Shown: piece after piece, positions 1-48,229 of the stretch
Layout of the letters: the number at the start of each line of letters is the position of its first letter
Position numbering within the stretch: the stretch's first letter is position 1
From: Rhodospirillales bacterium
GTDB lineage: Bacteria; Pseudomonadota; Alphaproteobacteria; CACIAM-22H2
Length of the DNA stretch: 48,229 bases
Assembly: GCA_016794025.1 (NCBI GenBank)
Contig: JAEUKX010000073.1
Location: 1 to 48,229, forward strand
Direction of reading: 5' to 3'
Translations under genes and position numbers: made by a program
The notes under the pieces: model-generated
The model's database searches: none
The model's input: the letters and a program-made list of their open reading frames with translations, nothing else
What the model was told of the DNA's origin: nothing

Positions 1-971
1 CTGCGTCGAAGTGCATGGAAGTTGAGGCCGCGGATCTTCGCGGCCTCAAGCCAGCTCCGGAACTTCCGACTGAAGTTGCGATCGTCGAACATCTCTTTGC
101 TTTGCGTCTGCACGAGAGGGCGTTTCTGCCCTGGCATGATCGTCTGGCGCTCGATTTCCGCGCGCAGGAGCTTGTGGACAGGGAACTCAACCTCAGCCCC
201 GGTCTTGGCTTGCGTGAGCTTCATCCACCAGCGACCGCGGTTGTCGCTCCTGATTTGGTCAGCCGTAATGTCGAGAATGTCGCCGCGCCGCTGCAGCGTG
301 AACAGCCCCAACAAGAAGGCGAGACGCATGTCGTCTGGCACAGCTTCCGTCCGAGTGACCTTCTCCTTGATGAAGGCCGGATTGCCGCCGGCATCGACTT
401 CACGCTTCGCCGACAGGAACGCCTCGACTTGGTTGGGGCGCCAGATCGGCTTCGCCTTCTTGGTCTTCTTGCCCTTCGAGAAGGAGCCGGGCGACCCGAA
501 AGGATTCACGACGTCGAAATGCCCGTTCTGGATCCCCCAGTTCCACACCCGCGAATAGCACTTGAAGCGGTTCCTGGCCGACCCTGACCCGTGCTTGGCG
601 ATCAGCGTCGCCTTGAATTTCGATGCCATCGCTCGGGAGAACATCTTCGGCGCCCAGTCGCCGACCCGCTCCTCGAGATCGGTCAAGAAGGGGAGCCAGA
701 GAGTCTTGGTTCCCTGGGCGAGCCCGACGAACTCCGGGGCGACCTTGAACTTGGCGATGACATCGTTAAGCGAACCGACCTGCCGGCCGCGTGGTTCCGG
801 TCCCGCGAGCGCTTCGACCTCTGCCGCACGGGCGATCGCGCGGGTCCGGTCGGAGCCGAGCGCGAGCTTGGTGGCGCGGTGGTAGTAAAAGGTCTTCGTC
901 GTCCCGTCGGCGAGGGTCTTCGAGACGATTTTGATTCCCGGCAATGGCGAATTCATCGCACTCATGGGCAT
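1..971 (-). CDS. Tyrosine-type phage integrase, partial (C-terminus beyond left edge)
   Basis: Open reading frame on the minus strand with no stop before the window edge. About 323 residues are visible from ATG 971 (ATG 965 is an alternative). The N-terminal part carries a basic DNA-binding/SAM-like region (around residues 70-150). A catalytic-domain segment follows with LQRRGDILDI, holding the first catalytic Arg. The last visible residues are NFHALRR, the HxLR box with the second catalytic His/Arg. The final His/Trp and nucleophile Tyr would lie outside the window. The family performs site-specific integration and excision through a 3'-phosphotyrosine link. The gene sits directly 3' of a tRNA-Pro in the same orientation, the usual arrangement at the end of an island integrated into a tRNA. 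Base composition looks somewhat less GC-rich than the neighbouring flagellar genes. Subfamily not determined. Confidence 0.88.
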   Translation of the reverse strand, partial: MPMSAMNSPLPGIKIVSKTLADGTTKTFYYHRATKLALGSDRTRAIARAAEVEALAGPEPRGRQVGSLNDVIAKFKVAPEFVGLAQGTKTLWLPFLTDLEERVGDWAPKMFSRAMASKFKATLIAKHGSGSARNRFKCYSRVWNWGIQNGHFDVVNPFGSPGSFSKGKKTKKAKPIWRPNQVEAFLSAKREVDAGGNPAFIKEKVTRTEAVPDDMRLAFLLGLFTLQRRGDILDITADQIRSDNRGRWWMKLTQAKTGAEVEFPVHKLLRAEIERQTIMPGQKRPLVQTQSKEMFDDRNFSRKFRSWLEAAKIRGLNFHALRR

Positions 972-1040
972 CCATCCAACCTCCAACGGGAAGTCCGCTG
1001 GAAACTGAGTGGAAACCACGTGGAAACCAGAGGCAAGTCC

Positions 1041-1081
1041 AAAAAACATGAAGCCCGCTAAATCATTGATTTAGCGGGCTT
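1041..1081 (-). terminator. Intrinsic terminator of tRNA-Pro
   Basis: A 15-bp perfect inverted repeat (1051-1065 with 1067-1081, arm AAGCCCGCTAAATCA, one central base) is followed on the minus strand by CATGTTTTTT. It lies 7 bp past the tRNA CCA end and before the integrase gene, so it should stop tRNA transcription before the integrated element. Confidence 0.8.
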
Positions 1082-1087
1082 CTTTGA

Positions 1088-1164
1088 TGGTCGGAGCGAC
1101 AGGATTCGAACCTGCGACCCCCAGTCCCCCAGACTGATGCGCTACCGGGCTGCGCTACGCTCCG
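1088..1164 (-). tRNA. tRNA-Pro (anticodon GGG)
   Basis: A full cloverleaf can be folded on the minus strand: acceptor CGGAGCG/CGCTCCG, D stem GCGC/GCGC, anticodon arm TCAGT-CTGGGGG-ACTGG with GGG at positions 34-36, T arm GCAGG-TTCGAAT-CCTGT, discriminator A and an encoded CCA at 1088-1090. The 3' half is the likely attachment site of the element carrying the adjacent integrase (inferred from family habit; the other att copy is outside the window). Confidence 0.95.
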
Positions 1165-1184
1165 TCGGTCGGCCGAACGAGCAC

Positions 1185-1190
1185 ATTATA
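1185..1190 (-). promoter_or_regulatory. -10 element of the tRNA-Pro promoter
   Basis: A perfect TATAAT on the minus strand lies about 20 bp upstream of the tRNA 5' end, giving a short leader. No convincing -35 hexamer is seen 17 bp further upstream, so this is a -10-only call. Confidence 0.5.
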
Positions 1191-1269
1191 TAGGTGCCCC
1201 GGGGAAGGGCGGCTCGAACGGGCGCGGACTATGCCCGACCCTTCCGCAGGATTCAACGGGCGGATTTGG

Positions 1270-1761
1270 CTATTCCCCGCCGGGCTTTAGATGGAGACGA
1301 CAGCAGCCGCCCATGCCCGGTTGCCATGTCTCGGCGGCAAAGCCGATCCCGGCCGCACCGAAACAGCCATTGTCGAAGCGGCCGGCGATCCGGCACATCA
1401 ACGCCAGTTCGTCGTCCGAAAGGCCGATCCGGCTCCACGCATCCTTCAAGGGACAGCGCCGGACCGCAATGCGCACGCTGCCATCGGCCTCATCGATCCG
1501 GTCATGGGGGAAGATACGGCCGCCATCTGGGCTGACCGCAAGGAAGGCATCCGCCACAGCCGTCGGCGTGGGTGCCCCGAGCTTTCCGAAAAGCGCCTGC
1601 CCGGCCGCCTCGCCGCGCCGTTCGATGGCCGTCGCCAGCAATTCGGCCGCCTTGGCCGGACCAACTTCGGCGGCGAAGGCCCGATAGATCTCCCAGTAGA
1701 GAAGGGCGCGATTGGCAAACGAGTCTTCGAGCTGGCGTACGAGCAGTTCACGATCGGTCAT
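1270..1761 (-). CDS. L-2-amino-thiazoline-4-carboxylic acid (ATC) hydrolase-family protein
   Basis: 163 residues, ATG at 1761 preceded by a strong AGGGGGTG ribosome site. The layout fits the ATC hydrolase-like family: a helical N-terminal half (LLYWEIYRAFAAEVG), then RCPLKDAW in the middle, a FDNGCFGAAGIGF stretch and a C-terminal GGCCRLHL cysteine motif. The founding enzyme opens the ring of 2-amino-thiazoline-4-carboxylate on the route to cysteine, but most family members in genomes are uncharacterised and the substrate here is unknown. The gene is divergent from flgF and shares its upstream region, including a palindrome proposed as an FlbD site. A flagellar role is therefore possible but not shown. 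No signal peptide or membrane segment. Confidence 0.6.
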   Translation of the reverse strand: MTDRELLVRQLEDSFANRALLYWEIYRAFAAEVGPAKAAELLATAIERRGEAAGQALFGKLGAPTPTAVADAFLAVSPDGGRIFPHDRIDEADGSVRIAVRRCPLKDAWSRIGLSDDELALMCRIAGRFDNGCFGAAGIGFAAETWQPGMGGCCRLHLKPGGE

Positions 1762-1824
1762 CCTGCACCCCCTGGCCGCTCGATTCCGGCGGCTTCACCG
1801 GTCCCGCCGAACGGCAGGTTCCGC

Positions 1825-1841
1825 CCGGCAGGAATTGCCGG
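1825..1841. promoter_or_regulatory. Candidate FlbD-binding palindrome upstream of flgF
   Basis: CCGGCA-GGAAT-TGCCGG is a perfect 6+6 palindrome with a 5-nt spacer. Its centre is 69 bp upstream of the sigma-54 promoter at 1902. A half-like copy (ACGGCAGGTTCCGCC) lies just upstream at 1811-1825. Similar palindromes occur before flgI, flgK, fliK and fliF in this window. Assignment to FlbD is inferred from that distribution and from flbD being encoded here. Confidence 0.55.
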
Positions 1842-1901
1842 CTCCCCCCTTTTGCCCGATCAGGGGGCGCATATCCAGTTGAAATAGAACGGTTTTGCGA
1901 C

Positions 1902-1916
1902 TGGCACACCGGCTGC
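1902..1916 (+). promoter_or_regulatory. Sigma-54 promoter of flgFGAH
   Basis: TGGCACACCGGCTGC matches the -24/-12 consensus TGGCACG-N4-TTGC, with correct GG/GC spacing and one change in the -12 box. The expected start near 1928 gives a leader of about 45 nt before flgF. Confidence 0.75.
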
Positions 1917-1972
1917 TTAGAGGAAGGCGGCCCAGCCTCGGGCCGACCAGACGGACCAACGGACCACGGACC

Positions 1973-2719
1973 ATGGAAAACCCAACCTACCTCGCCCTGT
2001 CGCACCAGAACGCGCTGCGTCGCCAGATGGAGACGGTCGCCAACAATCTGGCGAACGCGAACACGACGGGCTTCCGCTCCGAACGTCTGCTGTTCGCATC
2101 CTTTCTCACGAGCAAGGCCGGAAACCCCGGCGTGGGTGGCGACGGCGCCACGCGCATGGCGTTTGTCGAAGGCATCGGCACCTATCGCGACACGCGCGCG
2201 GGCCAGGCCATCAAGACCGATGCCCCGCTCGACATGATGATCCACGGCAGCGCCTATTTCGTCGTCGATACGCCGGTCGGCGCCCGCTACACGCGCGACG
2301 GCAACTTCCGCCTCGACGCGAACGGCACCATCGTGAACGCCGAAGGGTTCGCGCTGCTCGACCAGAACAACCAGCCCATCCGCCTCAATCCGACCGAGAC
2401 GAACGTCGACGTCACCAAACAGGGCGAGATCTACGCCGCCGGCAACCGGGTCGGCCGCATCCAGCTCGTGTCCTTCCCCGACGAGCAGGCCCTTACCCGC
2501 CTCGGCGGCGGCCTCTATTCGAGCACGGTCGACGCCGTCCCCGCCGATCCGAGGGCGGAGGTCCACCAGGGCATGCTCGAAGGCTCGAACGTGGTCTCGG
2601 TCAACGAACTCACCCAGATGCTCGACATCGTGCGCCGCTACGAGTCGGCGCAGAAGATCCTCGACACCGAAAACGACCGTGCGCTCAAGGCGATCGAACG
2701 CCTCGCGCGCGTCGCCTGA
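1973..2719 (+). CDS. flgF: Flagellar basal-body rod protein FlgF
   Basis: 248 residues. FlgF is a proximal rod subunit exported by the flagellar type III system. The N-terminus carries the rod/hook motif NNLANANTTGFRSE (about residues 24-37), and the C-terminal helix has GMLEGSNVVSVNELTQMLDIVRRYE, shared by axial proteins as a coiled coil. The start at ATG 1973 fits the family N-terminus; an in-frame reading further upstream would cross the sigma-54 promoter and is not credible. It is the first gene of flgF-flgG-flgA-flgH, with 24 bp to flgG. The ribosome site is weak (GGACC). FlgG is the neighbouring family alternative, but the downstream gene is the clear FlgG. Confidence 0.93.
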   Translation: MENPTYLALSHQNALRRQMETVANNLANANTTGFRSERLLFASFLTSKAGNPGVGGDGATRMAFVEGIGTYRDTRAGQAIKTDAPLDMMIHGSAYFVVDTPVGARYTRDGNFRLDANGTIVNAEGFALLDQNNQPIRLNPTETNVDVTKQGEIYAAGNRVGRIQLVSFPDEQALTRLGGGLYSSTVDAVPADPRAEVHQGMLEGSNVVSVNELTQMLDIVRRYESAQKILDTENDRALKAIERLARVA

Positions 2720-2743
2720 AACAGCTGACCAGGAGTTAGTCCC

Positions 2744-3529
<786 letters not shown>

Positions 3530-3556
3530 CGCGCGGAGAACGCCGGAGTAACCGCC

Positions 3557-4513
3557 ATGAAGTCGTTCGCCCTCCTCATCGTGTTCCTGTTCGCCGCCAT
3601 TGTCGCGGCGGCCACGCCCGCCCCGGCGCAGAGCCTGCGCACCGACGTCGTCATGGTCGAGGGCGATCTCGTGCGCCTGTCCGACATTTTCGACGGCGTG
3701 GCGACGGACCGTCCCGTGCTGCGGGCACCGGCGCCCGGCCGGCGCGTCTCCGTCGAGATCCAGCAGCTCATCGAGATCGCGCGCGCCAACGGCCTCTCCT
3801 GGCGGCCGCAGACGCGCTTCGACCGCGTCCTCGTCGAACGGATGGGCAAGACCCTCGACCAGAACGACATCCTGCCGGTCCTGCGCCGTGCGCTCGTCGC
3901 CGAAGGTGCGCGCGCCGCCGACGAGATTGACCTCGGCAGCCGCTCGATCGCGATCTCGTTGCCGCTCGACGCGCCTGCCGATGTCGAAGTGCGCCAGATC
4001 CAGTACGACCGCGCGACCGGCCGCTTCATGGCCACGCTCCACGCCGGCGGCAGCCATGCCGGCGCGCAGCGCGCCACGATCCAGGGTCGCGTGTTCGCCA
4101 CGGCCCGCCTGCCCGTGCTGCGCCGCTCGATCGCGGTCGGCGAGACGATCCGCGCTACGGACATCGAAATGGCGCAGGTGCGCGAGGACAACGCCCGCCG
4201 CGACCTCATCTCGAACCCGGACAAGCTCATCGGCCTGACGGCCCGCCAGCGGCTTCGCGAACGCGAGCCGGTGCGCGAGATCGACGTCCGGCCGGCCACG
4301 CTCGTCGCCCGCAACGCCCACGTCACGATTGTCCTCCAGATCGGCAACTTGAGCCTCACCGCGCAGGGTCGTGCCGTCGAGGAAGGTGCCAAGGGCGATA
4401 CGGTTCGCGTCCTCAACACGACATCCAACCGCCAGATCGAAGGCGTCGTCGTGGCACCCGACACGGTTGCCGTGACGCTGGGACCGCGCGTCGCCGCCCT
4501 GGCGCCGCAGTGA
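3557..4513 (+). CDS. flgA: Flagellar P-ring assembly chaperone FlgA
   Basis: 318 residues. FlgA is a periplasmic chaperone for FlgI polymerisation around the rod. An N-terminal signal peptide is visible (MKSFALLIVFLFAAIVAAA, cleavage likely after APAQS). The C-terminal half holds the SAF-like domain: VLRRSIAVGETIRATDIEMAQ, then LIGLTARQRLREREPVRE and a closing IEGVVVAPDTVAV. It is longer than enterobacterial FlgA (about 220 aa), as usual for alphaproteobacteria, with an extra domain before the SAF part. Start ATG 3557 has CCGGAG upstream. Its stop lies 29 bp before the flgH start. Confidence 0.92.
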   Translation: MKSFALLIVFLFAAIVAAATPAPAQSLRTDVVMVEGDLVRLSDIFDGVATDRPVLRAPAPGRRVSVEIQQLIEIARANGLSWRPQTRFDRVLVERMGKTLDQNDILPVLRRALVAEGARAADEIDLGSRSIAISLPLDAPADVEVRQIQYDRATGRFMATLHAGGSHAGAQRATIQGRVFATARLPVLRRSIAVGETIRATDIEMAQVREDNARRDLISNPDKLIGLTARQRLREREPVREIDVRPATLVARNAHVTIVLQIGNLSLTAQGRAVEEGAKGDTVRVLNTTSNRQIEGVVVAPDTVAVTLGPRVAALAPQ

Positions 4514-4542
4514 ACGAACGCCTGAACACAACGGAGTCCAAG

Positions 4543-5328
4543 ATGAAGTCCCTTGCCCGCCTCGCGCTCGTCGCCCTCGCAGCATCAAGCCTCGCCGCCT
4601 GCGGCAACACCTTCGACCGGCTGTCCGAGCTCGGCCAGGGCCCGGCCCTGTCGCCGATCAAGAACCCGGCCGATGCCGCCCCGAAGATCTCGATGCCCAC
4701 GCCGGCACGCCTCGACGAGGATGCCCGCGGCGGTGCATCGCTGTGGCGCACGGGCGCCCGCCAGTTCTTCAAGGACAACCGCGCCAGCCAGATCGGCGAC
4801 ATCGTGACGGTCATCGTCGACATCACGAACGAGAGCGCGGACTTCTCCAACACCTCGACGCGCAGCCGCACGAACTCGGAATCGGCCGACGTCAGCTCGC
4901 AGTTCCTCGGCTACGGCACGCAGAGCCTGATCGAGCGCCTGCCCGGCAACAACCGCACGCCGATGACCGGCACGAGCACGGCAAACCCGCTGTCGCTGGG
5001 CGGTCTCTCTTCGGCCACCTCGAACAACGGCACGGGCCGCATCCAGCGCTCGGAGACGGTCTCGCTGCGCGTCGCCGCGGTGATCACCCAGGTCCTGCCG
5101 AACGGGAACTTCGTCGTTTCCGGCACCCAGGAGGTGCGGGTCAATTTCGAAGCGCGAGTCCTGAAGCTTGCCGGCGTGATCCGGCCGCAGGACATCACGT
5201 CGGCCAATACAATCAAGCAGGACCAGCTGGCCGAAGCCCGCATCGCCTACGGCGGCAAGGGCCAGATGACCGACTTCCAGCAGCCGCGTTGGGGACAGCA
5301 GCTGTTCGACATAATTGCCCCGTTCTGA
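4543..5328 (+). CDS. flgH: Flagellar L-ring lipoprotein FlgH
   Basis: 261 residues. FlgH forms the outer-membrane L-ring bushing of the basal body. The N-terminus is a lipoprotein signal with lipobox LAAC (Cys about residue 20). FlgH motifs follow: SLWRTGARQFFKDNRASQIGD near residues 65-85, IVTVIVDI, and FVVSGTQEVRVNFEARVLKLAGVIRPQDI in the C-terminal half. Start ATG 4543 is chosen because it opens the signal peptide and has ACGGAG upstream; a GTG overlapping the flgA stop would add 11 residues with no benefit. Last gene of the operon, followed by a strong terminator. Confidence 0.96.
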   Translation: MKSLARLALVALAASSLAACGNTFDRLSELGQGPALSPIKNPADAAPKISMPTPARLDEDARGGASLWRTGARQFFKDNRASQIGDIVTVIVDITNESADFSNTSTRSRTNSESADVSSQFLGYGTQSLIERLPGNNRTPMTGTSTANPLSLGGLSSATSNNGTGRIQRSETVSLRVAAVITQVLPNGNFVVSGTQEVRVNFEARVLKLAGVIRPQDITSANTIKQDQLAEARIAYGGKGQMTDFQQPRWGQQLFDIIAPF

Positions 5329-5353
5329 ACGGAACGGACGGCCCCCAGACAGG

Positions 5354-5392
5354 AACCCTCCGCCGGCGACGGCGGAGGGTTTCTACATTTTG
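5354..5392 (+). terminator. Intrinsic terminator after flgH
   Basis: AACCCTCCGCC (5354-5364), loop GGCGAC, GGCGGAGGGTT (5371-5381), then TCTACATTTT. It closes the flgFGAH operon. Confidence 0.85.
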
Positions 5393-5449
5393 CGCAACAC
5401 ACTAGTTATGGTGCCCCGTGAGGAAGCGCGCGCTACATATTATAAATAA

Positions 5450-5484
5450 TTGACATTTGCAAAATGCTTCGCAAAATATTCGCC
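5450..5484 (+). promoter_or_regulatory. Promoter and tandem 12-bp repeats at the lrp-like gene
   Basis: TTGACA at 5450-5455 is followed 17 bp later by AAAATA (5473-5478), a weak -10 placed so that transcription would start near the ATG at 5485. From 5459 two copies of a 12-bp unit (GCAAAATGCTTC, GCAAAATATTCG) abut the start codon. They overlap the promoter and are candidate autoregulatory operator sites. No Shine-Dalgarno sequence is present, so the message may be leaderless. Confidence 0.4.
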
Positions 5485-5973
5485 ATGGATCGTATCGATT
5501 ACGCCCTCCTTGAGGCCCTGCAGGAAGACGCCCGCGCGTCGCTTGCCGAACTCGGCCGGAAAATCGGCCTCTCAATTTCCGCAACCAACGAACGCGTGAA
5601 GAAGCTCGTCGTCGCCGGAACGGTGAAAGGCTGGTTCGTCCGTCTCGACGCCGACCGGCTGGGGTACCCGGTTCTGGCGTTCGTGTCGGTCTCGACCGAC
5701 CGCCCGGACAGCGCCAACGGTTTCATCGCCGCGATGAAGGACCTGCCCGAGGTTCAGGAATGCCACCAGGTCGACGGTGCCTGGAATTTCGTGCTGAAGG
5801 TCCGCGCACGCGACGTGGCCCATCTCGAAGCCATGGTCGCCCGCCAGATCAAGGCCGTTCCCGGTGTCACCGGCACGCAGACGACAATCGTCCAGCGCTC
5901 GCCGAAGGACGGCCAGTACATCCCCTGCCTGCCGCAGGCCGCGGCAGAGGCGCCGGCGCTGGCCCAGGCCTGA
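5485..5973 (+). CDS. Lrp/AsnC family transcriptional regulator
   Basis: 162 residues from ATG 5485. The N-terminal winged helix-turn-helix begins at MDRIDYALLEALQEDARASL, with recognition-helix region IGLSISATNERVKKL. After a linker there is a RAM/ligand-binding domain (GYPVLAFVSVST, then VQECHQVDGAWNFVLKVRARD). This class forms octameric or hexadecameric discs and senses amino acids, usually autoregulating. An ATG at 5464 would add 7 residues but lies upstream of the conserved start; neither has a ribosome site. Single-gene unit between the flgH terminator and a bidirectional terminator shared with dksA. Target genes cannot be deduced. Confidence 0.9.
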   Translation: MDRIDYALLEALQEDARASLAELGRKIGLSISATNERVKKLVVAGTVKGWFVRLDADRLGYPVLAFVSVSTDRPDSANGFIAAMKDLPEVQECHQVDGAWNFVLKVRARDVAHLEAMVARQIKAVPGVTGTQTTIVQRSPKDGQYIPCLPQAAAEAPALAQA

Positions 5974-5996
5974 GAAGAAGCGACACCGCCGAAATG

Positions 5997-6029
5997 GATC
6001 GGGCGCCTCGCGGGCGCCCGATCTTTTTT
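5997..6029 (+). terminator. Bidirectional terminator between lrp-like gene and dksA
   Basis: GATCGGGCGCC (5997-6007), loop TCGCG, GGCGCCCGATC (6013-6023), then TTTTTT (6024-6029). The T-run serves the plus-strand gene. The hairpin also abuts the dksA stop codon on the other strand, where no good T-run follows. Confidence 0.8.
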
Positions 6030-6448
6030 CAGTCCTCGCGCTGCATGCGCTCCATTCGTTCGTGGCGCTCCTGCGCCTCGATCGAAAGGGTTGCGATGGG
6101 CCGTGCGTCGAGCCGCTTGATCCCGATCGGATCGCCCGTCTCCTCGCAATAGCCGTAGGAGCCGTCGTCGATACGGCGGAGCGCCGCGTCGATCTTGCCG
6201 ATGAGCTTGCGCTCGCGGTCGCGGGTGCGCAGTTCGGTAAAGCGGTCGGTCTCGGTCGACGCGCGGTCCGTGACGTCGGCCTCGGGCACCGTTTCTTCCT
6301 GCAGATGCTGCAGCGTTTCGGTCGAATCCTTCAGAAGGTCCGCCCGCCAGCCGAGCAGCTTCTGCCGGAAATACTCCCGCATCAGCGGGTTCATGAACTC
6401 TTCGTCTTCCGAAGGCCGATAGTCCGGCGGCAACAAGGGAATCGTCAT
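6029..6448 (-). CDS. dksA: DksA-like RNA polymerase-binding regulator, single-cysteine form
   Basis: 139 residues from ATG 6448, chosen for its GAGGAAG ribosome site. A GTG at 6520 would add a 24-residue Pro/Thr-rich tail. DksA inserts into the RNA polymerase secondary channel and works with ppGpp. The coiled-coil tip motif DVTDRAS keeps the two Asp and the Ala. FMNPLMREYFRQKLLGW is the usual alphaproteobacterial N-terminal region. Of the four zinc-finger cysteines of E. coli DksA only the first remains (YCEETGDPIG); the C-terminal pair is replaced (ATLSIEA). The fold is therefore probably zinc-independent, as in other cysteine-poor DksA proteins. It lies downstream of fliX on the same strand with a 197-bp gap. 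Confidence 0.88.
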   Translation of the reverse strand: MTIPLLPPDYRPSEDEEFMNPLMREYFRQKLLGWRADLLKDSTETLQHLQEETVPEADVTDRASTETDRFTELRTRDRERKLIGKIDAALRRIDDGSYGYCEETGDPIGIKRLDARPIATLSIEAQERHERMERMQRED

Positions 6449-6645
6449 CGCTTCCTCGTTCGCAGGGCTCGTGGGTGCTGGCGTCGGTGAGGGTGCTGGT
6501 TTGGTTTTCTGTTTCGGCACGGCTTCTACCGGAATACCCCAAGGTTACGCAAGCGCGACTCGGGGGCTTTCCGGGTGCGCGCTGCCCAGTTCGACGCGGG
6601 AGCAAATAGCGCGCCGCGCGGAAAATTTCACATCAAATTTGAAGG

Positions 6646-7074
6646 TCAGCGCGAGATGTCGAGTTTGGCGAGCTCGACGGCCGCACGAAGCTCGATTTCA
6701 CCGAGGATTTCGCGCATGTGCGGGTCGGCGCCGGCCTCGGGACGGGCGCGGACGAGCTGGGCGAGTTCCTGCAGCGACTGGCGCGACATCGTGCCGGCCA
6801 TGAGCCCGCGCCGCAGTTCTTCCAGCCGGTCGAGCATTTCGTCGGCCCGCTGGCGCGCCCTGGAGTTGGCGCGGCCGTTGGTCGAATCCTCGACCTCCTG
6901 CGCGCCCAGGATCCCGCCGACCGCATGCGCCGGGGCCGCCCCGCCGACGGCGTCAGGCTCTTTGCCTGCATCCTCGAGCAGCTTGGCAAAGTCGGTGCCC
7001 TTGGCACCGCCCGCACGCCCCGTGCCGCGCGTACCGCCGACCGATCGCGGACCGCCCGTCTCGCCGACCTTCAT
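6646..7074 (-). CDS. fliX: Flagellar assembly/regulatory protein FliX
   Basis: 142 residues. FliX in Caulobacter couples class II basal-body assembly to FlbD activity by binding FlbD directly. A Gly-rich flexible N-terminus (residues 1-30) is followed by a helical C-terminal domain with the family signature RARQRADEMLDRLEELRRGL (about 72-91) and the ending ILGEIELRAAVELAKLDISR. Start ATG 7074. The gene is divergent from flgI, with a candidate FlbD palindrome between them. flbD is present at 42741-44114, so the pair is complete in this window. Confidence 0.88.
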   Translation of the reverse strand: MKVGETGGPRSVGGTRGTGRAGGAKGTDFAKLLEDAGKEPDAVGGAAPAHAVGGILGAQEVEDSTNGRANSRARQRADEMLDRLEELRRGLMAGTMSRQSLQELAQLVRARPEAGADPHMREILGEIELRAAVELAKLDISR

Positions 7075-7149
7075 GGCATAAGCTCCCGCTCCGGCGCGAA
7101 AGCACCGGAATTACAAGGTCAAGATGCGGTCGAAGCGACTTTTCCGCAA

Positions 7150-7166
7150 TCGGCAATTTCTGCCGG
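7150..7166. promoter_or_regulatory. Candidate FlbD-binding palindrome between fliX and flgI
   Basis: TCGGCA-ATTTC-TGCCGG, matching the flgF-upstream palindrome at 11 of 12 arm positions with the same 5-nt spacer. Its centre is 83 bp upstream of the flgI sigma-54 promoter and about 84 bp upstream of the fliX start, so it could act on both. Confidence 0.55.
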
Positions 7167-7240
7167 GCCGAGGGTCGAACATGCCGCCCGGCGGCCCCCG
7201 GAAACCGCCATAACACATTGAAAATAAACAAATCGAAGGC

Positions 7241-7255
7241 TGGCACACGGCTCGC
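7241..7255 (+). promoter_or_regulatory. Sigma-54 promoter of flgI operon
   Basis: TGGCACACGGCTCGC: -24 box TGGCAC is perfect, -12 box is TCGC, and the GG-to-GC spacing is correct. A start near 7267 leaves about 30 nt before flgI. Confidence 0.7.
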
Positions 7256-7297
7256 AACACCAGACCGGACCCCGAACTCCGGTCGGAAAGAAAGATC

Positions 7298-8443
7298 ATG
7301 GCGAGCCGTACCAAATCCCTCCTCACCGTCCTTGCCGCAGCCCTTGTGGCCGCCGGCAGCCTTCTGGGCGCCGACCCGGCCCACGCGCAGGGCCGCGTGC
7401 GCATCAAGGACATCGCCGACTTCGAAGGGGTGCGCCAGAACATGCTGGTGGGCTACGGCCTGGTGGTCGGCCTCAACGGCACGGGCGACACGATCAACAA
7501 CTCGCCGTTCACCCAGCAGTCGGTGATCGGCATGCTCGAGCGCATGGGTGTCAACACCCGCGACATCTCGAACACCCTTCGCACGAAGAACGTCGCGGCC
7601 GTGATGGTGACGGCCACCCTTCCCGCCTTCGCCCGCCAGGGCACGCGCCTCGACATCACCGTTGGCGCGCTTGGCGATGCCACGAACCTGATGGGCGGCA
7701 CGCTGCTCGTAACCCCGCTCCTCGGCGCGGACGGCGAGGTTTACGCCGTCGGCCAGGGCCCCGTCGCGATCTCTGGCTTCGCGGCCGCGGGTGCGGGCGC
7801 CTCGGTCACCCGCGGCACGCCGACCGGAGGGCGCGTGGCCAACGGCGCCATCGTCGAACGCGAGGTCACCTTCGAGCTTGCCTCGCTCGAGACCGCCAAC
7901 GTCACGCTGCGCAACCCCGACTTCACGACCGCCCGGCGCGTCGCGCAGGCGATCAACGCCTTCGCCGGCGCGCCCGTCGCTCGCCCGCGCGATCCCGGCA
8001 CGGTCATCCTCATCCCGCCGCCCGGCCGCCGCAACGACATGGTGGGCTTCCTCACCGACATCGAGCAGCTCCAGATCCAGCCCGACCAGCAGGCCCGCGT
8101 CGTGATCGACGAGAAGTCCGGCACGATCGTGATGGGCGAGAACGTGCGCATCTCGACCGTCGCCATCGCCCAGGGCGCGCTGACGATCCGCATCACCGAG
8201 ACCCCGCAGGTCAGCCAGCCCAACCCCTTCTCGACCGGCGGCACCACCACGACCGTCAACCGCACCGACATCCAGGTGGACGACGGCACCGGCAAGCGGC
8301 TGGCCGTGCTGCCCGGCAGCGTCACGCTGCAGGAACTGGTCAACGGCCTCAACGCGCTGGGCATCACGCCGCGCGACATGATCACGATCCTGCAGGCCAT
8401 CAAGGCCGCAGGCGCCCTCCAGGCCGACATCTCGGTGCTCTGA
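7298..8443 (+). CDS. flgI: Flagellar P-ring protein FlgI
   Basis: 381 residues, normal for the family. FlgI is secreted by Sec and polymerises in the periplasm as the P-ring around the rod, helped by FlgA. The signal peptide is clear (MASRTKSLLTVLAAALVAAG, cleavage likely after AHA near residue 30). Family motifs: RIKDIADFEGVRQNMLVGYG, GLVVGLNGTGDT, and C-terminal LQELVNGLNALGITPRDMI. First gene of flgI-rod-binding protein-flgN-like, with a 1-nt overlap (TGATG) to the next gene. Confidence 0.97.
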   Translation: MASRTKSLLTVLAAALVAAGSLLGADPAHAQGRVRIKDIADFEGVRQNMLVGYGLVVGLNGTGDTINNSPFTQQSVIGMLERMGVNTRDISNTLRTKNVAAVMVTATLPAFARQGTRLDITVGALGDATNLMGGTLLVTPLLGADGEVYAVGQGPVAISGFAAAGAGASVTRGTPTGGRVANGAIVEREVTFELASLETANVTLRNPDFTTARRVAQAINAFAGAPVARPRDPGTVILIPPPGRRNDMVGFLTDIEQLQIQPDQQARVVIDEKSGTIVMGENVRISTVAIAQGALTIRITETPQVSQPNPFSTGGTTTTVNRTDIQVDDGTGKRLAVLPGSVTLQELVNGLNALGITPRDMITILQAIKAAGALQADISVL

Positions 8444-8805
8444 TGTTCGCCGCGGCAGGAATGAGCGTCGACACGGCGCGCACCGCAGCCCTCGAGGGTG
8501 CGGTCGACAGCAAGATCGGCGCGCTGCGCAAGCCCGCCGCCGGCGGCAAGACCGACCCCGACAAGGTCCGCAAGACCGCGCAGGACTTCGAGACGGTCTA
8601 TCTCGAGCAGATGTTCAACCACATGTTCTCGACCGTCGGCGTCAACGCCATCACCGGCGGCGGCTTCGGCGAAGAGACGACGCGCTCGATGCTCGTCAAC
8701 GCCTATGCCCAGTCCCTCGCGAAGGCCGGCGGCATCGGCCTCGCCCCGTCGATCGCAAGCGAAATCCTCAAGATCCAGGAGAAGGCCGATGGCGCCGTCC
8801 GCTGA
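8443..8805 (+). CDS. flgJ: Rod-binding protein, FlgJ N-terminal domain only
   Basis: 120 residues. It matches the rod-binding domain of FlgJ (AQDFETVYLEQMFNHMFSTV, GGGFGEETTRSMLVNAYAQSLAKAGGIGLAP) without the muramidase domain found in enterobacterial FlgJ. It is the rod cap or assembly factor; a separate peptidoglycan hydrolase must act with it, as is normal in alphaproteobacteria. ATG 8443 overlaps the flgI stop, so translation is probably coupled. Its end overlaps the start of the next gene by 17 bp. Confidence 0.88.
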   Translation: MFAAAGMSVDTARTAALEGAVDSKIGALRKPAAGGKTDPDKVRKTAQDFETVYLEQMFNHMFSTVGVNAITGGGFGEETTRSMLVNAYAQSLAKAGGIGLAPSIASEILKIQEKADGAVR

Positions 8806-9280
8806 ACCCGCCCTGAACGTCCCCGATACGGCACTCGGCTGCCGCGCGCAGGTCGACAGCCTCGTGAAGGTATCGGCAAGCCTCGTGGCGCTGCTCGAGC
8901 GCGAGACGGCCCTGCTCGTCGAGATGAAGACGCAGGAAGTCGGCGCGCTGGCCGAGGAGAAGAAGGAGCTCGTGCGCCTCTACGCGCTGGCCGTGCGCCA
9001 GCTTCGCGAGCGCGCGGGCGCGCTGAAGGCCGCCCTGCCCGTCGTGCAGGAGGAGATCGAAGGCGCCCTCCAGCGCGTGCACGCGGTCGCCCTCATGAAC
9101 GAGGCGGCGATCAAGTCCGCGCGCAAGGTCAACGAAGGCGTCATGAAGGCGATCGCCGAGGTGTGGAACGCCGACCGCTCGGCCGCGTCGGGCTACAACC
9201 GCGCCGGCGCCAAGCCGCAGCCCAACGCCAAGAAGCCCGGCTTCACCTACGCTGCGGTCGTCCTCAACGAGACATGCTGA
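8789..9280 (+). CDS. FlgN-like flagellar export chaperone
   Basis: 163 residues from ATG 8789, with AGGAG 7 nt upstream inside the flgJ end. Long, charged helices (LVKVSASLVALLERETALLVEMKTQ, EEKKELVRLYALAVRQLRERAGALKAALPVVQEEI) match the FlgN family, four-helix chaperones for the hook-filament junction proteins FlgK and FlgL. In alphaproteobacteria the counterpart after flgJ is also called FlbY. The C-terminus is Pro/Lys-rich. No signal peptide. Function is inferred from fold pattern and position. Confidence 0.7.
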   Translation: MAPSAEPALNVPDTALGCRAQVDSLVKVSASLVALLERETALLVEMKTQEVGALAEEKKELVRLYALAVRQLRERAGALKAALPVVQEEIEGALQRVHAVALMNEAAIKSARKVNEGVMKAIAEVWNADRSAASGYNRAGAKPQPNAKKPGFTYAAVVLNETC

Positions 9281-9501
9281 GCCTCGCCCTGCCGCTCCTG
9301 CGCGCCGTGCTGGCATCCCCGATGCCGGCCCCCGCGCATGGCGGCGCCGACGCCCCTGCTCCCTCGAACGCGCCGGCGCCCGTGCTGCCGAGCTTTGCGC
9401 TCGTCGCCGCGGGCTACGGTTTCGGCCCGCTGCGCGCGCCGCCGCAAAGGCCGCGGCCGGTCAACGACAGGCGCCGCGATCGGGGAAACAGGCGACAATA
9501 G
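9274..9501 (+). CDS. Possible small protein after flgN, unknown
   Basis: A 75-residue frame starts at ATG 9274, overlapping the flgN-like stop by 7 bp, which suggests translational coupling. The first 15 residues are hydrophobic (MLSLALPLLRAVLA). An Ala/Pro-rich middle and a very basic tail (PVNDRRRDRGNRRQ) follow. It could be a small membrane-anchored flagellar protein or a chance frame in GC-rich DNA. No family recognised. Confidence 0.35.
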   Translation: MLSLALPLLRAVLASPMPAPAHGGADAPAPSNAPAPVLPSFALVAAGYGFGPLRAPPQRPRPVNDRRRDRGNRRQ

Positions 9502-9752
9502 GAGACGTAACCTATTTATCCTTTTGATTTCGCTGGCTTGTAACCCGAATCGCCGGTTTTTGCGCAGAATGTATTCTAAATCCTGAAATTGAATTTAAAA
9601 TCAATAAGATGAATTACGTTACCGAGGGGCGACGGTCGCTTCCATATTCACTTTTCAAAGAGCGCATGCCGGTGCAGACACCGGCAATTAAAGGAATTTA
9701 ATCTAACAGACCGGAAGATGCAAGTGCATTGCGCGGCACCCGGTGCGAGGCG
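9502..9752. other. AT-rich intergenic segment between flagellar and modification genes
   Basis: About 250 bp with much lower GC than its surroundings, especially 9515-9660. No gene is seen. It contains a hairpin TGCCGGTG-CAGA-CACCGGCA (9667-9686) with no T-run on either strand. It marks the border between the basal-body cluster and the glycan cluster, and could carry the transcription end of the converging units or an old insertion scar. Confidence 0.5.
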
Positions 9753-10475
9753 TCAGGCCCCGCCGGGCTTCGGCGGTTCGAGCCCCATCTCGCGCGCAAG
9801 GTCGGCATCGGTCCACGGACTTTCGATGGTGTAGCGGTGCCCGTGGATCGTCACGTTGAAATCCCGGAACGGTCCTTCGCCGAAGGCGCGATAGCGCCGC
9901 CGGTATTCGGCGGGCGTCATGTCGGGCGTGACGGAACACATGCGCTCGAACTCCGCCCGGAAGCGCGTGGGGCCGCACCATGCCTCGCCGCTGGGGGCGA
10001 GCGCCCCGTCGTCGGTCGCAAGCTTGGGTGCCAGCGCCTGGAAGAGCCGCACGAGCGCCTGAAAGGCCAGCGTGGCCACATGCATGCGCCCCCAGTCCGG
10101 GCTGATGTCGAACCATTCGCTTGCGACGATCGGCCCGGCATCGACCTGCCGGATCATCGCGTGCGCCGTTGCCCCAAAGCGCGTGGCGCCTTCCCACACG
10201 GCAAAGCTCTCGGGATAGACGCCGGGATAGCTCGGCGGGCCTGGATGGAAATTGTAGGCGCCGCAGTCGCACGCGGCGATGTAGCGGCCCGGAACGACGA
10301 TGTTCGTGGTGAAGGCGATGAGGCGCCGGCGCGCGGCCGGCGCTTCAAAGGCCGCATCGAGTGCCGCACGCGACGTGACATGCGTCACGGCAAGATCGGG
10401 CGCATGCAGCCTCAGATGTTCGGCAATGAGCGGCCCTTCCCGTTCGCCGGTGATCAGGACGATCTCAGCCGGCAT
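9753..10475 (-). CDS. Formyltransferase-family protein (sugar N-formyltransferase-like)
   Basis: 240 residues. The formyltransferase core is recognisable: NFHPGPPSYPGVYPESFAVW (about residues 74-93) corresponds to the substrate loop of methionyl-tRNA and sugar N-formyltransferases, followed by GATAHAMIRQVDAGPIV with the catalytic His/Asp region. The family uses N10-formyltetrahydrofolate to formylate an amino group. Unlike Fmt it is short and lacks the OB-fold tRNA-binding domain. With its sugar-epimerase and methyltransferase neighbours, an amino-sugar substrate is likely (inferred). Start ATG 10475; divergent from the TylF-like gene with only 26 bp between. Confidence 0.75.
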   Translation of the reverse strand: MPAEIVLITGEREGPLIAEHLRLHAPDLAVTHVTSRAALDAAFEAPAARRRLIAFTTNIVVPGRYIAACDCGAYNFHPGPPSYPGVYPESFAVWEGATRFGATAHAMIRQVDAGPIVASEWFDISPDWGRMHVATLAFQALVRLFQALAPKLATDDGALAPSGEAWCGPTRFRAEFERMCSVTPDMTPAEYRRRYRAFGEGPFRDFNVTIHGHRYTIESPWTDADLAREMGLEPPKPGGA

Positions 10476-10501
10476 GACGGCACGAGACCTCGATCCAGAT
10501 C

Positions 10502-11290
10502 ATGCGTGAACTTGATTTGTATGACATGCCGGCGCACCCTTCCTGCGCATTAACCGCCTGCCTCGGAGCTGATTCCTTGCACGACTCGAACCAGCCGCAG
10601 TTTAGCGCCGACGGGCTGGCGACGTTCCATAACTGCGAGTTTCTTTCCGATCCGAAATTTCAGGCGGCCTACCGGTTCGGCATGCAGGTGGGCGCGCTGC
10701 GCCGCCTCGATCTTCATGTCGAATGGCGCGCCTGGATCGCGATCTGGGCGGCCGAACAGGCGCTCCGGGTTCCCGGCGACTTCGTCGAATGCGGCGTGCA
10801 TACCGGGATACTCTCTGGAACGGTTGCCCACTGGACGGATTTCCGGACCCGCGCCGATCGCCGGATGTGGCTGCTCGACACGTTTGACGGACTCCCCGAA
10901 GAGCAGCTTAGCGAAACCGAACGCGCGATCGGGCTGCAACAATATAACGAAGAATATCGGGGATCGGACGGGCTGGCGAACATCCGGGCGAAGTTCCGCG
11001 GCTATCCCAACGTGCACATCGTGCCGGGTGCCGTTCCCGGAACGCTGGCGCAGGTCGCCGCCGAGCGTGTCGCCTACCTGTCGATCGACATGAACATCGC
11101 CCTGCCGGAGATCGCGGCGGCGGAATATTTCTGGCCGCTTCTGTCGCAGGGCGGCATCGTCCTGCTTGACGATTATAACTGGATGGCGCACGTCAACCAG
11201 AAGCGCGCCTTCGACGCGTTTGCCGCCGCACGCGGGCTGCGCGTGCTGGGCCTTCCGACCGGACAGGGCATCCTTATCAAGCCGCCATGA
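10502..11290 (+). CDS. TylF/MycF-family O-methyltransferase
   Basis: 262 residues. SAM- and metal-dependent sugar O-methyltransferase of the macrocin (TylF) family. Motif GDFVECGVHTGILS (about 91-104) binds SAM, DTFDGLPE follows, and the ISIDMN-like acidic motif appears as YLSIDMNIALPEI; LLSQGGIVLLDDYNW supplies metal-binding Asp pairs. ATG 10502 is used; ATG 10526 is a possible shorter start. It overlaps the RmlC-like gene by 4 bp (ATGA), so the two are coupled. The role is probably O-methylation of a deoxysugar used on flagellin or surface glycan (inferred from context). Confidence 0.85.
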   Translation: MRELDLYDMPAHPSCALTACLGADSLHDSNQPQFSADGLATFHNCEFLSDPKFQAAYRFGMQVGALRRLDLHVEWRAWIAIWAAEQALRVPGDFVECGVHTGILSGTVAHWTDFRTRADRRMWLLDTFDGLPEEQLSETERAIGLQQYNEEYRGSDGLANIRAKFRGYPNVHIVPGAVPGTLAQVAAERVAYLSIDMNIALPEIAAAEYFWPLLSQGGIVLLDDYNWMAHVNQKRAFDAFAAARGLRVLGLPTGQGILIKPP

Positions 11291-11850
11291 TCGTTCGACC
11301 GCTGAAGCTCGAGGGGACGTACGAGATCGGCCTGTCCGCGCGCCGCGATGCGCGCGGCCATTTCGGCCGCCTGTTCGATGCCGATATCTGGGCGGCGCAC
11401 GGCCTGCCGGTCGCCTTCGAGCAGGAGAACGAAGCCTTCACGAAAGCGAAGGGCACTCTGCGCGGCCTGCATTTCCAGACTCCGCCGCATGCCGAGACCA
11501 AGATCGTGCGCTGCGTCGCCGGCGCGGTGTTCGACGTGTTCGTGGACCTGCGGGCGGGCTCGCCCACCTACGGCCAGTGGGACGGGCACGTGCTGAACGG
11601 CGAGGCTCCCCGCTGGCTCGTCATTCCCAAGGGCTTCGCGCACGGCTACTGCACGCTCACCGACGATACGCTCTTCGCCTACAAGGTCGATGCCCGCTAC
11701 GCGCCCGAGGCGGAAGCCGGGCTCGCGTGGGACGACCCGACGCTCGCGATCAAGTGGCCCGTGCGCGAGCCGCTTCTCTCCGAACGCGACCGCGCCCATC
11801 CCCCGTTCGCCGGCTTCGTCTCGCCGTTCGTCGCGGAGACGGAGTGGTGA
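11287..11850 (+). CDS. dTDP-4-dehydrorhamnose 3,5-epimerase-like protein
   Basis: 187 residues, the usual RmlC/RfbC size. Cupin fold with hallmark GTLRGLHFQTPPHAETKIVRC (about 57-77), including the catalytic His of LRGLHFQ, then FDVFVDLR and IPKGFAHGYCTL. The family epimerises C3/C5 of dTDP-4-keto-6-deoxyglucose or related nucleotide sugars. rmlA, B and D are not in the window, so the precursor must come from elsewhere. It overlaps its neighbours by 4 bp on both sides, in a tight operon with the TylF-like gene and the SDR. Confidence 0.88.
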   Translation: MIVRPLKLEGTYEIGLSARRDARGHFGRLFDADIWAAHGLPVAFEQENEAFTKAKGTLRGLHFQTPPHAETKIVRCVAGAVFDVFVDLRAGSPTYGQWDGHVLNGEAPRWLVIPKGFAHGYCTLTDDTLFAYKVDARYAPEAEAGLAWDDPTLAIKWPVREPLLSERDRAHPPFAGFVSPFVAETEW

Positions 11851-12743
11851 CGAAGCGGCTGCTGGTCGCGCTGACCGGGGCAACCGGCGTGGTCGGCCGC
11901 GGCATCCTCGATGCGCTTGTCTCGGCCGGCCACGGCGTGCGGCCCGTCGCGCGCGGCGAATACGACCTGACGCGCCCGAAGATGGCCGAATGGCTCGAAC
12001 TCGAAGGCGTCGACGCGCTCGTGCATGCCGCGGGCGTGACCGAGGAAAGCGCCCGCACGGAAAAGGCGGCGATCATCGCGGGCGAAGGCCTCGCGGCCCT
12101 CGTCGCCCGCGCGAAGGCGCAGGGTGTGGGCCGCTTCGTCTACATTTCCAGTGCCCATGTCTACGGCCCGCTCGAGGGACGCATCGACGAGACCGCGCCC
12201 GTCGATCCGCGCAGCGACTATGCGCGCCTGCACGCGCAAAGCGAGAAGGTTGCCGCCGCCGCCGGCCTGCCGTGCGACGTGCTGCGGCCGTGCAATGTCT
12301 ACGGCATGCCGGCCGATCTGGCGCATTTCGAACGCTGGGCGCTGATCCCGTTCGGCTTCCCGCGCGCGGCCGCGTTCGACGGCCGCATCGTGCTGAAGAC
12401 GCCGGGCCTGCAGACGCGGAATTTCGTGGCGGCAGCGGGCGTGGGGAATTCGGTCGCGGCCCGGCTTGCCGAACCTCCGGCGGCGATGCGTGTGCGAAAT
12501 GTCGCCGGGCGCGATACCCTGTCGGTGCGCGATTTCGCCGCGCGAGTCGCCGGGATTGCCGCTTCGATCCTCGGCTCGGCGCCGGCGATCGAGGCGCCGC
12601 CCGCCGGTGCGCCCGCTCCGCCCGCCCTCGCCTACGGCAGCGCGGACGGGCCGTGGCCGGGCGACCTCGACGGGTTTCTCGGCGCGATGGTCCGCGCCTG
12701 CATGCGACTGAAGGACGACGCCGGCAACGGAAGGACCGCATGA
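11847..12743 (+). CDS. NAD(P)-dependent nucleotide-sugar epimerase/dehydratase (extended SDR)
   Basis: 298 residues from GTG 11847, overlapping the upstream stop (GTGA). Rossmann motif LTGATGVVGRGILDAL lies at about 8-23, VDALVHAAGV is the conserved NNAG-like segment, and YISSAHVYGP is the extended-SDR serine motif. The catalytic segment reads DYARLHAQSEK: the Tyr is present, but His occupies the place of the Lys in YxxxK. This may mean altered or reduced catalysis. Likely 4-keto-reductase or epimerase step on the same nucleotide sugar as the RmlC-like enzyme (inferred). Overlaps the next gene by 4 bp. Confidence 0.82.
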   Translation: MTKRLLVALTGATGVVGRGILDALVSAGHGVRPVARGEYDLTRPKMAEWLELEGVDALVHAAGVTEESARTEKAAIIAGEGLAALVARAKAQGVGRFVYISSAHVYGPLEGRIDETAPVDPRSDYARLHAQSEKVAAAAGLPCDVLRPCNVYGMPADLAHFERWALIPFGFPRAAAFDGRIVLKTPGLQTRNFVAAAGVGNSVAARLAEPPAAMRVRNVAGRDTLSVRDFAARVAGIAASILGSAPAIEAPPAGAPAPPALAYGSADGPWPGDLDGFLGAMVRACMRLKDDAGNGRTA

Positions 12744-13609
12744 AGTTCGACAGGGACAAGGCGACCGATCACGCCATCGCGAAGGCCTATGTCGCCTTCC
12801 TGGTGAAGCGCCGGCTCGACGACGGTCACGCGGCGCGCGCGGCCTTCTGCGCGGCGGAGGACGTGGCCCCCAAGCTGCTCTATTCCAACCCGCACATCGC
12901 GGGGATTTCCTCGCTGTTCGCCGCGCAGTCGAACGTCGAGCGCGTGGCCGACATGACGGTGCGCGAGTATCTTCGTTATCACTATTACTATATTCACCAG
13001 GCCTACAAGTACGGCATCCCCGAGATGCAGCAGACCTGGCGCGGCCATCACATCATCAAGTCGCCCGCCGACTGCTGGGCCTATCAGGAGCTGATCTTCG
13101 CCACGAAGCCCGACATCGTGCTGGAGCTGGGCGTGATGTTCGGCGGCGCGTCGGTGTTCTTCGCGGACATCCTCGAACTGGTCGGCCACGGCGAGGTGCT
13201 GGGCATCGACATCTCGCTCGCCAATCTCAGGCACAAGCCCGCGAAGGGCGGCCGCATCACGTATCTCGAGGGCGACAGCGGCAGCCAGAAGATCCTCGAC
13301 GAGGTCGACCGGCGCTGCCGCGGCAAGAACGTGCTGGTGATCGCCGACAGCGACCACGAGAAGGAGCACGTGCTGAAGGAAATCCGCCTCTATTCGCGGT
13401 TCGTGCGGCCCGGCGGCTACTACGTGGTGGAAGACACGCTCAACGACCTGATGGGCTTCCATCCCGTCCCGAACGAAGGGCCGCTTGCGGCCGCGCGCGC
13501 GTTCCTTGCCGAGAACGACGGCTTCGAGGTCGACCGGCGCCTGCCCGAGAAATACCTGATGTCGCTTTCCCCCGAAGGGTTCCTGCGCCGCAAGGGAGGC
13601 CGGGCATGA
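12740..13609 (+). CDS. CmcI-family (cephalosporin hydroxylase/rhamnosyl O-methyltransferase) methyltransferase
   Basis: 289 residues. The core matches the CmcI family of SAM-dependent O-methyltransferases: PDIVLELGVMFGGASVFFAD is the SAM loop, GEVLGIDISLANL follows, then YLEGDSGSQKILDEV and VLVIADSDHEKEHVLKEI, with the metal/SAM Asp and His, and FVRPGGYYVVEDT. The name cephalosporin hydroxylase is historical; many members methylate sugars or lipids. Start ATG 12740 overlaps the SDR stop. An added N-terminal helical region of about 110 residues precedes the domain. Likely part of the glycan modification operon. Confidence 0.82.
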   Translation: MKFDRDKATDHAIAKAYVAFLVKRRLDDGHAARAAFCAAEDVAPKLLYSNPHIAGISSLFAAQSNVERVADMTVREYLRYHYYYIHQAYKYGIPEMQQTWRGHHIIKSPADCWAYQELIFATKPDIVLELGVMFGGASVFFADILELVGHGEVLGIDISLANLRHKPAKGGRITYLEGDSGSQKILDEVDRRCRGKNVLVIADSDHEKEHVLKEIRLYSRFVRPGGYYVVEDTLNDLMGFHPVPNEGPLAAARAFLAENDGFEVDRRLPEKYLMSLSPEGFLRRKGGRA

Positions 13610-14091
13610 TCGTCGCCGTCGCCGCCTCCCCGCTTGTCGACCGCACGGCGCATGCAAGGAAGCTTGCGGGCACGAAGGGCAGCATCCTTGCCGATCCGTC
13701 CAAGGCGCTCGTGCGCGCGCACGGCTTCCAGACGATGTACGAGATCCCGCGCGATCTGCAGACCGAACTGCGCCTCGAACTGCTCGACGGCCACGCCAAG
13801 GCGCTGGCCAAGGCCAAAGGCGACGTCGTCGCCGACCATTGCGTGGTCGAATGGATGGCCGACTGGATGCGCTGGCACTGGGCGGCCGTGTCCACGCGCG
13901 CATGGGATGCGGCGATGGAAAAGGCCGCGAAGGTCGTGAAGCGCTATTCGCGCATCGAGCATCTCTCGACCGGGCCGAAGCGCGGCTACGACGGCTATGC
14001 GTGGCTCGACGCGCCGAACGCGCGGCAGGTGGAGGAGCTGATGTTCTTCCTCTATGCCAGGTTCGGCGCGAAGGTCGTGAAGGTCGGCTGA
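13606..14091 (+). CDS. Conserved-looking protein of unknown function
   Basis: 161 residues, coupled to the CmcI-like gene by a 4-bp overlap and to the acyltransferase by a 1-bp overlap. No family recognised with confidence. The central part (MYEIPRDLQTELRLELLDGH, then GDVVADHCVVEWMADWMRWHW) resembles the lid and DxD region of small nucleoside or AAA-type kinases. The place where a P-loop would lie (around AHARKLAGTKG) lacks GxxGxGK(S/T). It could be a degenerate kinase fold or an unrelated protein. No signal peptide or membrane segment. Its position suggests a role in glycan or flagellin modification. Confidence 0.7.
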   Translation: MIVAVAASPLVDRTAHARKLAGTKGSILADPSKALVRAHGFQTMYEIPRDLQTELRLELLDGHAKALAKAKGDVVADHCVVEWMADWMRWHWAAVSTRAWDAAMEKAAKVVKRYSRIEHLSTGPKRGYDGYAWLDAPNARQVEELMFFLYARFGAKVVKVG

Positions 14092-14591
14092 TGGCGGACG
14101 AGGCGCTTGTCATCCATCCCACGGCGAAGGTCTCGCCCGACGCGCGCATCCATCCGTCGGTCCGCGGCACGAAGATCCGTATCGGCGCGCACAGCGAGAT
14201 CTACGATTTCGTCGTGATCCGGGCGGTCGGCGGCACGGGCGACATCGAGATCGGTGAACACTGCTACCTCAATCCGCATTCGACGCTCTATTCGGGCAGC
14301 GGCATCCGGCTGGGCAACTACGTGATGGTGGGGCCGAACGTGTCGATCGTGCCCGCCAACCACGCCTTCGGCCGGCGCGATGTTCCCATGCGCCTGCAGG
14401 GCTTCGCTCCGGCGAAGGGCGGTGTGGTCATCGGCGACGACGTGTGGATCGGCGCCGGCGCCACGCTTCTTGATGGTGCGCGCATCGGCCGCGGGGCCGT
14501 CATCGCCGCCGGTGCGGTGGTGGAGAGCGAGGTGCCGCCCTATCAGGTGTGGGGCGGGGTGCCCGCGCGCTTCCTCAAGGAACGTCCCTGA
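14091..14591 (+). CDS. Hexapeptide-repeat acyltransferase (WbbJ/LpxA-like fold)
   Basis: 166 residues with left-handed beta-helix repeats throughout (IHPTAKVSPDARIHPSV, VVIGDDVWIGAGATLLDGA, RIGRGAVIAAGAVV) and a C-terminal VWGGVPARFLKER typical of WbbJ/CysE-type O- or N-acetyltransferases. The NHAF segment provides the likely catalytic His. It probably acetylates the sugar built by the upstream genes. It starts at the last base of the preceding stop. Its 3' end overlaps the convergent GT41 gene by 17 bp, so no terminator lies between. Confidence 0.87.
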   Translation: MADEALVIHPTAKVSPDARIHPSVRGTKIRIGAHSEIYDFVVIRAVGGTGDIEIGEHCYLNPHSTLYSGSGIRLGNYVMVGPNVSIVPANHAFGRRDVPMRLQGFAPAKGGVVIGDDVWIGAGATLLDGARIGRGAVIAAGAVVESEVPPYQVWGGVPARFLKERP

Positions 14592-16773
14592 GCGCCTGCG
14601 TCCAGGCGCGCGTCAGTTCGCGCGCAAGGCGCTTTCCGTCCATCAGCGGCGAGGCTCCAAGCCGCGCGCGCAGCGCCGCGCGATCCTCGGCCGCGCGAAG
14701 TGCGGCGACGGCCCGCGCGACATAGTCCGCCTCGTCGGCCGCGATCAGGTCGGCCCGGCCGGCATGCGTCAGGATCGAAGCGCCGACGCGCGCGGCATGC
14801 CGGTCGCCCGCCAGCGTCACGACGGGGACGCCCATCCACAGGGCCTCGAGCGTCGTGATGGTGCCGTTGTAGGGAAACGGATCGAGCGCCACGTCGACAC
14901 GCGAATAGAGCCCGAGATGCCCGCCCGACCCGGCGACCCAGCCCACGAGATCGATCCGGGCAGGTTCGATCCCGTTCGCGGCGAACAGGGCGCGATAGCG
15001 CGCGACGATGCCCGGATCCTCGAAGCTCAGCGCCTTCAGCAGCAGCCGCGCATCGGGGACGGCCTGGAGCACGCGCGACCACAGCGCCACCGTGCGCGGC
15101 CCGAGCTTGGCGACATTGTTGAACGAGCCGAAGGTGGGCGGGCCGTCGGCGCGCGACGGTTCGGGGGCCGGCGGCGGCTGGAAAGCAAGGAAGCCGCCGT
15201 TCACGCGCACCGCGCGTTCCACGCAAGACGCATCGTCGGGGTCGGTGACGGCGTCCACGATGCGCATGTCGATCGCCGCCTGCCCCGTCGTCGCGGGATA
15301 GCCAAGCCATGTCGCCTGCACGTGCGCCGGCCGCAGCGCGAACAGCCCCATGCGGTTGGCGCGCGTGTGGCCCGACAGGTCCACCAGCACGTCGATCCCG
15401 TCGGCCGCGACCTGTTCGGCCACGTCGGCGTCCGCATGGCCGACGATCGGGCGCCAGCCATCGAAATGCGGCTTGAGCCGCGCGGTCATCGCGTCCTCGC
15501 GCGCCGTGTTCGAATAGGCGTGGAGCGAAACGCGCTCGCGCTCGAAATGCGGCAGCACGGCCGCCAGCACGAACGCGCAGGAATGGTGGCAGAAGTCGCC
15601 CGACACGAGCCCCACGCGCAGGCGCCCGCCATCGCCGCGCCGCGCGGGCCGCGGCCGCTGCGCCAGCCCCGCGCCCCAGCGCCGGTGCGCCGCCACGATC
15701 TCCGCCGCACCGATCGTGTCGTCGTAGTTGAGCGCATAGAGCATCGTCGAGGCCGTCGCCGGATCGTCCGGGGCCGCGGCCCGCGCCGCGGCATAGAGCG
15801 GGCGGGCCGCGGCGGCATCGCCGCAGTAGAGTTCGGCATTGGCGAGATTGGCGAGCGCCTTTGCCGAGCCGGGCCGGATATCCAGTGCCGTGGCAAATGC
15901 CGCGCGGGCGGCCGCGTAGCGACCGCGCCCCGCCTCGGCCACGCCGAGATTGAGCCAAGCCTCGAAATTGCGCGGCGCCTCGCGCGCGAGTTCGGCAAGC
16001 TGCGCTGCCGCGGCCGCATGGTCGTGCATGCCGCAGCGCGCGGCGGCCGCCGCCACGCGCGTGTCGACGTCGCCCCCGGCATGGCCATAGGCCGCCAGCG
16101 CCTCGTCGAAGCGCCCCAGTGCGGCCAGTGCGATGCCGAGATTGCGCCACGCCGCCGTATCCGCGGGCGCAAGCTGCGTGGCGCGCCGTGCCTTCGCCTC
16201 GGCCGCGGCACCGTCGCCCCGTTCGATCAGGGCGGCCGCCGCGCCCACAAGCGCTGCCGGCACATCCGGGGCGCGGGCGAAGGCGGCAAGCGCCCCTTCC
16301 CAGTCGCCGCGCCGCGCCAGCAGGTTGCCCAGATTGACGGCGGCACCGGCATGGCCGGGGTTCAGTTCCAGTGCCGTGCGCCATCCGCGTTCGGCGGCGG
16401 CGGAGTCCGCCGGCGCAAGCGCGTTGGCGTAGTTGAAATGCGCGTCGGCATCGCCGGGCGCCAGTGCCACCTGCCGCGCGAAGGCGGCCAGTGCCTCGGC
16501 CTCGCGTCCCGCGCCCTTCAGCGCCAGCGCGTGCGCGCCGTGATAGGCCGCCGTCGCGGGCGACAGCGCCAGCGCGCGTTCGAGGGGGGCCAGCGCCTCG
16601 CCGTCGCGGCCCATCTGCGAGAGGACGGCGCCGGTCAGGTAATGCGCGTCGGCCAGTCCCGGCGCGTCGCGCGCGGCGCCCTCGAACAGCGCGAGCGCAC
16701 CGGCCGTGTCGCCCGCCGCATGGCGCGCGAGACCGGCCTTGAGCCGGGCGACGGCTTCGTTCACATCCGGCAT
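14575..16773 (-). CDS. TPR-GT41 (SPINDLY/OGT-like, FlmG-like) glycosyltransferase A
   Basis: 732 residues from ATG 16773. About ten TPR-like helical pairs (residues 1-345, for example AAWRNLGIALAALGRFDEAL) precede a bacterial OGT catalytic region. Visible motifs: RLRVGLVSGDFCHHS with the active-site His, GIDVLVDLSGHTRANRMG, VQATWLGYPATTG, FGSFNNVAKLGP with the UDP-binding Lys, and DPFPYNGTITTLEALWMGVP. Caulobacter FlmG, of the same architecture, binds flagellin through its TPRs and adds a nonulosonic acid; a flagellin target is inferred here. It overlaps gene B by 13 bp in a three-gene minus-strand operon (C-B-A). A longer continuous frame over gene B is an antisense artefact. Confidence 0.88.
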   Translation of the reverse strand: MPDVNEAVARLKAGLARHAAGDTAGALALFEGAARDAPGLADAHYLTGAVLSQMGRDGEALAPLERALALSPATAAYHGAHALALKGAGREAEALAAFARQVALAPGDADAHFNYANALAPADSAAAERGWRTALELNPGHAGAAVNLGNLLARRGDWEGALAAFARAPDVPAALVGAAAALIERGDGAAAEAKARRATQLAPADTAAWRNLGIALAALGRFDEALAAYGHAGGDVDTRVAAAAARCGMHDHAAAAAQLAELAREAPRNFEAWLNLGVAEAGRGRYAAARAAFATALDIRPGSAKALANLANAELYCGDAAAARPLYAAARAAAPDDPATASTMLYALNYDDTIGAAEIVAAHRRWGAGLAQRPRPARRGDGGRLRVGLVSGDFCHHSCAFVLAAVLPHFERERVSLHAYSNTAREDAMTARLKPHFDGWRPIVGHADADVAEQVAADGIDVLVDLSGHTRANRMGLFALRPAHVQATWLGYPATTGQAAIDMRIVDAVTDPDDASCVERAVRVNGGFLAFQPPPAPEPSRADGPPTFGSFNNVAKLGPRTVALWSRVLQAVPDARLLLKALSFEDPGIVARYRALFAANGIEPARIDLVGWVAGSGGHLGLYSRVDVALDPFPYNGTITTLEALWMGVPVVTLAGDRHAARVGASILTHAGRADLIAADEADYVARAVAALRAAEDRAALRARLGASPLMDGKRLARELTRAWTQALRDVP

Positions 16774-18401
16774 GCGCGCGCCCACATCGCGCGATAGAGC
16801 CGCTCGTAGGCCCGCGCCTGCCCTTCGAGATCGCACAGCGAGGACGCCGCGACCGTGGCGCGCAGCGCCGCGCGGTCCTGATGCGGTGCCTCGGCGGCAA
16901 GCCGTGCTGCGATGCGCGCGAATCCTTCGACGTCGGACGCGCACCATTCCTCGCGATGCACGCGCGCGAGCATCGCCGCGGTCCAGCGCTGCGGAACCGT
17001 GGTTCCCACGCGCGTGACGACCGGCACGCCCATCCACAGCGCCTCGAACGTCGTGGTCGATCCGGTGAAGGGGAACGTGTCCAGCGTCACGTCGACACTG
17101 GCGTAGAATTTCAGGTGCTGGTCGCGCCCGCCGCCGCTCGACTCGTAATCGATGCGCGCCGGCTCGATGCCGCGCGCGGCGAACGCCTCGCCCACGCGCG
17201 CACGCGCGGCCGGGTCGGCATAGACGCCCAGATAGCGCAGCCGCAGCCGCGAACCCGGCACGGCCTTCATCGCCGCGGCCCACATGTCGTAGGTCGCGGG
17301 CGCCATCTTCACCGGGTTGTTGGCCGAGCCGAACGTGACGTGGCCGTTGGCGATGCAGGGCGCCGGCCCCGTCGGCGGCGCGTCGCCCGGCGGCGGATGG
17401 ACGTAGACATGGCGCGTCAGCAGCGGGCGCTCCACGAAACGGTCGGCGCGGCCGGCGACCATCGCGGGATCGAGGATGATCGCGTCGATCGCGTCGCTGC
17501 CGAGCGTGCACACGTCGTAGATCGAGATCTGCACGGGTGCAGGCCTGCGGAAAAGGATGCCCGCGCGGTTGCGGTCGAAATGGCCGGCCGTCAGCACGAG
17601 CACGTCGATGCCGTCGGCGGCGATGCGCGCGGCGGCCGCCGCGTCGTCCATCCCCACGGTCGACGTCCAGCCATCCGACATCCTGCGGAACGTCTCGGTG
17701 TACTCGTCCGAACCGTCGAGTTCGGCATAGACGTGGACCTCGAAATTCGCGCGGTCGCGGTGCGTGAAGATCCCCGCCATGTTGCGCGCGACCGAATGCA
17801 TGCGGAAATCCGACGACACGTAGCCCACGCGCAGCTTGCGGCACGGGTCGGGATCGCGCGGCGCCGGGCGCGATGCGGGCACCGGCATGGCCTCGGCCGC
17901 GTGGCGCATGTTCGCGGCGAGGATCTGCTCGGGCGTCACCTCGTCGGAGAAGTGGAGCATGTTGAGATACGAGCGCCAGCAATGCATGCGCAGCGCGCCG
18001 CTCGAGCACGCGATGGCGGTCGCGAAGGCGGCCATCGCGTCGCGGTAGCGCCCCTGGCCCAGCAGGGCCGAGCCCAGCTGGTGGCGCGCCACCGCGTCGT
18101 CGGGCGCCAGTTCGAGCACGCGGCGGAACATCGCCTCGGCCGCGGCGCCGCGGCCGGCCGTGGCAAGCGTGTTTGCAAGGTTCATGGCGATGTGCCGGTC
18201 GCCGGGCGCAAGGGCGAGCGCGCGCTCGAACAGGCCGATGGCGGCGTCGGCCTCGCGCCGGCCCGCGCGCGCCACGCCCAGATCGACGAGGCTCGGCAGG
18301 TGGCGGGGATCGGCGGCAAGCTGCGCCTCGAAATGCGCGATGGCGCGCGCCACGTCGCCCGCCGCGAAGGCGGCCGCCCCCGCCTCGTAGTCGCCGCTCA
18401 A
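16761..18401 (-). CDS. TPR-GT41 (SPINDLY/OGT-like) glycosyltransferase B
   Basis: About 546 residues from TTG 18401, which overlaps the stop of gene C (TTGA) and has a GGGGGGA ribosome site. An ATG at 18482 would add residues that do not look like TPR. It has fewer TPRs (about four, residues 1-140) than gene A. Catalytic motifs: KLRVGYVSSDFRMHS, GIDVLVLTAGHFDRNRAG (where relatives have DLAGHT), FGSANNPVKMAP, and DTFPFTGSTTTFEALWMGVP. The changed LTAGHFDRN segment suggests a different acceptor or sugar. Middle gene of operon C-B-A. Flagellin as substrate is inferred. Confidence 0.85.
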   Translation of the reverse strand: MSGDYEAGAAAFAAGDVARAIAHFEAQLAADPRHLPSLVDLGVARAGRREADAAIGLFERALALAPGDRHIAMNLANTLATAGRGAAAEAMFRRVLELAPDDAVARHQLGSALLGQGRYRDAMAAFATAIACSSGALRMHCWRSYLNMLHFSDEVTPEQILAANMRHAAEAMPVPASRPAPRDPDPCRKLRVGYVSSDFRMHSVARNMAGIFTHRDRANFEVHVYAELDGSDEYTETFRRMSDGWTSTVGMDDAAAAARIAADGIDVLVLTAGHFDRNRAGILFRRPAPVQISIYDVCTLGSDAIDAIILDPAMVAGRADRFVERPLLTRHVYVHPPPGDAPPTGPAPCIANGHVTFGSANNPVKMAPATYDMWAAAMKAVPGSRLRLRYLGVYADPAARARVGEAFAARGIEPARIDYESSGGGRDQHLKFYASVDVTLDTFPFTGSTTTFEALWMGVPVVTRVGTTVPQRWTAAMLARVHREEWCASDVEGFARIAARLAAEAPHQDRAALRATVAASSLCDLEGQARAYERLYRAMWARACRM

Positions 18402-20521
18402 ACGATCCCCCCGGCAACCTTCGCGAGGAATTCGCCAAGCGCCTCGGTCGTCGTGCGGTCGTTCCACAGCCGGTCGCGGCACGCGCGCGTGCGTTCGCGG
18501 TAGGCGTCAAGGGCGGCGCGGTCGCTGCCCAAGCGCACCGCGCGCGCCACGTAATCGTCGGCGTCGGCCGCGATCCCCTCGTCGAGGCCTGCCTTCGTCA
18601 GGATCGCGAAGCTGTGCCGGCCGCGCATCTGGTCGCCCGGCCAGGTCAGCGCCGGCAGTCCCTGGGCCAGCGCTTCGAGCGTGGTGTTGCCGCCCGACCA
18701 GCGCATCGAGTCAAGGAACAGGTCGCACGCCGCGTTGAGTGCGGCGTAGCGCGGGCCGTCCTGCTGCGGCAGCACGACGACGTGGCGCGCGGCATCGAGC
18801 CCGCGCGCCGCGAAGGCGGCCGACACGCGCGCCGCGAAGGCGCCCGTCAGTTCGCGCGATGTCGGATGGCCGAGGAAGACGAACTGCGAATCCGGCACGG
18901 CGGCCGCGATGCGCGCCAGCGCGTCGTCGTCCTGCGGGAGATACTTGAAGATCGACTGGCAGCAGAGATAGCGCATCGCGCCCGGCCTGAGGCCGAAGGC
19001 GGCCGCATCCATCTTCGCGGGCACGACGGCCGGCGGCGCATAGTCGATCGACAGGCCCGGCAGGCGCAGCACGCGCTCGGTATAGCGCGCGGCCTCGCCG
19101 GGCGGCTCCATCAGGTCGCTGGAAAGGAACCAGTCGAGCGTCGGCAGCCCCGTCGTTTCCGGATGCCCCCACGACACGCACTGGACCGGCGCCAGCCGCA
19201 ACGCGGCAAGCTTGTGCGCGATCGGATCCATCCCGATCTCGGGATAGATCAGCACGTGCGGCCGGTCGGCCGCGATCGCGGCGGCCATCGCCTCGTAGCC
19301 CGGCAGGCCCTCGACGAACCGCCCGCATGCGCGGCGCGCGGCATCCGTCTCCTCGTCGGCGCGCCCGGCGGTCCAGTAGCCGGCCACGTCGAAGCGCCGG
19401 CGGTCGAGATTTTCGATCCAGCCGCGGAACAGCTTCCAGATCGAGTGGTGGCGGAAATACGCCGTCACGAATCCCACGCGGACGCGCTCGCCCGGTGCCG
19501 GCGCGCGCGTCGCGCACGCGGCCCACTGCGGATGGGCCCTGGCCATCGCCGCGCACACGAAGCGGCCGTACTTCCCCTGCGGGTCGGTGTCGGTCTGCGC
19601 CTGATAGGGCAGGAAGAACGGCTGCTGCTGGCCCACGGCCGCGGCGACCGCCGGCGCCACGCCGGGCACGGAAAGGTCGAGCGCCGCGATCGTGCGGTCG
19701 AGTGCGGCCAGATACGCCGCGCGCGCCGCCTCGATCTCGTCCGCGGAGGAATAGAGGATCGGCAGTTCGGCAAAGCATGCCCCCAGCCGCGCGCCGACAT
19801 TGCCGGGATCGATCTCGATCGCGCGCGCGAACGAGGCCTTCGCCGCGGCGCGCGCGTCCCGGTCCTGCAGGAGCGACCCGAGATTGGCGTGCGCCTGCGC
19901 CATGTCGGGCGCAAGCTCGATCGCCTTGCGCAAGGCCGGCTCGGCTTCGTCGAGCGATCCGCGTTCGTGCAGGGCGGCGCCCAGATTGTTCCACAGATCG
20001 GCCGCATCGGGCCGCAGCACGAGCCCGCGCCGGTAGCTTGCGATGGCATCGTCGAGCGCGCGGCGCCGGTGCTGCGCACGCGCGAGCAGCGCCCACGCGC
20101 GCGGATCGTCGGCGCGCTTTGCGAGCGCGCGCACATAGCGCGCTTCCGCCGCCGCGCCGTCGCCCGCCTGCTCGAGTGCCACGCCTTCTTCGACAAGCGC
20201 ATCGATCAGGGCGGGATCGAGTGCGGCAGCCCGCGCGTAGGCATCGGCCGCCTCGCGCCAGCGCGCGCACAGCGCCAGGGCGTGTCCGAGATTCGCGAAG
20301 CCCGTGGCCGCGCGCGGGTCGAGCGTGACGGCCTCGCGCAACATGTCGACAGCCGATTCGCTCCGGCCCAGCGACAGAAGTGCCGTGCCGAGTGCCTGAT
20401 AAAGCGCCGGCACGCGGATCCCGCCGGTGACAAGTTTCTGGTATTCTAATACCGCTTCTTCGAGACGGCCGGCCTGATGATGCGCCACGGCCGTCGAAAG
20501 AATCGCTGAAACCCCTTCCAT
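18398..20521 (-). CDS. TPR-GT41-like glycosyltransferase C (divergent)
   Basis: 707 residues from ATG 20521. At least seven TPRs (residues 5-260, for example DLWNNLGAALHERGSLDEAE), then a linker and a distant GT41 domain: RVRVGFVTAYFRHHSIWKL keeps the His, MDPIAHKLAALRLAPVQCVSWGHPETTG replaces the usual LGYP motif by WGHP, CCQSIFKYLPQDDD keeps a Lys, and SMRWSGGNTTLEALAQGLP ends the fold. It belongs to a separate branch from A, B, D and E. First gene of the minus operon C-B-A, divergent from flagellin with about 230 bp between. Likely a flagellin or surface-glycan transferase (inferred). Confidence 0.83.
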   Translation of the reverse strand: MEGVSAILSTAVAHHQAGRLEEAVLEYQKLVTGGIRVPALYQALGTALLSLGRSESAVDMLREAVTLDPRAATGFANLGHALALCARWREAADAYARAAALDPALIDALVEEGVALEQAGDGAAAEARYVRALAKRADDPRAWALLARAQHRRRALDDAIASYRRGLVLRPDAADLWNNLGAALHERGSLDEAEPALRKAIELAPDMAQAHANLGSLLQDRDARAAAKASFARAIEIDPGNVGARLGACFAELPILYSSADEIEAARAAYLAALDRTIAALDLSVPGVAPAVAAAVGQQQPFFLPYQAQTDTDPQGKYGRFVCAAMARAHPQWAACATRAPAPGERVRVGFVTAYFRHHSIWKLFRGWIENLDRRRFDVAGYWTAGRADEETDAARRACGRFVEGLPGYEAMAAAIAADRPHVLIYPEIGMDPIAHKLAALRLAPVQCVSWGHPETTGLPTLDWFLSSDLMEPPGEAARYTERVLRLPGLSIDYAPPAVVPAKMDAAAFGLRPGAMRYLCCQSIFKYLPQDDDALARIAAAVPDSQFVFLGHPTSRELTGAFAARVSAAFAARGLDAARHVVVLPQQDGPRYAALNAACDLFLDSMRWSGGNTTLEALAQGLPALTWPGDQMRGRHSFAILTKAGLDEGIAADADDYVARAVRLGSDRAALDAYRERTRACRDRLWNDRTTTEALGEFLAKVAGGIV

Positions 20522-20684
20522 TGCGGGAGCATAGCCGAGATGGCGCGCGCTGGCACGCGGCGTCCGGGACCTGTTGCAGACTTGCACGGGCGGGAGGAGA
20601 TCAACTCCAATTGTCTCAAATTTTATGTTTTTTTCTCGCACCCGGACTTCATTTGTAGTAACGTAACAATTGCGGGCGACGTCT

Positions 20685-20699
20685 TGGGACAGGGCTCGC
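20685..20699 (+). promoter_or_regulatory. Sigma-54 promoter of flagellin gene
   Basis: TGGGACAGGGCTCGC: three deviations from consensus but correct GG/GC spacing. A start near 20711 gives a leader of about 43 nt. A CCGGCA half-site lies just downstream at 20708-20713. The region 20522-20684 is AT-rich and also holds the divergent start of glycosyltransferase C; GTAACGTAAC occurs near 20657. Confidence 0.55.
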
Positions 20700-20753
20700 C
20701 TGCAGATCCGGCAGAACGTTGGGTCTGACCCTAGAAGAGGAAGGAACTACTCC

Positions 20754-21572
20754 ATGTCGAATTCGATCAATACAAACGTCGGCGCGATGGTCGCGCTGTC
20801 GTCTCTGCGCACGACTCAGGCGGCCCTCAACGTCGCCTCCAAGCAGGTCCAGACCGGCTACCGCGTCGCCGACGCGGCCGATGACGCGTCGACCTTCTCG
20901 GTCGCGCAGGGCATCCGCGGCAACCTGCAGGCCTTCCAGGCCGTCCAGGGCTCGCTGGCCAACGGCGTGGGCCTCGGCTCCGTCACGCAGGCCGCGCTGA
21001 CGAACATCTCGAACCTCATCGGCAACCTGCAGGCCAAGATCACGCAGCTGGCCGACGGGTCGATCAGCGCCAACCAGCGCACGATCTACACCGCCGACTT
21101 CAACTCGATGACCTCGCAGATCGCCAACTTCATCAGCCAGGCGAACTACAACGGCACGAACCTCCTCTCGGCCGCCTCGGCAGCCAAGACGTTCCTTGCC
21201 GACACGAACGCGGTCACGCTGACGATGACCTCGCAATCGTCGGTCAACGCGGCGTTCACCACGTTCAACGCCTCGTCGGTCGCCTCGGCCTCGCAGGCCA
21301 CACTGGCGCTGACCTCGCTCAACACGTTCTCGCAGGCGGTGGCGAGCTCGCTGGGCGCCAACGCGGCGGAAACCCGCTCGCTGCAGCTCCAGTCGAACTT
21401 CGTCAACTCGATCGTCGACGCGACCACGACGGGCCTCGGCGCCATCGTCGACGCCGACATCGGCAAGGCTTCGGCTTCGGTGCAGGCGCTGCAGGTCCGC
21501 CAGCAGCTCGGCATCCAGTCGCTGTCCATCGCCAACCAGCAGCCCTCGGTCCTGCTCGGCCTCTTCCGCTAA
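20754..21572 (+). CDS. fliC: Flagellin
   Basis: 272 residues, a short alphaproteobacterial flagellin (the gene is often called flaA or fljK in relatives). The N-terminal D0/D1 helices are present (MSNSINTNVGAMVALSSLRT, then LNVASKQVQTGYRVADAADDA), as are the C-terminal D1/D0 helices (AETRSLQLQSNFVNSIVDAT, VRQQLGIQSLSIANQQPSVL, ending FR). The central part (about 145-192) is small but rich in Ser/Thr (LTMTSQSSVNAAFTTFNASS), a plausible O-glycosylation zone for the nearby GT41 enzymes. ATG 20754 follows AGAGGAAGGA. It is the only flagellin in the window. Its own terminator follows, and flaF lies next. Confidence 0.96.
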   Translation: MSNSINTNVGAMVALSSLRTTQAALNVASKQVQTGYRVADAADDASTFSVAQGIRGNLQAFQAVQGSLANGVGLGSVTQAALTNISNLIGNLQAKITQLADGSISANQRTIYTADFNSMTSQIANFISQANYNGTNLLSAASAAKTFLADTNAVTLTMTSQSSVNAAFTTFNASSVASASQATLALTSLNTFSQAVASSLGANAAETRSLQLQSNFVNSIVDATTTGLGAIVDADIGKASASVQALQVRQQLGIQSLSIANQQPSVLLGLFR

Positions 21573-21601
21573 GAGCCCGATACCACGACCGATCCAAGAC
21601 G

Positions 21602-21634
21602 CGAGGGCGGCCGAAAGGCCGCCCTCGTTGCGTT
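21602..21634 (+). terminator. Intrinsic terminator after flagellin
   Basis: CGAGGGCGGCC, GAAA tetraloop, GGCCGCCCTCG (21602-21627), then GTTGCGTTT. An 11-bp stem with a stable tetraloop, as expected after a highly expressed gene. Confidence 0.8.
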
Positions 21635-21771
21635 TGTAGTGCCCCGTCGCGTTTGCAGCGACTGCAGCGCGGCGGGGATTCCGCTTTGCTTTTGCGCGAT
21701 TCCTGCGACTCGGTTATTAATGTCGACAGCGAAACGGGCCCAGGGCCCGCTTCACGGCCCCAGGAGGAATC

Positions 21772-22146
21772 GTGCAGAACCCGAACCCATCGGCGCCCGG
21801 CGCCAACGAGTCCGACCGCGAGCGGGAATATCGCCTCCTGTCCCTGGTCACGAAGAAGCTGACCGACGCGAAGGCCGTCATCACGCAGCTCGACCCCCAG
21901 TCGGTCGGCCAGGTCTGCGACGCGATCTTCCACAACCGCGACGTCTGGAACGCCTTCGTCACCGACGTGGCCGACGAGCACAACAAGCTCCCCAAGGAGC
22001 TGAAGGTGCTGCTCATCAACCTCGCGGCCTACGTGAACAAGAATTCCGACATGATCGTGAACAGCCATCCGGACGGCGATCTCGACATGCTCATCGCCAT
22101 CAACCGCCACGTCATGGACGGTCTGCGCGGGGCAACCGGCGGCTGA
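21772..22146 (+). CDS. flaF: Flagellar biosynthesis regulator FlaF (copy 1)
   Basis: 124 residues from GTG 21772 with a strong AGGAGG ribosome site. FlaF in Caulobacter promotes flagellin synthesis and export, opposing FlbT. Family motifs: EREYRLLSLVTKKLTDAK, RDVWNAFVTDVADEHNKLPKE and DLDMLIAINRHVMDGL. It lies directly downstream of flagellin, the standard place. A second, divergent FlaF is encoded at 33127-33567. The 200-bp gap before it contains the flagellin terminator and a GGGCCCAGGGCCC hairpin close to the start; no convincing promoter is seen. Confidence 0.92.
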   Translation: MQNPNPSAPGANESDREREYRLLSLVTKKLTDAKAVITQLDPQSVGQVCDAIFHNRDVWNAFVTDVADEHNKLPKELKVLLINLAAYVNKNSDMIVNSHPDGDLDMLIAINRHVMDGLRGATGG

Positions 22147-22282
22147 TCAAGCATCCGGGCGCCCGCGCCCGGACGACGCCCATCCCACCGGCGCGCCCCG
22201 ATCCGGATCCTGAAATCCGGGGGGCGCGCCGGTTGCGTTTCAGCCTCCGGCTCGCCCGCCTCCCGCACGCCCGCGAAACCGC

Positions 22283-23611
22283 ATGACCCAGCGCCGCAGC
22301 CCTCCGCCCGACAAGGCCGACAAGCTCGTGACGGCCGGCTTCGAGCGCCATCGCGCCGGCGACATCGCCGCCGCCTCGGAGTTCTACGCGCGTGCGCTGC
22401 GCATGCGCCCGAACCACGCGGACGCGCTGCATCTTTCCGGACTGACCGAACGCGCCATGGGCCGGCACGCCGAAGCGCACGCCCGCATCGAGCGCGCCTG
22501 CCGGCTGTCGCCCGGCCATGCGCCGTTCGAGGCGAACCGCGCGGCGACGCTCATCACGCTCGGCCGCCCGGCCGAGGCGCTTGTCGCGGCCGACATGGCC
22601 GTGGCGCTCGATGCCCGGTTCGCGCCCGCGCACGCCAACCGCGCCGCCGCACTGGCCGGGCTCGGCCGCGAGGCGGATGCCATCGCGACCTACCGCCACG
22701 CGCTGGCGATCGATCCGGCCAGCCTCGAAGCGCTCAACAACCTTGCCAATCTCGAACAGCGGCACGGCAATCTCGACGACGCCTGCGCATACTACGAGCG
22801 CGCGCTGGCGCTGGCGCCCGGCCACGCGCACATCCACTCGAACTACGGCACGGCGATCTACGCGCTCTATGTCGCCGGCCGCGGCGAATTGGCTGCGCGC
22901 AAGGCATCCGAGTGGCTCGCCCGGCACCCGGAGAGTCCGACCGCGCGCCATTGGGCCGCGGCCCTGGCCGGCACGCAGGCGCCGCCGCGCGCGGAGGACG
23001 GCTACGTGCGCGGCGCATTCGACCTGTTCGCGGCGACGTTCGACAGCACGCTCGCCTCGGTCGGCTACAGCGCGCCGGACGGCATCAAGGCGATGCTGGC
23101 ACAGCAATGGGGCGAGCCGACGCGCCGTTTCGACATCCTCGATGCGGGCTGCGGCACGGGGCTCGCCGGGCTTGTCCTTCGCGCGTGGGCCAAACGGCTG
23201 GAGGGCGTCGATCTTTCCGGCGGCATGCTCGAGCGTGCGCACGCGCGCGATATCTACGACGAACTTCGCGAGGGCGAACTGGTCGCCGACCTGGCCGCGC
23301 ACGCGCAGGCCTACGACCTGATCGTGGCCGCCGACGTGTTCTGCTATTTCGGCGTTCTCGACGAGGCGCTCGGTGCCGCACGCGAAGCGCTGCGTCCGGA
23401 CGGGCACCTTGTCTTCTCGACCGAGACGCTGCTTCCCGACGAAAGCGGCGACTGGAAGGTGCGGCCGTCGGGCCGCTACGCGCATGCGCGCGACTATGTG
23501 GAAGCTGCCGTTGCGCGGGCCGGTTTCACGCCCGTCCTATGGCGCGTCGAATCGCCGCGCGCCGAAGACGGCAAGCCGATTCCCGGTCTTATCGTGATGG
23601 CGCGGCGCTAG
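22283..23611 (+). CDS. TPR-containing SAM-dependent methyltransferase
   Basis: 442 residues. The N-terminal half holds about five TPRs (residues 10-185, for example APAHANRAAALAGLGREADA, NNLANLEQRHGNLDDACAYY). The C-terminal half is a class I methyltransferase with SAM motif FDILDAGCGTGLAGLVLRAW, GVDLSGGMLERAH, YDLIVAADVFCYFGVLDEAL and LRPDGHLVFSTE. The architecture parallels the TPR-GT41 enzymes: TPRs for a protein partner fused to a modifying enzyme. Located between flaF and flbT, it may methylate flagellin or its glycan (inferred). ATG 22283. Confidence 0.85.
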   Translation: MTQRRSPPPDKADKLVTAGFERHRAGDIAAASEFYARALRMRPNHADALHLSGLTERAMGRHAEAHARIERACRLSPGHAPFEANRAATLITLGRPAEALVAADMAVALDARFAPAHANRAAALAGLGREADAIATYRHALAIDPASLEALNNLANLEQRHGNLDDACAYYERALALAPGHAHIHSNYGTAIYALYVAGRGELAARKASEWLARHPESPTARHWAAALAGTQAPPRAEDGYVRGAFDLFAATFDSTLASVGYSAPDGIKAMLAQQWGEPTRRFDILDAGCGTGLAGLVLRAWAKRLEGVDLSGGMLERAHARDIYDELREGELVADLAAHAQAYDLIVAADVFCYFGVLDEALGAAREALRPDGHLVFSTETLLPDESGDWKVRPSGRYAHARDYVEAAVARAGFTPVLWRVESPRAEDGKPIPGLIVMARR

Positions 23612-23635
23612 CCGCGCGTGTCGGCCCCGCGCGTG

Positions 23636-23872
23636 TCAGCCGAAGTCGCCGGCCTCGATCCGCGCGCCCATGTCGTTGACCAGATGCTTGACCGCGTCGC
23701 GGCCATAGACCTCGACGAGCATCTGCATCACGACGGTGAAGCAGGCCACGGTCAGCGTGTCGCGGTGAAGGCCCTGGCGCATGCCCTCTTCCATCGCGTC
23801 GGCGACGACGCGCATGGCGGCCAGCCGTTCCTGGTCGGTGCTGGCGATGTTGAATGTGCTGTCGTCCGACAT
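23636..23872 (-). CDS. Small protein of unknown function, likely CtrA-regulated
   Basis: 78 residues from ATG 23872, CCGGAGACCGGGAC upstream. Mostly helical and acidic (MSDDSTFNIASTDQERLAAM, then VVADAMEEGMRQGLHRDTL and HLVNDMGARIEAG). No signal peptide or known family. A convincing promoter with a CtrA-type TTAACCAT lies about 60 bp upstream. This makes it more likely to be a real gene, perhaps of cell-cycle or flagellar control. Convergent with the TPR-methyltransferase, 24 bp apart. Confidence 0.65.
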   Translation of the reverse strand: MSDDSTFNIASTDQERLAAMRVVADAMEEGMRQGLHRDTLTVACFTVVMQMLVEVYGRDAVKHLVNDMGARIEAGDFG

Positions 23873-23932
23873 GTCCCGGTCTCCGGATTGCGCATGCGCC
23901 AGCGTCGGCGCGAATCGCGCCCGCTGCGGCGT

Positions 23933-23961
23933 ACTCTAGCACGATGCGCAGGAATGGTTAA
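23933..23961 (-). promoter_or_regulatory. Promoter with CtrA-type box upstream of the 78-aa gene
   Basis: On the minus strand TTAACCAT (23961-23954), the 8-mer form of the CtrA box, overlaps a -35 TTAACC. After 17 bp follows TAGAGT (23938-23933) as -10. The box overlaps the stop codon of the DUF1217 gene. Confidence 0.5.
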
Positions 23962-24773
23962 AAGCGGCGCGTCCCCAGCCCCTGCAGCAGGTCGAGCACG
24001 CCGCTCATGTCGTTCGTGCCGTCACCGACCAGCTGGAGCAGGCCGCCATACATCCCCGCCCCCGTGCCGTTCGCCTGCGCGGTTTCCTGGTCGCGCTGGG
24101 TCAGGTAGCGCTGGATGAAGGTCTCGACGAAGCGCGGGTCCTTGAACTTCGCGATGTCGATCTTCTTCGTCAGGGCCGTTGCCTGCGATTCGACGCTCTG
24201 GATCGCCAGTTCCTTGGGAATGCCGAGCGTGGTCGTCACCACCTCGCGCAGCACCTTGTCGCCAAGGATGGCCCAGGGGCTGTTGATCTTCGCGGCGTTC
24301 GCCTTGAAGTACATCGCCTCGCGCAGGCCGGGGCTGGCCTGGCCTTGCGCCTTCTCGAATTCGTTCTGGATGTAGCGGGCCACGAGGCCGTCCATCACGC
24401 CGGGAAGCTTCACGCCTTCCACGCCGAAATCCTTGAAGCGCAGCGTGCTCGCGATCTGGCGGTAGCGGTCGTCGTTCATGCGGTTGGCGTAGGAATTCTG
24501 GTCGCCCAGATCCGACATCAGGACCTTCTTGAGCAGCCCCTTCTTGTCGACCTCGCTTTCCAGCGTGTAGGCCGACAGTGCGAATTCCATGAAGCGCCGG
24601 TTGTTCAGCAGATCGTCGACGGACTTCGCCTTCGACGCGACGTCTTTGACGTACGCGATCTTCTGCTGGATGCTTGTCTGCTTCGACCACTTCTCTTGCG
24701 CGGCGTCGCCCGTTTTCTGGAGCTGCTTCCACGCAACGATGGCCGGCAGACCGCTTGCTATCGATCCCGCCAT
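23958..24773 (-). CDS. DUF1217-family flagellar protein
   Basis: 271 residues. Mainly helical, resembling DUF1217 proteins found in alphaproteobacterial flagellar clusters: YRQIASTLRFKDFGVEGVKL, VARYIQNEFEKAQGQASPGL, REAMYFKANAAKINSPWAILGDKVL and ELAIQSVESQATAL. The middle pattern of short QNSYANRMNDDRYR segments is typical of the family. The exact job is unknown; members cluster with flgF, flbT and flaF. ATG 24773 has GGAGAG upstream. It follows flbT on the same strand with 127 bp between that hold an inverted repeat and AT-rich DNA. Confidence 0.75.
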   Translation of the reverse strand: MAGSIASGLPAIVAWKQLQKTGDAAQEKWSKQTSIQQKIAYVKDVASKAKSVDDLLNNRRFMEFALSAYTLESEVDKKGLLKKVLMSDLGDQNSYANRMNDDRYRQIASTLRFKDFGVEGVKLPGVMDGLVARYIQNEFEKAQGQASPGLREAMYFKANAAKINSPWAILGDKVLREVVTTTLGIPKELAIQSVESQATALTKKIDIAKFKDPRFVETFIQRYLTQRDQETAQANGTGAGMYGGLLQLVGDGTNDMSGVLDLLQGLGTRRF

Positions 24774-24806
24774 GTTTCTCTCCTTCGCGCCGTTCTCGGC
24801 GCATCA

Positions 24807-24835
24807 ACCGTTACAGTATTGCACAGCGTAACGGT
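24807..24835. promoter_or_regulatory. Inverted repeat upstream of DUF1217 gene
   Basis: ACCGTTAC-N13-GTAACGGT, a perfect 8+8 palindrome 34 bp upstream of the DUF1217 start. Next to it an AT-rich stretch (24848-24890) is the likely promoter core. An operator is the simplest reading; the binding factor is unknown. Confidence 0.4.
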
Positions 24836-24900
24836 CGAGGCAAGTTCACTTCAAACTTAATAAATTTTTATTCAATTAAAGTGGTTTTCAGATACCGCGC

Positions 24901-25380
24901 TCAGCCGACATCGCTTTCTTCGGGAACGCGCTCGCCGGATTTGGAACGCTTGCGCGGCCCGTCATTGCCCAGCATCAGCTGTTTGGCGCGCTCGGTCGTC
25001 GTGCCAAGCAGGTCCCATTCGTACTTCACAAGCCGCTTTGCGTCCTTAAGGCCCTGATAAAGCTCGCCTTTATCAAGCCGCACGCGCAGCGCGTCCGTAA
25101 TCGGCTTGGAATTCGGGTCGGCGGCTTCGAAATCGTTCAGGAACTGGCGCAGGGCATCGGAATAGACCTTCGCCTCGTCGGGGAACAGATAGACGCACTG
25201 CAGCGTGTAATAGACGCGCAAGGCCGGCGTGGCCGCATCCTCAAGCTGGAGAATGTCCTTCTGCCGCAGGATGTTGCCGCGGTTGCGGATCGCCAGCATC
25301 GACAGGCCGCCGGTATTTTCGATGACAACCCCGTTGATGATGATCTTTTCGCCGGGGTTCAGTCGCAGAACGAGAGGCAT
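24901..25380 (-). CDS. flbT: Flagellin translation/biosynthesis repressor FlbT
   Basis: 159 residues. FlbT in Caulobacter binds the flagellin mRNA 5' region and promotes its decay until the hook is complete. Family signature at the N-terminus (MPLVLRLNPGEKIIINGVVI) and then NRGNILRQKDILQLEDAATPALRVYYTLQCVYLFP, GELYQGLKDAKRLVKYEWDLLG. The C-terminal 25 residues are charged and variable. ATG 25380 lies 45 bp downstream of glycosyltransferase D on the same strand. With flaF copies 1 and 2 it forms the flagellin checkpoint set. Confidence 0.93.
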   Translation of the reverse strand: MPLVLRLNPGEKIIINGVVIENTGGLSMLAIRNRGNILRQKDILQLEDAATPALRVYYTLQCVYLFPDEAKVYSDALRQFLNDFEAADPNSKPITDALRVRLDKGELYQGLKDAKRLVKYEWDLLGTTTERAKQLMLGNDGPRKRSKSGERVPEESDVG

Positions 25381-25425
25381 CGAAACTTCCTGATCAAGTC
25401 GGGCGCGTCGCGCAGACAGGCCCCA

Positions 25426-27099
25426 TTATACCATCGCCGGAGGAGATACAACCCGTCGCCACAGCCGGCGATAGACCGCCTCGAACCCCCGCGCCAGACG
25501 GACCCCGTCGCACAGCGGCGACGCGGCCATGCGCGCACGCAGGCCACCACGCAATCTGCCGAGCGCCTCGACGTCCGCCACAAGCGCCGCGGCCCGTGCC
25601 GCAAAACCTTCGGCATCGGCCGCCACCCATTGCCCGCCGCCGACACGTGCCAGCAGCGAGGCCGACACGCGCGCCGCATGCCGGTCGCCGGCAAGCGTGA
25701 CGACGGGGACGCCCATCCACAGCGCCTCGCACGTCGTCGTCGTACCGTTATAGGGCGTCGTATCGAGCGCGACGTCGATCTCGGCATAACGCGCGATATG
25801 GGCCGGCAACGAACCGGCGAACCCTGCGAACTCGATCCGGGCCGGATCGATCGCGCGGGAAACGAAGCCTTCGGCAAGGCGCGCACGTGTCGGCGCCTCG
25901 TCCAGCCCGCGCGCCTTGACGAGCATGCGCGCGGCAGGCACCGCGCGCAGCGCCGCCGCCCACAGATCCAGCGTGGCGGACGAGATCTTCGGCAGGTTGT
26001 TGAACGAACCGAATGTCGGCCGGCCGGATGTCGCCATCGGCGGCGGCGATACCGCCGGTGCATAGGGCGGCGGCATATAGGCAAGGAAGCCGCCGTCCAC
26101 GCGCGCAAGCGGTTCCGATGCCGCGGCATCGGCGATGCCGGGCGGATCGGTGATGTCGTCGACGAGACGCGCGTCGAAGACGTCCAGCCCCGTCGTGCCG
26201 GGATAGCCAAGCCACGTCGCCTGGACGGGCGCCGCCCGCGCGGCGAAGGCGCCAAGGCGGTTGCCGGTCGTGTGCCCGGCGCAGTCCACGAGCACGTCGA
26301 TCCCGTCGGCGCGGACCTGCCGGACGAAAGCGGCGTCATCGAGGCCCGTCATGTCGTGCCAGTTCGGCACGAGCCCGCGGAAGGCCGCGGTCAGCCCGTC
26401 CGGCACCGCCACATCCGAATAGGCGTGGATCTCCACCGCGCCGCGATCGTGCCCGGCCAGCAGCGGGACAAGAAAATAGCTGCACGAATGATTGCAGAAA
26501 TCCGGCGATGCATAGCCGACCCGGAGGACGCGGTCGGGCTGCGGGTCGCGTGCGGCCGGCCGCATCGCGCCGACGATGCCGGGCCAGCTGCGCGCCCGCG
26601 CCGCCGCCTGGGCCGGGCTGTCGGGCGGATCGTAATGCGCGCACATCAGCGCGTTGGAGGCGAGCCGCGCATCGTCCGGCGCCAGCTTCCGCGCCTTCGC
26701 AAGGGCGCCAAGCGCTTCGGCAATCCGACCCTGCCCCTGCAGCGCCATCGCAAGATTCCCCAGTCGCGCCGCGTGCGGGCCGTCAAGCGCCAGCGCCCGC
26801 TCGAAGTGCCCGGCGGCCTGCACCGGCAGTCCGGCGGCGAGCGCGGCCTCTCCCGCGACGGCCGAAACCGCGCCATTGGCGGGAAATGCCGAGAGCGCCG
26901 CCCCCGCCGCGGCCAGCGCCTCGGGCACTTCGCGCGCGGCCACGAGCGTGGCAACGAAGTTCACATGCGCGGCGGCCGGCGCGTCCGCCCGCGCGACGAT
27001 CCGGCGAAAGGCGGCGAGCGCATCGGCATGCCGGCCGGCCAGCGCCGCGGCGTTGGCTTCGGCAAGCGTTGCGGCAATGTCGCCAGGAACGTTAGACAT
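25426..27099 (-). CDS. TPR-GT41 (SPINDLY/OGT-like, FlmG-like) glycosyltransferase D
   Basis: 557 residues from ATG 27099. About four degenerate TPRs (residues 8-175) and a full GT41 catalytic region: VLRVGYASPDFCNHSCSYFL with the His, GIDVLVDCAGHTTGNRLG, VQATWLGYPGTTG, FGSFNNLPKISS with the Lys, DTTPYNGTTTTCEALWMGVP and VVTLAGDRHAARV. Closest in motifs to gene A, including the DNA stretch coding GVPVVTLAGDRHAARV. Located directly upstream of flbT on the same strand, so glycosylation and flagellin control may be co-expressed. Flagellin is the inferred acceptor. Confidence 0.87.
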   Translation of the reverse strand: MSNVPGDIAATLAEANAAALAGRHADALAAFRRIVARADAPAAAHVNFVATLVAAREVPEALAAAGAALSAFPANGAVSAVAGEAALAAGLPVQAAGHFERALALDGPHAARLGNLAMALQGQGRIAEALGALAKARKLAPDDARLASNALMCAHYDPPDSPAQAAARARSWPGIVGAMRPAARDPQPDRVLRVGYASPDFCNHSCSYFLVPLLAGHDRGAVEIHAYSDVAVPDGLTAAFRGLVPNWHDMTGLDDAAFVRQVRADGIDVLVDCAGHTTGNRLGAFAARAAPVQATWLGYPGTTGLDVFDARLVDDITDPPGIADAAASEPLARVDGGFLAYMPPPYAPAVSPPPMATSGRPTFGSFNNLPKISSATLDLWAAALRAVPAARMLVKARGLDEAPTRARLAEGFVSRAIDPARIEFAGFAGSLPAHIARYAEIDVALDTTPYNGTTTTCEALWMGVPVVTLAGDRHAARVSASLLARVGGGQWVAADAEGFAARAAALVADVEALGRLRGGLRARMAASPLCDGVRLARGFEAVYRRLWRRVVSPPAMV

Positions 27100-27156
27100 G
27101 TGTCGACTCGCGGGGGGACCTTGACGCCGAGTCTAGCGCGAGCCGGGGGCCGCACC

Positions 27157-27915
27157 ATGGAAGAAACGCCGCTCGACCGCATCCGCACGCTCGAATGTCT
27201 CGCCTTCAATGCCTGGCCGGCGCTGCAGACGCTTGTCCATGACGGCTGGCTGCTCCGCTTCGCGCACGGCCACACGAAGCGCGCGAATTCCGTCAATGTG
27301 CTGTGGCCGGGCCGCACGCCGCTCGACAGGCGCATCGCGCATGCCGAGGCGCTCTACCGGCAGTACCACCTTCCCCCGACATTCCGCATTACGCCCCTGT
27401 GCGAACCGGCGCTCGACCAGGCGCTCGCCGCGCGCGGCTACGCCACGATCGACCCGACGCTCGTGCTCGAGGCGCCGATCGACGGGCTTGCGGCGCTGGC
27501 CGCCGAAGGCGTCGAACTGGCCGACCATGCCGCGCCGGATTGGGTCGACGGGTTCTGTGCCGCGACGGCGACAGGACCGGCGACGCGCGCCGTGCTGGGC
27601 CGGATGCTCGCCGCGGTCGTGCCGCCCGCCGCTTTCGCGCGCACGCGCGACGCATCGGGCGCCGACCTGGCCTTCGGCATGGGCGTGACGGAAGGCGAAG
27701 CGCTCGGCATCTTCGAGATGCTCACCCTGCCCGCCGCGCGGCGGCGCGGACTTGCCGCGCGCACCATCGCCGCGCTGGCCCGGCAGGCCCGCGCGCGCGG
27801 CGCGCGGCGGGCCTACCTGCAGGTCGTCGCCGCCAACGCGGCGGCCCGCGCGCTCTACGCCAAGCTCGGCTTCGCCGAGGTCTATGCGTACGGCTACCGC
27901 CGCCTCAGCGCTTGA
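27157..27915 (+). CDS. GNAT-family N-acetyltransferase
   Basis: 252 residues from ATG 27157. The C-terminal half holds the acetyl-CoA fold: FEMLTLPAARRRGLAARTIAAL (motif A, RxxGxA-type turn RRRGLA) and YLQVVAANAAARALYAKLGF (motif B). The N-terminal half (about 130 residues, starting LECLAFNAWPALQTLVHDGW) is the extra domain seen in a subgroup of bacterial GNATs annotated as family N-acetyltransferases. The substrate is unknown; an amino sugar or flagellin residue fits the location. Divergent from glycosyltransferase D; its 3' end overlaps flgE by 11 bp, convergent. Confidence 0.85.
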   Translation: MEETPLDRIRTLECLAFNAWPALQTLVHDGWLLRFAHGHTKRANSVNVLWPGRTPLDRRIAHAEALYRQYHLPPTFRITPLCEPALDQALAARGYATIDPTLVLEAPIDGLAALAAEGVELADHAAPDWVDGFCAATATGPATRAVLGRMLAAVVPPAAFARTRDASGADLAFGMGVTEGEALGIFEMLTLPAARRRGLAARTIAALARQARARGARRAYLQVVAANAAARALYAKLGFAEVYAYGYRRLSA

Positions 27916-29374
27916 TGTTGACGATCTCCTGCAGCATCTCGTCGGCCGTGGTGATGATCTTCGCGTTGGCCGAGTAGGAGCGCTGGGCCACGATCATCTT
28001 CGTGAACTCGGTCCCGATGTCGACGTTCGAGTTCTCGAGGCTGTTCGGGTTGACGCCGCCCGCACCGCCCGTCTGCGTGGCGTTGAAGCCGATGAAGCCC
28101 GCCGCCGGATCGTCGAGGAACGCCTCGCCGTTCTGCCGCACCAGCCCCTTCGAGTTGTTGAAGGTCGCCAGCGCGATCTGGTACTGCACGAGCCGCTGGC
28201 CGTTCGAGTACGTCGTGAAGATGTTGCCGTTCCTGTCCATGCCCACGCCGTTGTAGATGCCCGCCGCGTAGCCGTCGGCCGTCACGGTCGAGATCGAGAT
28301 CGTCGTGCCGCCGAACTGCGACATGCCGCCGGGCTGGCTGAGCGCGGAGGCGACCGTCGGGATCGCCTTGTTGGGCGTGCCGAACTCGACATTGATGTTC
28401 TGGTAGTTCGATGCCGGCGGCGGGGCGGACACGGCGGGGGCCGCGTACTGCACGCGAAGCCGCCCGTCGGCCGCGTTGACGGTCGCCTGGAACGAGGGGC
28501 TCGCGGCGCTGTCGGTCGTCTGCGGGTTGGTGATCCCGGTCAGCAGGCCCGCATCGACGCCGATGACGGCGCCGAAGGTATAGTCGGCCGTGATGCTCTC
28601 GATGCCCGTGCCCGAGCTTGTCGGCGCGGTGATGACAAGGCGCCACTGCGGCGTCGTGCCGGCGGCCGAGGCGGGAATGGCCGCCGTGCCCGTCGAGGCC
28701 GACGCCGGCACGCCCGGCAGCGTGCCGCCGGCTGTCGTGCGGTTGTACCAGGTCAGCGAAAAGGCCCGCGCGGCGCCGTTCGCGTCGGTGACGGTGATCG
28801 TGCCGCCGTTGTAGACGGTGCCGGGCGGCGCGTTGGCGGGCAGGTTCGCGGCGTAGATCGCGCGCGAGGTGGGGAGCGCGGGAAGCTGGCTCTGGTCGAT
28901 CTGCACCGGCGTCAGCGGCCCGGCACTCGGCGAGGGATTGGGCACCGCCACCGTCGGGCGCGGCACGGAGCGCGCGAAAAGGAACTTGCCCGCGCCGTTG
29001 ACGAGGAAGCTGTTCGTGTCGAGCGCGAAGTCCCCGCGCCGCGTGAACTGGGTGATGTTGTTGCCCGTGAACCCGCCGGCGCTCGTCGAACCGTCCTGCA
29101 CGGGCAGCCAGCCGGCCCCCGTGATCGCGATTGCCGTCGGCGAGGCGTCCTGGACGATCGAGCCCTGCAGGTCGTTGATGAAGTTCGGGCGCGCCGTCAC
29201 GCCGCCGGGGCTGAAGAAGCGCGAGGCGGCCGTCGACACGTAGCTCGAGAAGTTCGAGTCCACGCGCTTGAAGCCGGTCGTCTGCGCGTTCGAGACATTG
29301 TCCGAGATGTAGTTGATCGCCGTCTGCATCGAGACCAGACCGCTGATCGCCGCGTCCATCGCAATCGTTGCCAT
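27905..29374 (-). CDS. flgE: Flagellar hook protein FlgE
   Basis: 489 residues. FlgE builds the hook. N-terminal axial signature: SGLVSMQTAINYISDNVSNAQTTGFKRVDS (about 11-40). FTRRGDFALDTNSFLVNG is the domain typical of FlgE/F/G. The C-terminus has NSLENSNVDIGTEFTKMIVAQRSYSANAKII. The middle holds large variable D1/D2 parts with a Thr/Ala/Gly-rich surface region. The gene is downstream of flgK and flgL with its own leader. AGGAG precedes ATG 29374, and a 9-bp hairpin lies 21 bp upstream of the start. Confidence 0.95.
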   Translation of the reverse strand: MATIAMDAAISGLVSMQTAINYISDNVSNAQTTGFKRVDSNFSSYVSTAASRFFSPGGVTARPNFINDLQGSIVQDASPTAIAITGAGWLPVQDGSTSAGGFTGNNITQFTRRGDFALDTNSFLVNGAGKFLFARSVPRPTVAVPNPSPSAGPLTPVQIDQSQLPALPTSRAIYAANLPANAPPGTVYNGGTITVTDANGAARAFSLTWYNRTTAGGTLPGVPASASTGTAAIPASAAGTTPQWRLVITAPTSSGTGIESITADYTFGAVIGVDAGLLTGITNPQTTDSAASPSFQATVNAADGRLRVQYAAPAVSAPPPASNYQNINVEFGTPNKAIPTVASALSQPGGMSQFGGTTISISTVTADGYAAGIYNGVGMDRNGNIFTTYSNGQRLVQYQIALATFNNSKGLVRQNGEAFLDDPAAGFIGFNATQTGGAGGVNPNSLENSNVDIGTEFTKMIVAQRSYSANAKIITTADEMLQEIVNIKR

Positions 29375-29394
29375 CGGAGTTCTCCTTTGTGGTG

Positions 29395-29415
29395 ACTACT
29401 CAATTTTTGAGTAGT
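29395..29415 (-). promoter_or_regulatory. 5'-leader hairpin of flgE
   Basis: ACTACTCAA-N3-TTGAGTAGT, a perfect 9-bp stem with a 3-nt loop, just 5' of the flgE ribosome site (AAAGGAGAA). On the minus strand it would be a leader hairpin influencing stability or translation. On the plus strand it is followed by TTTTTCTCG, so it could also stop antisense transcription. Confidence 0.5.
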
Positions 29416-29446
29416 TTTTCTCGTTTAAGTTGTATGTCAGAGCAAC

Positions 29447-29474
29447 AAAAAGCGCCGGTTTCCCAGCGCTTTTT
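29447..29474 (-). terminator. Intrinsic terminator after flgKL
   Basis: AAAAAGCGC (29447-29455), loop of 10, GCGCTTTTT (29466-29474). On the minus strand it follows flgL by 12 bp and its 3' arm runs into the T-stretch. It separates flgKL from flgE, although read-through is possible because no clear flgE promoter is visible. Confidence 0.7.
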
Positions 29475-29485
29475 TCAGTTTTCCC

Positions 29486-30874
29486 TTATCGCAGGTAGTT
29501 CACAAGGGACAGTTCCAGGATCTGCTTCGTCGTGATGTAGGACGCTTCGAGCGAGGTCTGCAGGCCCTTGATGCGCGTCGAGACCTGGCCGATGTCGACC
29601 GCCTCGATCGTCGTGGCGCCGACGGTGGCGGTATCGACCACGTCCTGGTGCTTGGCCTTGATCTGGATGAGCTGCGACTGCCGGCCGCCATTCACGCCCG
29701 ACAGGCTGGCCGAGTCGAGCAGCGCCTTGTTGATCTGCGCCTCGGCCTGGTCGAGGAACGGGATCGCGGCCTGGATCGACAGGATGTCCTGCTGCTGGGC
29801 CGGCGGCACGACGGCCGCGTTCGAGTTGATCGCCTGGCCCAGGGCGAGCTTGAAGTTGCGCAGGCCGTTGACGAGGTTCTGGAAGGCCGGATCCGAGGCC
29901 GTGATGCCGTACTCGAGATTGAGCTGGTCGTCGATATAGACGCTGGGCTTCTGGTTGAGCGATTCGCCCTGCGTCGTCACGAGCGTCGTGCGCAGCGAGG
30001 CGGTGATGTAGCCGGGCGCCACGTCGGTGGCGGCCGTGGCGCTGTCCGAGCGGAACTGCAACGCGACCGGCAGCGCCGAGCTCGTCTGCACGGCCATGTA
30101 CGGCACCGAGAACGTGTCGGCGGCCGCCGTGGCGGCAGGCACGGCCGGCGTGAAGGTGAGCGTGCCCGCGGCGACGTTCGTGATCGTCACCTGCAGGCCC
30201 TGGTTGGCACCGCTGGTGAAGCGGATCGTCTGGCCGACGGCGGCGGCCGGGAACGTCGTCGCTGCCGTCACGGTCGTCGTGGTGCCGGCGGCCGACGCGG
30301 CGAAAGCGCCGCGCGGCGGGCCGTTGCCGACCGCGCCGGTGAACGGGTTGTAGCTCGGCAGCACCGAGGGCGGATTGGAATCGAGGCTCGCGAGCGCCAC
30401 CACGGGCCGCGTGGAGTACGCGGTGCCGGAGAACAGGTTCCGCTGGCCGTCGGTCTGGCTCAGGATCGATTCGAGCCGCTGCAGCGCGCCGTTCACGAGG
30501 CCGAGCTGCGCCGCATAGGACGCGGGCCCGAGGCTCTTGGCCTTGATGAGCTCCGATTTCATGTCGGTGGCGATCTGCGTGACGCCCTCGAGCGCCTTGG
30601 AATAGAGATCGGTGCGGTACGTCGCCGTCTCGACCGCGCGCAGGTAGATCGTCGACTGCACGGAGGTCTGCTTGTACTGCTGCACGCGGATCGCGTCGGA
30701 CGCGAGCCCCTGCTGCTGCAGCCCGTTGGCGGCGATGCCCACCAGACCGTCGCGGTAGCGGCCGGTCGACAGCTCGCGCTGGAGGCCCGAGAGTTCGTTC
30801 TGCTGGCCGAACAGCGAGCGCTGGATATCGAGGAGCTGGGCGTAGTTGGTCACGCCGGTCAGGGATCCGACCAT
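29486..30874 (-). CDS. flgL: Hook-filament junction protein FlgL (HAP3) with inserted beta module
   Basis: 462 residues, longer than E. coli FlgL (about 317). Flagellin-like N-terminal helices (TNYAQLLDIQRSLFGQQNEL, then LQRELSTGRYRDGL), RNLFSGTAYSTRPVVAL in the D1 region, and a C-terminal helix pair ending QTSLEASYITTKQILELSLV. Residues about 193-258 form a Thr/Ala-rich beta segment (TTTTVTAATTFPAAAVGQTI, RFTSGANQGLQVTITNVAAG) similar to two repeats in the adjacent FlgK. This probably accounts for part of the extra length. Located 3 bp after flgK in the same operon. Confidence 0.93.
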   Translation of the reverse strand: MVGSLTGVTNYAQLLDIQRSLFGQQNELSGLQRELSTGRYRDGLVGIAANGLQQQGLASDAIRVQQYKQTSVQSTIYLRAVETATYRTDLYSKALEGVTQIATDMKSELIKAKSLGPASYAAQLGLVNGALQRLESILSQTDGQRNLFSGTAYSTRPVVALASLDSNPPSVLPSYNPFTGAVGNGPPRGAFAASAAGTTTTVTAATTFPAAAVGQTIRFTSGANQGLQVTITNVAAGTLTFTPAVPAATAAADTFSVPYMAVQTSSALPVALQFRSDSATAATDVAPGYITASLRTTLVTTQGESLNQKPSVYIDDQLNLEYGITASDPAFQNLVNGLRNFKLALGQAINSNAAVVPPAQQQDILSIQAAIPFLDQAEAQINKALLDSASLSGVNGGRQSQLIQIKAKHQDVVDTATVGATTIEAVDIGQVSTRIKGLQTSLEASYITTKQILELSLVNYLR

Positions 30875-30877
30875 GGC

Positions 30878-32872
30878 TTAGTTCCTTCCCAGATTGATGA
30901 GGGTGTCGAACATCGTGCGGACCGTCTGGAGCACCTGCGCGGACGCCTGGTAGGCGTTCTGCAGGATCACGAGCTGGGCCATCTCGTTGTCGACCGACAC
31001 GCCGACCGCGTTGCGGAAGGTCTGGTCGGTCTGGAAACGAAGGCGTTCGCTGTCTGTCGCGTTCTTCTGCGAGGACGCCGTGCCCTGCGCGGCGTAGGAC
31101 AGCACCGAGGCCATCGTGTTGGCGATGGTGAGCGAGCCCTGGATGATGCCGGTGTTGTTGAGCGAGGCGAGCGAAGCGGCCGGCAGCGGGATCGCGTCGA
31201 AGGTCGCGTTCGCCTGCAGGCTCAGCGCCTGGTTGACGTTCGAGGCGGCCGAACGGGCGATCGTCGCCGTGCCGGCGGTGAGTGCCGGATTGACCTGCAG
31301 CATCGAGGCGGTGGTCGGCAGGTTGCCGAGCGCCGGCTCGATCACGTAGACGCTGTTGGCGCCGGGCGCGGTCGAGAAGGCGGGGCTGACCGTCAGCGTG
31401 TTCGCCGTGTTGCTGGCGATGATGCCGACCTGGCCGGCGCCCGTGCCCGACAGGATGCGCACCTGGTAGGAGATGCCGGCAGCCGTCGGCGCGAACTGGT
31501 TCACCGTCCAGGTGTTGTTCGCGTCGGTCACCGTCGTCGTCGTGCCGGCTGTCGCCGAACCGGTCAGCAGCGGGCCCGTGACGGACTGGATCGTGTACTG
31601 GCTGGTGCTGTCGGTCGAGGCGAGGCCGGGCGCCGTGATCGTCGTCGCCGTGCTCGCCGTGATGATCGCCGAGGAGCCCTTGCCCTGCCCGGCAGTGATC
31701 GTGACGCGATAGTAGAGCGCTGCCGTCGGGGCATAGGCGCCGAACGCGGCACCGCCGTCGGTGAGGCCGCCGCCGATCGAGGTCGCGGTCGCCGTGCCCG
31801 AGGTGATCGTCGTCGCCGTCGTGGCGGACGCGGGGACGGCGAGGTTCGAGAAGGTGAAGAAGTTCGCGGCAAGCTCGGTGCTGAACGAGTTGCCGGTGTT
31901 GTAGGCATTGTTGACGACCGCGGCGATCTGGTTCGCCATCTGGTCGACCTGGTTGACGTACTTGCGAAGCAGGCCATCGGCCGGATCGGTCGAGGTCATC
32001 ACCTGCTGCGAGAAGGTCGTCGTGTCGGAATAGCCCGCGCGCAGCTTGATGAGCGCGTCGAGCTGGCCCGACTGGAAGGCGGTCGACTGCACGGGCGTCG
32101 CCACGCCGTTGACGGTGACCTGCACCTGGTTCGTGGTCGCGTTGAAGCTGAACGTCGGCGGCACGCTGCCCGCGACGAGCGTCTGGCCGCCCGAGGTGAT
32201 GATCTGCAGCGCCGCCGTGCCGGTGCCGAGCACCTGGACCTTGGTGATCTTGGCGAGCTGGCGGACGATCGAGTCCATCCGGTCCTGCAGGTCGCCCACC
32301 GGCTGGCCGGTCGAGGACTGCGTGACGAGCTGGGTGTTGAGGGAGTAGGCCTCCTGCACGAGCGTGTTCAGCGTCGACAGGTTCGTGCCGATGTCGGCCA
32401 GGATCTGGCTGTCGATCTTCGGCGGATTATCGGAAAGCTGGTTGAGCGCCGTGGCGAGCTGCTGGCCCTGGATGACGATGTTGCGCGAGAGGTTCGTGTT
32501 CTCGGGGCTCGCCTCGAAATCGGTCCACGCCTGCTGGAACGCCTGCAGCTGTTCGGTGATGGCGGGCTTCTCGGCATCCGCATCGAGGAACTGCGCGACG
32601 AACTTGAGGTAGGTCGCCTTCACGGTATCGGCGGCGGTGTCGGCCGTACGCGCCAGCAGGTCGTTCTGCAGCGACTGGTTCACCGTGCGCGTGATCGACG
32701 CGATGTTGACGCCCGTCGGCAGCCCGCCCACGGCCGGGGTCACGAGGTTGGCGACCTTGCGCGTGTAGTCCGGCTGCTGGGCGTTCGCGACGTTGGCTGA
32801 AACCAGTCGCGACTGCTGCTGCAGCGTCAGGAGGGCGCTGAGGGAGGAGTTGAGGGCGGCGGACAGCGACAT
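30878..32872 (-). CDS. flgK: Hook-filament junction protein FlgK (HAP1) with two inserted beta repeats
   Basis: 664 residues from ATG 32872. An ATG at 32923 would add 17 residues and run close to the promoter. FlgK sits between hook and filament. N-terminal axial motif: LVSANVANAQQPDYTRKV (about 23-40); C-terminal: VGVSVDNEMAQLVILQNAYQ and ASAQVLQTVRTMFDTLINL. Two similar segments at about 353-428 and 437-513 (YYRVTITAGQGKGSSAII and SYQVRILSGTGAGQVGII as core strands) are inserted in the surface-exposed part and lengthen the protein beyond the usual 450-550. GGAG lies 9 nt before the start; sigma-54 promoter at 32931-32945. Confidence 0.94.
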   Translation of the reverse strand: MSLSAALNSSLSALLTLQQQSRLVSANVANAQQPDYTRKVANLVTPAVGGLPTGVNIASITRTVNQSLQNDLLARTADTAADTVKATYLKFVAQFLDADAEKPAITEQLQAFQQAWTDFEASPENTNLSRNIVIQGQQLATALNQLSDNPPKIDSQILADIGTNLSTLNTLVQEAYSLNTQLVTQSSTGQPVGDLQDRMDSIVRQLAKITKVQVLGTGTAALQIITSGGQTLVAGSVPPTFSFNATTNQVQVTVNGVATPVQSTAFQSGQLDALIKLRAGYSDTTTFSQQVMTSTDPADGLLRKYVNQVDQMANQIAAVVNNAYNTGNSFSTELAANFFTFSNLAVPASATTATTITSGTATATSIGGGLTDGGAAFGAYAPTAALYYRVTITAGQGKGSSAIITASTATTITAPGLASTDSTSQYTIQSVTGPLLTGSATAGTTTTVTDANNTWTVNQFAPTAAGISYQVRILSGTGAGQVGIIASNTANTLTVSPAFSTAPGANSVYVIEPALGNLPTTASMLQVNPALTAGTATIARSAASNVNQALSLQANATFDAIPLPAASLASLNNTGIIQGSLTIANTMASVLSYAAQGTASSQKNATDSERLRFQTDQTFRNAVGVSVDNEMAQLVILQNAYQASAQVLQTVRTMFDTLINLGRN

Positions 32873-32930
32873 GGACTTGGCTCCGGTTTGGAAGCCCCGT
32901 GGTCGGGAGGCTCCCTTCCCCAAGACATTC

Positions 32931-32945
32931 GCAACCGGTGTGCCA
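32931..32945 (-). promoter_or_regulatory. Sigma-54 promoter of flgKL
   Basis: TGGCACACCGGTTGC on the minus strand matches TGGCAC-N5-TTGC perfectly, the best of the five in the window. The expected start is about 12 bp downstream, near 32920, leaving about 48 nt of leader. Confidence 0.85.
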
Positions 32946-33040
32946 GCCCGGGACGAACCCTATCTATCTGTAAATCATAAATATTCTAAAATTCCCGGCG
33001 CTGGCAGGCTGGCCATCCCGGTCCTCCCGGCATGTTCGAC

Positions 33041-33057
33041 CCGGCAGGTTTTGCCGC
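33041..33057. promoter_or_regulatory. Candidate FlbD-binding palindrome upstream of flgK
   Basis: CCGGCA-GGTTT-TGCCGC, 11 of 12 arm positions, centre 104 bp upstream of the flgK sigma-54 promoter. Confidence 0.5.
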
Positions 33058-33069
33058 CTTCAGGAAATG

Positions 33070-33102
33070 AAAAGGCCGCCGGCGCGGGTGCATCGGCGGC
33101 CT
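33070..33102 (-). terminator. Intrinsic terminator after flaF2
   Basis: On the minus strand GGCCGCC/GGCGGCC arms (33095-33102 and 33074-33080) with a 14-nt loop, followed by TTTTCATTT. It ends the flaF2 transcript before the flgK promoter. Confidence 0.7.
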
Positions 33103-33126
33103 GTTTCAGCGGGCGGGTCCGGGGGG

Positions 33127-33567
33127 TCAGCTCGAAACGGAGAGCCCCGATCCGACCGGCCGGTTGCCCGCCGGCGGCGCTGCCGGGGCGGGCCGTGCGG
33201 CACCGGCCGCAGCACTCGGCTGCGGGGCCAGGCCTTCCATGATCGTGCGATTGACGTTGATCAGCGCATCGATATCGCCATTGCCGTCGAGCACCTGGAT
33301 GGTCTCGCGCCCGACCCAAAGGCCGATGCCGATGATCTGCGCCCTCAGTTCCCGGGGAAGCTGGTTGCCGTCGCTGGACAGGTCGATGATGAAGGCGTCC
33401 CAGACCTTCTTGTTCCAGAGCAGCGCGTCGACGAACTCCGCGGTCCCGCGCTTGCCTTCCTTGGCGCGCGTCAGTGCGCCGCAGACCTGCGCAAGCAGGC
33501 GGTACTCGGTCGAGCGCGGATTCTCGGTCGTGTTCTGCGCCCGGCCATAAGCCTGATAACCGCTCAT
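33127..33567 (-). CDS. FlaF paralogue (copy 2)
   Basis: 146 residues from ATG 33567. FlaF family motifs recur: STEYRLLAQVCGALTRAKEG, NKKVWDAFIIDLSSDGNQLP, REL, and DIDALINVNRTIMEGL. It differs from copy 1 throughout and carries a Pro/Ala-rich C-terminal tail of about 30 residues (APAAPPAGNRPVGSG). FlaF assists flagellin export or translation; a second copy next to flgK may serve another substrate or phase. The minus-strand promoter region contains a CtrA-like TTAA-N8-TTAA. Its own terminator follows. Confidence 0.85.
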   Translation of the reverse strand: MSGYQAYGRAQNTTENPRSTEYRLLAQVCGALTRAKEGKRGTAEFVDALLWNKKVWDAFIIDLSSDGNQLPRELRAQIIGIGLWVGRETIQVLDGNGDIDALINVNRTIMEGLAPQPSAAAGAARPAPAAPPAGNRPVGSGLSVSS

Positions 33568-33623
33568 CGTCCCTCGCCGCTCCCTCGCTTCGTCAAAGGC
33601 TTACCAAAATCGCACGCCAATCC

Positions 33624-33639
33624 TTAACAGATACTTTAA
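33624..33639. promoter_or_regulatory. CtrA-like box between flaF2 and glycosyltransferase E
   Basis: TTAA-CAGATACT-TTAA. The CtrA consensus has N7; here the spacer is N8 (or TTAA-N7-TTTA). It lies 57 bp upstream of flaF2 and 69 bp upstream of the divergent glycosyltransferase. The same N8 spacing occurs at sciP. Confidence 0.3.
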
Positions 33640-33707
33640 TCGAGTCCGGCGCGTCTTGCACGCCGCAATTCGGCCGCCGGAACCGGTGCCGCTACACTGC
33701 GAGAGGC

Positions 33708-35870
33708 ATGTCCGATTCGCCTCTCCAGTCCGCCCTCGCCCTGCATCAGGCCGGCGATCTCGCCGCGGCGGAAGGGCTTTACGCCGCGCATCTGGCCGGC
33801 AGCCCCGACGACAGCGAAGCGCTGCATCTTCTCGGCGTCCTGAAACACCAGTCCGGCCGCTCTGCCGACGGCCGTGCCCTTGTCGCGCGTGCGGTCGGGC
33901 TTGCACCGGAGGTCGGCGCCTATCGCGCCAATCTCGCGATGATTGCGGCCGCACTCGGCGATAACGCGGCCGCACTCGACGCGCTTGCCGTTGCCTGCAG
34001 GCTCCAGCCGGCGCTCGAACCGGCCGTCCGCGCGCTTCGCGCCGGCTGCGCGCTCGCGCTCGGCCGGTACGCCGAAGCCGCGGCCGATTTCGCGGCACTT
34101 GCGCAAGCCAATCCCGAGGATGCCGGCGCATGGCGCGGGCTGGCGCTGGCACGCCATGCCGGCGGCGATCCGCGCGGCGCCATTCCGGCCTACCGGCGCA
34201 CGCTCGCCCGCCGGGACGACGATCTTGCGGCCGGGAACGGCCTGGGCGCGGCACTGCTCGAAACCGGTCAAGGCGGCGAGGCGCTGGCCGTGCTCGAGCG
34301 CACGGCCGCGCGCGCACAGGCACCGTGGGGGCCGCTGCTCGCCAATCTCGGCAACGCGAGGCGCGCCTCGGGCGACCTGGCCGGCGCCATCGAAGCGCTG
34401 GAACGTGCCAGCGCATGCGATCCCGACAATGCCACGACCTTGGCCAACCGCGCCGCGATCCTGAGCGAAGCGGGCCGCATCGGCGAGGCCGAACAATGCG
34501 CCCGGCGCGCGCTTGCGCTGGCGCCGGACGACGGTGCCGCCCGTGCGAACCTCGCCGCATGCCGCTTCGATGCCGGTTCGGTCGCCGAGGCGATCGCGCT
34601 CTGGCGCGGCCTCCCCGACGACCGCGTGGCCGCCTCCAACGCGATCTACGCCTCGAACTTCCACGACGGCACCGATACGCAGGCGATCGTCGCCGCCTCG
34701 CGTCACTGGGCCGAACGCTTCGCGCCACCCTCGCTTGCCGCGGCTTCGACCGGCTTCGCGCGGTCACGCGATCCCGATCGCCGCCTGCGCGTGGGCTTCG
34801 TGTCGCCGGACCTGCGCTCGCACTCGGTTGCCTGGTTCCTGTTGCCGGTGCTTGAGGCGTTCGACCGGACCGGTTTCGAACTGCATGCGTTTGCCGAATT
34901 GCCGGTCGAGGATCCGGTCACGGCGCGCCTGCGCCAACATTTCGACGGCTGGCGCGCAAGCGACGGGCTCGACGACGACGCGCTTGCCGGCGCGATCCGC
35001 GCGGCGGGGATCGACATCCTCGTTGACCTCGCCGGACATACCGCCGGCAACCGGCTCGGCGCGTTCTCGCGCCGTTCGGCGCCCGTGCAGATGACATGGC
35101 TGGGTTATCCCGAAACGACGGGGATCGCGGCGATCGACTGGCGCCTTTCCGATGCGATTGTCGATACGGCCGACGCACCTGCCGGGTCCGAGCGAATCCT
35201 GCGGCTCGAAGGCGGATACCACTGCTACCGGTTGCCGGATGGCGCGCCGGCCGTCCGCGCGCGGGATGCGGGGCCCGTCGTCTTCGCCTCGTTCAACAAC
35301 TGGCCCAAGCATTCGCCGGCCTGCTTGCGCCTTTGGGCCGACATCCTGTCCCGCGTACCGGGGTCCCGGCTGCTGCTGAAGAACAAGTCGATGTTTGACA
35401 CAAGCGTGCGGGAGGCCGCGATCGCGGCACTTGTCGCGCATGGCATCGCGCGCGACAGGATCGAGACGCTTGCCCGCGTCGCCGATCCGCTGGGTCATCT
35501 GGCACTCTATGGCGGGGTCGACATCGCGCTCGATCCGTTTCCCTATAACGGCGTGACGACGACATGCGAGGCGCTGTCGATGGGCGTACCCGTCATCGCC
35601 CTTTCCGGTTCGACGCGAGCCGGCCGCGTGGCCGCAAGCCTGCTGACGCACGCGGGCTGCGCCGAGCTGGTCGCCCGCACGCCGGCCGAATATGTCGATC
35701 TCGCCGTCCGGCTGGCCGGTGACCGGGCCCGGATCGCCGGCTACAGGTCGACGCTGCGAACGCGCGTCGAGACGTCCCGGCTCGGCGATGCGGCCGCCTT
35801 CGCGCGGGAGCTGGCGGGCGCTTTCCGGGCCGCCTGGGCCGGATGGTGCCGGGAAAATCCTGCCGGGTGA
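33708..35870 (+). CDS. TPR-GT41 (SPINDLY/OGT-like, FlmG-like) glycosyltransferase E
   Basis: 720 residues from ATG 33708 with GAGAGG upstream. About nine TPRs (residues 1-320, beginning LQSALALHQAGDLAAAEGLY) and a complete GT41 region: RLRVGFVSPDLRSHSVAWFL, GIDILVDLAGHTAGNRLGAF, VQMTWLGYPETTG, FASFNNWPKHSPACLRLWAD and DPFPYNGVTTTCEALSMGVP. The fifth such enzyme in the window, standing alone next to flaF2 and upstream of fliK. Its last codons contain the palindrome proposed as FlbD site of fliK. Inferred role: flagellin glycosylation, as for Caulobacter FlmG. Confidence 0.88.
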   Translation: MSDSPLQSALALHQAGDLAAAEGLYAAHLAGSPDDSEALHLLGVLKHQSGRSADGRALVARAVGLAPEVGAYRANLAMIAAALGDNAAALDALAVACRLQPALEPAVRALRAGCALALGRYAEAAADFAALAQANPEDAGAWRGLALARHAGGDPRGAIPAYRRTLARRDDDLAAGNGLGAALLETGQGGEALAVLERTAARAQAPWGPLLANLGNARRASGDLAGAIEALERASACDPDNATTLANRAAILSEAGRIGEAEQCARRALALAPDDGAARANLAACRFDAGSVAEAIALWRGLPDDRVAASNAIYASNFHDGTDTQAIVAASRHWAERFAPPSLAAASTGFARSRDPDRRLRVGFVSPDLRSHSVAWFLLPVLEAFDRTGFELHAFAELPVEDPVTARLRQHFDGWRASDGLDDDALAGAIRAAGIDILVDLAGHTAGNRLGAFSRRSAPVQMTWLGYPETTGIAAIDWRLSDAIVDTADAPAGSERILRLEGGYHCYRLPDGAPAVRARDAGPVVFASFNNWPKHSPACLRLWADILSRVPGSRLLLKNKSMFDTSVREAAIAALVAHGIARDRIETLARVADPLGHLALYGGVDIALDPFPYNGVTTTCEALSMGVPVIALSGSTRAGRVAASLLTHAGCAELVARTPAEYVDLAVRLAGDRARIAGYRSTLRTRVETSRLGDAAAFARELAGAFRAAWAGWCRENPAG
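35850..35866. promoter_or_regulatory. Candidate FlbD-binding site upstream of fliK
   Basis: CGGGAA-AATCC-TGCCGG, same right arm and spacer as the other sites and the same left-arm variant as at fliF. It lies in the last codons of glycosyltransferase E, centre 83 bp upstream of the fliK sigma-54 promoter, the same distance as at flgI. Confidence 0.45.
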
Positions 35871-35940
35871 TTTCTGCCCGAAGCAGAAACCGCCGGCCTG
35901 TCCGATCCGGGAAAATGAATGATTCCAGCGTGTTGATGGT

Positions 35941-35955
35941 TGGCCTCGGCCTTGC
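35941..35955 (+). promoter_or_regulatory. Sigma-54 promoter of fliK-flgD
   Basis: TGGCCTCGGCCTTGC: perfect TTGC and TGGC with correct spacing; the A and C of the -24 box and the next G are changed. A start near 35967 leaves about 30 nt before fliK. The preceding 35871-35889 holds a TTTCTGC/GCAGAAA hairpin without T-run. Confidence 0.6.
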
Positions 35956-35996
35956 TCATGTCAGGCCGACGCAAACTCGAACAACGAGTCCCGAAA

Positions 35997-37712
35997 ATGG
36001 CAATCAACGCGCTCGACAAGCTTCTCCACGGCGACCAGTCCGGCACCGCCGCCCGCCGGTCCACGACCTCGTCGACCGCCAAAGGGTTTTCGACGCTGCT
36101 CGATGCGCAGACCGCGCGCGCACGCTCGCAACCGGCGAGCCTCCATCCGGCCGAACTCCAGGGCCGCGACAACAAGCCGACGCTGAAGACCGTCGCGCGC
36201 GTCGAGCGCAAGGACGATGGCGAAGCCGCAAAGGCACAGACCGCGCGCCGCAAGGACGACGACCGCCCCGCCCGCGCCGACGCCCCCAATGCACGCGACG
36301 ACCGCGCGCGCGACGTGCGCCGGAACGACGATCGCCCCGCCGCAGCCGACCGCCCCAAGCGCGAAGACGCCGCCAAGCCGCAATCCGACGACGGCGCCGA
36401 CACGGCCAATGCCGCGGACGCCGCCAATGCCCCGCGCAAGGACCAGAAGGCGCCGAAGGCCGAAGGTTCGAAGAACGGCGCTGCGAAAGCGGCCGCTGCC
36501 GACACCGCTGCCCCGGCGCCGAAGCCGCAGGCTGCGGCCGAAGTGACGGCCGAAGCCGGCGACGCGATGCCGGCTGCCGCCGTCGAGGAAAGTGCCGACA
36601 CCGTTCCGCTCGCCGCTGCACCGGTCCCCGTCGCGCTCCCGGTCGCCGTTCCAGTCGCGGTCGTCGCGGTCGCGGTCCAGCCCGTCGTCGAGACGCCCGT
36701 CGAAGGCACGGCGGAACTTCCTGAAGAGGAAGCTGTCGTCAAGGATGCTGCCGCCGCGTCGGACAACGCCGCACAGCCGGCCGCGAAGCCCGCTGCCGAG
36801 GCGAAGGATCAGAAGGTTGCCGCCAAGGCCGCCGATCAGCAGATCGCCCTGCCCACCTCCACGCTCGCCGCCGACGCCAAGCCGGCGCCGACGACCGAGG
36901 AGTTCGCCGACTTCATGCTGCGCAGCGCCGCTGGTGCCCACGCGACTGCAGCCGGCGAAGCCGCCAAGGCCGATGGCAAAGCCGATGCCGAGACGCCGCA
37001 CGTGAGCGTGACGGTCGCCCAGCCGGTGGGCTCAGCCCCGGTTGCCGCGCCCGTCGCGCCCGTCACCGCGTTCGCGGCACAGGCCGTGGTCAGCAACGAC
37101 AACGCCGCGATTGAGGCCGTGAAGGCCGCCGGTGCGAAGGCCGCCGCGCCGATCGAAGGCGACGAGGCGAAACCTGTCGCCAAGGATCCGGTCGCGACCA
37201 GCGCCGGCTTCGCCCAGGCGCTCGATGCCGCCCGCTCGGCCGACGCACCCGACGCACCCAGGCCCGCCGCGCGCGCGCCGATCGTGCCGCCGCACGAGCA
37301 GGTCGCGGTCAACATCCGCAAGGCCGTGTCCGAAGGGCTCGACCAGATCAGCATCCGCCTCAACCCGGTCGAACTCGGCCGCATCGACGTGAAGCTCGAC
37401 GTGTCGAGCGACGGCACGCTGCGCGCCACGTTCGCCGCCGAGAAGCACCAGACCCTCGAACTGCTGAAGAACGACTCCCGCCAGCTCGAGAGTTCGCTCA
37501 CCCAGGCCGGCTTCAAGGCCGACGCGGGCGGGCTGAACTTCTCGCTGCGCGGCGACAACGGCGGCAACGCGCAGGCGTTCCGCGACTTCGGCGGCCAGGG
37601 CCAGAACCGCCAGGGCGGTCGCGAGGACGGCAGCGAACAGTCCGCCGCCCCCGCTCCCGCTGCCTATCCCCGCCGGCGCGCCGCCAACGGCCGCGTCGAC
37701 CTCAACGCCTGA
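35997..37712 (+). CDS. fliK: Flagellar hook-length control protein FliK
   Basis: 571 residues from ATG 35997. FliK is the exported ruler that stops hook growth and switches substrate specificity at FlhB. The N-terminal and central parts are long, disordered and Ala/Lys/Pro-rich, with charged repeats (RRKDDDRPARADAPNARDD) and a Val-rich stretch (ALPVAVPVAVVAVAV). The C-terminal Flg_hook domain (about 445-545) is clear: IRLNPVELGRIDVKLDVSSD and LLKNDSRQLESSLTQAGF. First gene of fliK-flgD-unknown. An upstream in-frame ATG would run through the sigma-54 promoter and is rejected. Confidence 0.93.
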   Translation: MAINALDKLLHGDQSGTAARRSTTSSTAKGFSTLLDAQTARARSQPASLHPAELQGRDNKPTLKTVARVERKDDGEAAKAQTARRKDDDRPARADAPNARDDRARDVRRNDDRPAAADRPKREDAAKPQSDDGADTANAADAANAPRKDQKAPKAEGSKNGAAKAAAADTAAPAPKPQAAAEVTAEAGDAMPAAAVEESADTVPLAAAPVPVALPVAVPVAVVAVAVQPVVETPVEGTAELPEEEAVVKDAAAASDNAAQPAAKPAAEAKDQKVAAKAADQQIALPTSTLAADAKPAPTTEEFADFMLRSAAGAHATAAGEAAKADGKADAETPHVSVTVAQPVGSAPVAAPVAPVTAFAAQAVVSNDNAAIEAVKAAGAKAAAPIEGDEAKPVAKDPVATSAGFAQALDAARSADAPDAPRPAARAPIVPPHEQVAVNIRKAVSEGLDQISIRLNPVELGRIDVKLDVSSDGTLRATFAAEKHQTLELLKNDSRQLESSLTQAGFKADAGGLNFSLRGDNGGNAQAFRDFGGQGQNRQGGREDGSEQSAAPAPAAYPRRRAANGRVDLNA

Positions 37713-37736
37713 TCCGAACGTAACGGAGATCCCGCC

Positions 37737-38429
37737 ATGGCTTCCTCAGTCGGCAACACCAGCAGCGCCTCCTCCGCGGCATCCGGCGCAGCCGCCGCCG
37801 CGAAGGCGACTTTCGGGAACAACTTCGACACGTTCCTGAAGATCCTGACCACGCAGCTGCAGAACCAGGATCCGACGTCGCCGATGGACACGACGACGTT
37901 CACCACGCAGCTCGTCCAGTTCTCGCAGGTCGAGCAGTCGATCCGGCAGAACTCGAACCTCGAGACGCTGATCCAGATGCAGCAGGCCACGCAGTCGGCC
38001 AATGCCGTCAACTACATCGGCAAGACGGTCGAGATGAGCGGCGACACGGTCGGGCTGGTCAACGGCCAGGGCACGATCACCTATACGCTGCCGCAGGAAG
38101 CCGCGCGCGTGATCGTCAGCGTCTACAACTCGAGCGGCCAGCTCGTCGCCCAGCAGGACGGCGAGACCAGCCAGGGCGATCATGCGCTGACCTGGAACGG
38201 TTACTCGAACGCCGGCACGCAGGTCGCCGACGGCACCTACAACGTGACCATCTCCGCGATGGACGGCGCCGGCAAGGAAATCCAGACCTCGAGCCGCGTC
38301 ATCGGCGAGGTGACGAAGGTCGACTACGCCGGCGGTACCGTCCTTCTCACGGTCAACGGGATCCAGCTTCCGATCTCGCAGCTCTCGACGGTCCGCGCCA
38401 CGCCGATCTCGACGACGACCGGCAGCTGA
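37737..38429 (+). CDS. flgD: Hook-capping scaffold protein FlgD
   Basis: 230 residues from ATG 37737 with CGGAGA upstream. FlgD caps the growing hook. N-terminal motif: FDTFLKILTTQLQNQDPTSP (about 30-49), MDTTTFTTQLVQFSQVEQSI. The C-terminal FlgD Ig-like domain (VIVSVYNSSGQLV, ALTWNGYSNAGTQVADGTYN) and Tudor-like part follow. Between fliK and the unknown gene; the stop overlaps the next start (TGATG). Confidence 0.96.
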   Translation: MASSVGNTSSASSAASGAAAAAKATFGNNFDTFLKILTTQLQNQDPTSPMDTTTFTTQLVQFSQVEQSIRQNSNLETLIQMQQATQSANAVNYIGKTVEMSGDTVGLVNGQGTITYTLPQEAARVIVSVYNSSGQLVAQQDGETSQGDHALTWNGYSNAGTQVADGTYNVTISAMDGAGKEIQTSSRVIGEVTKVDYAGGTVLLTVNGIQLPISQLSTVRATPISTTTGS

Positions 38430-39073
38430 TGCTCGTCTCGGCCCGCGCGGCCGAACGCAGCGAGGATGCCGGCCGCCCTGCCCTGCACGCGCCCCCGTCC
38501 GGCGCCGGAAGCCCCGGCACCGGACGGGCGTTTGCGCGGATGCTCCAGGACCGCCTCGCGCACGGCGGGATCAATCTGTCGATGCGGCGCTTCTCGCAGG
38601 ACGGGATCCAGATCTTCGTGCCCGAGCGCATGCCGCCCCATCTTCTCGCATGGCAGGCAACGCGCGCGCGTCACGTGCATTTCGCCGCCGGCGTTCCGCT
38701 TGCCGGCCCCCATGCGCGCGCCACGTGGCGCACCACGCTGCTGCCGGACCCTGCTTCGCTTGCCGCGTTCGGCGCACGCACCGGCCTTGCCGTCTTCGAC
38801 ACGGCCGGTCTTGCGGCCCGCTTCGAATTCGTCTGGGTCCGCGGTCCGTCGGGCTGGCAGATCGATCCGGGATCGGGGGCCGACGCCGGGTCCGAGCCGG
38901 CCCGGCGCGAGGTTACGCCCAGTCCCTTCGATGTCGAAGCCGTTCCCGCCGCACTTCACGGCATGTGGCCGGCCAGCTGCGGCCGCTGCCGGCGTTACAC
39001 GCTGGGCCGCAACGCCGGTCCGTCGCTGGCCCTTTGCCGGCGCGATTGCCTGCCAACGATCGGTCCTTTTTGA
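38429..39073 (+). CDS. Unknown protein coupled to flgD, with C-terminal cysteine motif
   Basis: 214 residues; ATG 38429 shares a base with the flgD stop. No family recognised. The N-terminus is flexible; a region about 40-150 alternates charge and hydrophobicity (QDGIQIFVPERMPPHLLAWQ, WRTTLLPDPASLAAFGARTG), suggesting a folded domain. The C-terminus holds SCGRCRRYTL followed by LALCRRDC, that is CxxC and CxxxC, a possible metal site. No signal peptide. It lies between flgD and sciP, so a flagellar or cell-cycle link is likely. Confidence 0.65.
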   Translation: MLVSARAAERSEDAGRPALHAPPSGAGSPGTGRAFARMLQDRLAHGGINLSMRRFSQDGIQIFVPERMPPHLLAWQATRARHVHFAAGVPLAGPHARATWRTTLLPDPASLAAFGARTGLAVFDTAGLAARFEFVWVRGPSGWQIDPGSGADAGSEPARREVTPSPFDVEAVPAALHGMWPASCGRCRRYTLGRNAGPSLALCRRDCLPTIGPF

Positions 39074-39085
39074 CCCCCTGGAGCC

Positions 39086-39118
39086 TTAAGCAAATGTTTA
39101 AGAACGCGGACGTAGATT
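39086..39118 (+). promoter_or_regulatory. Promoter of sciP with CtrA-like box
   Basis: TTAA-GCAAATGT-TTAA (39086-39101; N8, one more than the CtrA consensus) sits over the -35 region of a -10 TAGATT (39113-39118). Start expected near 39125, 20 nt before ATG 39145. In Caulobacter sciP is activated by CtrA, and the location agrees. Confidence 0.45.
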
Positions 39119-39144
39119 CGACCCCATCGCTCTTCCAAGGAGCC

Positions 39145-39468
39145 ATGATCGACATGGACGCCGATAGGCGCCAACCATCTGATATGACAAATGTTTCCGT
39201 AAGCCCGCGCGAGGTTCTCGCGAACCTCCTGCCGCCGCCGGGAACAAAGCGCTGGGTCATCCGGCGCAAGGCGGCGGTCGTCGAGGCCGTGCGCAAGGGC
39301 ACGCTGTCGCTCGATGACGCCTGCCGGAACTACAACCTGTCGAAAGAGGAATTCAATTCCTGGCAGCGGCTGATCGACCGGCATGGTCCGCGTGGCCTCC
39401 GGGCGACCCGACTTAAGGAATATCGCGAGGCGCCGACAGCCGCGGCGCCGCTGTCAAAACTCCGGTAA
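39145..39468 (+). CDS. sciP: SciP-like CtrA inhibitory protein (DUF1153)
   Basis: 107 residues from ATG 39145, which has AAGGAG just upstream; ATG 39154 and 39184 are alternatives, the last giving the usual length of about 94. The DUF1153 helix-turn-helix domain is unmistakable: TKRWVIRRKAAVVEAVRKGT, LSLDDACRNYNLSKEEFNSW, QRLIDRHGPRGLRATRLKEY. In Caulobacter SciP binds DNA and CtrA and blocks CtrA-dependent transcription in swarmer cells. Position between flgD and fliF links CtrA feedback with flagellar assembly. Confidence 0.88.
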   Translation: MIDMDADRRQPSDMTNVSVSPREVLANLLPPPGTKRWVIRRKAAVVEAVRKGTLSLDDACRNYNLSKEEFNSWQRLIDRHGPRGLRATRLKEYREAPTAAAPLSKLR

Positions 39469-39511
39469 ACCTCGGAAACGACTCAGGAATCTCCCCTAAC
39501 CCATGGAAGAC

Positions 39512-39550
39512 TCGGCAAATATTTCCCGGTAACCGGGAAAAATCTGCCGG
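39512..39550. promoter_or_regulatory. Pair of candidate FlbD sites upstream of fliF
   Basis: Two sites with centres 22 bp apart: TCGGCA-AATAT-TTCCCG (39512-39528) and CGGGAA-AAATC-TGCCGG (39534-39550), mirror-image variants of the palindrome seen upstream of flgF, flgI, flgK and fliK. No sigma-54 promoter is present here. In Caulobacter FlbD represses fliF through a site at its promoter; the same could apply. Confidence 0.5.
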
Positions 39551-39553
39551 GTG

Positions 39554-39568
39554 TTAATCTTTCGTTCA
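39554..39568 (+). promoter_or_regulatory. CtrA-like box upstream of fliF
   Basis: TTAA-TCTTTCG-TTCA, one mismatch from TTAA-N7-TTAA, directly after the FlbD-like pair. fliF is CtrA-activated in Caulobacter. A matching -10 is not evident; 39569-39689 holds no other clear signal apart from GAGGGAAGG before the start. Confidence 0.35.
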
Positions 39569-39689
39569 CTCCTCTTCCCTACGATACGTATCAAGTTTTG
39601 GATAAAATTGCGCCAATTCGGGCGTGATCCCTGTCTGAAACCGGTCGTTTTCAAGGACTGGAGCCCTAGGCTCCGAGGGAAGGTCCGCA

Positions 39690-41351
39690 GTGAATAGTTT
39701 CATGGATACGCTCCGCCAGCTGGGGCCGATGCGACTGGGCCTGCTGGGTGCCGTCGCCGTCGGCCTGCTCGGATTTTTCTTTTTCTTTTCAATGCGTTTG
39801 TCCCAACCGCCAATGGCGCTGCTCTATAGCGAGCTGTCGCCCACCGATGCCGGCCAGATCACGGCGCGGCTCGACCAGCAGCAGGTCCCCTTCGAACTGC
39901 GCAACGGCGGCAACACGATCCTCGTGCCCGAGGACCGGGTCCTTCGCCTGCGCCTGAGCTTCGCCGAAGCCGGAATCCCGCGCGGCGGCTCGATCGGCTA
40001 CGAAATCTTCGACAAGGGCGACGTCCTCGGCCAGACGAACTTCATGCAGCAGATCAACCAGACGCGCGCGCTCGAAGGCGAGCTTGCGCGCACGGTCAGC
40101 GCGCTGCAGCCGGTGGCCGGCGCCCGCGTGCATCTCGTGATCCCGCGCCGCGACCTGTTCAACCGCGAGAAGCAGGAGCCCACCGCTTCGGTCGTCCTGC
40201 GCATGCGCGACGCCAACAACCGCCTGCCCCGCCAGCAGGTGCAGGCGATCCAGTCGCTCGTCGCGGCGGCCGTGCCGGGCATGCGGCCGGTGCGCGTGTC
40301 GGTCGTCGACGATCGCGGCAACCTCCTCGCCAAGGGCCAGCCGGAAAGCGACGACCCCTCGGCCACGAACACGTCCTCCGAGGAACTGAAGCGCGCCTAC
40401 GAGCAGCGCTTCGCGCGCACGATCGAAGGCATCATCGAGCGCACGATCGGCCCCGGCAAGGTGCGCGCGGAGGTCGCGGTCGACCTCGACTTTGACCGCA
40501 TCGTGACCAACCAGGAAAGCTTCGATCCCGACGGCCAGGTTGTCCGCTCCACGCAGACCGTGACCGAGACGAACGAGGCCTCGGAGAACGCCGCACAGGT
40601 CTCCGTCCAGAACAACCTGCCCGACGCGGCGCAGGACAGCGGCGGCGCCAAGACGACCAATCGCGGCAACCGGCAGGAAGAGACGACGAACTACGAGATC
40701 ACCAAGACCGTTCGCCAGCACATCCGCGAATCCGGCATCGTGCGCAAGCTGTCGGTGGCCGTCGTCGTCGACGGCACCACCGCGGGCACCGGTGCGGACC
40801 GCAAGTACACGCCGCGCACGCCAGAGGAGATGCAGCAGCTCACCGCCATCGTGCGTTCCGCCATCGGCTTCGACGAGAAGCGCGGCGACAAGCTCGATGT
40901 CGTGAACATGCCCTTCTACGCGCCCGAGGAGATCCCGGTCGACACGAAGGAGCCGGGCCTGTTCGACTTCACGCGCGCCGACCTGCTGCGCCTGGCCGAA
41001 GTCTTCGTGATGGCCATCGTGGCGCTGCTGGTGATCCTGCTCGTCGCGCGCCCGATCATCAACCACGTGCTGCGCTCCGCCCAGGACCGCCGCGAGCAGG
41101 AGCGGCTTGCCGCCGAACAGGCCGCACAGCAGGCCCAGCTCATGCCCGGTGCCGCGCCTGCGGGCCTCGCCCTCCCCGGCGGGCCCGCGCCCGGCATGGA
41201 AGGCCCCAGCGAGATCGAGCAGATGATCGACATCGCCCAGGTCGAAGGCCGCGTGCGCGCCTCCTCGATCAAGAAGATCGGCGAGATCGTCGAAAAGCAT
41301 CCGGAAGAGGCGGTCGCCATCCTCCGCACGTGGATGTACCAGGAAACCTGA
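39690..41351 (+). CDS. fliF: Flagellar MS-ring protein FliF
   Basis: 553 residues from GTG 39690 with GAGGGAAGG upstream. FliF forms the MS ring in the inner membrane. First membrane segment at about 14-34 (LGLLGAVAVGLLGFFFFFSM); ring-building motifs ALLYSELSPTDAGQITARLD and QINQTRALEGELARTVSALQ; second membrane segment about 432-456 (LAEVFVMAIVALLVILLVA). The cytoplasmic C-terminus (EIEQMIDIAQVEGRVRASSI, KKIGEIVEKHPEEAVAILRTW) is the FliG-binding tail and looks intact. First gene of the switch and export operon. Confidence 0.97.
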   Translation: MNSFMDTLRQLGPMRLGLLGAVAVGLLGFFFFFSMRLSQPPMALLYSELSPTDAGQITARLDQQQVPFELRNGGNTILVPEDRVLRLRLSFAEAGIPRGGSIGYEIFDKGDVLGQTNFMQQINQTRALEGELARTVSALQPVAGARVHLVIPRRDLFNREKQEPTASVVLRMRDANNRLPRQQVQAIQSLVAAAVPGMRPVRVSVVDDRGNLLAKGQPESDDPSATNTSSEELKRAYEQRFARTIEGIIERTIGPGKVRAEVAVDLDFDRIVTNQESFDPDGQVVRSTQTVTETNEASENAAQVSVQNNLPDAAQDSGGAKTTNRGNRQEETTNYEITKTVRQHIRESGIVRKLSVAVVVDGTTAGTGADRKYTPRTPEEMQQLTAIVRSAIGFDEKRGDKLDVVNMPFYAPEEIPVDTKEPGLFDFTRADLLRLAEVFVMAIVALLVILLVARPIINHVLRSAQDRREQERLAAEQAAQQAQLMPGAAPAGLALPGGPAPGMEGPSEIEQMIDIAQVEGRVRASSIKKIGEIVEKHPEEAVAILRTWMYQET

Positions 41352-41382
41352 TCGCTGACGCGAAGGCGCACGAGGAAGCCAC

Positions 41383-41628
41383 ATGCAGACCGCAGCCGCA
41401 CCGAACGACCGGATCCCCGCCCGCCACGCCGATGGCCGGCGCAAGGCCGCCATCCTGATGCTGGCACTTGGCGAGGACGCGGCGGCGAAGGTCTGCGCCG
41501 GGCTCGACGATCGCGACATCACAAATCTCGCGATCGGCTTCGCCGATCTCGGCCGCCTCGACGCAAGGGAGGTCGAGCGGCTCATCGACGAATTCGCGGC
41601 CCACGTTTCGCTGTCCCTCGCCGCCTGA
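41383..41628 (+). CDS. fliG: FliG N-terminal domain only (truncated FliG)
   Basis: 81 residues from ATG 41383 with GAGGAAG upstream. Only the FliG-N domain is present: RRKAAILMLALGEDAAAKVC, AGLDDRDITNLAIGFADLGR, LDAREVERLIDEF. Normal FliG has about 330-340 residues with middle and C-terminal domains that bind FliM and the stator; those are missing. The frame closes with a clean TGA at 41626-41628 and fliH starts 24 bp later, so no room or other frame holds the rest. Position (fliF-fliG-fliH-fliN) and the domain type fix its identity. It could still bind the FliF tail. A full FliG elsewhere, or split domains, would be needed for torque. Confidence 0.8.
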   Translation: MQTAAAPNDRIPARHADGRRKAAILMLALGEDAAAKVCAGLDDRDITNLAIGFADLGRLDAREVERLIDEFAAHVSLSLAA

Positions 41629-41651
41629 CGCGCTAGGAGAAGACGACCGCA

Positions 41652-42314
41652 ATGCCCGCCATCAGCAAGTTCCTCTTCCAGGAAGAGTTCGCCGAGCCCG
41701 GCATGGGGCCCGACGGCAACCCGATGCCCGTCATCGTGCGCCGCAAGCCGAAGAACTTTTCCGAAGTCGAAATGGAGATGGCCAAGCAGAACGCGCATGC
41801 CGAAGGGCGCGCGGAGGGCTTCGACGCCGGACGCGCGGAAGCGCTTGCCGATGCCCAGCATCTCGCGGCGCAGGCGCTTGCACGTATCGAGGAAGCCCTG
41901 CCCCAGGCGCTTGCCGCGGCCGACCGCGCGCGCGCGGAGGCCGATGCCGGCGCCGTCCAGGCGATGGGCGCCATCGCGCGCAAGCTGCTGCCGGCGATGA
42001 CCGCCCGTCAGGGCGTGGACGAGATCGAAGCGCTCATGCGCGACTGCCTGGAGCGTCTCGCCGAACAGCCGCGTTTCGTCGCCAAGGTCAACCCGGACGT
42101 CGTCGACATCGTGAAGGGCAAGTTCGATGCGATGGCCGAAGCGCTGGGCTTCGCCGGGCGCATCGTCGTGGTGCCCGACGCCGGAATGCCGGCGACGGAT
42201 GCGCGCATCGAATGGGCGAACGGCGGTGTCGAGCGCAACGTCGCCGACATCTGGAAGGAAATCGAAGACGCGATCGAACGCTACCTGGCCATGCAGCCGG
42301 GCAGCGCCAACTGA
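41652..42314 (+). CDS. fliH: Flagellar export ATPase regulator FliH (FlbE)
   Basis: 220 residues. FliH binds and restrains the export ATPase FliI and docks it at the C-ring through FliN. N-terminal FLFQEEFAEPGMGPDGNPMP, then a glycine-marked helical region (AHAEGRAEGFDAGRAEALAD, GxxxG spacing typical of FliH) and a C-terminal domain (FVAKVNPDVVDIVKGKFDAM, IEWANGGVERNVADIWKEIE). Start ATG 41652 follows AGGAG. Directly after the truncated fliG. Confidence 0.88.
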   Translation: MPAISKFLFQEEFAEPGMGPDGNPMPVIVRRKPKNFSEVEMEMAKQNAHAEGRAEGFDAGRAEALADAQHLAAQALARIEEALPQALAAADRARAEADAGAVQAMGAIARKLLPAMTARQGVDEIEALMRDCLERLAEQPRFVAKVNPDVVDIVKGKFDAMAEALGFAGRIVVVPDAGMPATDARIEWANGGVERNVADIWKEIEDAIERYLAMQPGSAN

Positions 42315-42334
42315 AATCTGGAAGGAGTCATCAA

Positions 42335-42712
42335 ATGGCCGACGAAAAGGTGAATTTCGACGACCTCGACATGGCCAAGGCCATGGCGGGGGATCCCGCG
42401 ATGGGTGGGGCCGCGGCGGGCGGCGGCGGCGGTGGCGGCGGTGGCGATGGCCGCCAGGCGCGCACGGCCAAGGAACTCGAGGCCGTCTACGACATTCCCG
42501 TGACCGTCTCGGCGGTGCTGGGCAAGGCGACGATGCAGGTCAACCAGCTCCTCAAGCTGGGCCGCGGCGCCGTCGTCGAACTCGACCGCAAGGTTGGCGA
42601 GGCGATCGACATCTACGTGAACAACCGCCTCGTCGCGCGCGGCGAGGTCGTCGTCGTCGACGAGCGTCTCGGCGTGACGATGACGGAAATCGTCAAGGTC
42701 GACCGCAGCTGA
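42335..42712 (+). CDS. fliN: Flagellar motor switch protein FliN
   Basis: 125 residues from ATG 42335, GAAGGAG upstream. FliN forms the base of the C-ring. The C-terminal SpoA domain is typical: YDIPVTVSAVLGKATMQVNQ, LLKLGRGAVVELDRKVGEAI, DIYVNNRLVARGEVVVVDER. The N-terminus is linked by a run of nine Gly residues (GGAAAGGGGGGGGGDG), coded by GGC/GGT repeats at about 42418-42450 that could slip in replication. Confidence 0.95.
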   Translation: MADEKVNFDDLDMAKAMAGDPAMGGAAAGGGGGGGGGDGRQARTAKELEAVYDIPVTVSAVLGKATMQVNQLLKLGRGAVVELDRKVGEAIDIYVNNRLVARGEVVVVDERLGVTMTEIVKVDRS

Positions 42713-42740
42713 ACCGCAAGTACCGCCGGAGTCACGAATA

Positions 42741-44114
42741 ATGCGCCTGCTCATCATCGGTTCGCTCAGCGGCCAGGTCTCGACGGCCGCGAAGATCGCC
42801 ATCTCGCGCGGTGCGCGCGTAAGCCAGGTCGACGACGTCGCCCGCGGCCTCGACGCGCTGCGCGCCGGCAAGGGCGCGGATCTGGTGATGATCGACGTCG
42901 GTCTCGACATCGGCGGCCTGGTGGATGCGCTGCGTACCGAGCGCATCCATATCCCGGTCGTCGCCTGCGGCATCGGGACGGATTCGGCCGCGGCCGTGCG
43001 CGCGATCAAGGCCGGCGCCAAGGAGTACATCCCCCTTCCGCCCGAGCCCGAGCTGATCGCCGCCGTCCTTGCCGCCGTGACCGAGGAAAGTGCCGCCATC
43101 GTGTTCAAGGATCCGGCGATGGCCGATACGCTGCGGCTGGCCGAGCGCGTGTCGGCCTCCGACGCCTCCATCCTGATCACGGGCGAGTCGGGCACCGGCA
43201 AGGAACTGATGGCCCGCTACATCCACGCCAAGAGCAAGCGCGCGGGCGCGCCCATCATCTGCGTCAACTGTGCCGCCATTCCCGACAACCTGCTGGAAAG
43301 CGAGCTGTTCGGCCACGAGAAGGGCGCTTTCACCGGTGCGGTCGCGCGCCGCATCGGCAAGTTCGAGGAAGCCAACGGCGGCACGCTCTTCCTGGACGAG
43401 CTCGGCGAGATGGATATGCGCCTGCAGGCCAAGCTCCTGCGCGCGATCCAGGAGCGCGTGATCGACCGCGTGGGCGGCACGACGCCGATCAAGGTCGATA
43501 TCCGCATCCTCGCCTCGACCAACCGAGATCTCGAATCCGAGGTGCGCGCCGGCCGCTTCCGCGAAGACCTCTATTTCCGCCTGAACGTCGTGACCGTGCG
43601 CCTGCCGCCCCTGCGCGCGCGCCCGCAGGACATCGACGTGCTGGCCGAGCATTTCATGCGCAAGTACGCCGAGGCCAACGGAACCGACGCGCGCGCCTTC
43701 GCGCCCGAGGCCATGGCCATGCTGCGCGCCCACGCCTGGCGCGGCAACGTGCGCGAACTGGAGAACACCGTCCACCGCGCGGTCCTGCTCGCCAAGGGCC
43801 CGATCGTGGGCCCAGAAGCGATCGTGCTGCAGGGCGCCACGCGGCCCGAAGACCGTCCGACCGCGGCCGCCGCGGCACCGGGCGGCAGTGCGGCCGCTGC
43901 CGGCCCGAAGGGCGCCCTCGTCGGCCGCACGGTCGACGATGTCGAGCGCGAACTGATCCTCGACACGCTCACGCACTGCCTTGGCAACCGCACGCACGCG
44001 GCCAACATCCTCGGCATCTCGATCCGCACCCTGCGCAACAAGCTCAAGATCTACAGCGACCAGGGCTTCGCGCCGCCGCCGCCCACCGGCGGCGAGCCGC
44101 GCGCGGCGCTCTGA
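42741..44114 (+). CDS. flbD: Sigma-54-dependent flagellar regulator FlbD
   Basis: 457 residues. FlbD is a sigma-54 activator of late flagellar genes and in Caulobacter a repressor of fliF, controlled by FliX. N-terminal receiver-like domain (1-115); AAA+ domain with Walker A GESGTGKE (148-155), GAFTGA loop that contacts sigma-54 (195-200), Walker B GGTLFLDELGEM (213-224) and GNVRELEN; C-terminal Fis-type helix-turn-helix (LGNRTHAANILGISIRTLRN). An Ala/Pro/Gly linker (about 373-390) precedes the last domain. Its likely DNA sites are the CCGGCA-N5-TGCCGG palindromes in this window. Confidence 0.94.
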   Translation: MRLLIIGSLSGQVSTAAKIAISRGARVSQVDDVARGLDALRAGKGADLVMIDVGLDIGGLVDALRTERIHIPVVACGIGTDSAAAVRAIKAGAKEYIPLPPEPELIAAVLAAVTEESAAIVFKDPAMADTLRLAERVSASDASILITGESGTGKELMARYIHAKSKRAGAPIICVNCAAIPDNLLESELFGHEKGAFTGAVARRIGKFEEANGGTLFLDELGEMDMRLQAKLLRAIQERVIDRVGGTTPIKVDIRILASTNRDLESEVRAGRFREDLYFRLNVVTVRLPPLRARPQDIDVLAEHFMRKYAEANGTDARAFAPEAMAMLRAHAWRGNVRELENTVHRAVLLAKGPIVGPEAIVLQGATRPEDRPTAAAAAPGGSAAAAGPKGALVGRTVDDVERELILDTLTHCLGNRTHAANILGISIRTLRNKLKIYSDQGFAPPPPTGGEPRAAL

Positions 44115-44143
44115 GCAACGTTCCACCCGAGGCGTAGGCGAAC

Positions 44144-46252
44144 ATGGCCGAACCAGCCGCAGGCCAGGAGGCACCCGGATTCGACGCGATGGAGCGCCTG
44201 CGCGCGCTCGGCCGCCAGGGCGAAGTGCTGCTGGCGCTGGGCGTGTTCGGCATCCTGCTGGTGCTGCTTGTCCCGCTGCCGACCTGGCTCGTCGACATCC
44301 TGCTGGCACTGTCGATCACGATCTCGGTCCTGATCCTGCTCGTCTCGCTGTTCATCCAGAAGCCGCTGGATTTCAGCTCGTTCCCCACGATCCTGCTCAT
44401 CGCCACGCTGATGCGCCTGTCGCTCAATCTCGCGACGACGCGCCTCATCCTTTCGCACGGCCACGAGGGCATCCACGCCGCGGGCGAAGTCGTGCGCGCC
44501 TTCGGCGGCCTGCTGATGGGCGGCAACTTCGTCATCGGCGTGATCGTCTTCGCGATCCTCGTGATCGTGAACTTCGTCGTCATCACCAAGGGTTCGGGGC
44601 GCATCGCCGAAGTGTCGGCCCGCTTCAACCTCGACGCGATGCCCGGCAAGCAGATGGCCATCGATGCCGACCTGTCGGCAGGCCTCATCGACGAGGCGAC
44701 CGCGCGCAAGCGCCGCACCGACCTGGAGGACGAGAGCACCTTCTTCGGATCGATGGACGGTGCGGCGAAGTTCGTGCGCGGCGACGCCGTCGCGGGCCTG
44801 CTCATCACGTTCATCAACGTCATCGCCGGCATCATCATCGGCACGACGAGCCACGGCCTGACGGCCGCGCAGGCCGCCGGCTACTACACGCTGCTGACGG
44901 TCGGCGACGGCCTGGTGAGCCAGGTTCCCGCCCTGATCACATCGGTCGCGGCCGGCCTGCTCGTTACCAAGGCGGGCATCCGCGGATCGGCCGACAAGGC
45001 GCTGTTCGGCCAGCTCGGCGGCTATCCCAAGGCGCTTGTTCTCTGCTCGGTGCTGACGGCGGCCCTTGCCGTGGTGCCGGGCCTGCCGTTCATCCCGTTC
45101 GCGATCCTGGCGGTGACCAGCGGCTATGCCGCCTACCAGATGTTCCGCCAGCAGGAACGCCAGATCGCCGAGGAAGCCGTGCAGAAGGCGATCGCCGAGG
45201 CGCCGCCGCCGCCGGCCGAGGAACCGATCCAGGCCTCGCTCCACATCGACCTGATCCGGCTCGAGCTGGGCTACGGCCTGCTTCCGCTCATCAACGCCGA
45301 CAAGGGCCAGCGCCTGACCGACCAGATCAAGGCGCTGCGCCGGCAGCTTGCGGGCGACATGGGCTTCGTGATGCCTTCGGTGCGCATCCAGGACAACATG
45401 CAGCTGCCCTCGACCGAGTACGCGCTGCGCATCAAGGAGATCATCGCCGGGCGCGGCGATCTTCGCCCCGGCCTGCTGCTCGTCATGGACCCGCGCGGCG
45501 ATGCCATCGCGATGCAGGGCGAGCCCACGAAGGAACCGACCTTCGGGCTGCCGGCGATGTGGGTCGACGAATCCATGCGCGAGGAGGCCCTGTTCAAGGG
45601 CATGACGGTCGTCGATCCGCAGACCGTCATCACCACGCACCTGACCGAGATCATCAAGGACAACATGGCCGAGCTGCTCTCGTACACCGAGACGCAGAAG
45701 CTTCTCGACGAGCTTGGCAAGGAACACAAGAAGCTCGTCGACGAGATCGTGCCCACGCAGATCACCGTCGGCGGCCTGCAGCGCGTGCTGCAGAACCTGC
45801 TGGCCGAGCGCATCTCGATCCGCGACCTGCCCGCCATCCTCGAGGGCGTCTCAGAAGCCACCTCGCAGACACGCAACATCACCGCGATCACCGAGCATGT
45901 CCGCTCGCGCCTCGCCCGCCAGATCTGCGAGCAGAACTCGGTCGACGGCGGCTTCATCCCGCTCGTCTCGCTCGGGCCGGAATGGGAGCAGACCTTCGCC
46001 GAATCCATCGTCGGCCAGGGCGAGGACCGGCAGCTGTCCATGCAGCCCTCGCGCCTGCAGGAGTTCATCCAGCTCATCCGCACCACCTTCGAGCGCCACG
46101 CGATGCTCGGCGAGAACCCGGTGCTCCTGACGAGCCCGCTTGCCCGCCCGTTCGTTCGCTCGATCATCGAACGCTTCCGCCCTGCGACGGCCGTAATGTC
46201 GCAGAACGAGATCCATCCGAAGGCCCGCATCAAGACCGTGGGGACGATCTAA
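44144..46252 (+). CDS. flhA: Flagellar type III export gate protein FlhA
   Basis: 702 residues. FlhA forms the nonameric export gate. The N-terminal half has about eight membrane segments (LLALGVFGILLVLLVPLPTW, ILLALSITISVLILLVSLFI, NFVIGVIVFAILVIVNFVVI) with the FHIPEP signature region (MRLSLNLATTRLILSHGHEG, RFNLDAMPGKQMAIDADLSA). The C-terminal cytosolic part (from about 350) contains the chaperone-docking domain (DLIRLELGYGLLPLINADKG). ATG 44144 lies 29 bp after flbD. Confidence 0.97.
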   Translation: MAEPAAGQEAPGFDAMERLRALGRQGEVLLALGVFGILLVLLVPLPTWLVDILLALSITISVLILLVSLFIQKPLDFSSFPTILLIATLMRLSLNLATTRLILSHGHEGIHAAGEVVRAFGGLLMGGNFVIGVIVFAILVIVNFVVITKGSGRIAEVSARFNLDAMPGKQMAIDADLSAGLIDEATARKRRTDLEDESTFFGSMDGAAKFVRGDAVAGLLITFINVIAGIIIGTTSHGLTAAQAAGYYTLLTVGDGLVSQVPALITSVAAGLLVTKAGIRGSADKALFGQLGGYPKALVLCSVLTAALAVVPGLPFIPFAILAVTSGYAAYQMFRQQERQIAEEAVQKAIAEAPPPPAEEPIQASLHIDLIRLELGYGLLPLINADKGQRLTDQIKALRRQLAGDMGFVMPSVRIQDNMQLPSTEYALRIKEIIAGRGDLRPGLLLVMDPRGDAIAMQGEPTKEPTFGLPAMWVDESMREEALFKGMTVVDPQTVITTHLTEIIKDNMAELLSYTETQKLLDELGKEHKKLVDEIVPTQITVGGLQRVLQNLLAERISIRDLPAILEGVSEATSQTRNITAITEHVRSRLARQICEQNSVDGGFIPLVSLGPEWEQTFAESIVGQGEDRQLSMQPSRLQEFIQLIRTTFERHAMLGENPVLLTSPLARPFVRSIIERFRPATAVMSQNEIHPKARIKTVGTI

Positions 46253-46255
46253 GCC

Positions 46256-47299
46256 ATGCGAATGAAGGCCTATACGGCGGCCTCCGCCGAGGAAGCGCTC
46301 CGCCAGATCCAGCGGGAACTCGGCGACGATGCGCTCGTCGTGTCGACCGAGACCGACGGGGCCGGCGTGCGCGTCGTCGTGGCCATCGAAAGCGGGCCCG
46401 AACTGCCCGAGCCGGCCTTCGCCCCGCAGCTCGTCGCCGACGCGGACGACGAGGACTTCGTGCCCCCCGACATCGGCCCGCGGTTCGGGCGCGGCGCGCC
46501 GCCGCCGGAAGGCGACGCGCTCGCGAAGGTTCTTTCGTTCCACGCCCTGCCCCCGATGCTGGCCGCGCGCCTGGAGGAAGGCGGGCGGCTCGGCCGCCGC
46601 GCGCCGAGCGACAGCGTCGGCACGGCCCTCGCCCGGCGCCTCGCCGGCGGTTTCCGCTTCGCCCCGCTGGCCTCGCGCACCGCGGCGACGCCGATCCTCA
46701 TGGTCGGCCCGCATGCGTCCGGAAAGACACTGGCACTCGCCAAGTTCGCGGCACAGGCCGCACTCGAAGGGACCGCCGTTCGTATCGTCTCGACCGACCG
46801 GAATTCGGCCGGCGGCGTGCCGGCGCTGGCCGCCTTCGCGCAGATCCTGGGCGTGCCCTTCGACGTCGCCGAACGGCCCGAAGACGTGCAGCGCTTCGCG
46901 TTGGGCAAGTTGCGCGGCACGCTGCTGTTGATCGATACGGCCGCCGCCGATCCGCGCGAGGAAGCACAGATCGCGGCACTCGCGCGCCTCGCCGTCGCCG
47001 TGGGCGGCGAACCGGTCCTGACGCTGCCCGCCGGGCTTGATGTCGCCGAAAGCGCCGAGATCGCGGAAGCCTTCTCGCGTGCCGGCTGCACGCGCATCGT
47101 GCCCACGCGCATCGACGTGGCGCGGCGCATGGGCGGCCTGCTGGCCGCCGCAGCCGCCGGCACCTATGCCTTTGCCGAGGCGTCCGCCTCGGCCAGTCCT
47201 GCCGATCCGCTCGAGCCACTCGACGCCGAGCGTTTCGCCCGCATTCTCGTCGCCGCCGCCGGTCCGCGCGCGGCACGCAACACGGAGGCCGTATCGTGA
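46256..47299 (+). CDS. flhF: Flagellar SRP-type GTPase FlhF, divergent motifs
   Basis: 347 residues. FlhF marks the pole for the flagellum. N-terminal basic B domain (MRMKAYTAASAEEALRQIQR), N domain, then the SRP GTPase domain. Motifs deviate: G1 is GPHASGKT (151-158), the DTxRxGA element reads TDRNSAGGVPAL, G3 is DTAAA (227-231, usually DTAGR), and G4 TRID (284-287, usually TKxD). GTP binding or hydrolysis may thus be reduced. It overlaps flhG by 4 bp. Confidence 0.88.
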   Translation: MRMKAYTAASAEEALRQIQRELGDDALVVSTETDGAGVRVVVAIESGPELPEPAFAPQLVADADDEDFVPPDIGPRFGRGAPPPEGDALAKVLSFHALPPMLAARLEEGGRLGRRAPSDSVGTALARRLAGGFRFAPLASRTAATPILMVGPHASGKTLALAKFAAQAALEGTAVRIVSTDRNSAGGVPALAAFAQILGVPFDVAERPEDVQRFALGKLRGTLLLIDTAAADPREEAQIAALARLAVAVGGEPVLTLPAGLDVAESAEIAEAFSRAGCTRIVPTRIDVARRMGGLLAAAAAGTYAFAEASASASPADPLEPLDAERFARILVAAAGPRAARNTEAVS

Positions 47300-48123
47300 G
47301 CACGATCCACACCCTTCCCTATGCCGAGGCGCACACGCGCTCGGTCGTGGAGACCGGTCAGGACACGCGGCCCGCGACCTCGCTTGGCCTCATCGCCGTC
47401 GCCTCCGGCAAGGGCGGCGTGGGCAAGACCTGGTTCTCGATCACGCTGGCCACGGCCCTTGCCCGCCGCGGCCTCAAGACACTGCTGTTCGACGGCGATC
47501 TCGGGCTTGCGAATGTCGACATCCAGCTCGGGCTCTTCCCCAAGCGCGATCTCGGCCACTACTTCGCGGGCGCGCACTCGCTGCCCGAGTGCGTGACCGA
47601 ATATCCCGTCGGCGGGTTCGACATCCTGGCCGGCCGTTCCGGGTCGGGAAATCTCGCGAGCCTCGCCCAGCCGCGCTTCGCGCAGCTCGTGCGCGATCTC
47701 TACGAGCTATCTGCCGACTACGAGGCGACGATCGTGGATCTGGGTGCGGGCATCGAGGCGCACACGCGCGGCCTTGCGGCACTGGCGCGCACCTGCGTCG
47801 TGGTGACCAACGACGAGCCCACCGCGCTGACCGACGCCTACGCCTTCATCAAGGTTCTGACCAACCATCGCCAGCGCAACGACCTTCGCATCGTCATCAA
47901 CAGCGCGGGCAACCCCACCCAGGGCCAGCGCATCCACGAGACGCTTACGAAGGCCTGCCGCGAGTTCCTGCGTTTCGAGCCGCCGCTGCTGGGTGTCGTG
48001 CGCCGCGACGGGCGCGTGCGCGATTCGATACATGCGCAGACGCCCCTTCCCGTGCGCCACCCCGGCGCGCACGCGGCCGTCGATGTCGAGGCGATCGCCG
48101 CACGCCTCGCCGGAAGGGCGTGA
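47296..48123 (+). CDS. flhG: MinD-like ATPase FlhG (YlxH/FleN), flagellar number regulator
   Basis: 275 residues from GTG 47296 with GGAGG upstream. FlhG counteracts FlhF and limits flagellar number. Deviant Walker A SGKGGVGKT (37-45), DGDLGLANVDIQLGL (66-80), and DLGAGIEAHTRGL as Walker B region. It keeps the arginine/lysine-rich MinD fold, and the N-terminal 30 residues would carry the FlhF-activating segment. Last complete gene; its stop overlaps the next start. Confidence 0.92.
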   Translation: MSTIHTLPYAEAHTRSVVETGQDTRPATSLGLIAVASGKGGVGKTWFSITLATALARRGLKTLLFDGDLGLANVDIQLGLFPKRDLGHYFAGAHSLPECVTEYPVGGFDILAGRSGSGNLASLAQPRFAQLVRDLYELSADYEATIVDLGAGIEAHTRGLAALARTCVVVTNDEPTALTDAYAFIKVLTNHRQRNDLRIVINSAGNPTQGQRIHETLTKACREFLRFEPPLLGVVRRDGRVRDSIHAQTPLPVRHPGAHAAVDVEAIAARLAGRA

Positions 48124-48229
48124 GCGGGTCGATCATCCCGCCGGGCGGCGGCGCGGCAAACCCGCCGCCGATCCAGAACTTTGCGCAGGTCGTCGCGCAG
48201 GTCACCCAGCTTCCCGCGCAGATCCGCAA
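48120..48229 (+). CDS. Start of a further gene, partial
   Basis: GTG 48120 overlaps the flhG stop (GTGA), and an open frame runs to the window end: 36 codons, Pro/Gly-rich at first (SIIPPGGGAANPPPIQNFAQ), then VVAQVTQLPAQIR. The overlap and open frame suggest a real operon member, possibly another FliK-like or regulatory protein. Too little is visible to name it. Confidence 0.5.
   Translation, partial: MSGSIIPPGGGAANPPPIQNFAQVVAQVTQLPAQIR

Follow-up and report, generated by a model that had tools for sequence, protein, structure and literature searches.

A free-standing FliG domain D1 occupies the slot between fliF and fliH in the genus holding Tagaea

FliG connects the MS ring of the flagellar motor with the torque-generating C ring. 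In the Salmonella cryo-EM report, FliG D1 comprises residues 1-67 and D2 residues 73-99, the FliF tail wraps D1, and D2 completes the D1 of the next subunit (PMC11087270), and a further report describes FliG helices 5 and 6 packing onto the neighbour's helices 2 and 3 (PMC11528121). MS-ring stoichiometry is described as lacking consensus, with a FliF:FliG ratio other than 1:1 proposed, and the Salmonella study itself proposes FliF33:FliG34 (PMC11087270). FliF-FliG fusions in Escherichia coli and Salmonella show that changes to the joint between the FliF tail and FliG-N are possible and influence ring size and switching (PMC7355467, PMC6700473), and Borrelia has more than one FliG for its flagellar system, FliG1 and FliG2, with divided labour (PMC7225975). 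The locus described here occupies the same slot between fliF and fliH as canonical FliG in the outgroups seen, and its product shares the D1 sequence and predicted fold of canonical FliG (Salmonella, Thermotoga, Helicobacter), but it lacks D2 and the middle (M) and C-terminal (C) domains and has an altered helix 3. As in Borrelia, several FliGs accompany one flagellar system and may divide its labour; in contrast, where Borrelia has two FliG homologues, neither described as D1-only (PMC7225975), here 2-5 further FliGs accompany a D1-only protein and one FliF. Moreover, whereas the E. coli and Salmonella fusions and deletions are laboratory-made (PMC7355467, PMC6700473), the protein described here is a natural, separate D1.

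The window, the whole stretch of 48,229 nucleotides that was analysed, carries at 41383..41628 on the forward strand an 81-aa FliG domain D1 gene, hereafter mini fliG. The gene begins with an ATG four bases after a ribosome-binding-like stretch, GAGGAAG (41372..41378, forward strand, read from the sequence), and ends with a TGA at 41626-41628, confirming the sequence-only reading that it has its own ribosome site. The 23 bases between this stop and the next gene (start 41652) are too few to hold a FliG-M/C remnant. FliG_N (PF14842) was the sole Pfam domain in the protein, at 49.4 bits against a membership cut-off of 25 (E-value 7.8e-13), with the match limited to profile positions 3-61 of 104. 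By its Pfam span, the protein is the D1 part of FliG-N and less than the whole FliG-N domain. The sequence-only reading had taken all 81 residues for FliG-N; the clean frame and the single domain stand, but what is present is only the first part, D1. Its further claim that the FliG middle and C-terminal domains are missing agrees with Pfam finding FliG_N alone: lacking D2, M, and C, the 81-aa protein has no middle domain with an EHPQR-type FliM-binding motif and no C-terminal torque domain (PF01706) with its torque helix, a domain that is present in other FliG genes. The D2 for completing a neighbour's D1 is likewise absent, as the mini proteins of all 11 genomes compared stop before D2 at 73-99, sharing one aligned end point at about FliG residue 67-69, the D1/D2 border. 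A D1-only protein ending at this border could thus bind FliF as D1 does, yet could not donate D2. The FliG_N profile match overruns the mini stop codon by about 15 positions in two genomes (G006 and G009).

Between fliF and fliH, each of the 11 genomes examined from the genus holding Tagaea, the window's own and 10 others searched (G001-G010), has a D1-only ORF of 79-92 aa; the nine genus records listed are all metagenome-assembled. The mini proteins of six of these genomes are 74-86% identical to that of the window, and those of G001, G006, G009, and G010 are 33-36% identical. In a public protein set, at least 47 clusters, the window's own included, scored 82 bits or more against a mini profile among the 7,995 candidates sharing most words, after which the next match drops to 62 bits; the gene slots behind these clusters were not inspected individually, one (P0044) appears frame-shifted, and one mini-type member sits on a 4.45-Mb contig. 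Outside the genus, a full-length FliG of 336-341 aa occupied the slot at all 23 named loci (among them those of Kiloniella, Dongia, and Pelagibius; a 24th locus, L063, ends at a contig edge) and in four of four same-family genomes of other genera (G011, G012, G013, and G016), and in a further same-family genome (G014) a full FliG adjoins fliH at a contig start. The sequence-only reading had raised the matter of relatives with a full-length FliG at this locus, and such relatives are indeed found outside the genus but not within it, where all 11 are D1-only. Its suggestion of a new layout holds for the genomes compared, with a D1-only gene in none of the 27 fliF-fliH slots seen outside the genus.

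Elsewhere in the class, FliG_N matched in 85 genomes outside the genus (143 class genomes searched), and no D1-only gene was found, as both frames shorter than 140 aa (73 aa in G146 and 138 aa in G075) end at contig edges; at the cut-off used (E 1e-8), a mini protein as diverged as that of G010 would escape this search. On viral contigs, two loci matched residues 31-46 only. Neither a D1-only FliG nor a Tagaea FliG was reported in the open-access literature searched, a scope outside which most subscription papers lie, and a conserved D1-only FliG in a fliF operon was thus not met in that literature. Several other unusual FliG genes were observed. Two FliG-like proteins of 292 and 320 aa (L132:5196-6074 in G062 and L133:5176-6138 in G153) matched FliG_N to position 60-61 only, and their D2 seems shortened or missing; the L133 gene sits, by eye, after a FliF-like gene. 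In a genome of the same family (G017:C41, L023), a FliG frame is broken by a stop after about 151 residues.

The mini frame was open in all 11 genus genomes, with no broken frame found. Within the main clade, dN/dS was 0.13-0.37 for the mini gene (21 pairs), and within the second clade 0.15-0.40 (6 pairs), pointing to purifying selection within each clade; with open frames throughout and within-clade ratios of 0.13-0.40, the gene does not have the features of a pseudogene. Between the clades, dN/dS was 0.44-1.03 (28 pairs), with dS near saturation. In the main clade, the mini gene is less constrained than fliF, for which dN/dS was 0.01-0.16 in the available pairs, and between the clades its dN (0.65-0.86) is about five times that of fliF (0.13-0.16), with fliH at 0.27-0.33. 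The 11 mini genes form one clade with a support of 100/100 and a long stem, and this single clade supports a single origin. The fast between-clade divergence, the weaker constraint than on fliF, and the long stem would also fit relaxed constraint. A derivation of the mini gene from FliG group A may be considered, since in a tree of D1 the mini clade falls among the rows of that group, but it does so on a very long branch and with 78 columns only, and an AU test with group A and the mini clade held together (p 0.275) does not discriminate.

The rest of the switch operon is intact, in agreement with the sequence-only reading, with all genes on the forward strand and whole. Upstream lies fliF (39690..41351), complete at 553 aa with both Pfam domains and supported by alignment, and downstream lie a fliH-type gene (41652..42314), fliN (FliMN_C, 42335..42712), a gene for a flbD-type sigma-54 activator (42741..44114), flhA (FHIPEP, 44144..46252), flhF (SRP54-type GTPase, 46256..47299), and flhG (ParA/MinD-type ATPase, 47296..48123), identified by Pfam except for the fliH-type gene, which has no significant Pfam match and was named by position and weak tblastn similarity to its positional counterpart in relatives. 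Earlier in the window are flgD, fliK, flgI, and flgG, each with its Pfam domain. A 214-aa ORF between flgD and fliF (38429-39073), with no Pfam match at E 0.001, is conserved next to fliF across the genus.

The last 50 codons of fliF (41199..41348, forward strand) encode what is by homology the FliG-binding tail, and these 50 residues show no variation across the 10 genus sequences in the alignment, from which G008 was excluded because its FliF is truncated at a contig end; the tail is as intact as the sequence-only reading had it. Among 45 genus pairs, the last 54 columns of FliF average 98.1% identity vs 84-85% elsewhere in the protein; in 28 Kiloniella pairs, the corresponding values are 91.8% and 89.0%. 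The mini protein is predicted to dock on this tail as D1 does. In Denitrobaculum and relatives (L080, L085, and L086), FliF matches that of the window up to residue 437 only, and the FliF tail next to full FliG appears diverged.

Upstream of fliF lies TTAA-N7-TTCA (39554..39568, forward strand), a CtrA-like site. A scan for TTAA-N7-TTAA with at most one mismatch placed this one-mismatch site 133-158 bases upstream of fliF in eight of the eight genus regions scanned (G001, G008, and G010 were left out), and a similar site was present in one of 40 regions scanned upstream of orphan fliG genes. This difference suggests that the mini gene is likely made together with FliF, and the mini gene is likely controlled differently from the full-length fliG copies. 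Sigma-54 promoter scores exceeded shuffles upstream of flgI; none did so for fliF, the mini gene, flgD, flgG, or the ORF at 1895, nor did any of 40 regions upstream of orphan fliG (lowest P 0.07).

AlphaFold modelling of the mini protein (input alignment of 11 rows) gave a best model of five with a pLDDT of 81.5 and helices at 13-29, 31-39, 43-57, and 61-80, the other four models scoring 67-75. The structures closest to this model were those of FliG D1, both within the C ring and within the FliF:FliG complexes 5tdy and 5wuj, with residues 13-79 aligning with Salmonella FliG 3-67, and the predicted model has the FliG D1 fold, at a structural Z below the tool's safe level and a best Foldseek E-value of 3.9e-3. 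Conservation differs between the helices. Among the D1 helices of full FliG, helix 3 is the most conserved (0.72 identity, genus vs outgroup), but in the mini protein it is the least conserved (0.35 and 0.25 vs full FliG, and 0.13 between the mini clades). Helix 2 is kept as well as helix 1, with an identity of 0.52 and 0.47 to full FliG and of 0.58 between the mini clades, and helices 1 and 4 range over 0.35-0.50 vs full FliG. In the second clade, the glycine after helix 1, which is invariant in full FliG, is replaced by D, and the glycine ending helix 3 by E. The change in helix 3 likely reflects loss or change of a FliG-FliG contact, as judged from helix conservation. The retention of helix 2, the other half of the D2-receiving surface beside helix 3, speaks against a simple loss of this surface and weakens the step from these data to a protein that does not join the FliG chain.

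As the sequence-only reading had anticipated for a full FliG, a whole-genome search of the genus identified further FliG genes away from fliF, 2-5 per genome by FliG_N matches, and none had fliF beside it at the loci fetched. In the window's own genome, contig C87 encodes a FliG with all three domains (338 aa, read up to the contig edge), contig C115 ends within a second FliG, and contig C81 starts within a FliG C-domain; the C115 and C81 pieces may belong to one gene or to two, their neighbours pointing partly to two different orphan loci. Orthologues 73-95% identical to the C87 FliG are present in all 11 genus genomes. FliG_C was matched 2-6 times per genus genome, contig-edge pieces included, vs once in 10 of the 12 other genomes and not at all in the remaining two. 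FliF is single in 10 of 11 genus genomes, as is FliM, the exception in both cases being G008, where FliF matches two contig-edge pieces, FliM has no match, and contamination is rated at 5%; a second flagellar system owning the other FliGs is therefore unsupported in the genus. EYPQT is conserved in all 38 rows of the full-length paralogues, and the 33 rows long enough to include the torque helix keep it charged and with GPVR, GPLR, or GPIR.

In a tree of 52 FliGs, which included 38 genus copies after exclusion of three fragments shorter than 200 aa, the genus copies form one clade (SH-aLRT 99, quick method), and the set thus likely arose through duplication inside the lineage. Six same-genome paralogue pairs share 77-88% DNA identity in D1, and in blocks of residues 150-340, five share 89-100% and the G010 pair 75-87%. 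For D1, orthologues of close genomes (87-96%) are closer than paralogues, which is not so for the rest of the gene; the identity of same-genome pairs is clearly above that of paralogue pairs from different genomes in blocks of G004, G005, G006, and G009 only. The FliM- and stator-related parts of the paralogues thus look as though they undergo partial gene conversion, with shared constraint as the alternative, and the variation of D1 by locus would fit FliGs that differ mainly in their contact with FliF. Four paralogous fliG pairs (L100/L101, L103/L104, L109/L110, and L117/L118) are much more alike in blocks after approximately residue 150 (89-100% in DNA) than in D1 (77-88%), and several contigs break inside these stretches. 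In one orphan fliG group, a gene of one protein cluster ends 12-13 bases upstream on the same strand (L091:8154-8804, L095:2946-3593 and 4867-5529, L098:7292-8002), with PAS_5 in L091, the one scanned. A fast-evolving extra FliG (L120, G010:C2; branch 0.86) has no close partner in other genus genomes. In another genus of the family (g7), a full-length FliG of a second kind (338 aa) is encoded immediately upstream of a fliF, the usual order being reversed (L016 in G019, L020 in G016, and L021 in G021), and a second flagellar system may exist there.

A different D1-only FliG was observed in genus g5 of the same family, where a 98-aa protein is encoded right after hisI, a gene named by eye (L049:6343-6639 in G014 and L050:1800-2096 in G018; P0099-P0101). 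Like the mini protein, it is D1-only (FliG_N 1-61 of 104), but its locus and sequence are different. In G014, it occurs together with the full FliG adjoining fliH, while in G018, no FliF or FlhA match was found. G018 thus apparently retains a FliG D1 without a flagellum, and a free D1 may serve outside the motor.

Based on these data, we tentatively favour, at not quite even chances, the reading that the mini protein is a free-standing D1 that partners the FliF tail without chaining and acts as plug or placeholder of the MS ring, with full-length FliGs docking separately. The mini protein would co-fold with the C-terminal tail of FliF and take FliF sites on the MS ring, and the dispersed full-length paralogues would likely build the torque ring. 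As D2 is missing and helix 3, which belongs to the surface receiving a neighbour's D2, is altered, it could sit on FliF without joining the FliG-FliG chain. Made together with FliF, it may protect or nucleate the MS ring, may limit or space the full-length FliGs that dock later, and would either stay in the finished motor or be displaced. The capping or tuning role proposed for the short form by the sequence-only reading fits part of the structural and evolutionary evidence. A 1:1 pairing of FliG with FliF is assumed for Vibrio (PMC11481574), which would leave little room for a plug, although the ratio proposed for Salmonella is FliF33:FliG34 (PMC11087270). A rotor in two layers, with a resident, operon-encoded D1 plug and interchangeable full-length FliGs from 2-5 unlinked genes, seems improbable to us; in such a rotor, the D1s of the FliGs would diverge by locus, while the parts facing FliM and the stator would be kept alike, partly by gene conversion.

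It is somewhat unlikely, in our estimate, that the mini protein is instead a transient assembly aid, keeping the FliF tail folded and helping the MS ring form before being fully displaced by full-length FliG. Its gene lies in the fliF operon in the same order, Vibrio FliF produced in E. coli is reported to need FliG or FlhF for efficient MS-ring formation (PMC11481574), and the missing D2 and changed helix 3 suggest a protein that stays outside the FliG chain, but an MS-ring helper is already at hand in flhF of the same operon. We consider it unlikely that the gene is a vestige, an operon fliG that decayed after FliG had duplicated and moved and in which selection now acts only on what is required for read-through to fliH, or on nothing. 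Full-length copies elsewhere make the copy in the slot dispensable, and the fast divergence between the two clades and the long stem are as expected from decay, but the frame is open in 11 of 11 genomes with one end point, dN/dS is 0.13-0.40 inside each clade, and the predicted fold is intact.

The break at the natural D1/D2 boundary would also suit a split FliG, raised by the sequence-only reading, in which one rotor would combine FliG-N from the mini protein with FliG-M/C from another protein. This we regard as very improbable, as no M/C-only gene was found with FliG_C and FliG_M profiles in the 11 genus genomes, including G004 (10 contigs), which has five full-length FliGs and one mini gene; all FliG_C and above-cut-off FliG_M matches in the genus fall in full-length FliG frames or in frames cut by contig edges, and the full-length paralogues keep their own D1. 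Slighter still is the chance that an assembly or sequencing artefact cut a full-length fliG at this locus. The window's own genome is fragmented and 86.6% complete, with contigs breaking inside FliG copies, but the same short ORF type, 33-86% identical, occurs in 10 further assemblies, and one member of the mini type lies on a 4.45-Mb contig; the artefact was rejected on these grounds.

The locus shows that fliF and fliG, paired in all 27 outgroup slots seen, can be separated. A genus that naturally has a conserved D1-only protein beside a single FliF and several full-length FliGs offers a test of whether a protein that is not a torque subunit can fill FliF sites, as well as of how the mixing of paralogues tunes the motor. 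If the two-layer rotor were true, the plug would set the number and kind of docking FliGs, and one motor would have exchangeable torque rings.
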